From NCBI GenBank assembly GCA_903934135.1, contig CAIZMQ010000083.1, forward strand, positions 1 through 41,284: a stretch of DNA of 41,284 bases, read 5' to 3'. Positions 1 through 41,284 of the stretch are shown here, piece by piece. A program made the position numbers and the translations under genes. The notes below the pieces were generated by a model, which had not been told where the DNA came from, did no database searches, and was given only the letters and a program-made list of their open reading frames with translations. Source of the DNA: an uncultured Verrucomicrobiota bacterium (GTDB taxonomy: Bacteria; Verrucomicrobiota; Verrucomicrobiia; Chthoniobacterales; JACTMZ01). Positions within the stretch are counted from its first letter, which is position 1. Each line of letters begins with the position of its first letter.

Positions 1-316
1 AGCGGGTATAACCGAAGTCATTGCCGGCGCAGTTGCCACTGTTACGACCGAAGAGGTCTTGCTCGAGGCCAACACCAACATACTTCGAGAAGAAGTAGTT
101 GAGGCCCAAGCCGCCGCCCCAGGCAGGACGACCGCCGAGATCGCCAGAGCTTTGGTAGAAGTCTCCGAGACCGAAGAGGTCGAGTTGAACTTCTTGGTCG
201 CGGAAGAGGCAAGGATCCTCGACGGCAACAACTTCTTTGGAAACGGCTTCAGTGCCCGCGAGCGCCGAGGTAGCGGCGATAGCGGCCATGACACCTGTGA
301 TGATATATTTTTTCAT
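1..316 (-). CDS. Outer-membrane beta-barrel-like protein, N-terminal part (cut by window edge)
   Basis: The gene starts at the ATG at 316-314 on the minus strand and runs off the left edge. The visible ~105 residues begin with a typical signal peptide (MKKYIITGVMAAIAATSALAG) followed by a short acidic stretch. The mature part has aromatic and Gly-rich segments alternating like beta-barrel strands (DLFGLGDFYQSSGDLGG, then GLGLNYFFSKYVGVGLEQD). The 'GLGLNYFFSKYVGVG' pattern is usual for small OmpA-like/porin-type beta-barrels, so an outer-membrane location is inferred. A TATAAA hexamer lies 7 bases upstream of the ATG (324-329) with no clear Shine-Dalgarno sequence. The downstream half is not visible, so the exact family cannot be named. 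Confidence 0.6.
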   Translation of the reverse strand, partial: MKKYIITGVMAAIAATSALAGTEAVSKEVVAVEDPCLFRDQEVQLDLFGLGDFYQSSGDLGGRPAWGGGLGLNYFFSKYVGVGLEQDLFGRNSGNCAGNDFGYTR

Positions 317-424
317 GATTGGATTTATAGGTTTGTTTGCGTGCAGGTTGCCCTGCGACCGCGAAAGTGTCGGATTGTTCAATCAAGGGCAAGATTATTT
401 TTTAACTTAACTGAGACGTCGGTA

Positions 425-1465
425 TCATGGTCTGTTGGTCTTGACCAAGCCGGAGAGACGGAGGCAACTGCCGAGGCGGATGACCCGGGAACAAATGAGG
501 GTGGAAGGGGGTGTCAACTTGGCTCCGGCCACCGCAGGCACGCTTCCCCCGGCGATCATCGGGCCAAGGTAAAAGACCACCTCGTTGGCCAGGTGGGAGG
601 AGAAGAGCTGACCCAAGGTGTGCCCTCCACCCTCGACCAGAACCGATTGGATGCCTTGACGACCTAGGGCGCGCAGGGCGGCGCGCAAGCTGGATTGCCG
701 GAGGACGATGGTCTGCTGGCGGTAATGGTCGGTGAAGACTTGGGCTTTGGCCGCGGGTTGGCTGCGGGGAGCCCAGACGATGCGCCGGGGCTGCTCCACG
801 CTTTTGACGCCGCGCACGGTAAGGGCAGGATCGTCGGCCCGGATGGTTCCCGCCCCGACCAGAATCGCCCCGACCCGCGCCCGCAATTTCATGGCGTCGG
901 CCCGTGCGGCCGCAGAGGTAATCCATTGTCCTTCGCCCGGTGGCCGGGTAAGGCGTCCGTCGAGCGACATACCACATTTGGCCACGACCCAAGGCATCCC
1001 GGTGAGCATGAAATGGTGGAACTCCGGGTTGAGGGCGGCACATTGGTCGGCGAGGAGGCCGGGGACGGTCTCGATTCCGGCCCGGGCCAAACAAGCTAAG
1101 CCGCGGCCCCGGTGCCTCGGGTTGGGGTCGATGGCGCCGATGACCACGCGGGCAAGGCCGGCGCGGGCCAGTGCTTCGGTGCAGGGCGGGGTGCGTCCGT
1201 GGGTGCTGCAAGGCTCGAGGGTGACGTACGCCGTGGCCCCGCGGGCGCGGTCCGGATTCTTCAAGGTGCGCAGCGCTTCGATTTCCGCGTGCGGTTGACC
1301 GGCACGACGGTGATAGCCGCGCGCGATGATCCGTCCGTTTTTAACCAGCACGCAGCCGACCGCGGGATTGGGGCGGGTTTGGCCGGCTCCGCGCCGGGCG
1401 AGCTTGATCGCTTCGCGCATGAATTTTTCGTCGGCGGTCATTTCGGGCGGGGAAGCGTCCGCCAC
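425..1465 (-). CDS. ribD: Bifunctional riboflavin biosynthesis deaminase/reductase RibD
   Basis: RibD carries out two steps of riboflavin synthesis in the cytoplasm: deamination of the diaminohydroxy-phosphoribosylaminopyrimidine and NADPH-dependent reduction of the ribosyl chain. The N-terminal deaminase shows the zinc site: HAE at residues 59-61 and PCSTHGRTPPC with Cys86 and Cys95. The C-terminal reductase domain (from about residue 150) begins with the typical 'KCGMSLDGR' and holds 'ILVGAGTIRADDP' and 'SVLVEGGG'. The 346-residue length is normal for a fused RibD. An internal Met (MTADEKF, residue 9) could be the true start. No other rib gene and no recognisable FMN riboswitch is seen nearby, so the gene appears to stand alone. 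Confidence 0.95.
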   Translation of the reverse strand: MADASPPEMTADEKFMREAIKLARRGAGQTRPNPAVGCVLVKNGRIIARGYHRRAGQPHAEIEALRTLKNPDRARGATAYVTLEPCSTHGRTPPCTEALARAGLARVVIGAIDPNPRHRGRGLACLARAGIETVPGLLADQCAALNPEFHHFMLTGMPWVVAKCGMSLDGRLTRPPGEGQWITSAAARADAMKLRARVGAILVGAGTIRADDPALTVRGVKSVEQPRRIVWAPRSQPAAKAQVFTDHYRQQTIVLRQSSLRAALRALGRQGIQSVLVEGGGHTLGQLFSSHLANEVVFYLGPMIAGGSVPAVAGAKLTPPSTLICSRVIRLGSCLRLSGLVKTNRP

Positions 1466-1782
1466 CCCGAGGCCGCCGCGGCCAAGCGGGGCACCTGGGC
1501 GGTGGGGTGGCCGATGGGGTTCGCAATTCGCCGCAGCACCGGAGTAGTTAAGAGGACTTCGGCCCGAGGGGCCAAGAGGGTGACAAAACCAGGAGGAAAC
1601 TCATCGGGCAAAAATGCCACAAGACCGCCGCGCTAAGGAAGCCCCGTTGTGGCTAGTAATGCGGCCGGAGGCTTGGTCTCCGGCCTGCGTCCCCCGGACA
1701 ATGATCATTCCCTCATATCAGCGGACGGGCCGGACAGGCGCGTGAGCAAGCAGGCGATTCGCGAGAGGGCAGCAGGATGCGG
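1466..1782. other. 317-base intergenic region with a perfect hairpin
   Basis: This lies between ribD and the DUF302 gene, both on the minus strand. It holds a perfect inverted repeat, GGCCGGAG at 1663-1670 and CTCCGGCC at 1678-1685 with a 7-base loop. No T-run follows on either strand, so it is not a classical intrinsic terminator, although it lies where the sulfur operon should end. A 60-codon GTG-start frame (1438-1620, minus) overlaps the ribD start and resembles nothing known to me. I see no convincing gene here. Confidence 0.5.
1663..1685 (-). terminator. Possible hairpin terminator of the sulfur operon
   Basis: Eight-base-pair perfect stem (GGCCGGAG / CTCCGGCC) with loop GCTTGGT, about 100 bases beyond the stop of the DUF302 gene. 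It lacks a U-tract, so it may instead be a transcript-stabilising or regulatory structure. Confidence 0.3.
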
Positions 1783-2166
1783 TCAGGCCGCGTCGTTCAT
1801 CATGGCTTTCATCTTCGTCTCGACGTCTTCGGCCACAGCGGCGAGGGCGGGGGAGGCGGAGAGGGCCGAGAGGAGTTTGGTCGGCAACGCGGTGGCGATC
1901 TTGGTTTGGCCGTCTTCCTCGTAGACCGAGATACGGCAGGGCAGGGCGATGTTCATGCCGATGTCTTCGGTCAGGACCTTCGAGGCCTGCTCCGGGTTGC
2001 AGACTTCGAGGATGTGGCAGGCGTGGGGCAGCGGGAAGCCTTTGGAGTTGAGCGTTTCCTGGAGGTCGTAGGCGTGGAGGACGCCGAAGCCGTGCTTGGC
2101 CACGGCGGCGCGCAGGTCTTCGACCGCGGCCGCGGGAGCTTTGTTCGTTTCGATGATGTAGCGCAT
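1783..2166 (-). CDS. DUF302 family protein
   Basis: The 127-residue protein matches the DUF302 pattern: 'HGFGVLHAYDLQETLNSKGF' followed by 'CHILEVCNPEQASKVL' and 'ALPCRISVYEEDG'. DUF302 proteins are small soluble alpha/beta proteins of unknown biochemistry. Cys50, Cys56 and Cys77 are visible, of which Cys56 and Cys77 lie in the conserved blocks. It has no signal peptide and is probably cytoplasmic. A good ribosome site (GAGGAA) lies about 9 bases upstream of the ATG, and only 11 bases separate it from the DsrE-like gene, so it is the last gene of the arsR-led operon. Its placement beside a sulfide:quinone-reductase-like enzyme, DsrC/TusE and DsrE suggests a part in sulfane-sulfur handling; that is inference from neighbours. 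Confidence 0.88.
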   Translation of the reverse strand: MRYIIETNKAPAAAVEDLRAAVAKHGFGVLHAYDLQETLNSKGFPLPHACHILEVCNPEQASKVLTEDIGMNIALPCRISVYEEDGQTKIATALPTKLLSALSASPALAAVAEDVETKMKAMMNDAA

Positions 2167-2177
2167 GGTCTGGTTCC

Positions 2178-2669
2178 TCAGGTGAAGATGATCTGTCCAC
2201 CAGCGGAGATTTCGTAGAATTCGCCGACGGTGAGGACTTTGTCCATTTGCGGGCAGAAGTCTGCCAAGTTGAGATGGAACATGTCGACCGTCGCCTTGCA
2301 GGCGTAGATTTTACCGCCGGCGTCATGGATCATTTCGATGAACTCGGGGATGGGCGGGATGTCGAGGGCTTCCATTTCCTTGTTCATCATGTGCGTGGCG
2401 AAGGCGGACATGCCGGGCAGCGCGCCGAGGATGGTCGGGAGCGGGAAGCCTTTGGCGTCGGGAACGCGCATGGCCGGGTTGCCGACCGTCGCGATCTTGA
2501 TGCTGCCCATGTATTTTTTCAGGATGGCATAGAGGCCGAAGAAGGTGAAAAAGAGGTTGGCCTCGATGCCTTCCATGCGGGCGCCGTTGCCCATGATGAG
2601 ACCCGGATAGATCCCGTCGAGGGAACCTTTGGAGACGATGATGGAGACTTTTTTGATTTTGTCGGACAT
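2178..2669 (-). CDS. DsrE/DsrF-like (DsrE2-type) sulfur-relay protein
   Basis: The 163-residue protein has the DsrE-like Rossmann-type start (KVSIIVSKGSLDGIYPGLIM) and the family's conserved late segment 'GGKIYACKATVDMFHL' with Cys124, the probable persulfide-carrying cysteine. The middle part is hydrophobic and Met/Pro-rich (residues 36-95, 'FFTFFGLYAIL', 'PTILGALPGMSAFATHMM'), as in membrane-associated DsrE2 homologues. DsrE-type proteins pass sulfane sulfur between carriers such as TusA and DsrC/TusE. Here it is 15 bases downstream of the DsrC/TusE gene in the same operon, which fits that role. A second cysteine, Cys139, is present. I see no TusA or rhodanese gene in the window that would complete the usual relay. 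Confidence 0.9.
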   Translation of the reverse strand: MSDKIKKVSIIVSKGSLDGIYPGLIMGNGARMEGIEANLFFTFFGLYAILKKYMGSIKIATVGNPAMRVPDAKGFPLPTILGALPGMSAFATHMMNKEMEALDIPPIPEFIEMIHDAGGKIYACKATVDMFHLNLADFCPQMDKVLTVGEFYEISAGGQIIFT

Positions 2670-2684
2670 GGTGATTTTCTCGGG

Positions 2685-2999
2685 TTAAACGCAGCTCACG
2701 GGTTTCGGGTAACCGCTGATTCTGGCTGCTTTCTTGATCGGGCCGTCGGGGAAGAGGGCGTAGAGGTCTTTGGTCGGGATGTTGCCGACTTTGTTCAGGC
2801 GGCGCATGCCGGGGACGACGCTGCGCTCTTTGAAGTCCGCGTCGATGAAATCAAGCACCCTCCAGTGCCCGTCGGTCAAGGTGATGCCTTCCTCCGCGGC
2901 GAGCGCGGCGGCGACATCTTTGTTCCATTGGCTGCGATTGACAAGGTAGCCCTCGTCGTCGGTGTCTACGGGCGTGCCCGCGAGGATTTTGGTTGGCAT
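2685..2999 (-). CDS. tusE: DsrC/TusE family sulfur carrier protein
   Basis: The 104-residue protein shows the whole DsrC/TusE pattern, including 'DDEGYLVNRSQWNKDVAAAL', 'LTDGHWRVLDFI', 'ALFPDGP' and the C-terminal arm ending KPVSCV. The penultimate residue Cys103 is the invariant CysA that carries persulfide sulfur. The CysB position eleven residues earlier is Ala92, so the protein is of the one-cysteine (TusE or DsrC-like) type rather than the two-cysteine DsrC that forms a trisulfide with dissimilatory sulfite reductase. It is therefore more likely a sulfur-trafficking or sensing carrier than a sulfite-reductase partner. It follows the SQR-like gene after a 150-base gap filled by a palindromic repeat. 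The tusE symbol is used loosely for this class. Confidence 0.92.
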   Translation of the reverse strand: MPTKILAGTPVDTDDEGYLVNRSQWNKDVAAALAAEEGITLTDGHWRVLDFIDADFKERSVVPGMRRLNKVGNIPTKDLYALFPDGPIKKAARISGYPKPVSCV

Positions 3000-3050
3000 G
3001 ATGTTGGGGTTTTTTCTTGGGTTTTGATGAGTGGAAAAATCAGAGGGGAC

Positions 3051-3134
3051 TAACCACGGATTACACGGATGGCACGGATGAGTTCAGAAAAGTGCAGCAG
3101 CCGATTCTGTGTTTATCAGTGTCATCAGTGGTTA
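3051..3134. repeat. Palindromic interspersed repeat (TAACCAC...GTGGTTA type)
   Basis: The two ends form an imperfect inverted repeat: TAACCACGGATTACACGGAT at 3051-3070 and the complement of ATCAGTGTCATCAGTGGTTA at 3115-3134, differing at a few positions. Read on the minus strand it encodes the tell-tale 'TTDDTDKHR' and 'NSSVPSV' peptides. This element type ('ATCCGTGT...ATCCGTGGTTA') is dispersed as a small non-coding repeat in many bacterial genomes, notably planctomycetes and verrucomicrobia. Here it sits between two genes of one operon and would fold into a long hairpin in the transcript. Confidence 0.75.
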
Positions 3135-3149
3135 AAATCTTGGGATCGT

Positions 3150-4409
3150 TCAAGCGGCGGCTTTGAGTTCCTTGGGCGGGATGTTTTTGCCGCGGAGGGA
3201 CATTTTGTGTCCGACCAACGGGATGGGCCAACCGGGCAGGAGGATGTTCCAATAGACCCAGCGGAAGGCCATTTTGCCGAGGTGGTTGAGGCGGGATTCG
3301 GCGAGGAGGCGCATCGGGCCGAGGGCGGGGAGGGGGAACGTGCCGGTGACCGGTTCTTGGTCGTAGTTGAAATCAAGCAGGAACGCTTTGCCGTGGCCGG
3401 ATTCGATGAAGCAGTTGGCGTGGCCGTCGAAGCGGCTGCGGAGGGGTTGGCCGGCGATGAAGTGAAGGATGTTCTCCGTGAGGACCTCGGCTTCAAAGTG
3501 CGCGACGGATCCGGCTTTGGAGGTTGGGCAGTCGGTGGCGTCGCCGATGACGAAGATGTTGGCGTGGGCCTTGCATTGCAGGGTGTGCTTGTCGGTCGGG
3601 ACGTAGTTGAGTTCGTCGCCGAGGCCGGAGCGGTCGATCATTTCCGCGCCCATGTTCGGTGGGACGGTGACCAGCAAGTCGTAGGGGACCTCTTTTTCGT
3701 CCCAGGAGACGATGGCTTTCTTTTCGGCGTCGACGCGGGCGATGGCGAAATCATGGACCACAGAAATACGTTTTTCGTCGAGTAGGCGGGTGAGGATGCC
3801 GGAGGCGACGGGTTTGGTGAAGGCCCCGGACATCGGGGTGACGTAGACGATTTCCGTTTTCTCGCGCAGGCCCTTTTCCTGCAGCCAGGCGTCGGCGAGG
3901 AAGGTGAACTCGAGCGGGGCCACGGGGCACTTGATCGGCATTTCACAGATGTGGACGACGAGGCGCCCGCCTTGCCAGGACTTCAAGCGCTCGGTCAGCG
4001 CCTTGGCGCCTTCAAAGGTATAAAACTCGTGCACGTTCTTGCGCCAGTCGCCGTTGACCATGCCTTCGACTTGTTCGGGTGCGGGATGGACGCCGGTGGC
4101 GATGATCAGGACGTCGTAGGGGATCTCGGTGCCGTCCGGCAAAAAGACGCGGTTGGCCGCCGCGTCAACGCGGTCGACGTCGGCCTCGCGGTAATCGATC
4201 CCGCGCGGGACAGTGCGGGTCATCGGTCGACGGACATCGTTCTCCGTGTAGATGCCGAAGGGCATGAAGAGATAACCCGGTTGGTAGTAATGGTCGGGGG
4301 CGCGATCGACGAGGGCGATGGTCCATTCGCCTTTGGGGAGTTTGTTCCGCAGGGTGCTGGCCATGATGGTGCCGGCCGTGCCTGCGCCGAGGATAAGGAG
4401 AGTTTTCAT
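3150..4409 (-). CDS. FAD-dependent sulfide:quinone oxidoreductase-like flavoprotein
   Basis: The 419-residue protein is a two-dinucleotide-binding-domain flavoprotein. It has GAGTAG at residues 8-13 for FAD, 'LIIATGVHP' near 101-109 and 'IFVIGDATDCPTSKAG' at 285-300 for the second FAD contact. Cys155 and Cys161 (CEMPIKCPVAP) and Cys294 lie where sulfide:quinone reductases keep redox cysteines, and the C-terminus (about 375-405) is hydrophobic and aromatic as in membrane-attached SQRs. The expected reaction is oxidation of sulfide or a related sulfane to sulfane sulfur, with electrons to quinone. Its ATG overlaps the arsR stop by four bases (4406-4409), so the two are translationally coupled. 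It belongs to the SQR-like group; exact substrate is not shown by the sequence. Confidence 0.88.
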   Translation of the reverse strand: MKTLLILGAGTAGTIMASTLRNKLPKGEWTIALVDRAPDHYYQPGYLFMPFGIYTENDVRRPMTRTVPRGIDYREADVDRVDAAANRVFLPDGTEIPYDVLIIATGVHPAPEQVEGMVNGDWRKNVHEFYTFEGAKALTERLKSWQGGRLVVHICEMPIKCPVAPLEFTFLADAWLQEKGLREKTEIVYVTPMSGAFTKPVASGILTRLLDEKRISVVHDFAIARVDAEKKAIVSWDEKEVPYDLLVTVPPNMGAEMIDRSGLGDELNYVPTDKHTLQCKAHANIFVIGDATDCPTSKAGSVAHFEAEVLTENILHFIAGQPLRSRFDGHANCFIESGHGKAFLLDFNYDQEPVTGTFPLPALGPMRLLAESRLNHLGKMAFRWVYWNILLPGWPIPLVGHKMSLRGKNIPPKELKAAA

Positions 4410-4711
4410 GATTTGCCGTTGCTTTGTTTGGCGGTTCCGCAGGCGAGATCGCAGAGGCCGAAAATGAGCGGTTCGCTGATAGCATAATGCACCGAGGTGC
4501 CTTCGCGATGGGGACTTACCAGACCGGCCTCGCGGAGAACGCGGAGGTGTTTCGAGGTGTTGGCCTGCTTAAGGCGGCATTTGCGGTGGATTTCGCCGAC
4601 GCGGAGCGGCCCTTGGCGAAGGCTTTGCAGGATACGCAAGCGGGCCGGATCTGCGAGCTTGGCAAAAAGATTGGCCATGCGGGTCAACTGGCGTTGGTCG
4701 ACTTTGCTCAT
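4406..4711 (-). CDS. ArsR-family winged-helix repressor of the sulfur module
   Basis: A 101-residue ArsR/SmtB-type regulator: 'KLADPARLRILQSL' (helix 2), the recognition region 'KQANTSKHLRVLREAGLV' and the wing 'HREGTSVHYAIS'. Cysteines are Cys45 (just before the recognition helix) and Cys87/Cys91 near the C-terminus (CDLAC). The classical metal motif ELCVCDL is absent. Placement of Cys45 with C-terminal cysteines resembles the thiol-based persulfide sensors of the BigR/SqrR group, so sensing of sulfane sulfur by disulfide or tetrasulfide formation is a reasonable inference, not proven. It is the first gene of the minus-strand sulfur operon and divergent from the RND adaptor, with a fitting inverted repeat at 4733-4748 between them. 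The leader has AGAGAGAAG about 5 bases before the ATG. Confidence 0.9.
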   Translation of the reverse strand: MSKVDQRQLTRMANLFAKLADPARLRILQSLRQGPLRVGEIHRKCRLKQANTSKHLRVLREAGLVSPHREGTSVHYAISEPLIFGLCDLACGTAKQSNGKS

Positions 4712-4725
4712 AAGAACTTCTCTCT

Positions 4726-4748
4726 TTACTTTATTACCATTAAGTAAT
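4726..4748. promoter_or_regulatory. Probable ArsR operator in the divergent promoter region
   Basis: The 53-base gap between arsR and the RND adaptor is AT-rich against GC-rich surroundings. It contains ATTAC (4733-4737), six bases, GTAAT (4744-4748), and an overlapping TTACTT (4726-4731) / AAGTAA (4742-4747) inverted repeat. Short AT-rich dyads of this size are normal ArsR-family operators. A single site here could repress both directions. Confidence 0.55.
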
Positions 4749-4764
4749 ATATCAAGAACAAATC

Positions 4765-5796
4765 ATGATGAATGCGAAATTTTCCCGACTCACGTTGGTT
4801 GCCGTGGTGATTCTGGCCGGATGCGGCAAACACGAGGAGGACGGCGCGGGGCCCGCAGCTTCGAGCCCGGCGGTTCCGGTGGTGGTCGCGCCGGTGTCGG
4901 TGCAACCGCTGTGGGACGAGGAGGAAGTGGTGGGAAATGTCGAGGCGGCCCAGCGGGCGGTGTTGTCGGCCAAAGTGACGGGGGTGATCGACGCGGTGAA
5001 AGTCGCACCCGGCGCGAGGGTACAACGCGGGACAGCGCTGGCCACGATTGACGCGCGGGAAATCAAGGCGCGGCTCGATTCGGCGATGGCGGCCCAAGAG
5101 CAGGCGCAGAAAGATTTTGCGCGGATCGAGCGCCTGCTGCAGAGCGGGTCTTCCACGCGTCAGGAATTCGATGCGGCGACCACGCGCCTGCGCACGGCCG
5201 ACGCCTCGCTGGTCGAAGCGCGCACCATGTTGCAATACACCGAGATCACGGCGCCCTTTGACGGGGTGGTGACGCGGAAGTTGGTCGAAGTCGGCGACCT
5301 GGCCACGCCCGGCAAGCCATTGCTCGAGATGGAAAATTCCTCGCTGCTGCGCTTTGAGTGCGAGATTCCCGAGGCCTTGCTTGACCGCGTGAACATGGGC
5401 TCCGAGTTGCCGGTGCGCGTTGATGCGGCAGGAGCTGAGCTGACAGGAAAGATCTCGGAAATTGCCCCGTCGGCTTCGGTCGGCAGCCGCACATTTTTGG
5501 TGAAGCTGGACCTGCCGGCGGCTGAAAAGCTGCGTGCGGGCCAATTCGGGCGGGCTCGCGTCCCGGTGCGGGAGCGTCCGGCCCTGCTTGTGGCCGAAAG
5601 CGCGGTGGTGCGGCTCGGTCTGATTGAAAGCGTCTTTGTCGTCGAAGAGGGCAAAGCGCGGCTGCGGTTGGTCAAATCCGGACGTCAGATGAACGGGGAG
5701 ATCGAAATTTTGAGCGGTTTGTCCGGCGGTGAGTCCGTGGTGGTGCGCGATGCGCATCTTTTGACCGACGGCGTTTCCGTGGAGGCCACGCCATGA
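4765..5796 (+). CDS. RND efflux periplasmic adaptor (membrane fusion protein), lipoprotein
   Basis: The 343-residue protein starts with a lipoprotein signal (LAGC, Cys20 counted from the ATG at 4765; the next codon is also ATG). The adaptor core is clear: first half-motif '[28 protein letters not shown]' split around a helical hairpin (about 90-150, '[22 protein letters not shown]'), then '[30 protein letters not shown]', a beta-barrel and a membrane-proximal domain. It would connect the inner-membrane RND pump at 5793-9053 to an outer-membrane channel; no TolC-like gene is present here. It overlaps the permease start by four bases. Divergent from arsR, it is probably under the same repressor, hinting at export of sulfur-related or thiol-stress compounds. 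Confidence 0.93.
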
Positions 5797-8700
5797 CCGA
5801 GCCGGGCTTGAGCAAGGTGGAGAAGGTATCCGACGGCTTGGCCGGACGGATTGCGCGGATGTTTGTCGACAGCAAGTTGACGCCTTTGCTCATCGTGTCG
5901 TCCGTCTTGCTCGGTTTGGCGTCGGTCATTTTGCTCCCGCGGGAGGAAGAACCGCAGATCAAGGTGCCGATGATCGACGTGATGGTGTCGATGCCTGGGG
6001 CCAGCGCGCGCGAGGTGGCGGAGCGGGTGACGCGGCCGATGGAGCAGTTGCTCTGGGAAATCCCCGGGGTCGAATACGTCTACTCCACGTCGCGCCCGGC
6101 CGAGAGTCTGGTCATCGTGCGTTTCAAAGTCGGCTCCGATCTGGAGGCGAGTCTGGTCAAACTCAACCAGAAGCTGCAGACGAATTTCGACCGCATCCCG
6201 CACGGGGTGACGGCGCCGCTGATCAAGCCGCGGACCATCGATGATGTCCCCATTCTGGCCCTGACTTTGCATAGTGCGGGGCAGGATCCGATGGAATTGC
6301 GGCGGCTGGCGGCGGAGCTGCAGGATGCGGTGAAGCAGATTCCCTTGGTGGCGGAGACGCGTGTGATCGGCGGGTTGCGTCGGCAGATCCGTGTACTCCT
6401 CGATCCGGTGCGCCTGGCTTCCCGCGGGGTGACGCCCGCAGGCATCGTGCCGATGTTGCAGCAAAGCAACCGGCAGACGCGGGCGGGTGCGGTCACCTCG
6501 GAAAACCGCACGATTCTCATCGAGTCGGGCGGATTCATCACCAGCGCGGCCGAGGCCGGGCAGGTGGTGGTGGGGGTTTACGAGGGACGGCCGGTTTATT
6601 TGCGTGATGTGGCGGAGATTGTCGACGGACCTGAGGAACCGCGGTCCTACGTGTTTCAAGCCGAGCGGGGGCAGGGAATCGAGCCGGCGGTCACCTTGAG
6701 CGTGGCCAAACAGCCGGGGGCCAATGCGGTGGACGTGGTGCAGGCCGTGATGCGCAAGGTGGATGAGGTGCGCGGTCGTATTCTCCCCGGCGATGTGCGC
6801 GTCACCGTGACGCGTGACTACGGCGAGACGGCCTCGGAAAAATCCAACGAGCTGCTTTTCCACATGGCCATCGCGGTGGTCAGCGTGTCGTTGCTCGTCA
6901 TGTTCGTGCTCGGCTGGCGCGAGTCGATTGTCGTGGCCATAGCCATTCCGTCCACGCTGGCGCTGACCCTGCTGGTTTTTTACCTCTACGGATACACGCT
7001 GAATCGCATCACGCTCTTCGCGCTGATTTTTTCCATCGGCATTCTCGTCGATGACGCGATCGTGGTGGTGGAAAATGTGGTGCGTCACTACCGGATGCCG
7101 GGCAATCGGCTGCGCAACCTGAGCGAGGTCGCCATCGAGGCGGTGGCGGAGGTCGGGAATCCGACGATTCTGGCCACGCTGGCAGTCATCGCGGCCATTT
7201 TGCCGATGGCGTTTGTCAGCGGATTGATGGGGCCCTACATGCGACCTATCCCGATCGGCGCGAGCGCGGCCATGTTCTGGTCGCTGCTCATCGCATTCGT
7301 GGTCACGCCGTGGGCGGCGCGGCGCCTGCTGGCGGGTGAAGTGAAGCGTCACCACGGGGAGGGTGAAAAAGAGAGCAGATTCACCCTGCTCTACCGTCAG
7401 TGGATGGGCCACCTCATCCACGACCCGAAATGGCGCTGGGCTTTCCTGGCGGGCATCGTTGTTTTGCTGCTCGGGTCCTTCGCGCTGGTTCCGCTTGGTT
7501 TCGTTAAGGTGAAAATGCTGCCCTTCGACAACAAGAGCGAGTTTCAGGTCATCCTCAACATGCCGGAGGACAGTTCGCTGGAGCAGACCGCGGCGGTGGC
7601 GCGGGAGATGGCCGACTCTTTGTTGCCGGAGGCGGAAGTGCGCGATGTGCAGATTTACGCGGGTACGGCGTCGCCCTTCAATTTCAACGGCTTGGTGCGG
7701 CACTACTTTCTGCGCTCGGGGCCGTCGGTTGCCGATCTTCAGGTCAATCTGCTCTCGCGCCATGAACGCAAGGAGCAAAGCCACGACATTGCCAAGCGGG
7801 TGCGTCCGCGTTTGGCGGAAATTGCCAAGCGGCACAAGGCAAGGATTGCCGTGGCCGAGGTGCCGCCGGGTCCGCCGGTGCTGCAGACCATCGTGGCCGA
7901 GATATACGGTCCGGATGATGCTTCGCGACTCAAGCTGGCGACCGAGGTGAAGAAAATTTTCGAGGAGACGGCGGGGGTGGTCGATGTCGACTGGTATGTG
8001 GAGTCGGCTCAGCCTAAAGCGCGCTTTGTGGTCGACAAGGAGAAGGCGGCCCTCAACGGGATCAGTGCGGACACCATTGCGCGCACGCTGGCTATCGCCA
8101 CCCGCGGTCAGTCGGTCGATCTGATCCACCAACCGCGGGAAAAAGAGGACGTGAATATTTTTCTCGAATTGCCCAACCGTGAGAAGTCATCGCCGGAGCA
8201 GTTGCTCTCGTTGCGCGTGCGTTCGGGCGACGCCAATGCGTTGCCGGAGCCGGGATCCGTCGGGACGGCGCCGCTTGTGCCCTTGCGTGAGTTGGTGCGG
8301 GTCGACCGGACGACCGAGGACAAAAGCATTTACCACAAGAATCTCATGCCGGCGGTCTATGTGATGGCCGATGTGGCGGGTGAGGTGGAGAGTCCGGTCT
8401 ACGCGATCCTTGAAATGAATGATCGTCTGGCCGAGTTGAATGCCTCCGAGTTCGGCGGCGCCGCGGGTGGGGTGGAGATTTACAATGCCGCGATGCCCTT
8501 CACGGACTTTCAACCTGCGATCAAGTGGGATGGCGAGTGGCATATCACGATCGAAGTGTTCCGCGACTTGACCTTGGCCTTTGCCGCGGTGCTGGTGCTG
8601 ATTTACCTGCTGATGGTCGGCTGGTTCGGTTCGTTCGTCACGCCGCTGGTCGTGATGGCGGCGATTCCGTTCTCGCTCGTCGGCATTCTGCCGGCCCATG

Positions 8701-9053
8701 GACTGATGGACGCATTTTTCAGCGCACCTTCGATGATCGGGTTCATGGCCGGCGCCGGCATCGTGGTGCGAAACTCGATCATCCTGGTTGATTTCATCCA
8801 GTTGCGCCGGGCTCAAGGCATGCCGCTCGACCAGGCGGTGATCGATGCGGGCGCTGTGCGGTTCCGTCCGATGCTGCTCACCGCCATGGCCGTGGTGGTG
8901 GGTGCAGGGGTGATTTTGTTCGACCCGATTTTTCAGGGTTTGGCCATCTCGTTGATGGCCGGGGAGGTGGCTTCCTTGTTTCTCAGCCGGATGGCGGTGC
9001 CGGTGCTCTTTTACCTGACCAACCGCAGCGAAACCTCCGGCGAAGCTGTTTGA
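5793..9053 (+). CDS. RND-family inner-membrane efflux permease
   Basis: This 1086-residue permease has the AcrB/MexB-type plan: a first transmembrane helix (about 28-48, '[20 protein letters not shown]'), a large periplasmic porter domain, six helices, a second porter domain and five or six more helices. The proton-relay acidic pair in helix 4 is present in '[16 protein letters not shown]'. '[21 protein letters not shown]' and '[19 protein letters not shown]' are conserved N-terminal motifs. The start ATG overlaps the adaptor stop (ATGA). Similar RND pumps are often found beside ArsR, SQR-like, DsrE and DUF302 genes, so this is probably the transport arm of the sulfur module. The substrate cannot be read from the sequence. 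No partner outer-membrane factor is encoded nearby. Confidence 0.95.
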
Positions 9054-9078
9054 TCGCGCGGGAGGGTTCCGTTATAGC
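9050..9078 (+). promoter_or_regulatory. Candidate galE promoter giving a near-leaderless transcript
   Basis: TTGATC at 9050-9055 and TATAGC at 9073-9078 are separated by 17 bases, each matching four consensus positions. The -35 overlaps the stop codon of the RND permease. The expected transcription start falls on or next to the galE ATG at 9085, and no Shine-Dalgarno sequence is seen. Confidence 0.4.
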
Positions 9079-9084
9079 GTCCTG

Positions 9085-10056
9085 ATGAAGTTATTGATAA
9101 CCGGCGGGGCGGGCTACATAGGGAGTATCTGCGTCGAAGAGGTGCTCAATCGGGGGCATGAAGTGGCGGTACTCGACAATCTGACCGAGGGGCATCGTGC
9201 CGCGGTGGACCCGCGGGCCACCTTTTACCAGGCCGATCTGGCCGACCGGGTGGCGGTGGGGCTCGCCGTGCAGGAGTTCGCCCCGGATGCGGTGATGCAT
9301 TTTGCGGCCAATGCGCTGGTTGGCGAGTCGATGACCAATCCGTCGAAATATTTTCGCAACAATGTTTCCAGCGGCATCAACCTGCTCGATGCGATGGTGG
9401 CAAACGGGGTGAAAAAGTTCGTCTTCAGCTCCACTTGCGCGACCTTCGGAATCCCCGAGCGTATGCCGATCGACGAAAGCCTGCCCCAGCGGCCGATCAA
9501 TCCCTACGGGGAGTCCAAGCTGATGTTCGAAAAAATTCTGCGGTGGTATGACGAAATTCACGGGCTGCGTTTCACCGCCTTGCGGTATTTCAATGCGGCC
9601 GGTGCCTCGGAAAAGTTCGGCGAGGACCACCGGGTGGAGACCCATTTGATCCCCAATGTCCTCAAAGTCGCGCTCGGGCAGAAAGAAGCGGTCGAGATTT
9701 ACGGGACCGACTACGAAACGCCGGACGGCACCTGCATCCGCGACTACATCCACATTCTCGACTTGGCGGACGCCCACATCCGCGCGCTGGATCGGACGGA
9801 AAGCGGCTTTTTCAACCTCGGCACGGGAGGCGGGACCTCGGTCCGCGAGGTCATCGACTGCTGTCGCCGCGTGACCGGAAAAGATATCACGGTGCGGGAG
9901 AAGCCTCGCCGGCCGGGCGACCCGCCACGCTTGATTGCGGCTTCGGAGAAAATCCGCCGCGAACTGGGTTGGGAGCCCCGTTTTCAGAATATCGAGAGTA
10001 TCGTCCGCCATGCCTGGGATTGGCATGTGCGGCATCCGTCGGGCTACGGGGATTGA
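9085..10056 (+). CDS. galE: UDP-glucose 4-epimerase
   Basis: A 323-residue extended short-chain dehydrogenase that interconverts UDP-glucose and UDP-galactose (or the N-acetyl forms) in the cytoplasm. NAD binding is shown by 'ITGGAGYIGS' at the N-terminus and the conserved 'VLDNLTEGH'. The catalytic residues appear in 'SSTCATFG' and 'NPYGESKLMFE' (Tyr and Lys of the YxxxK motif), followed by 'LRYFNAAGAS'. The substrate-binding C-terminal part shows 'DGTCIRDYIHILDLADAH' and 'RRPGDPPRLIA', all typical of GalE. It lies 31 bases after the RND permease stop with its own candidate promoter, and is followed by a terminator-like hairpin. Likely supplies sugar nucleotides for envelope polysaccharide, consistent with the neighbouring lptD. 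Confidence 0.95.
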   Translation: MKLLITGGAGYIGSICVEEVLNRGHEVAVLDNLTEGHRAAVDPRATFYQADLADRVAVGLAVQEFAPDAVMHFAANALVGESMTNPSKYFRNNVSSGINLLDAMVANGVKKFVFSSTCATFGIPERMPIDESLPQRPINPYGESKLMFEKILRWYDEIHGLRFTALRYFNAAGASEKFGEDHRVETHLIPNVLKVALGQKEAVEIYGTDYETPDGTCIRDYIHILDLADAHIRALDRTESGFFNLGTGGGTSVREVIDCCRRVTGKDITVREKPRRPGDPPRLIAASEKIRRELGWEPRFQNIESIVRHAWDWHVRHPSGYGD

Positions 10057-10061
10057 GTCAA

Positions 10062-10106
10062 CCCGGAGGCGGCCATATTTGACTGGCTTCGCCGGGCTGT
10101 TTTTTT
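10062..10106 (+). terminator. Rho-independent terminator after galE
   Basis: CCCGG (10062-10066) pairs with CCGGG (10092-10096), followed within four bases by a run of seven T (10100-10106). The inner part (GGC TTC GCC region) can pair in alternative ways, so the stem is modest. Confidence 0.5.
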
Positions 10107-10120
10107 AGGCTCGTACCGGT

Positions 10121-12430
10121 ATGCGCAAACCCTTCTTGCTGGTGCTGTTCCTTCTGGCGGGCAGCAGGGCGGCGCTTGCCCAGTTCGGCAGCTTCAGCGA
10201 TGTGCCGGTGGAGATCAGGGCGGATGGTGGCACCCGCTTCGAGGGCGGCGTGGCGGTGGCGGAGGACAATGTGCAGATCCATTTCCGGGGGACGGATATT
10301 TACTGTGACTATGCCGAGTACAATCCGGAGACCCGCGAGGTGCTCCTTACGGGCAACGTGCGCATTTACCATGAGGGCCAAATTCTCAACGGGCAGCGTG
10401 CGGTTTACAATCTGGAGAAGCGGCAAATCGAAGCGCTGGATTTCGAGGGGGGTGACCAGGTTTACAAGTTTACCGCGGTGAGTTTACGGGCGCCGACCCT
10501 CCGGCAGTTCCAAGCACAGGCTCTTAGTCTGACCACGAGCGACAACTCCAAGCCGGACTACCAACTGCGGGCGGGAGGCGCCCGGATTTACCCCGACGAC
10601 CGCGTGATTCTGACCAATGCGACCATGTATGTCGGCCAGACCCCTGTCTTCTGGTTCCCCTACCTTTATGCGCCGCTCGGCGAGGCGGGGTTGGACATCC
10701 AGCCCGGCTACAATTCCACCTGGGGCGGATTCCTTCTCCTGGGCTACCGCTTTCCCTTGACCGAAAAAGTCGATGCCTTGGCCAAATTCGATTACCGGAC
10801 CGAACGCGGGGCGGCTTTCGGCATCGACTTGGACGGGGCTTACGGGCCGAACGACACGAGTAACGGCAAGTTCCGCGCTTACTACGCCGACGACAACAAT
10901 CCGGGGAGCAACGACACCGCCTTCCCGCGCACCAACCCGCCGGGCCGCGATCGCTGGATTGTCTCGTTCAAGAACCGTCTGGTCGTCGATGAGAACATTT
11001 ATGCCACCACGGACATCAACAGCATCAGCGACGACTATTTTCTGCAGGACTTCTTTCCGGCCGAGTTTGCGGTCGATCCCCAACCGGACAACAACACCTC
11101 GTTCAACTGGCTGACCGAAAACTTCCAGGTCAACCTTCTGACCCGCTGGCAGATGAACAATTGGCAGGAGGTGAATTCCAGGTTGCCGGAGTTGAGTTGG
11201 ACGGCCAAGCAGGCTCCGCTTTTCGGATTGCCCATTTTTTACGACGGCTCGACCAGAGGCGGCTACTTGCAGCGCAACTTTCCCAGCGGCGAGACACCCG
11301 ATTACATCACGCAGTTGCAGGACTCTGTTTTTAACCCCGACATTCTGGCCGATACCACGGGGCGGAACAATTATTCGGCCTTCCGCTTCGACACTTTTCA
11401 CCAGCTGTCCTATCCGAAAACCTACTTCGGCTGGCTCTCGCTCACTCCGCGGGTCGGTTTCCGCGGGACGTACTACAGCCGTACGGGAGATTCCGACCCG
11501 AATTCCCCGGGTTACATTGCCTTGCCCGGCAACGACTACAACAACAGCACTTTCCGTCCGGTCATAAATGCCGGGCTCGAGGGCTCGTTCAAACTCTCGG
11601 CGCGGTTCGAGCAGGTGCAATCCACCTTCCTGGGCCTCGACGGCCTTCTCCACGTCATCCAGCCGTTCGCCAACTACGCTTACGTCAACAACGCGGGCCT
11701 GGCGCCCGATCAAATCTTGCAGTTCGACCCCGTTGTGCCCTCGGCCCAGCTGCCGTCGCTGAACTTCCCGCAGTTCAACATGATCGACGGCATCGACACA
11801 TCCAATTTGATCCGCGTCGGCGTCCGCAACCGTCTGGTCACGCGCCGCGATGACGGCAACCACGAGTGGTTCGCCCTGGAGACTTTTCTCGATGTGAATT
11901 TCGACAATCCCTACCTCGACGACCCGGGTCAATTCTCCAACCTCTACAACAACTTCGCCTTTTCCCCGGTTCCGTGGTTCACCGCGGGAGCCACCACGCA
12001 GTTGCCCATCTCCGACGGAGGCTTCACCGACGTGAATTCCTACCTCAACTGGCAGCCGGCCGAGGATTTTTCGTTTTTTGTCTCGCAGCGCTTTATCGAA
12101 AACAGCCCGTATTTCCAAAACGACAGCCAGGCGTCCGCCGGGGGCTATTGGCGGGTTGATGACAACTGGGCGGTCAGTGCGGCAACGCGCTATGACGTGA
12201 CCTTCGGTACATGGGATATCCAGCGGTACATGGTCCACCGCGACTTGAGTTCCTGGCTCATCTCGGCCGGTTTTCTCATCACGGACAACAGCGCGACCTT
12301 CAACAACCAGACGAGCGGCGAGGTCGGTGTGGGCGTCCTCCTCATGGTGACCCTCAAGGACGCGCCGAATATCAATTTGCCATTGGCTTTCGACGTGCTC
12401 GGCAACCAGCAGCAGGGCCAGCAGTATTGA
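10121..12430 (+). CDS. lptD: LptD-like LPS-assembly outer-membrane protein (OstA domain)
   Basis: The 769-residue protein has a signal peptide with cleavage after ALA (about residue 20). An OstA/LptA-like beta-jellyroll follows (about 28-120: 'RFEGGVAVAEDNVQIHFRGT', 'YAEYNPETREVLLTGNVRIY', 'RAVYNLEKRQIEALDFEG'), then a long beta-barrel region rich in aromatic and Asn residues. The segment 'NATMYVGQTPVFWFPYLYAP' is the hallmark that links the jellyroll to the LptD barrel. LptD with LptE inserts lipopolysaccharide into the outer leaflet, so this supports an LPS-bearing diderm. It appears close to normal LptD length and lacks the N-terminal disulfide cysteines seen in E. coli LptD. murI follows with a one-base overlap, so the two are co-transcribed. 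Confidence 0.88.
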   Translation: MRKPFLLVLFLLAGSRAALAQFGSFSDVPVEIRADGGTRFEGGVAVAEDNVQIHFRGTDIYCDYAEYNPETREVLLTGNVRIYHEGQILNGQRAVYNLEKRQIEALDFEGGDQVYKFTAVSLRAPTLRQFQAQALSLTTSDNSKPDYQLRAGGARIYPDDRVILTNATMYVGQTPVFWFPYLYAPLGEAGLDIQPGYNSTWGGFLLLGYRFPLTEKVDALAKFDYRTERGAAFGIDLDGAYGPNDTSNGKFRAYYADDNNPGSNDTAFPRTNPPGRDRWIVSFKNRLVVDENIYATTDINSISDDYFLQDFFPAEFAVDPQPDNNTSFNWLTENFQVNLLTRWQMNNWQEVNSRLPELSWTAKQAPLFGLPIFYDGSTRGGYLQRNFPSGETPDYITQLQDSVFNPDILADTTGRNNYSAFRFDTFHQLSYPKTYFGWLSLTPRVGFRGTYYSRTGDSDPNSPGYIALPGNDYNNSTFRPVINAGLEGSFKLSARFEQVQSTFLGLDGLLHVIQPFANYAYVNNAGLAPDQILQFDPVVPSAQLPSLNFPQFNMIDGIDTSNLIRVGVRNRLVTRRDDGNHEWFALETFLDVNFDNPYLDDPGQFSNLYNNFAFSPVPWFTAGATTQLPISDGGFTDVNSYLNWQPAEDFSFFVSQRFIENSPYFQNDSQASAGGYWRVDDNWAVSAATRYDVTFGTWDIQRYMVHRDLSSWLISAGFLITDNSATFNNQTSGEVGVGVLLMVTLKDAPNINLPLAFDVLGNQQQGQQY

Positions 12431-13260
12431 TGCAGCCGTTCACCACCACGGCAAAAAGCCCGATCGCCGTTTTTGATTCCGGGATCGGCGGGCTGACGGT
12501 GGTCAGCGCCCTGCGTCGCGAATTGCCCGGCGAAGATATTATCTATCTTGGTGACACCGCACGCGTGCCTTACGGCGGAAAATCGCGCACCACAATCGAA
12601 CGTTACAGCGAGGAAATCGCTGCCCTGCTCGTCGGGGAGGGTGCGAAAATGGTGGTGGTCGCCTGCAACACGGCTTCGGCCCTGGGCCTGCCGCGACTCC
12701 GGGAAGTGCTGAGTGTTCCGGTCGAGGGAGTGATCGAACCCGGGGTGGAGGCTGCCTTGGCGGCCACCGTGACCGGCCACGTTGCCGTGCTCGGCACGAA
12801 GGCCACGATCGGCAGCGGGGCCTACGCCCATGCCTTGCAGGCGGCCCGGCCCGGCATTCGTGTCACCAGCTTGGCTTGTCCGCTGCTTGTCCCCCTGGTC
12901 GAGGAGGGACTTTTCGAGGACGCAGTGACCGATGCCGTCCTCCACCGTTATATGGCCGCACTTCGGGCGGGTGACGCCGACGCGCTGGTCATGGGGTGCA
13001 CGCATTACCCCTTGCTGGCCACCGCCCTGGCGCGGGCGGCGGGTCCGGCCATCACCCTGGTGGATTCCGCCGCGAACTGCGCCCGCACCGTGGCGCGCCG
13101 TCTCGACCAACTCGGTTTGCGTGCTCCCTCCGGCCGCGTGGGCTCGCTGGACCTTTCTTTCACTGATACTCCGGACAACTTCCTGCAGGTGGTGCTCCTT
13201 GCCCTGGGCCTCGAGGCCGGGGAGGCGAGGGTCCGTCAGGTGCCGCCGCTCGGTCAATAA
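12430..13260 (+). CDS. murI: Glutamate racemase
   Basis: Makes D-glutamate for peptidoglycan. The ATG at 12430 shares its A with the lptD stop codon, and the frame gives 276 residues, normal for MurI. Visible motifs are 'IAVFDSGIGGLTVV' (catalytic-site Asp/Ser), 'IIYLGDTARVPYGGKS', 'MVVVACNTASA' with the first catalytic Cys, and 'ALVMGCTHYPLL' with the second catalytic Cys and His. The final residues run into a convergent minus-strand gene, overlapping its stop by seven bases (13254-13260). Longer upstream starts would run into lptD and lack homology. Confidence 0.96.
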   Translation: MQPFTTTAKSPIAVFDSGIGGLTVVSALRRELPGEDIIYLGDTARVPYGGKSRTTIERYSEEIAALLVGEGAKMVVVACNTASALGLPRLREVLSVPVEGVIEPGVEAALAATVTGHVAVLGTKATIGSGAYAHALQAARPGIRVTSLACPLLVPLVEEGLFEDAVTDAVLHRYMAALRAGDADALVMGCTHYPLLATALARAAGPAITLVDSAANCARTVARRLDQLGLRAPSGRVGSLDLSFTDTPDNFLQVVLLALGLEAGEARVRQVPPLGQ

Positions 13261-13802
13261 ACCGATTCGCGCACGCGTTTGCCACGTGGCAAGGGTTCCT
13301 CACCGAGGAATTCGTGGTTGTCCGAGAGGTGATAAAGCCCGACCCGCAACCACCCAAGGGCCGTGGGAGCGAGGTTGTCGAAAAGCTGGGACGCGCGAAC
13401 GTAAAGCCAGACCGTTGCGGCCAGTTCGGCCAGTGAGGCGATGGCCGCCACGGCCGCCGCCCAACCCGCGACCGATTCGGCGGCAACCGACCAGCGTGCC
13501 GGCCAAGCGATGGCCGCCGGCCATGCGACCAAAGCGACCAGACCGGCCAAGCCGATCCTCCGCCCGAGACGTCGGCGTGCGGATGGCCAATAGAATCGCT
13601 CCGGCGGCAGCGGGCGCCGACGTGCCGAGGCGAATCCCAGGTGCGCGCGGCGCATGAGGAGACGACTCCGCCACAACGCGCAGACCGGCACCGTCAGTGC
13701 GGCAACCAAAAGGGTCGGGGCAGCGGCCAATCCGGCCAGATACTGCAGGACGGTGATCGCCAACCAGGCGAAAAAAGCGATGATGAAAAGAAGTTCAAGC
13801 AC
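13254..13802 (-). CDS. Small multi-pass membrane protein of unknown function
   Basis: A 182-residue frame starting with GTG. I do not recognise the family. It has a hydrophobic N-terminus with two probable helices (residues 2-22 and 26-45), a basic loop full of Arg (48-82, 'RRRPLPPERFYWPSARRRLGRR'), two or three more hydrophobic segments (83-105 and 110-135), and a soluble C-terminal tail containing 'LGWLRVGLYHLSDNHEFLG'. Its 3' end overlaps murI convergently by seven bases. The Arg-rich cytoplasmic loop follows the positive-inside rule. The frame is long and has a sensible membrane profile, so it is probably real, but it could have another start. Confidence 0.6.
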   Translation of the reverse strand: MLELLFIIAFFAWLAITVLQYLAGLAAAPTLLVAALTVPVCALWRSRLLMRRAHLGFASARRRPLPPERFYWPSARRRLGRRIGLAGLVALVAWPAAIAWPARWSVAAESVAGWAAAVAAIASLAELAATVWLYVRASQLFDNLAPTALGWLRVGLYHLSDNHEFLGEEPLPRGKRVRESVY

Positions 13803-13852
13803 GGCGGGTACTGCACCACGTCATGGTCCCGCGCGCAAGGGCGCGTCCCGCC

Positions 13853-14407
13853 TCAAGCCGCGACCGCTGTTTCCGACCCCGCTGGTTGGACGATCGGGAC
13901 GGGTGCCATGAGTTGTTGGCCGCCGAATTTGCTGCAGAAAAATTTGGCCGACGGCGTGCCGGGTCGGGCCAGACCGACGGCTTCGGTCAGGCCGCGCGCG
14001 CGCAATGCTTCCAGGGTGGCATGGAGCAACGCACCGCCGATGCCGCGGTTGCGGTATTCGATGAACACGCATGGACCGGTGACGAGATGAATCCCGTCCG
14101 CCGGCTCCGGGTCGTAGGCCGAGGCGGCAATGACGCGGTTCCCGTGGAGGACAAAAAGGCAGGTCGCTTCGCCCTCGAAGGCGCGCCGCAGGCCCGGCAA
14201 TATGGTTTTGATGATGTGCTTTGCGCACCCGCTCCAGTCCGGATCCAAATCGTAGCTGGCTTGAACCACCCGCACGGCAAAGTCCAATTCCTGTTCACCC
14301 GCCGGCCGCAAATTGAAAGGCGCGGGGGCCGGTACCGAACCGGGCTGCAAGTCGGCCAACTTCCACCGGAAACGGTTTAACACGGCAGGTTTGGATAGAA
14401 TGGGCAT
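13853..14407 (-). CDS. GNAT-family N-acetyltransferase
   Basis: A 184-residue protein with one GNAT fold. The acetyl-CoA pyrophosphate-binding motif A is visible as 'IEYRNRGIGGALLHATLEAL' (R/Q-x-x-G-x-G/A form, about residues 115-134), preceded by beta-4 'VTGPCVFI' and 'ASAYDPEPADG'. The C-terminal half carries 'FFCSKFGGQQL', matching the usual 'Y.k.GF' region. The acceptor cannot be told: it could be an amino acid, a protein N-terminus or an antibiotic-like amine. It is 133 bases downstream of rppH on the same strand and probably has its own promoter. Confidence 0.85.
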   Translation of the reverse strand: MPILSKPAVLNRFRWKLADLQPGSVPAPAPFNLRPAGEQELDFAVRVVQASYDLDPDWSGCAKHIIKTILPGLRRAFEGEATCLFVLHGNRVIAASAYDPEPADGIHLVTGPCVFIEYRNRGIGGALLHATLEALRARGLTEAVGLARPGTPSAKFFCSKFGGQQLMAPVPIVQPAGSETAVAA

Positions 14408-14540
14408 GATGAGTGGAGCGCGCGATGCTTTTTGCTTGGCTCGGAGGCGCGACCCGCGGAGGGGTGGTGGTAAAGCCGATCCCGTCCGGCTGAGATGGTC
14501 ACGGCAACCGATCCGCCTTGATAATTACAATAGCAAGGCC

Positions 14541-15017
14541 TTAACGCGAGTCAATGGGATTCCCCGGGTTCCCGGGGAACAACTGCCGCAAAACGGCGCG
14601 GTAAACTTCCTGCTTCATCCTGGGTGCCAGATGGACGGGAAAGTCGTGCGCGTCCACCCAGCGAAGGGCGGAAAACTCCCCGCAGGTCCCGCTGAGGTCC
14701 GGCACAGGAGAAGTTTCCGCGATCAAAGAGCAAAGAAAATAGAACTGCTCCTGGCCGTCGAACCCGCGGCGGTCAGGGCCGGCCGGAAAATCGTAACGGT
14801 GCGGACCGCTCCGTGCGGTGATCCGGTAGGCATCGGCGGCGATCCCGACTTCCTCGTAGACCTCCCGGCAGAGCGCTTCCTCCGGTGACTCGCCCCGGTC
14901 GACTCCCCCCTGGGGGAACTGCCAGCTTTCGGGAAAATCCGTGCGCTGCCCGATGAGGACAAGGCCGTCGGACCTTCGCAGGATCGCGGCGACGTTCGGG
15001 CGGTAGCGCTTGTTCAT
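14541..15017 (-). CDS. rppH: RNA pyrophosphohydrolase (Nudix)
   Basis: RppH removes pyrophosphate from the 5' end of triphosphorylated RNA and so starts RNase E-type decay. The 158-residue form from the ATG at 15017 (MNKRYRPNVAAIL) matches the usual RppH start; an in-frame ATG at 15053 would add 12 residues. The Nudix box is complete: GGVDRGESPEEALCREVYEE followed by VGI, with the metal-binding Glu residues. 'SWQFPQGG' before the box and 'GQEQFYFLC' after it (RppH's 'GQkQkWFLL' position) separate it from diadenosine-polyphosphate hydrolases only weakly, since both share the family. Divergent from the alpha/beta-hydrolase-fold gene. Confidence 0.88.
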   Translation of the reverse strand: MNKRYRPNVAAILRRSDGLVLIGQRTDFPESWQFPQGGVDRGESPEEALCREVYEEVGIAADAYRITARSGPHRYDFPAGPDRRGFDGQEQFYFLCSLIAETSPVPDLSGTCGEFSALRWVDAHDFPVHLAPRMKQEVYRAVLRQLFPGNPGNPIDSR

Positions 15018-15104
15018 TCTCTGCATTTTGCGCTGTGGGCCGGACAGCGGCAAGCGACCGATGCATTGTCAAATGCGGGGCGCGCGATAGCTTCAGCGAC
15101 CGGT

Positions 15105-16097
15105 ATGGGGGAATTCTGGAAAAAAAGCCTCGGGATGGGACTCGGAGCAGGTTTGCTCGGGGCCGCGGTTGTCGCCTTGCGCCGGGGCCTGCGTCCGTTA
15201 CCCCAACCCTCGCTGCCGGACATCATCTCACCCGCTGTCTTCGCGCGCCGTGTGCAGCGCACCACGCGCGGACAAGTTGTTTATCACATGAGCGGGGAGG
15301 GGGAACCGCTGGTTTTTCTGCACGATTTTTTCCCGGGTGCCGCCTCGTATGAGTGGTCGAAAATCTATCCGCTTTTTGCTTCCAGCCACCGCGTGCTCGC
15401 GCCCGACTGGGTCGGCTTCGGCGAGAGCGAGCGCCCCGACCGTCCGCTCCGGTCCGAAGATTATGCTCGTTGCCTCCACGAATTTTGCCGCGCCACCTGC
15501 GGCGGCAAAAGGCCGGTGATTGTCGCCTCGGGTATCGGTGCCGCTTTGGCCTGCCTGGCCGCCGCGCAACATCCGGAATTTGTCGCACGGCTCATCTTGT
15601 TCCATCCCGCCGGCACGGACCATTGGCTCCAACCTTGGGCTCCCGCTCCGGTCCGCACTGCGGCCTGGACCCGTTCCGGGCGGCGTTGGATTTACGCGAA
15701 CTATCTGGCCCGTCCGGGCTGCATCGAGCGCTGGCTCAACGGGCGCCGCAGCGATGCCGGTGACATCGACTTGGCCGAACCCGTGTCGGTCTATTCATCC
15801 TTTGCCCGGCAATATGGTGCCGGTTTGGCCGTGCAACGCATTCTTTCGGGCCGTTTCCAGACCGCCGCCCTCCCGCGTTTGTCCGAGGTCTGTGCTCCGG
15901 TCACCGTCTGGTGGCCCGGCTGTCGCGCGAACAATCCCCCCGAATCCGCCCTGCAGCCCGGATCCCAGGTGCGTGTGGACTGGCTCGATGATTGTGGTCC
16001 GCTCGCCCCCTTGGACCGGGTGGATGACCTCACCGCACGCTTGCAGGTGGAGCTCTTTCAGCCTGTCCATATGGCGGGCAGACCGAAGGGTGATTGA
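15105..16097 (+). CDS. Alpha/beta-hydrolase-fold protein lacking the catalytic triad (pseudoenzyme candidate)
   Basis: The 330-residue protein from the ATG at 15105 (TTG at 15066 is an alternative) starts with a hydrophobic segment (about 9-26). An alpha/beta-hydrolase fold follows: 'PLVFLHDFFPGAASYEW' (oxyanion region), 'HRVLAPDWVGFGESERP' (strand 4/helix), and the nucleophile-elbow position 'PVIVASGIGAALACLAA'. There the consensus G-x-S-x-G reads A141-S-G-I-G145, so Gly143 replaces the serine nucleophile. The acid strand reads 'VTVWWPGCRANNPP' without the usual Asp, and the final His loop reads 'DDCGPLAPLDR' without His. It therefore looks like a membrane-anchored, inactive member of the family. 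It is 54 bases upstream of rplI. Function unknown. Confidence 0.8.
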   Translation: MGEFWKKSLGMGLGAGLLGAAVVALRRGLRPLPQPSLPDIISPAVFARRVQRTTRGQVVYHMSGEGEPLVFLHDFFPGAASYEWSKIYPLFASSHRVLAPDWVGFGESERPDRPLRSEDYARCLHEFCRATCGGKRPVIVASGIGAALACLAAAQHPEFVARLILFHPAGTDHWLQPWAPAPVRTAAWTRSGRRWIYANYLARPGCIERWLNGRRSDAGDIDLAEPVSVYSSFARQYGAGLAVQRILSGRFQTAALPRLSEVCAPVTVWWPGCRANNPPESALQPGSQVRVDWLDDCGPLAPLDRVDDLTARLQVELFQPVHMAGRPKGD

Positions 16098-16123
16098 CAT
16101 CTTCCCCGGCGCCTGGCCATTAT
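16094..16123 (+). promoter_or_regulatory. Promoter of rplI
   Basis: A perfect TTGACA at 16094-16099 and CATTAT at 16118-16123 (four of six consensus) with an 18-base spacer. The -35 overlaps the stop codon of the upstream hydrolase-fold gene. A transcript starting near 16130 would have a leader of about 22 bases before the rplI ATG. Confidence 0.6.
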
Positions 16124-16151
16124 CTCCCTTCGTCTTTAATCCAACCGGCTT

Positions 16152-16706
16152 ATGTCCAACACTGAAGTAATCCTAACCGCGCACATCCCGAGCCTCGGCG
16201 CCGAGGCCGATGTGGTCAAAGTTCGCCGCGGCTACGCACGCAATTTTCTCATTCCCCGCGGCATGGCCCACGAGGTCACGCCGGCATCGTTGCGCATGAC
16301 CGATTCGCTCAAAGCCCGCCGCGCCGAGCGCGAAGCAACGGAGCTGAACGAGGCCAACAACCTCGCCAAGCGCCTCGGCAAGTTGAAACTTTCCTTCGTT
16401 CTCGAGACCGGCGAAAGCGGCAAGGCCTTTGGTGCCATCACGGCCAAGGACATCGCCGACCGCGTCAAGGCGGAATCCGGCCAGGAAATCGATCGCCATC
16501 GCATCGCCTTGGAACGTCCGATCAAAGAAACCGGCGAGTTCACGGTCAACGTCCGCCTTCATTCCGACGTTCAGGCCGGCCTGAAACTCACCGTCACCGC
16601 GAAGAACGCAAAAGCCCCCGCCGCGGCCGAGGCTGACGGCGACCACGAGGGCGGGTCGCGTCCGCGTGGCCGCACGGCCCGCCGCGAAGAAGAGACCGGC
16701 GCCTGA
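16152..16706 (+). CDS. rplI: Large-subunit ribosomal protein bL9
   Basis: bL9 binds 23S rRNA and stabilises the L1 stalk region. The N-terminal domain is clear ('EVILTAHIPSLGAEADVVKV', 'GYARNFLIPRGMAHEVT'), followed by the long connecting helix (about 47-80) and the C-terminal domain with 'GKAFGAITAKDIADRVK', 'RHRIALERPIKETGEFTV' and 'VRLHSDVQAGLKLTV'. The 184-residue length exceeds the usual ~150 because of a charged, disordered tail (from about 153: Ala-, Gly-, Arg- and Glu-rich). The rplI-dnaB neighbourhood is a common bacterial arrangement. It has the best promoter seen in the window just upstream. Confidence 0.96.
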   Translation: MSNTEVILTAHIPSLGAEADVVKVRRGYARNFLIPRGMAHEVTPASLRMTDSLKARRAEREATELNEANNLAKRLGKLKLSFVLETGESGKAFGAITAKDIADRVKAESGQEIDRHRIALERPIKETGEFTVNVRLHSDVQAGLKLTVTAKNAKAPAAAEADGDHEGGSRPRGRTARREEETGA

Positions 16707-16806
16707 GTTGTTCACAGGTTGTTGGGAGGATTGTTCGCCGTCGGCCTTGTCTTTTTTGGCCGCGTGGACGGTCCGCATTTGACCGGTCAGGCATGCCGGT
16801 CCCACA

Positions 16807-18279
16807 ATGACCGTTCGCATGACTCCGCCGGTTGATCTGACAGCGCCCGCCGCCCGCCGCACACCGGCGCCGCGCCGCAACGGCGCGGCCAAAGCGCCGG
16901 GTGCCGCGCCCGATGCGCATCGCCCGCTGCCGCAGAATGTCGAGGCGGAGAGGGGGCTTCTCGGGTCCATTCTTCTTTCGCCGCGCGAGGTGCTCAACGA
17001 TTGCGCCGAGCAGATCACCGAGGAAGCATTCTACTCCCCGGCCCACGGCACCATCTTCCGGGTGCTGGTCGAGATGTGGTCCGCCAACCAACAGATCGAC
17101 GTGATCACGCTGACCAACCGCCTGCGCGATCTCAACGTTCTCGACGCCGTGGGCGGCCCCGGCGCGGTCACCGAATTGTTCGGCTTCGTGCCCACTGCGG
17201 CCAATGCCCCGCACTACCTCGACATCGTGTTGGAGAAGTCTCTCCTCCGCCGCATGATCACAGCCTGCACCTCGTCCGCGGCCCGTTGCTACGAGGAACA
17301 GGGGGATGTTCCGCAATTGCTCGATGACGTGGAGCGCGAGATTTTCACCATCGGGGAAACACGCTTCCGCAAAACGGCGCCCGACATGCGTGACGAAGTC
17401 TTTGCCGCGCTGGAAAACATCGAGAAAATGTATCAACAGCGGGGGCGGATCAGCGGGCTGGCCACCGGATTCACCATTTTCGACCAGATGACCGACGGTC
17501 TGCATCCCGGCGAGATGATCATCGTCGCGGCGCGTCCATCGATGGGCAAAACCGCCCTGGCCATGAACATCGTCGAACACGTCGCCCTCAACCTGGAGGA
17601 ACCGAAACCGGTCGGTGTCTTCAGCTTGGAGATGAGCACGCAACAGCTCGTGCAGCGCATGCTCTGCTCCCGCGCGCGCGTCAACATGAAGAAAATCCGT
17701 TCCGGCATGCTGGCCCGCGCCGAACACGGGAAGCTGAACGACGCGGCCGCGGCCCTGAGCGAAAGCAGCATTTTCATCGACGACACGGCGAGCCTCACCA
17801 TCCTCGAATTGCGGGCCAAAGCGCGTCGCATGCGGGATCGCCACCGCATCGAATTGATCGCCATCGACTACCTCCAGTTGTGCCGCTCGACCTCCCGCCG
17901 CGGACAGGACAACCGCCAAATCGAAATTGCCGAAATTTCCTCCGGCATCAAGGCCTTGGCCAAGGAACTCGAGATCCCGATCATCGTCCTCGCCCAGCTC
18001 AACCGGCAACCCGAGCAGCGCGGGGGCGGCAAGCCCCGCATGTCCGACCTGCGCGAATCCGGCTCCCTCGAGCAGGATGCGGACGTCGTGGCTCTTCTGG
18101 TGCGCCCGGAAGTTTACGAAGAGGACGAGGACGCGAGGTCGGAGCTGGCCGGCAAAGCCGAACTTCTCATCGCCAAACAGCGCAACGGGCCGATCGGCGA
18201 AATACCGCTCACCTTCATCAAGGAATACACGCGTTTCGAAAACGCCGCCTTCGACCGTCCGTCCGGCTCCGAGGAATAA
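16807..18279 (+). CDS. dnaB: Replicative DNA helicase DnaB
   Basis: The hexameric helicase at the replication fork. The 490-residue protein has a disordered Ala/Pro/Arg-rich start (1-35), the N-terminal DnaB domain ('PQNVEAERGLLGSILLSP', 'FYSPAHGTIFRVLVEM', 'VGGPGAVTELFGFVP'), a linker helix and the RecA-like ATPase. Walker A is 'AARPSMGKTALAMNI', Walker B 'IELIAIDYLQL', with 'VGVFSLEMSTQQLVQRM' and the C-terminal 'SDLRESGSLEQDADVVALL' and 'IAKQRNGPIGEIPLTF' motifs. No intein is present. The start at 16807 or the second Met (residue 5) are both possible; neither has a clear ribosome site. It follows rplI after 100 bases. Confidence 0.97.
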   Translation: MTVRMTPPVDLTAPAARRTPAPRRNGAAKAPGAAPDAHRPLPQNVEAERGLLGSILLSPREVLNDCAEQITEEAFYSPAHGTIFRVLVEMWSANQQIDVITLTNRLRDLNVLDAVGGPGAVTELFGFVPTAANAPHYLDIVLEKSLLRRMITACTSSAARCYEEQGDVPQLLDDVEREIFTIGETRFRKTAPDMRDEVFAALENIEKMYQQRGRISGLATGFTIFDQMTDGLHPGEMIIVAARPSMGKTALAMNIVEHVALNLEEPKPVGVFSLEMSTQQLVQRMLCSRARVNMKKIRSGMLARAEHGKLNDAAAALSESSIFIDDTASLTILELRAKARRMRDRHRIELIAIDYLQLCRSTSRRGQDNRQIEIAEISSGIKALAKELEIPIIVLAQLNRQPEQRGGGKPRMSDLRESGSLEQDADVVALLVRPEVYEEDEDARSELAGKAELLIAKQRNGPIGEIPLTFIKEYTRFENAAFDRPSGSEE

Positions 18280-18286
18280 AGACACT

Positions 18287-18862
18287 CTACCCCGCGAAGT
18301 GGTGCTGCAGCGCGGCGAGGGTTCGCTCCAGGGGCAGTCCCACCACGTTCAAACGGCAGCCCTCCACCGACTCAACCAGCATCTCGCCGCGTTCCTGCAA
18401 CGCATAAGCCCCGGCCTTGTCGAGCACATCGACCGTGGTGAGGTATTCCTCGATCACTTCTTGGCCGAAGGGACGGAAGCGCACCCGGGTCACCTCGTGG
18501 AACTCCACCTGTTGCCGTGTGGCCATCCTGACCAGGTGCACGCCCGTGGCCACCTCGTGCGTCCTTCCGGACAACTCCCGCAGCATGGCACGGGCCTGGT
18601 CATGGTCGGCCGGCTTGCCCAGCGCACGGCCCCCGAGCCAGACGAGGGTGTCGGCCCCGAGCACCACTGCCTGCGGGTGCCGCGCCGCGACTTCGAGCGC
18701 CTTGGACCGGGCATTGGTCGCGACCAGCATGGCCAGCCCCAGAGTATGGTCGTCGTCCTCCGCGCCCTCCGCGGGGTCGACGGAAAAGTGGACGCCGGCG
18801 GACCGCAACAATTCTCTCCGCCGCGGCGAAGCCGAAGCCAGGACGAGGGGCGGGCGGCTCAA
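18287..18862 (-). CDS. maf: Maf-family nucleoside triphosphate pyrophosphatase
   Basis: A house-cleaning enzyme that hydrolyses dTTP/UTP or modified nucleotides to monophosphates. The 191-residue protein starts 'PPLVLASASPRRRELLRSAG' (the Maf signature SxSxRR) and has 'AVVLGADTLVWLGGRALGKP' (catalytic Asp), 'AMLRELSGRTHEVATGVHLV' and the C-terminal 'VEGCRLNVVGLPLERT'. Its stop is 7 bases from the convergent dnaB stop. Its ATG overlaps the stop of the small membrane-protein gene upstream by four bases (18859-18862), so the two are probably co-expressed. Whether it is the dTTP/UTP (YhdE) or m7GTP (YceF) type is not certain. Confidence 0.94.
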   Translation of the reverse strand: MSRPPLVLASASPRRRELLRSAGVHFSVDPAEGAEDDDHTLGLAMLVATNARSKALEVAARHPQAVVLGADTLVWLGGRALGKPADHDQARAMLRELSGRTHEVATGVHLVRMATRQQVEFHEVTRVRFRPFGQEVIEEYLTTVDVLDKAGAYALQERGEMLVESVEGCRLNVVGLPLERTLAALQHHFAG

Positions 18863-19155
18863 TAGAACTCGCCGTCTTCGGCAAACCCGGAGTCGTGCCG
18901 GATCGTCTCGAGGCGGCGGCGCGTGCGGCGCCCTTCGCCTAGTTCGCGGTTGACGCGCACGCCCGCGCCGATGAGCAGCGGAATGGTGGCCGCCAGTCCG
19001 GCCAGCAGCACGACAACACCCAGTCGCTGTCGGGAGCCTTTGCCGAGTTGGTCGGCGACCAGCAGTCCCGCCCCCACACCGACGGCCATTTCAGCCGCGG
19101 CGGCCAAGGAGGTGGCCGAAAGATTGTGCGAAAGCCTGTCGAGAATGTTTGCCAT
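18859..19155 (-). CDS. Small membrane protein, unknown (glycine-zipper-like)
   Basis: A 98-residue protein that I cannot assign. The N-terminal part is amphipathic (MANILDRLSHNLSATSLAAA). A Gly/Ala-rich hydrophobic helix (about 20-37, 'AEMAVGVGAGLLVADQLG') and a second helix (about 45-65, 'LGVVVLLAGLAATIPLLIGA') follow, then a basic tail with 'GRRTRRRLETIRHD' and an acidic end. Two-helix hairpins of this kind occur in small inner-membrane proteins. Its stop overlaps the maf start by four bases, arguing that it is a true gene. A purine-rich stretch (GTGGGAA) precedes its ATG. The region upstream is divergent from the mannose-1-phosphate guanylyltransferase gene. Confidence 0.7.
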   Translation of the reverse strand: MANILDRLSHNLSATSLAAAAEMAVGVGAGLLVADQLGKGSRQRLGVVVLLAGLAATIPLLIGAGVRVNRELGEGRRTRRRLETIRHDSGFAEDGEFY

Positions 19156-19258
19156 TTCCCACGTCCCTTACTCCAGATGCCGGCTTCTGGCAACTGCAAC
19201 CGGCAGAATTCTTTGGTCGGGGATTGCACCCGGCGCGGCAAAATCGTCTCATCCGCCC

Positions 19259-20320
19259 ATGGCCGACAACCTTTATGCCCTCATTCTCGCCGGCGGTAGC
19301 GGCGAGCGGTTCTGGCCCTACAGCCGCCGCGTGCGTCCGAAGCAACTGCTCAAACTTTTTTCCGACCATACCATGCTGGAGGAAACCATCGCCCGTCTCG
19401 GCACGGCCGTTCCTCCCGAACGGGTCTTTGTCTTGACCAACCGTGAGCAGGAGGCGGCCGTCCGCGCCGCTTGTCCCGGTCTGCCCGCGGAGAACATTGT
19501 CGCCGAGCCCGCCAAGCGCGATACCGCACCGGCGGTTGCCCTCGGTGTCGGTCTCATCTTGCGGCGCGATCCTCACGCGGTCATGGCCGTGTTGCCCGCC
19601 GACCACCTTATCAAGGACACGGCAACTTTCCGTCGCGATTTGCTGGCTGGCGCGCGTGCGGCCGCCGACTCCGGCGCGTTGTTGACCATCGGGATCAAGC
19701 CGACGTGGGCCTGTCCCGGCTTCGGCTACATCGAGCAGGGCAACCGCGTCTCCGACGGCGAGCCTGCCATTTACGAAGTGAAACGCTTCCGGGAAAAACC
19801 CGATGCCGCCCTGGCCGAGTCATTCCTCAAGCAGGGCAATTTCCGATGGAATGCCGGAATGTTCATCTGGTCGATCCCCGCCATCATGGGCGAGCTGACC
19901 AAGCACGCGCCCGAGTTGGCTGCCTTTGTCTCCCGCATGCGCGTGGCCGACGACCTGACGGCCTTGCTCGCCTCCGACTTTCCCCTCCTGCCCAAAATCT
20001 CCGTCGACTATGCCATCATGGAAAAGGCGGCCCGGGTGCTCGAACTGGAGTCCGGTTTTGACTGGGACGATGTCGGCAGTTGGGTCGCGGTGGCCAAATA
20101 TCTGCCCGTCCATGAAGGCGATAACGCCGCCAACTGCCCGCTCACCACCCACGATGCCTCGCACAACATCGTGTTCTCGGGCGGGAAGAAGCACGTCGCG
20201 CTGGCCGGAGTGCAGGACCTCATCGTCATCGACACCGGTGACGCCCTCCTCGTCTGCCACCGCAGCGAGGCCGAAAACATCAAGAAACTCATCCCGCAAA
20301 TCCCGGCGGAATTGCAGTGA
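19259..20320 (+). CDS. manC: Mannose-1-phosphate guanylyltransferase (GDP-mannose pyrophosphorylase)
   Basis: Makes GDP-mannose from mannose-1-phosphate and GTP for surface polysaccharides or glycans. The ATG at 19259 gives 353 residues beginning 'MADNLYALILAGGSGERFWP', followed by 'RVRPKQLLKLF' (nucleotide- and phosphate-binding signature), 'RVFVLTNREQ', 'AVMAVLPADHLIKD', 'CPGFGYIEQG', 'FRWNAGMFIWSI' and 'VDYAIMEKA...FDWDDVGSW'. It has only the guanylyltransferase and short beta-helix part; the C-terminal phosphomannose isomerase domain of bifunctional ManC/AlgA is missing. An open frame continues upstream but lacks homology. Its stop overlaps the ruvX GTG by four bases. Confidence 0.93.
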   Translation: MADNLYALILAGGSGERFWPYSRRVRPKQLLKLFSDHTMLEETIARLGTAVPPERVFVLTNREQEAAVRAACPGLPAENIVAEPAKRDTAPAVALGVGLILRRDPHAVMAVLPADHLIKDTATFRRDLLAGARAAADSGALLTIGIKPTWACPGFGYIEQGNRVSDGEPAIYEVKRFREKPDAALAESFLKQGNFRWNAGMFIWSIPAIMGELTKHAPELAAFVSRMRVADDLTALLASDFPLLPKISVDYAIMEKAARVLELESGFDWDDVGSWVAVAKYLPVHEGDNAANCPLTTHDASHNIVFSGGKKHVALAGVQDLIVIDTGDALLVCHRSEAENIKKLIPQIPAELQ

Positions 20321-20754
20321 CCCCGACCCCTCTCATGAGCCGCACCATGGCGGTCGACCTGGGCACCGCGCGCACCGGCATTGCGGTGAGCGACGAACTA
20401 GGCATGCTCGCGCAGCCGTGGAAAACATTGCCCGGCGGCGACGCCACCCTCGAGGCGGTCGTGGCAGCGGCGGGGGAAATCCAGCCCGGGCGCATCCTCG
20501 TCGGCCTGCCCCGCAACATGAACGGCACTTACGGCCCTGCAGCCGAAAACGCGCGCACTTTCGCCGAAAATCTCCGGGCCCGCGTGGGCTGCCCGGTGGA
20601 CTTGTGGGACGAGCGGCTGACCACCGTCGCCGCCCAGCGCGCCCTGCGTGAAAGCGGGCGCAAGGCGCGTGACCAGCGCGGGGTGGTGGATCAGGTGGCC
20701 GCGCAAATTCTCCTCCAGAGTTGGCTCGACCGCGCCCCATGCGACTTAAGTTGA
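20317..20754 (+). CDS. ruvX: Putative pre-16S rRNA nuclease / Holliday-junction resolvase-like YqgF (RuvX)
   Basis: A 145-residue YqgF-type RNase H-fold protein, implicated in processing the 5' end of 16S rRNA. Conserved pieces are 'MAVDLGTARTGIAVSDELG' (catalytic Asp), 'RILVGLPRNMNGT', 'VDLWDERLTTVAAQRAL' (catalytic Glu region) and the C-terminal 'GVVDQVAAQILLQ' (third acidic residue). I chose the GTG at 20317, which overlaps the manC stop as GTGA; the ATG at 20335 (MSRTMAVDLG) is an equally plausible start. The 3' end overlaps truA by 16 bases. Probably co-transcribed with manC and truA. Confidence 0.92.
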   Translation: MTPTPLMSRTMAVDLGTARTGIAVSDELGMLAQPWKTLPGGDATLEAVVAAAGEIQPGRILVGLPRNMNGTYGPAAENARTFAENLRARVGCPVDLWDERLTTVAAQRALRESGRKARDQRGVVDQVAAQILLQSWLDRAPCDLS

Positions 20755-21503
20755 CCTTGGCCTACGACGGCGCCGCTTTCCGCGGTTGGCAAAGTCAGAC
20801 CGGCGGGGGCGCCGTGCAGGACGTCTTGCAGGAAACTCTCACCCGTCTGGCCGGCGGCCATAAGGTCCACGTCCATGGCTCCGGCCGCACCGACGCCGGG
20901 GTCCATGCCCTCGGCCAGGTCGCCCACGCCGATGTTCCCGATCAACGCCCGGAGCCTGCCTTCTGGCAACGCGCGCTCAACGCCACCCTGGCTCCTTCCA
21001 TCCGCGTGATGAGTTGCACGCGGGCCAAGGACGATTTCCACGCCCGTTATTCCGCCACCGGAAAAATTTACGACTACCTTCTCTGGACCGGTCCGGTTCT
21101 TCCGCCGCACTGGGCCGCGCGCGCCTGGCACGTCATTCCTCCTCCCGATCCCGCTGCGCTGCGCCGGGCGGCCAAGATCCTCGCCGGCCGCCATGACTTC
21201 AGCGGATTCGCGGCCAACCGCGGCACGCCGCTCAAGGATGCGCGACGCCATCTCCGCCGCATCAGCGTCTCGGGCAACGGACCCGTCATCCGCTTGCGCT
21301 TCGAAGGCGACGGTTTTCTTTACCGCATGGTCCGCATGTTGGCCGCCGCCATGGTCCGCGTCGCCCAGGGCAAGGCCACGGAGGCGGACCTCCGGGCCCG
21401 CCTTGCCGGCAAGGAAACGGACCTGCCACGGATCGTCGCGCCGTCCGACGGTCTTTATCTCGTGCGGGTTGCCTATGCCCGGTCCGGGTCGCAATCGGGT
21501 TGA
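20739..21503 (+). CDS. truA: tRNA pseudouridine(38-40) synthase
   Basis: Converts U38-U40 of the tRNA anticodon stem-loop to pseudouridine. From the ATG at 20739 the 254-residue protein begins 'MRLKLTLAYDGAAFRGWQSQ' and contains the catalytic motif 'GSGRTDAGVHALGQVAH' with the nucleophilic Asp, 'FHARYSATGKIYDYLL', 'DFSGFAANR' and 'RFEGDGFLYRMVRMLAAAMV', all standard TruA features. It overlaps ruvX by 16 bases. The short upstream in-frame extension (MARPRP) is not part of the family. The stop codon (21501-21503) overlaps a candidate promoter for the amidase gene. Confidence 0.96.
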   Translation: MRLKLTLAYDGAAFRGWQSQTGGGAVQDVLQETLTRLAGGHKVHVHGSGRTDAGVHALGQVAHADVPDQRPEPAFWQRALNATLAPSIRVMSCTRAKDDFHARYSATGKIYDYLLWTGPVLPPHWAARAWHVIPPPDPAALRRAAKILAGRHDFSGFAANRGTPLKDARRHLRRISVSGNGPVIRLRFEGDGFLYRMVRMLAAAMVRVAQGKATEADLRARLAGKETDLPRIVAPSDGLYLVRVAYARSGSQSG

Positions 21504-21529
21504 ACTTCCGCCAGTCGCGCCATTAGCTT
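21500..21529 (+). promoter_or_regulatory. Candidate promoter of the exported amidase
   Basis: TTGAAC at 21500-21505 and TAGCTT at 21524-21529 with an 18-base spacer. The box ends only six bases before the GTG start at 21536, so the leader would be near zero. Confidence 0.3.
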
Positions 21530-21535
21530 CTCTCC

Positions 21536-22621
21536 GTGCGTGTCGCGCCCGCTTTCCTCATCACCCTCGGGCTCTCGCTTCTTGCGGCGTACATGGCCCC
21601 GGCGCAAATTTCCGCGGAAGAGCAGCGCAAGCGCGATCTCTTCCTCAAGGCCCGCGAGTCGATCGAACCGGTTCCCGCCGCCACCCCGGCGCGGCCACCT
21701 GTCCGCCCCCAGCCGCGCCCGCGGCCGGTGGAAGAATCCGTCGAGCAACCCCTTCAGCCGATCACGCTCCCGCCACCCCGCTCGACCCCTGCGCCCAAAC
21801 CCCGTCCGAAGCCAACGCCCGAGCCGCGGGCCACGCCGAAAGCCAAAGCGACCCCTCCACCGCCCCGCGCGACACCCCCGCCGGCCGCGGCTGGGCGCAG
21901 CGACGATTTTGTTTTGCCGCCGGCCCAAGACGTTTCATCCGACGTGATCAAGCTCCCGCCGCCCCGGCCCGCACCCGCTCCTCGAGCCGGACGCGAGTCC
22001 GCGGCAGAGGTTCCCGCCGCGCCCATCGTGGTCGAGAAGTCCGGGCAGGAGGATGACCAGGGAATGGCGCCGGTCCCGGAGCGCGAGCGCCGGGGTTGGT
22101 TCGGGTGGGGCGGCGGTCCGCGTCACCGGTATCTCACGCGCAACGTGCGCGCCGCCATCGACCGCGCCCCGGTCAAGCGCGGACGCTGGCAATACGTCAT
22201 CGTGCACAACAGCGGCACGCGGCAGGGCAACGCGCGCATATTCGCCAATTACCACAAAAACGTCCGCAAAATGAAGAACGGGCTGGCCTACCACTTTGTC
22301 ATAGGAAACGGCACCTCGTCCGGCGACGGCGAGATCGAAATCGGTCCGCGCTGGACCGCCCAGATCAACGGCGGGCACGTGGCCAGCGACTACCTCAACA
22401 ACATTGGCATCGGCATCTGTTTTGTCGGCGACTACAACCGCGATCTTCCGACCAAAGCGCAGCTGGCCGCGCTGGAGGAGCTGATCAAATACCTCCGCAA
22501 GCGCGTCGGCCGGAGCAAAGGACGCGTGCTCATCGTCAAGGCGCACCGCGAAATTAACCCGAAGCCGACCGACTGCCCGGGCAACCGCTTTCCTTACAGC
22601 TGGATGCACCGCACCTTTTGA
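21536..22621 (+). CDS. Exported proline-rich N-acetylmuramoyl-L-alanine amidase (Amidase_2/PGRP fold)
   Basis: A 361-residue protein starting with GTG. A signal peptide (1-24, ending 'MAPAQ') is followed by a long Pro/Ala/Arg-rich disordered region (about 44-165, with repeated 'RPxP' and 'TPxP'). A type-2 amidase domain follows from about 215. Zinc ligands are His224 (VIVHNSG), His337 (KAHREI) and Cys347 (TDCPGNRF), with 'AYHFVIGNG' and 'GHVASDYLNNIGIGICFVGD' as PGRP-type motifs. It should cleave the amide bond between MurNAc and the L-Ala of the stem peptide in the periplasm. The proline-rich tether is unusually long and could span or bind the cell wall. It follows truA by 32 bases. Confidence 0.9.
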   Translation: MRVAPAFLITLGLSLLAAYMAPAQISAEEQRKRDLFLKARESIEPVPAATPARPPVRPQPRPRPVEESVEQPLQPITLPPPRSTPAPKPRPKPTPEPRATPKAKATPPPPRATPPPAAAGRSDDFVLPPAQDVSSDVIKLPPPRPAPAPRAGRESAAEVPAAPIVVEKSGQEDDQGMAPVPERERRGWFGWGGGPRHRYLTRNVRAAIDRAPVKRGRWQYVIVHNSGTRQGNARIFANYHKNVRKMKNGLAYHFVIGNGTSSGDGEIEIGPRWTAQINGGHVASDYLNNIGIGICFVGDYNRDLPTKAQLAALEELIKYLRKRVGRSKGRVLIVKAHREINPKPTDCPGNRFPYSWMHRTF

Positions 22622-22623
22622 CC

Positions 22624-23490
22624 ATGCGCCTCGGGATCACAGGGGCCTCGGGATTCATCGGCGGGCAAGTGTCCCGGCTGGCCGCGGCGAGGGGATGGGA
22701 AGTGGTCCCTTTCTCCCGCCAACCGCGCGACGCGCGCACCCGCCGCCTCGTGCCGGGTGAACCGGCCGACGTCGACGGACTTGATGCCGTCCTGCACCTT
22801 GCCGGTGAGCCGGTGGTCGGTCGTTGGACACCCGAAAAGCGCCGTCGTATCATGGACAGCCGCGTGATGGGCACGCGTTCGGTGGCCGAGGGTTTCGCCC
22901 GCGCCGCGCACCCGCCCCGGGTGCTCGTCAGCAGTTCGGGCATCGGTTACTACGGCGACACAGGCGACCACGAGGTGACGGAAGATGCCCCGCCCGGCCG
23001 CGGCTTCCTCGCCGAGGTCTGCCGCGCCTGGGAGAGGGAAGCCATGGAAGTGCGGAACGCCCGCGTTGTCATCCTGCGGATCGGACTCGTCCTCGGCCGC
23101 GGGGGCGGCACAATGCAACGCCTTCTTCCCGTCTTCCGCGCCGGGCTCGGCGGGCGGCTTGGCTCCGGGCGGCAATGGATGTCGTGCATTCACGTCGACG
23201 ACATCGCCGGTCTCGCCATGTGGGCGATCGGGCAGGAGGGTTTGGTTGGTCCGGTCAACGCGGTGATGCCCTGCCCGGTGACCAATGCGGATTTCACCCG
23301 CCTGCTGGCCCGCGCGGTCCACCGCCCGGCCATCCTGCCCGCGCCGGCTTTCGTCCTCCGCACGGTCCTCGGCGCCATGTCATCCCTCCTCCTCGACAGT
23401 TCGCGCGTGCGTCCGGGCGTGGCGGAACAACGCGGCTACCCCTACGACTTCCGCGACGTGGAGCAAGCCCTCGACGAAGTTGTGCGCTGA
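22624..23490 (+). CDS. TIGR01777-family NAD(P)-dependent epimerase-like protein
   Basis: A 288-residue SDR-fold protein starting at the ATG at 22624, two bases after the amidase stop. It has the N-terminal nucleotide-binding 'LGITGASGFIGGQVSRLAA', 'AVLHLAGEPVVG-RWTPEKR', the family-typical 'VLVSSSGIGYYGDTGD' and 'WEREAMEVRNARVVILRIGL', 'HVDDIAGLAMWAI', and a C-terminal DUF1731-like part ('LLDSSRVRPGVAEQRGYPYDF'). E. coli YfcH and cell-division-inhibitor SulA-named homologues belong here; the biochemical role is unknown. Translationally close to the amidase gene, so probably one transcript. Confidence 0.9.
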   Translation: MRLGITGASGFIGGQVSRLAAARGWEVVPFSRQPRDARTRRLVPGEPADVDGLDAVLHLAGEPVVGRWTPEKRRRIMDSRVMGTRSVAEGFARAAHPPRVLVSSSGIGYYGDTGDHEVTEDAPPGRGFLAEVCRAWEREAMEVRNARVVILRIGLVLGRGGGTMQRLLPVFRAGLGGRLGSGRQWMSCIHVDDIAGLAMWAIGQEGLVGPVNAVMPCPVTNADFTRLLARAVHRPAILPAPAFVLRTVLGAMSSLLLDSSRVRPGVAEQRGYPYDFRDVEQALDEVVR

Positions 23491-23538
23491 ATAATTGGCC
23501 TTGTCGCCCCGCGGCGGAGAACAAACCATGGCTTGCTC

Positions 23539-24522
23539 ATGCCTGCCCGCCCGCCCCTGATCGATCTTCACCGCCATCTCGATGGCAGTATCCGCCTCGC
23601 CACCATCCTCGACCTCGGCCGGCAGCACGGCATCCCCTTGCCCGGGGACACCCTCGAGGAACTCAAGCCGCATGTCGTGGTCAGCACACCGCAACCCGGT
23701 CTGGTCGAGTTTCTGGCCAAGTTCCGGTGGATGACCGCGGTGCTGGCCGATTATGACGCCTGTCGGCGGGTGGCCCGCGAAAATGTGGAGGATGCGCAAG
23801 GCGAGGGGATCCGTTACCTCGAGTTGCGTTTCAGTCCGCTCTTCATGGCCGACGCCCATAATCTTGATCCTTCCAAAGTCACCGCCGCGGTGATCGAGGG
23901 CGTGCGCGAGGGCGAAGCCGCCACCGGGGTGAAAGCCAACCTTATCGGCATCCTCACCCGCACCTACGGTCCGACGCGCGCCCGGCGCGAACTCCGGGCC
24001 CTCCTCGACCACAGGGAAGAAATCGTCGCGCTCGACCTGGCCGGGGACGAAGGCAACTGGCCGGGCGAACTTTTTGTCGGGCACTTCCAAGAGGGCCGCG
24101 ACGCCGGTTGGCAGGTCACCGTGCATGCCGGGGAGGCGGCCGGACCAGAGAGCATTGTCACCGCGATCGATCGACTGGGCGCGACGCGTATCGGGCATGC
24201 CGTGTGCGCCGCCGAGGATCCCGCCGTCATGGACCTGCTGCTCCAACGCCGCATCGGCATCGAGGCCAATTTGACCAGCAATGTGCAAACCAGCACGGTG
24301 CCGGACTATGCCGCCCATCCGTTGAAAAAGTTTCTCCAGGCCGGTCTCCTCGCCACGATCAATACGGACGACCCCGGCATCAGCGGCATCGACTTGCGTC
24401 ATGAACTCGACGTCGCCGCGCCCGCGGCGGGGTTGGATGAAGCGCAGATTGTGCAGGCGCTGGAAAACGCCTGGGAGATCGCCTTTTTGCCCCCGGGCGA
24501 GAAGGCGGGTCTGCGGGTTTGA
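23539..24522 (+). CDS. add: Adenosine deaminase
   Basis: Deaminates adenosine (and deoxyadenosine) to inosine in purine salvage. The 327-residue TIM-barrel protein shows the zinc- and substrate-binding residues: '[16 protein letters not shown]' (HxH), '[14 protein letters not shown]' (His and catalytic Glu), '[10 protein letters not shown]' (catalytic His) and '[12 protein letters not shown]' (zinc Asp). '[10 protein letters not shown]' is also a standard ADA motif. I prefer the ATG at 23539; a TTG six bases earlier would add two residues. The upstream gap of 48 bases has no clear promoter. Alternatives such as adenine deaminase-type members cannot be excluded by reading alone. Confidence 0.92.
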
Positions 24523-24593
24523 GTCCGGCCCGCACCGGAGCCCCGTTTTTCCGCGCTGGAAAACCGCCGCGATCGGGTCCTTAATGGCAGGCG

Positions 24594-25355
24594 ATGAAAG
24601 TCACGACCGCTCTTCTCCTTGTTGCGGTGCTGCTCACGGTGCCGGCCTCGGGGCAAAGTGCCCAACTCACCGCTTACCAAGCTCTGCGCACCGTGGAGCG
24701 CGAAAAAGGCGGGGGCTGGCTGGATCGGTTGGTCGAAATGCGCGGGGTCGACGGCGATCCGCAGCCCGTGCGTTGGTTGCTCACCTTCCGCGATGACAAT
24801 GCGCGCGGCGGGGTGCGCGAGTTCGCCGTGACCGCGCAAGGTGTCACCAGCGAACGCACGCCGGTGCGTGCCGCCGGGTCCGGCACGCCTGCGGTCATGG
24901 TTTCGGGCTCGCTCAATTTGGATTCGAGCGGCGCCTTCGCCGCGGCGAACAAGCAGGCCGCCGCCGCCAAAGTCGGTTTCCACTTCCTCAACTACCTGCT
25001 GCAAAACTCACAGGGCGCGCCGGTTTGGTTGGTGCAACTCTATGACACAGCCGGCCTCGAAGTCGGCAAGATGGAAGTCTCCGCGAAAAATGGCGGCATT
25101 GTCTCGCGCCTGCGCACGCCCCCAGCGGAGGCCGCCGGGCCTGCCGCCACCGCGACCGGGCCGGTGACCTCTTCACCGGTTCCCACCGGCGGCACCTTCG
25201 GTGACCGTTGGGTGGAGGGCGGGGGACTGGTCGGCCACGTCAGCCGTTGGGGGGAGAAGTCTTGGGATGCCACCACGAACACCGCGGTGCGCGTCGGGGA
25301 CAGCATCAGTGCCTTTTTTATCGGGCGTCCGGAACAACCGGCACCCCGCAACTAA
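24594..25355 (+). CDS. Exported protein of unknown function
   Basis: A 253-residue protein with a clear signal peptide (1-19, 'LLTVPASGQSAQ'). The N-terminal mature part 'LTAYQALRTVEREKGGGWLD' and 'VRWLLTFRDDNARGGVREFAV' looks like a PepSY-like or lipoprotein-like fold of short strands, and 'FHFLNYLLQN...PVWLVQLYDTAGLEVGKMEVSAKNG' again reads as PepSY-like. This is only suggestive. A Thr/Pro/Ala-rich linker (about 177-200) precedes a C-terminal part 'RWVEGGGLVGHVSRWGEKSW' resembling a short conserved motif of unknown role. It is 5 bases upstream of nfeD, so it likely belongs to the nfeD-floA operon. I do not recognise its family. Confidence 0.75.
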   Translation: MKVTTALLLVAVLLTVPASGQSAQLTAYQALRTVEREKGGGWLDRLVEMRGVDGDPQPVRWLLTFRDDNARGGVREFAVTAQGVTSERTPVRAAGSGTPAVMVSGSLNLDSSGAFAAANKQAAAAKVGFHFLNYLLQNSQGAPVWLVQLYDTAGLEVGKMEVSAKNGGIVSRLRTPPAEAAGPAATATGPVTSSPVPTGGTFGDRWVEGGGLVGHVSRWGEKSWDATTNTAVRVGDSISAFFIGRPEQPAPRN

Positions 25356-25360
25356 CAACC

Positions 25361-25864
25361 ATGCCCGAAAGCTCATCCCTCATCATCGTGCTCTTTGTCG
25401 TCGGGTTTGCCCTCGTCGCGGCCGAAGTATTCCTGCCCGGGCTCATTCTCGGGACGATCGGATTGCTCTGCCTCATCGCCTCGGTCGTCTTGGTTTTTTC
25501 CCAATACGGCACCTCGGCCGGCGTGCTCGCGGCTTTTCTGGTCGCAGGCCTCAGTTTTGTCGGATTCATCGTTTGGCTCAACCTCTTCCCGCGCACTTTC
25601 ATCGGGCGGCGCCTCATGCTCCGGGCGCGCCAACCGGCCGACCTCACCGCTGCGGCCCACCAGACGATGGTCGGGGTCACCGGCGAGACCGTCACGCCCC
25701 TGCGTCCCTCCGGCACGGCGCAAATCAACGGGAAACGTGTTGATGTCACGGCAGTTGGCGACTTTCTGGAGTCGGGCGAACAGGTCGTGGTGATCGCGGC
25801 CGATGGCATGCGGGTGGCCGTGCGGCGAAAAGATGGTTTGGAGTCCGCTCCCCGAACCGCCTAG
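25361..25864 (+). CDS. NfeD-like membrane protein (short form)
   Basis: A 167-residue protein from the ATG at 25361. Three hydrophobic helices (about 7-27, 29-47 and 52-72; '[20 protein letters not shown]', '[13 protein letters not shown]', '[17 protein letters not shown]') are followed by an OB-fold-like soluble domain ('[20 protein letters not shown]', '[20 protein letters not shown]', '[15 protein letters not shown]'). '[17 protein letters not shown]' is the family signature. The ClpP-like protease domain of long NfeD is missing, as usual for the form paired with flotillin FloA. It is co-directional with floA (10-base gap), and the pair probably works in membrane microdomain organisation. 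Confidence 0.92.
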
Positions 25865-25867
25865 GGT
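25862..25867 (+). promoter_or_regulatory. TAGGGT element upstream of floA start
   Basis: The motif lies across the nfeD stop codon (TAG, 25862-25864) and 7 bases before the floA ATG. It is one of several TAG[C/G]nT sites near starts in this window. In this case it may simply reflect the stop codon. Confidence 0.2.
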
Positions 25868-25874
25868 TTGCCCT

Positions 25875-26894
25875 ATGGGCTCGCTCTTCATTTACATCGT
25901 CACCGGACTGGCCGTCGTTCTCGGTCTTGTTCTTCTCATTGTTCTCTTCAATTTTTTCGGCATCTGGCTGCGGGCCAAGGTCGCGGACGCCCCGGTTTCT
26001 TTTGCTAGCCTGATTGGCATGCGCCTGCGCCGCGTGCCGCTCGGCCTCATCGTCGACAGCCGCATCACCGCGGTCAAAGCGGGCATCCCGCTCAATGCCG
26101 ACGAACTCGAAGCCCACTATCTGGCCGGCGGCAGCGTGGATTCCGTCGTGCTGGCTCTCATTGCGGCGGACAAAGCCGGGATCAAACTCGACTTCAACCG
26201 CGCCTGCGCCATCGATCTGGCGATCAAAGGCACGAGCAAAACCGTCTTGGAGGCCGTCCGCACCAGCATCAACCCGAAAGTCATCGACTGCCCCGCTCCG
26301 GGTTCCGGCCGCTCGACGATCGACGCCGTGGCGCGCGACGGCATCGGGGTCAAAGTCAAAGCGCGGGTCACCGTCCGCTCGAACCTCGACCGCTTCGTCG
26401 GCGGTGCCACCGAGGAAACGATCATCGCCCGCGTCGGCGAGGGCATTGTCACCTCGATCGGTTCGGCCCTTTCCTACAAAGATGTCTTGGAAAATCCCGA
26501 CCGCATTTCGAAAACCGTCCTGCAAAAGGGCCTCGATAGCGGCACGGCCTTTGAAATCCTTTCCGTCGACATTGCCGACATCGACGTCGGCGAAAACGTC
26601 GGGGCCAAATTGCAGGGTGAGCAGGCCGAAGCCGACAAGGTGGTGGCCCAAGCCAAGGCGGAAGTTCGCCGCGCCGCCGCCGTCGCCCTCGAAGGTGAAA
26701 TGCGGGCCAAGACCCAGGAAATGCGGGCCAAGGTGGTCGAGGCCGAGGCCCAGGTTCCGCAAGCCATGGCCGAAGCCTTCCGCTCCGGCAACCTCGGGAT
26801 CATGGATTACATGCGGATGAAAAACATCCAGGCCGACTCGCAAATGCGAGAATCCATCGCCGGCTCCGAGCGCGGCGACGCCGAGGCCCGCTAA
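25875..26894 (+). CDS. floA: Flotillin-like protein FloA
   Basis: Scaffold protein of bacterial membrane microdomains. The 339-residue protein starts at the ATG at 25875 with a membrane hairpin or helix (about 4-27, '[20 protein letters not shown]'), then the conserved FloA blocks '[18 protein letters not shown]', '[17 protein letters not shown]', 'VIDCPAPG', '[20 protein letters not shown]' and '[20 protein letters not shown]'. The SPFH core is followed by a coiled-coil Glu/Ala-rich region (about 245-300, '[20 protein letters not shown]') and a C-terminal tail. It is the central gene of an unknown-nfeD-floA-unknown operon. Confidence 0.95.
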
Positions 26895-26915
26895 AGCGCT
26901 TCATCAGGTTCCGCC

Positions 26916-27527
26916 ATGGAACAACTTGTCCTCCTCGTCGTCATCGGGTTGATCAGCCTGGTCAATTGGCTGCTGCAAAAGGCCGCCGAGAAACGCGAGG
27001 CGGCCAAGTCGGCCCGGGTTGAAAAGCGTGAAGTGAAGCGGGCAACGCGCCGCAACGTCTACACGCATCCCGCGCCCGCCCCGGCGACCTCCACTCCCCG
27101 CCGGGTCGCCACCGAGCGCGACCCGTTCAAGGATTTGATGGACGCCCTCGGCTTGCCGTCCGACGAACCGCCGCCCCGTCCCGTGGTGGCCGACACTCCC
27201 TTCTTGGCCGAAGAGGAATTCGTCTCGCTCGAAGAAGCGGTACCACCTCCACCACTGCCCAAGCCTGTCGCGGCCAAACCCCTTTCTGCGGCGGCCTCCT
27301 GGCATCCACCCGCCCGCGGCGCGCAACCCGACGAGAAAACCAAACAACTCGCCTCGGCTTTCGCCGCCATGGGCGGTGCGGACCCCCAAGTTTGGCAAGG
27401 CGGCAACGTGCGTGGCCTGCTCGCCGGTTCCTCCGCCCAGCGCAAAGCCATCATCTTGGCCGAAATCCTCGGCACCCCCCGCGGTCTGGCCAAGGCCGGC
27501 GCGCTCATGACCCGCGGTCATCTCTGA
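26916..27527 (+). CDS. Membrane-anchored, low-complexity protein downstream of floA (unknown)
   Basis: A 203-residue protein starting 21 bases after the floA stop. One N-terminal transmembrane helix (about 2-20, 'EQLVLLVVIGLISLVNWLLQ') is followed by a strongly basic helix (KAAEKREAAKSARVEKREVK), a Pro/Ala-rich acidic middle (50-135), and a C-terminal helical module 'RKAIILAEILGTPRGLAKAG'. The C-terminal block resembles the end of small proteins in which 'A(x)3LAEILGxPxALR' is conserved in verrucomicrobial genomes; I recall that form only loosely. Type I-II orientation with a cytoplasmic tail is inferred. Its place after floA suggests a FloA-associated factor. No catalytic motif is seen. Confidence 0.75.
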   Translation: MEQLVLLVVIGLISLVNWLLQKAAEKREAAKSARVEKREVKRATRRNVYTHPAPAPATSTPRRVATERDPFKDLMDALGLPSDEPPPRPVVADTPFLAEEEFVSLEEAVPPPPLPKPVAAKPLSAAASWHPPARGAQPDEKTKQLASAFAAMGGADPQVWQGGNVRGLLAGSSAQRKAIILAEILGTPRGLAKAGALMTRGHL

Positions 27528-27580
27528 GCGGTCCCCGGTTTGACTTGCGGCCTTCTCTCTGACCGCCGCCCGCAGCAGCT

Positions 27581-28312
27581 CTAGCTCACGGCGGCCCAGA
27601 CCCGGTGCACGTCATCATGATCGTCGAGCGCCTGCAAGAACGCTCCGACTTCCGACCCTTGGTCCGCGGACAATTCCGGGCATTGCTTGGGGACAAATCC
27701 CAACTCGCTCGTCACCACGGTCCATCCGTTATCCGTGAGCCACTTGGCCACCCCGTGCGTATTCGTGCGGTCCGTGATGAAGCGCGCGCCGGTTGCGTCC
27801 GCCGGAATATCATCGTTCTGCTCGTGGGCGAGGAGTTCCACCTCGTCGGCGCCCGCTTCGATCGCCGCTTCTTCCCGGTCGACCCCCGGCTTCGCCACAT
27901 AGGCCTCGACGAGACCGACATGGTCGAAAAGAAACTTGTTGCTCCCCGAGGCGCCAAGTTGCCCCTTCTTGAAAAGCACGCGGATTTCCGGGGCCGTGCG
28001 GTTGTGGTTGTCGGTGAACACTTCCACAATGACCGGAACTTTGTGCGGCGCGTAGCCCTCGAAGGTCATGTGCTCAAGCGAGACCTTGTCGCTGCCGGTG
28101 CCTGCGCCCTTGGCAATGGCCCGTTCGATGGCATCCTTGGGCACACTTTCCCGTCGCGCCTTTTCCAACGCCGCGGTCAATCGCGAGTTGGTCGCCGGAT
28201 CCGCCCCCCCGTGGCGTGCCGCGATGGTGATCTCACGGATGAATTTGCCCGTGGCCTGCGATTTCCGGAGCGAAGCAACTTCGCGCTTGGCCAACAACCA
28301 TTGACGTCCCAT
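27581..28312 (-). CDS. YebC/PmpR-family protein (YeeN-like, TACO1 homologue)
   Basis: The 243-residue protein is a YebC-type factor, known as a DNA-binding regulator in some bacteria and as a translation factor aiding proline-rich nascent chains in others. The sequence shows 'KFIREITIAARHGGADPATN', 'SRLTAALEKARRESVPKDAI', 'AIAKGAG', 'EGYAPHKVPVIVEVFTDNHN', 'RVLFKKGQLGASGSNKFLFD' and 'LLQALDDHDDVHRVWAAV'-like end. The N-terminus (MGRQWLLAKREVAS) is closer to YeeN than to the usual 'AGHSKWANIKHRK' form. It faces the floA operon convergently with a 53-base gap. A TTGAGC/TAGGGT pair lies just upstream of the ATG. Confidence 0.92.
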   Translation of the reverse strand: MGRQWLLAKREVASLRKSQATGKFIREITIAARHGGADPATNSRLTAALEKARRESVPKDAIERAIAKGAGTGSDKVSLEHMTFEGYAPHKVPVIVEVFTDNHNRTAPEIRVLFKKGQLGASGSNKFLFDHVGLVEAYVAKPGVDREEAAIEAGADEVELLAHEQNDDIPADATGARFITDRTNTHGVAKWLTDNGWTVVTSELGFVPKQCPELSADQGSEVGAFLQALDDHDDVHRVWAAVS

Positions 28313-28321
28313 AAGCCGGAA

Positions 28322-28351
28322 ACCCTAAACCAAGGCCGGCCTGGTGCTCAA
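28322..28351 (-). promoter_or_regulatory. Candidate promoter of the yebC-like gene
   Basis: On the minus strand, TTGAGC (28351-28346) and TAGGGT (28327-28322) are 18 bases apart. The second element ends nine bases before the ATG, giving a leader of only a few bases. Confidence 0.3.
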
Positions 28352-28389
28352 GACCGCCGCTTCTCCGCCCGCCCCGCGCCCGGACCCCT

Positions 28390-28941
28390 TCAAGGCTGTG
28401 TCCCCGCCACCCGCAGCATCACCTCGTTGCGGCGCAGGAAAGTGGGAATCCACGGCGGATCGTAGTAGCCGAAGATCGGCTCGCCTTCCACCAGGAGCTG
28501 CCGGCCCTCGACCCAGGCGCGTAATTTGCCCAGCGCCTCCTGCTCGTTGCTTTGGTTGCGTCCGCCCGAATAGCGGTAAACTGCAAAGTGTCCGGCCGGT
28601 AGGTCGTCCATCGTGACCGCGGCATCTTTGGGCGCCGGAACTTTTCCCGCCGCCACATCACGCGGCACAATAAAACTCATGCCGCTTTCCCCGCCTTCGT
28701 CCTTCATCAGCACCGGCGCCGTCATGGCGATCTTCTCATCCGCCTCGTTCCCGCCCGAAATGTAGCCGAACAAGCGCATAAAATCCCCCTCGCCGGCAGC
28801 CGTGCGGACCAAAGTCAGGGCCGGATAATCCCGCACCTCGAACTTCCCGTCGGTCACCAGCACTTTGTAATCGGGGACTTCGGTCGCCATGGCTGACACC
28901 GTCAGCATGCCCGCGCCGAGAAATGAGGCCAAGGTTTTCAT
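28390..28941 (-). CDS. SOUL-family haem-binding protein, exported
   Basis: From the ATG at 28941 the protein has 183 residues: a signal peptide ('TLASFLGAGMLTVSAMATEV'), then a SOUL/HBP fold ('YKVLVTDGKFEVRDYPALTLV', 'GDFMRLFGYISGGNEADEKI', 'AMTAPVLMKDEGG', 'SFIVPRDV', 'FAVYRYSGGRNQSNEQEALG', 'LFGEPIFGYYDPPWIPTFLRRNEVMLRV'-like end). 'KIAMTAPV' and 'YDPPWTPxFLRRNEV' are the family hallmarks. SOUL proteins bind haem or tetrapyrroles; here it should act in the periplasm. A terminator for the upstream peptide gene ends 46 bases before this start, so the gene must have its own promoter, where a 16-bp palindrome lies. The longer upstream frame carries the terminator and is not coding. Confidence 0.88.
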   Translation of the reverse strand: MKTLASFLGAGMLTVSAMATEVPDYKVLVTDGKFEVRDYPALTLVRTAAGEGDFMRLFGYISGGNEADEKIAMTAPVLMKDEGGESGMSFIVPRDVAAGKVPAPKDAAVTMDDLPAGHFAVYRYSGGRNQSNEQEALGKLRAWVEGRQLLVEGEPIFGYYDPPWIPTFLRRNEVMLRVAGTQP

Positions 28942-28947
28942 CCACTC

Positions 28948-28976
28948 ACTATACCGCAAGGCCCGGGCCTTGCCAC
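28948..28976 (-). promoter_or_regulatory. SOUL gene promoter with 16-bp perfect palindrome
   Basis: On the minus strand, GTGGCA (28976-28971) and TATAGT (28953-28948) are separated by 17 bases. The spacer is filled almost entirely by the perfect palindrome CAAGGCCCGGGCCTTG (28957-28972). The -10 hexamer ends six bases before the ATG. The palindrome could be an operator, or a compact hairpin. Confidence 0.45.
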
Positions 28977-28986
28977 CTTCCCGGAC

Positions 28987-29016
28987 AAAAAAGAAAGGCG
29001 GCCGGTAAGGCCGCCT
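28987..29016 (-). terminator. Rho-independent terminator of the 46-residue peptide gene
   Basis: On the minus strand the stem AGGCGGCC / GGCCGCCT (29016-29009 with 29003-28996, loop of five) is followed by a U-rich run (28995-28987, TTTCTTTTTT). This is the clearest intrinsic terminator in the window and lies 24 bases after the stop codon. Confidence 0.88.
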
Positions 29017-29040
29017 CTCTGTGATTTTCAAGCGCAGAGC

Positions 29041-29181
29041 TTAGCTCTGGGCGCCTTCTTCGGTCTTGGCACCATCTTTCTTCTCCCCATCCGGGCATCC
29101 GCCGCAACTGCCGGCGAAGGCGGAGGTGGCGAAAGCGGCCATGGAGACGACCGTGAGGGCGAGTGTGAACAGTGATTTCAT
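29041..29181 (-). CDS. 46-residue exported peptide with CGGC motif
   Basis: A small gene from the ATG at 29181. The protein is mostly a signal peptide (MKSLFTLALTVVSMAAFATSAFA) followed by 'GSCGGCPDGEKKDGAKTEEG', so the mature peptide is only about 23 residues with one CxxC and a highly charged tail. Its strong dedicated terminator (28987-29016) argues for a real and well-expressed gene. The mature CxxC could bind metal or act as a thiol. I do not recognise a family. It lies 117 bases downstream of the second, more Cys-rich peptide gene on the same strand; together they form a tandem pair of small exported Cys peptides. Confidence 0.75.
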   Translation of the reverse strand: MKSLFTLALTVVSMAAFATSAFAGSCGGCPDGEKKDGAKTEEGAQS

Positions 29182-29236
29182 AACGCTGAAGTTTGTCACC
29201 TTTTTTCCGATAAGCAAATAGTTTCCGGGCCATGTA

Positions 29237-29255
29237 CCGGCCCCCCGGGGGCCGG
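29237..29255 (-). repeat. Perfect GC hairpin between the two small-peptide genes
   Basis: Nine-base perfect arms CCGGCCCCC and GGGGGCCGG around one central base. It lies 44-62 bases after the stop of the 65-residue peptide gene on the minus strand. It has no T-run, so it is a weak terminator candidate or an RNA-stabilising structure. Confidence 0.4.
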
Positions 29256-29298
29256 AGGCCATTATTCCCCAGGCAGGCGGGGTCGGCTCCAGGTGGCC

Positions 29299-29496
29299 TC
29301 AGGACTTGCTGCAGGCGTCGCCTTTGCAGGCTGCGGTCGCTTTGCAGGCGTCCGAACCGCAAACGTAACCGCAATCCTTGCACTTGCAGGGTTGGCCGGC
29401 GACGCACCCGTCCTTATCAATCACCTTCTCCGAGGCGGACATCACGGGGGTAAGCGCTAGGACGAGGAGAGCGAGGGTGGTTTGGAATGTTTTCAT
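29299..29496 (-). CDS. 65-residue exported cysteine-rich peptide (metal-binding candidate)
   Basis: A 65-residue protein with a signal peptide (1-20, 'LLVLALTPVMSASE') and a mature part of about 44 residues holding eight cysteines: Cys31, 37, 39, 42, 46, 51, 57 and 62 ('QPCKCKDCGYVCGSDACKAT'). The CxC, CxxC and regular C-x4/5-C spacing with Lys, Asp and Gly looks like a small metal-binding (metallothionein-like) or multi-disulfide peptide; family unknown to me. It would be exported to the periplasm. A minus-strand gene with its own short upstream region of about 140 bases, and tandem with the 46-residue CxxC peptide. Confidence 0.75.
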   Translation of the reverse strand: MKTFQTTLALLVLALTPVMSASEKVIDKDGCVAGQPCKCKDCGYVCGSDACKATAACKGDACSKS

Positions 29497-29635
29497 CTAG
29501 ATAAGTTTGGGACGCCGCGGGCCAAGAGTCAAATTGCATCTTGGTCGAGTCTCAGTTTCTTCGACCGGCCCGGCCTGACGGAGTCTAGGTCAGATTGATT
29601 AGCTTTCCGGTGCTGCGGACCTTACGGTCCGCGCC
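29497..29635. promoter_or_regulatory. Divergent intergenic region with start-proximal hairpin
   Basis: This 139-base gap separates the Cys-rich peptide gene (minus) from the Kelch-like gene (plus). It includes the perfect stem GCGGACC (29615-29621), loop TTAC, GGTCCGC (29626-29632), ending three bases before the Kelch ATG. The stem occupies the position of the ribosome-binding site. Confidence 0.5.
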
Positions 29636-30811
29636 ATGCCGCACTTCCTGTTTCTTCTTTTTCTCGGCTTCGTTGCCGTTCCGCCGTCCGGTGCGGTCGC
29701 CCCGGGTACCTTCACCCTGACCGGAGAAATGTCCTCCGCCCGCTCCCTGCATACCGCGACATTGCTCGGCGATGGGCGGGTGCTGGTTTGTGGAGGGGCC
29801 GATGCCTCGTTCCAGGCACTCAGCACGGCGGAGATTTATGATCCGCTCACGGCCACCTTTTCTCCAACCGGCACGATGGGTACGGCCCGCTTTGCCGCCA
29901 ATGCCACCCTGCTTCCCGACGGCAGGGTGCTCATTGTCGGGGGTGAGGACAGCGGCAATGTGTCGACCACCTCGGTGGAGCTTTTCAATCCGGCCACCGG
30001 CACGTTTTCTTTGACCGGATCGCTGCTCGTCTCACGACTCAACCCGACGGTGACACTGCTCGGGAACGGTCGGGTCCTGGTTGCCGGGGGCTATGAGGGC
30101 ACGAGCACGGGAACGCCCCTGGCCTCGGCCGAACTTTACGACCCCGCGTCCGGAACCTTCTCGCTGACCGGATCCATGGACGTGGCGCGCCGCAACCACA
30201 CCGCCACGCTGCTACCCGACGCCACCGTCCTGGTCGCTGGCGGCTACAACGGAACCTACGTCAACGCCCCGGAAATTTACCAACCCTCCACCGGCCTTTT
30301 CGCGCCGACCGGCGACATGTCGGTCGCCCGGCGCTACCCCACGGCGACCCTCTTGCCGGACGGCGGGGTGCTGCTCGCTGGTGGCTATGAGAACGGGACG
30401 GACGGGACGCTGGCTTCGGCCGAGATTTATGACAATGCTTCCGGGTTATTCCTTGGCACCGGGTCGATGGGGGAGGCGCGCGGACGCCAAACCGCGACCC
30501 TCCTCGGCGACGGCACCGTTTTGATCGCCGGCGGCTACAATTTGCAGACACCTCTCGCCTCGGCCGAGCTGTATGATCCAGCCAGCGGCTTGTTCCCCGC
30601 CACCGGATCCATGAATGAGGCGCGATGGCGTCATACCGAAACCCTGCTCGACGACGGTCGTGTCCTCATCGTCGGCGGGCAGGATGCCACCGGCTTCCTC
30701 CGCAGTGCCGAAATTTACACCGTCCCCGAGCCATCGACCTGCGCCTTGCTCCTCATGACCGTCGCCGGCGGGCTGGGGTGGATGAGGCGGCAACAAAGCC
30801 GCTCCCGGTGA
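29636..30811 (+). CDS. Exported seven-bladed Kelch-like beta-propeller with PEP-CTERM anchor
   Basis: A 391-residue protein with an N-terminal signal (1-20), seven similar repeats of about 45-50 residues and a C-terminal PEP-CTERM tag. Each repeat has the form 'TGxMxxAR...TATLLxDGRVLVAGG' followed by 'ASAELYDPASGTF', as in galactose-oxidase/Kelch propellers; I count seven, giving a closed propeller. The end 'VPEPSTCALLLMTVAGGLGW' plus 'MRRQQSRSR' is a textbook PEP-CTERM motif, hydrophobic helix and basic tail, so it is probably sorted by an exosortase that is not in this window. No catalytic residues of galactose oxidase are seen, so a structural or adhesive role is more likely. Confidence 0.88.
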   Translation: MPHFLFLLFLGFVAVPPSGAVAPGTFTLTGEMSSARSLHTATLLGDGRVLVCGGADASFQALSTAEIYDPLTATFSPTGTMGTARFAANATLLPDGRVLIVGGEDSGNVSTTSVELFNPATGTFSLTGSLLVSRLNPTVTLLGNGRVLVAGGYEGTSTGTPLASAELYDPASGTFSLTGSMDVARRNHTATLLPDATVLVAGGYNGTYVNAPEIYQPSTGLFAPTGDMSVARRYPTATLLPDGGVLLAGGYENGTDGTLASAEIYDNASGLFLGTGSMGEARGRQTATLLGDGTVLIAGGYNLQTPLASAELYDPASGLFPATGSMNEARWRHTETLLDDGRVLIVGGQDATGFLRSAEIYTVPEPSTCALLLMTVAGGLGWMRRQQSRSR

Positions 30812-30863
30812 TACCAGGCCAACCGGCCGGGCACCGTGCTTCGGGCTGTTGATGGTGTTACCC

Positions 30864-30882
30864 GGCGGGAAGGGGACCCGCC
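30864..30882 (+). terminator. Possible hairpin after the Kelch-like gene
   Basis: GGCGGG (30864-30869) and CCCGCC (30877-30882) form a six-base stem with a seven-base loop. A T-run (30912-30918) is 29 bases further, too far for a classical terminator. Confidence 0.3.
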
Positions 30883-30916
30883 GCGCCTTTCCCAAACTTT
30901 CACTGGTCGGCTTTTT

Positions 30917-30945
30917 TTGACATCCCCCGATCGGAAAAATAACAA
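30917..30945 (+). promoter_or_regulatory. Promoter of the amine oxidase gene
   Basis: A perfect TTGACA (30917-30922) with a poor -10 TAACAA (30940-30945, spacer 17) or AATAAC (30938-30943, spacer 15). The ATG is at 30957. Confidence 0.45.
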
Positions 30946-30956
30946 TCTCCGCGCCC

Positions 30957-32429
30957 ATGAAGCCCTCGCTTGTCTCGACGATTGCCCGCCAAGTTGGAGC
31001 TGTTCCCGATGGCCCGACCCGCCGTCAGTTTCTCAAGACAACACTGGCCGCGGGAGCCGCGCTCATGCTCGGAGGACGCCCGGCGGCCGGTCGCGCGGCG
31101 AGACCGCGCGTGCTTGTGATCGGAGCGGGGTTCGGAGGCTTGAGTTGTGGATACCAACTGCAGCAAGCCGGAGCCGACGTGCGCATCTTGGAAGCCCGCA
31201 ACCGCATCGGCGGGCGGGTTCTTTCCCTCGATAAGTTTATACCGGGCAAGGTGGTGGAAGGTGGGGCGGAGCTGATCGGGTCCAACCATCCCACCTGGAT
31301 GGCTTACGCAAAATTGTTCGGCTTGGAACTACGCGAGGTGACCTCCCTTCATGATGACGAATCGCCCATCCTGTTGGGGGGCAAGCGGTATTCCGGGACG
31401 AAACTGGAAAAGTTGTGGGAAGGTTTGGATCGCACGCTGCAGCTCATGAACGCCGACGCCCGCCAAGTGAACCTCGAGCAGCCATGGGCGTCGGCCCAGG
31501 CCGCCCAGTGGGATGCAACCAGCCTCTCCCAAGCAGCCGCCCGCTGGGATGTCGGGGACCGGTTGCGCCACGCGGCACTCACCGTGCTGGCCAATGACGG
31601 TGCCACCTGGCCGGAGCGGGCCAGTTATCTGGCCTGCCTCTCCACCATCGCCGGAGGAGGATTTGAGGTCTTCTGGACCGAGTCCGAAATCTATCGCTGT
31701 GTCGGTGGCAACCAATCGCTGGCCTTCAAACTTGCCGAGAGCATCGGATCAAACCGCATCGATTTGAACACCCCCGTGACGCTTATCCAATGCCATGCTG
31801 CCGGTGTCACGGTGCACACCGGTTCAGGCGAAAAGCACGAAGCCGATCTGGTCGTCCTGACCGCTCCTCCCAGTACCTGGGATCATTTTCAGGTCGAGCC
31901 CGGGCTTCCTCCCGCTTATCGCCCGACGACCGGCCCGGCCATCAAATACTTGGCCAAAGTTGACCGGCCTTTTTGGACGGACAACGGATTGCACCCCGAC
32001 TCGCTCACCGACACACCGGTCGGCTGCACTTGGGAGGGTACGGATGCCCAGCCGCGGGACGGGAAGGATCCGGCTTGCCTTACCGTCTTTTCCGGGGGAC
32101 AGGCCGCTCAGGATTGCCTCGACGTCCCGGCGGAGGCGCGGAAGGCGTTTTTCGAAAAACAAATCGGGGCCATTTACCCCGGCTTTGGCCGGCATTTTGA
32201 AGAAGGCATGTTCATGGGATGGCCCAGCGAAAAATGGACCCGGTGCGGCTACACCGCTCCCTCCACGGGGGAAGTCACCTCGGTTTATCCGCTGCTCGCC
32301 CAGGGCTTCGAAGACCGTCTCTTTTTTGCCGGGGAATATAGCAGCCTTCTCTTCACCGGTTACATGGAGGGTGGTTTGCACAGCGGAGCTGTGCTGGCCA
32401 AACGATTGGCCGGCAATTTGAATTTGTAG
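30957..32429 (+). CDS. Tat-exported flavin-containing amine oxidase (monoamine-oxidase fold)
   Basis: The 490-residue protein begins with a twin-arginine signal ('TRRQFLKTTLAAGAALMLGG', about 21-40), so it is exported folded with its FAD. The mature part begins 'RPRVLVIGAGFGGLSCGYQL' (GxGxxG) with the conserved 'ILEARNRIGGRVLSLDKF' (Glu then GGR) and 'VVEGGAELIG', and ends 'RLFFAGEYSSLLFTGYMEGG' (the FAD C-terminal motif). The middle is the substrate domain. It would oxidise an amine or amino acid, or another CH-NH group, giving H2O2 or passing electrons on. Substrate unknown. The following lipoprotein starts 42 bases after its stop and may be co-transcribed. Confidence 0.9.
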   Translation: MKPSLVSTIARQVGAVPDGPTRRQFLKTTLAAGAALMLGGRPAAGRAARPRVLVIGAGFGGLSCGYQLQQAGADVRILEARNRIGGRVLSLDKFIPGKVVEGGAELIGSNHPTWMAYAKLFGLELREVTSLHDDESPILLGGKRYSGTKLEKLWEGLDRTLQLMNADARQVNLEQPWASAQAAQWDATSLSQAAARWDVGDRLRHAALTVLANDGATWPERASYLACLSTIAGGGFEVFWTESEIYRCVGGNQSLAFKLAESIGSNRIDLNTPVTLIQCHAAGVTVHTGSGEKHEADLVVLTAPPSTWDHFQVEPGLPPAYRPTTGPAIKYLAKVDRPFWTDNGLHPDSLTDTPVGCTWEGTDAQPRDGKDPACLTVFSGGQAAQDCLDVPAEARKAFFEKQIGAIYPGFGRHFEEGMFMGWPSEKWTRCGYTAPSTGEVTSVYPLLAQGFEDRLFFAGEYSSLLFTGYMEGGLHSGAVLAKRLAGNLNL

Positions 32430-32471
32430 TTGCTCCCCGCAGGCGCCAAGTTTGCGGAGGGAGCAGCCATC

Positions 32472-41284: not shown

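Follow-up and report, generated by a model that had tools for sequence, protein, structure and literature searches.

Metal-sensing repressors of the ArsR family, such as SmtB, CzrA, CadC, and CmtR, use alpha3 CVC, alpha5 His/Asp, or alpha4 Cys ligands. A different set of ArsR proteins senses persulfides and, in two surveys (PMC10509353, PMC12423496), is defined by a pair of cysteines divided between alpha2 and alpha5. This set includes BigR, SqrR, HlyU, SoxR, sHdrR, and YgaV (SSN cluster 4 of PMC10509353), which resemble the ArsR described below in fold and in the company of SQR, rhodanese/YgaP, BLH-MBL, or TauE genes and, presumably, in being released from the operator by sulfane sulfur. A link between sulfane-sulfur-responsive ArsR regulators and RND pumps, TauE exporters, and rhodaneses is not new, being already in print in the accessible text of PMC12423496. 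The regulators in that text are related to sHdrR and marked by the alpha2/alpha5 pair, whereas the clade considered here has an alpha5 C-x3-C motif, and the same text contains no mention that we could find of such a clade or of the operator reported below. RexT of Nostoc, as described in the available part of PMC8960804, is likewise an ArsR-family thiol switch, but has vicinal Cys40-Cys41 in alpha3, senses H2O2, and controls thioredoxin. Finally, the atypical As(III) ArsRs (SSN cluster 5 of PMC10509353) share the use of alpha5 cysteines, but they have three alpha5 ligands and arsenic neighbors in place of two cysteines and sulfur neighbors. In a literature search that covered largely open-access papers, no account of a sulfur-linked clade with an alpha5 C-x3-C motif came to light.

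The window analyzed here is a stretch of 41,284 nucleotides, contig C83 in a 2.27 Mb assembly of an uncultured Verrucomicrobiota bacterium. We estimate at roughly 60% the probability that the ArsR encoded near its start is an autoregulated sulfane-sulfur repressor from a separate ArsR clade, which would use an alpha5 C-x3-C motif as its sensor and control both an SQR arm and an RND pump. The features of the locus, in order of position, are as follows.

1783-2166, minus strand: DUF302 protein (PF03625).
2178-2669, minus strand: DsrE2-like sulfur carrier (PF13686; NF047629 112.8, below the cut-off of 210).
2685-2999, minus strand: DsrC/TusE-like sulfur carrier with one C-terminal Cys (PF04358; TIGR03342 88.2 bits, cut-off 53.5).
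3150-4409, minus strand: type III sulfide:quinone reductase (SQR)-like flavoprotein (NF049943 624 bits, cut-off 525).
4406-4711, minus strand: arsR, predicted 101-aa ArsR-family repressor (ORF call).
4439-4441, minus strand: Cys91 codon.
4439-4453, minus strand: stretch from the Cys87 codon to the Cys91 codon, encoding the conserved C-x3-C with which alpha5 ends.
4451-4453, minus strand: Cys87 codon.
4577-4579, minus strand: Cys45 codon, after alpha3.
4728-4755, minus strand: sigma-70-like arsR promoter TTGATA-16-TAAAGT (consensus match only; one found against 0.2 expected in shuffles).
4733-4748, no strand: putative operator ATTAC-N6-GTAAT, ATTACcattaaGTAAT, with no mismatches, in the arsR-mfp gap.
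4765-5796, plus strand: RND periplasmic adaptor, MFP (TIGR01730 219 bits, cut-off 94.9).
5793-9053, plus strand: RND permease of the subfamily linked to this ArsR clade (PF00873).

The ATG of the SQR gene overlaps the arsR stop codon (ATGA), and the minus-strand order after arsR is SQR, dsrC-like, dsrE2-like, and DUF302, with the MFP and RND permease genes diverging on the plus strand beyond a gap of 53 bp. The original prediction, made from the letters of the window, had called this the only intergenic gap, which is incorrect because 150 nt also separate the SQR gene (ending at 3150) from the dsrC-like gene (starting at 2999). A REP-like palindrome occupies positions 3051-3134 of that second gap, with 20-nt arms that are 85% complementary and 44 nt apart. 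It is matched in nine of 11 genomes of the genus, with 17 matches in G010, and its presence between the SQR and dsrC-like genes varies (present in G000, G001, and G005; absent from G002 and G006). As a separate observation, the model passed by the SQR (NF049943) is that of a selenoprotein subtype, and the window protein has an apparent Cys at HxxC where the family has Sec. Selenocysteine was considered for this protein and rejected, the frame being free of internal stops and HANC fitting, by eye, the HxxU site with Cys for Sec; an HxxU site is listed for the selenoprotein SQR family in the available part of PMC13188914.

The window ArsR passes PF01022 (54.6 bits, cut-off 22) and the general NCBIfam ArsR model NF033788 (82.7, cut-off 55), the only NCBIfam model that it clears. 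More specific matching models fall below their cut-offs, which are quoted for the window member only, and include the BigR model NF040642 (45.8 bits against 155) and, among the nearer ones, CmtR (48.6 against 150). A fold model with a mean pLDDT of 84.5 has ArsR folds as its top structural matches, BigR (3pqj) and SqrR (6o8o) giving Z 13.1 each. Helices in the model span residues 6-19, 22-31, 38-44, 49-61, and 82-91, placing Cys45 just past alpha3, Cys87 within alpha5, and Cys91 at the alpha5 end. The codons for all three of these cysteines, which the original prediction had named, are present at the positions listed above, and its remark that an ELCVCDL-type metal site is missing also holds: alpha3 reads VGEIHRK without CVC, alpha4 (QANTSKHLRVLRE) has no Cys, and alpha5 (LIFGLCDLAC) has no His. 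In addition, alpha3 (residues 38-44) has no Cys that could belong to a RexT-type pair, and the three-Cys As(III) site is absent, there being two Cys in alpha5 (82-91) and none beyond.

Alignment with BigR and SqrR had been proposed as a check on the thiol switch, and its result departs from expectation. The alpha2 sensor cysteine falls at Gln29 of the window ArsR, both in the sequence alignment with BigR and at the same offset in the structural register. The alpha5 cysteine coincides with Lys95 in the structural register, which was read from offsets because the structural comparison gives ranges only, and at Cys91 in a gapped sequence alignment. In the structural register, Cys87 and Cys91 lie one and two turns before the alpha5 cysteine of the BigR/SqrR group. 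The alpha2 partner cysteine is thus missing from the predicted protein under either alignment. Cys30, which is found in four of ten aligned genus copies (L038-L041), was tried as the BigR alpha2 cysteine and rejected, lying one residue off the BigR position. In a tree of 115 sequences, which has few columns (106) and places HlyU on a long branch, BigR, SqrR, HlyU, and a Paracoccus ArsR form a set of their own (support 99/90). Nearly all C-x3-C proteins belong to another set of 76 rows, with support of 90/94 (under the star threshold), four rows without the pair lying inside it and one with the pair outside. Pump linkage needs five changes on this tree.

The dyad lies within the spacer of the arsR promoter-like match, the single such match in that region. 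Scanning the window with at most two mismatches gives two dyad matches against 2.81 expected, the second being at 12602 with two mismatches, and so within the window the motif alone carries no weight; the case against chance comes from comparison. One perfect ATTAC-N6-GTAAT is present in the 2.27 Mb assembly against about 0.31 expected for independent bases, and the 11 genomes of the genus together contain 16 perfect sites against three for a reversed control pattern. A perfect site occupies the arsR-mfp gap in all ten genus genomes that keep the gene pair, and it is the single copy in the window genome and in five others. Moreover, the operator arms are invariant and the spacer is varied across nine distinct genus sites, and an alignment of ten gaps, including that of a Terrimicrobiaceae relative with one mismatch, has fixed arms with variable spacer and flanks; the core footprinted by alignment is ATATTAC-N6-GTAATA on the arsR strand. 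The motif as a product of chance was rejected on genus-wide site conservation, the reversed-control counts, and the fixed arms against the free spacer. Judged by this conservation, the dyad noticed between the divergent genes is a real operator and is placed to control both arms.

Six perfect sites are found elsewhere in the genus, and three of these precede rhodanese genes in three sister species. The site is 6 nt upstream of a 129-aa rhodanese in G001 and 5 nt upstream in G006, and in G009 it precedes by 39 nt a rhodanese gene whose product includes a YgaP-like membrane domain, close to DsbD-like and redoxin (AhpC/TSA) ORFs. G007 has two extra sites, one near a carbonic anhydrase gene and one inside a chitosanase-like ORF. 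A perfect site on contig C25 of G009 (L072:2413-2428) stands near the contig end with no identifiable adjoining gene. No operator site was found at the window genome's own copy of the 129-aa rhodanese gene, and regulon membership therefore varies between species.

Comparison of gene order across the genus separates the two arms. The arsR gene adjoins mfp and rnd in ten of the 11 genomes, and the nine other genomes that keep arsR have a permease orthologue at 87-99% identity to that of the window; Cys45 is invariant in the ten ArsR copies of the alignment (the G010 relic excepted). In G010, no pump orthologue was found anywhere in the assembly, estimated to be 89% complete (best RND 29% identity), there is no ATTAC-N6-GTAAT site, and arsR is a degraded relic. 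The relic lies between galE and ribD (L042:9406-9711), has lost all three cysteines, and is accompanied by no operator, MFP, or RND. G010 is also the only one of the 11 genomes with an MBL-rhodanese (E 1e-20 or better), which is located beside two C-x3-C ArsR paralogues. This single event suggests that the arsR-RND pair was replaced in G010 by an MBL-rhodanese with C-x3-C ArsR paralogues. The complete SQR-dsrC-dsrE2-DUF302 series follows arsR in five of the 11 genomes and DUF302 alone does so in G004; in G003, SQR-dsrC-dsrE2 is elsewhere, behind a different ArsR-like gene, and no SQR was found in the remaining four. The stop codon of the G003 ArsR-like gene (L043:8398-8775) overlaps the start of the relocated SQR gene, and its product, aligned by eye, carries a Cys where BigR has its alpha2 cysteine but none at the alpha5 position. 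On gene order, the pump is the constant partner of arsR and the SQR arm is movable. The proposal that one repressor controls both arms of the module is accordingly borne out in layout for the pump arm, across the genus genomes with the pair, but for the SQR arm in only the five genomes in which it follows arsR.

We then consider the wider clade in the phylum, for which 387 genomes were searched; together with earlier matches, this gave 103 ArsR loci whose neighbors were scored using seed proteins. A Pfam check of the seeds identified rhodaneses, mostly with a YgaP-like domain, MBL proteins, one of two with a rhodanese domain, and TauE; the PDO seeds are metallo-beta-lactamase proteins, so that weak matches to them may be other members of that superfamily. 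A score of 84 bits to the family profile divided these into 68 family loci, made up of all 45 phylum-search matches of at least 84 bits (G000 apart) and 23 loci from earlier searches, and 35 lower-scoring control loci, hand-picked in rank order from the lower phylum-search matches with some skipped. Because loci were divided by their resemblance to the query and controls were chosen by hand, phylogeny remains in the counts, the loci are not independent, and the sample is biased; with that reading, Cys87 and Cys91 are both present at 66 of the 68 family loci versus two of the 35 controls, a divergent rhodanese or MBL gene lies within 700 bp at 48 versus two, a divergent RND pump is found at 36 versus none, and one or other of these divergent genes at 59 versus two. 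Nine family loci have none of the seed genes. Of the 45 phylum-search loci taken alone, 44 have both cysteines, 43 a divergent rhodanese/MBL gene, and 25 a divergent RND pump.

Both alpha5 cysteines are present in all 36 RND-linked loci, and the linked pumps form one subfamily, being 61-68% identical to the window permease outside its closest relatives versus 42% for two comparators. Cys45 has a different distribution. It is found at ten of the 68 family loci (nine of the genus and L051) and, outside that set, in L017, and its position is occupied by Thr, Ser, Leu, or Val, never Cys, at the 27 loci that are linked to a pump and lie outside the genus. Since it is replaced there, Cys45 is unlikely to be a general sensor residue, and its candidacy as the main one was rejected. 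Nor was the operator upheld as a signature of the whole clade, as it occurs with at most one mismatch in 12 of 68 family upstream regions versus none of 35 controls, and with at most two in 20 versus four. Among 25 rhodanese-RND loci of the wider phylum, none reaches the operator at two mismatches or fewer.

Related ArsRs in four phyla adjoin rhodanese/YgaP, metallo-beta-lactamase-rhodanese, TauE, SQR, or RND genes. In the phylum of a Myxococcales relative, seven of 140 genomes have an ArsR match at E 1e-22 or better; ArsR is divergent from MFP-RND at L062 and L212 of this phylum, a rhodanese, TauE, MBL, or RND gene is nearby at L213, L216, and L217, and none of these was found in the short stretches of L214 and L215. 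Among plasmid records, 34 had an ArsR match and 55 a pump match, and the regions were inspected in six and five of these, respectively, two of the regions being unannotated. A Rubrobacter plasmid has an ArsR with LCDLVC followed by sulfur transferase, TauE, and MBL genes, and an Azospirillum copy, from an unannotated record, has LCRLVC. In Chroococcidiopsis (L204), ArsR is separated by a perfect operator from paired genes for a BLH-phosphatase and an MBL-rhodanese, which is the gene company of BigR. The plasmid of Pseudanabaena ABRG5-3 (L218) has two operator-like sites, at 3166-3181 and 3829-3844: one with one mismatch before arsR, and a perfect one before the genes of a YgaP-type membrane protein and of a flavoprotein, with a rhodanese-MFP-RND-DsbA group further downstream. 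In Pseudanabaena galeata, a NUDIX gene comes after ArsR and a TauE gene is found about 1.7 kb further on. Both Pseudanabaena ArsR copies have Ser at 91, and Cys29 is present at one of the 68 family loci (a cyanobacterium) and in three cyanobacterial plasmid copies, so that the cysteine set is not uniform. As for plasmid pump regions, that of Paracoccus has a full sulfur set and an ArsR of the classical cysteine type, that of Vibrio has a DUF2892 gene only, and no sulfur gene was found in that of Flammeovirga. Near the Kovacikia pump there are SQR-like, rhodanese, and ArsR matches, with no operator at one mismatch or fewer.

Because ArsRs of this clade adjoin rhodanese/YgaP, MBL-rhodanese, TauE, SQR, or RND genes, sulfane sulfur appears the likeliest signal. 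The same neighborhoods bear on the idea of a general redox or electrophile sensor resembling RexT, which would respond to H2O2 or disulfide stress and whose response would include the sulfur genes. Disulfide formation is conceivable for a C-x3-C pair, RexT does sense H2O2 through its vicinal pair (PMC8960804), and such a sensor would suit both the DsbA gene after the Pseudanabaena pump and the ORFs for DsbD-like and redoxin proteins close to the rhodanese site of G009. The alpha3 pair of RexT is, however, absent from the window ArsR, and rhodanese/YgaP, MBL-rhodanese, and TauE genes recur across the clade, where sulfur and RND seeds were scored; we therefore regard a general redox sensor as unlikely.

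An equally improbable alternative is a thiolate sensor of a metal or metalloid (Cd, Pb, Cu, or As), with Cys45, Cys87, and Cys91 as ligands, a pump that exports the metal, and sulfur genes that respond as a side effect. Membership of the ArsR family, the presence of three cysteines, and the placing of CmtR among the nearer models are all compatible with metal sensing, as is the resemblance of the adaptor to CzcB/NccB (TIGR00999 152.9 bits), albeit below the cut-off of 319.3. Nevertheless, the permease is far below the heavy-metal RND cut-off (264.6 against 701.45), the CVC motif, alpha4 Cys, and alpha5 His are lacking, alpha5 has two cysteines rather than three, and Cys45 is absent from every pump-linked locus outside the genus. 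The recurrent neighbors, again among the sulfur and RND seeds scored, are sulfur genes, and the only metal P-type ATPase encountered (L207) is accompanied by a CVC-type ArsR of its own. A classical BigR/SqrR switch in which Cys45 pairs with Cys87 or Cys91 is less probable still, for although the fold and operon company are similar and Cys91 meets the BigR alpha5 cysteine in the gapped alignment, Gln29 holds the alpha2 position, Lys95 holds the alpha5 position in the structural register, the NF040642 score and the tree set these proteins apart, and Cys45 is confined to the few loci given above.

Thus the original prediction of a BigR/SqrR-type thiol switch was probably right about the signal, for which the sulfur and RND neighbors and the extra operators at rhodanese genes make sulfane sulfur the best fit, and wrong about the cysteine geometry. 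For the preferred reading, a sulfane-sulfur repressor with an alpha5 C-x3-C sensor, we propose the following mechanism, in which the operator, divergent layout, conserved motif, and sulfur-gene company are drawn from sequence comparison. An ArsR dimer would bind ATATTAC-N6-GTAATA between arsR and mfp, within the arsR promoter, and so block transcription of arsR and the downstream SQR-dsrC-dsrE2-DUF302 genes as well as of the divergent MFP-RND pump. As sulfane sulfur (persulfides or polysulfides) rises and acts as the presumed inducer, Cys87 and Cys91, which are separated by a single turn of alpha5, would react to become persulfidated or bridged by sulfur. The modified dimer would then release the DNA, so that the direction of the response would be induction, both of sulfide oxidation with sulfur-carrier transfer and of RND export. 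SQR and the carriers would process sulfide and sulfane sulfur, and a sulfur compound would be the pump's export substrate. Counting against this reading are the missing alpha2 cysteine of BigR/SqrR, an operator that is not kept across the clade, and the SQR arm, which is not beside arsR in six of the 11 genus genomes. Moreover, the literature covered, some of it in partial text, contains no precedent for a sulfur bridge within one helix.

More tentatively, it is possible that the alpha5 C-x3-C clade represents a second class of sulfane-sulfur sensor with a construction of its own, in which a polysulfide staple that runs along a single helix, or spans the dimer, takes the place of the alpha2-alpha5 bridge. 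Such a class might have been joined repeatedly to one RND subfamily exporting sulfane-sulfur compounds, with an operator, ATATTACC-N4-GGTAATAT, that may be shared by some Verrucomicrobiota and Cyanobacteria.

These proposals can be tested directly through the operator, the cysteines, and the cases of natural loss. If the main reading is true, a different cysteine geometry can serve to read the same signal while the company of sulfur genes is kept, and an RND pump subfamily would be tied to sulfur stress. Sulfur regulons that are now labelled "metalloregulator" would, in addition, become recognizable to genome annotators.
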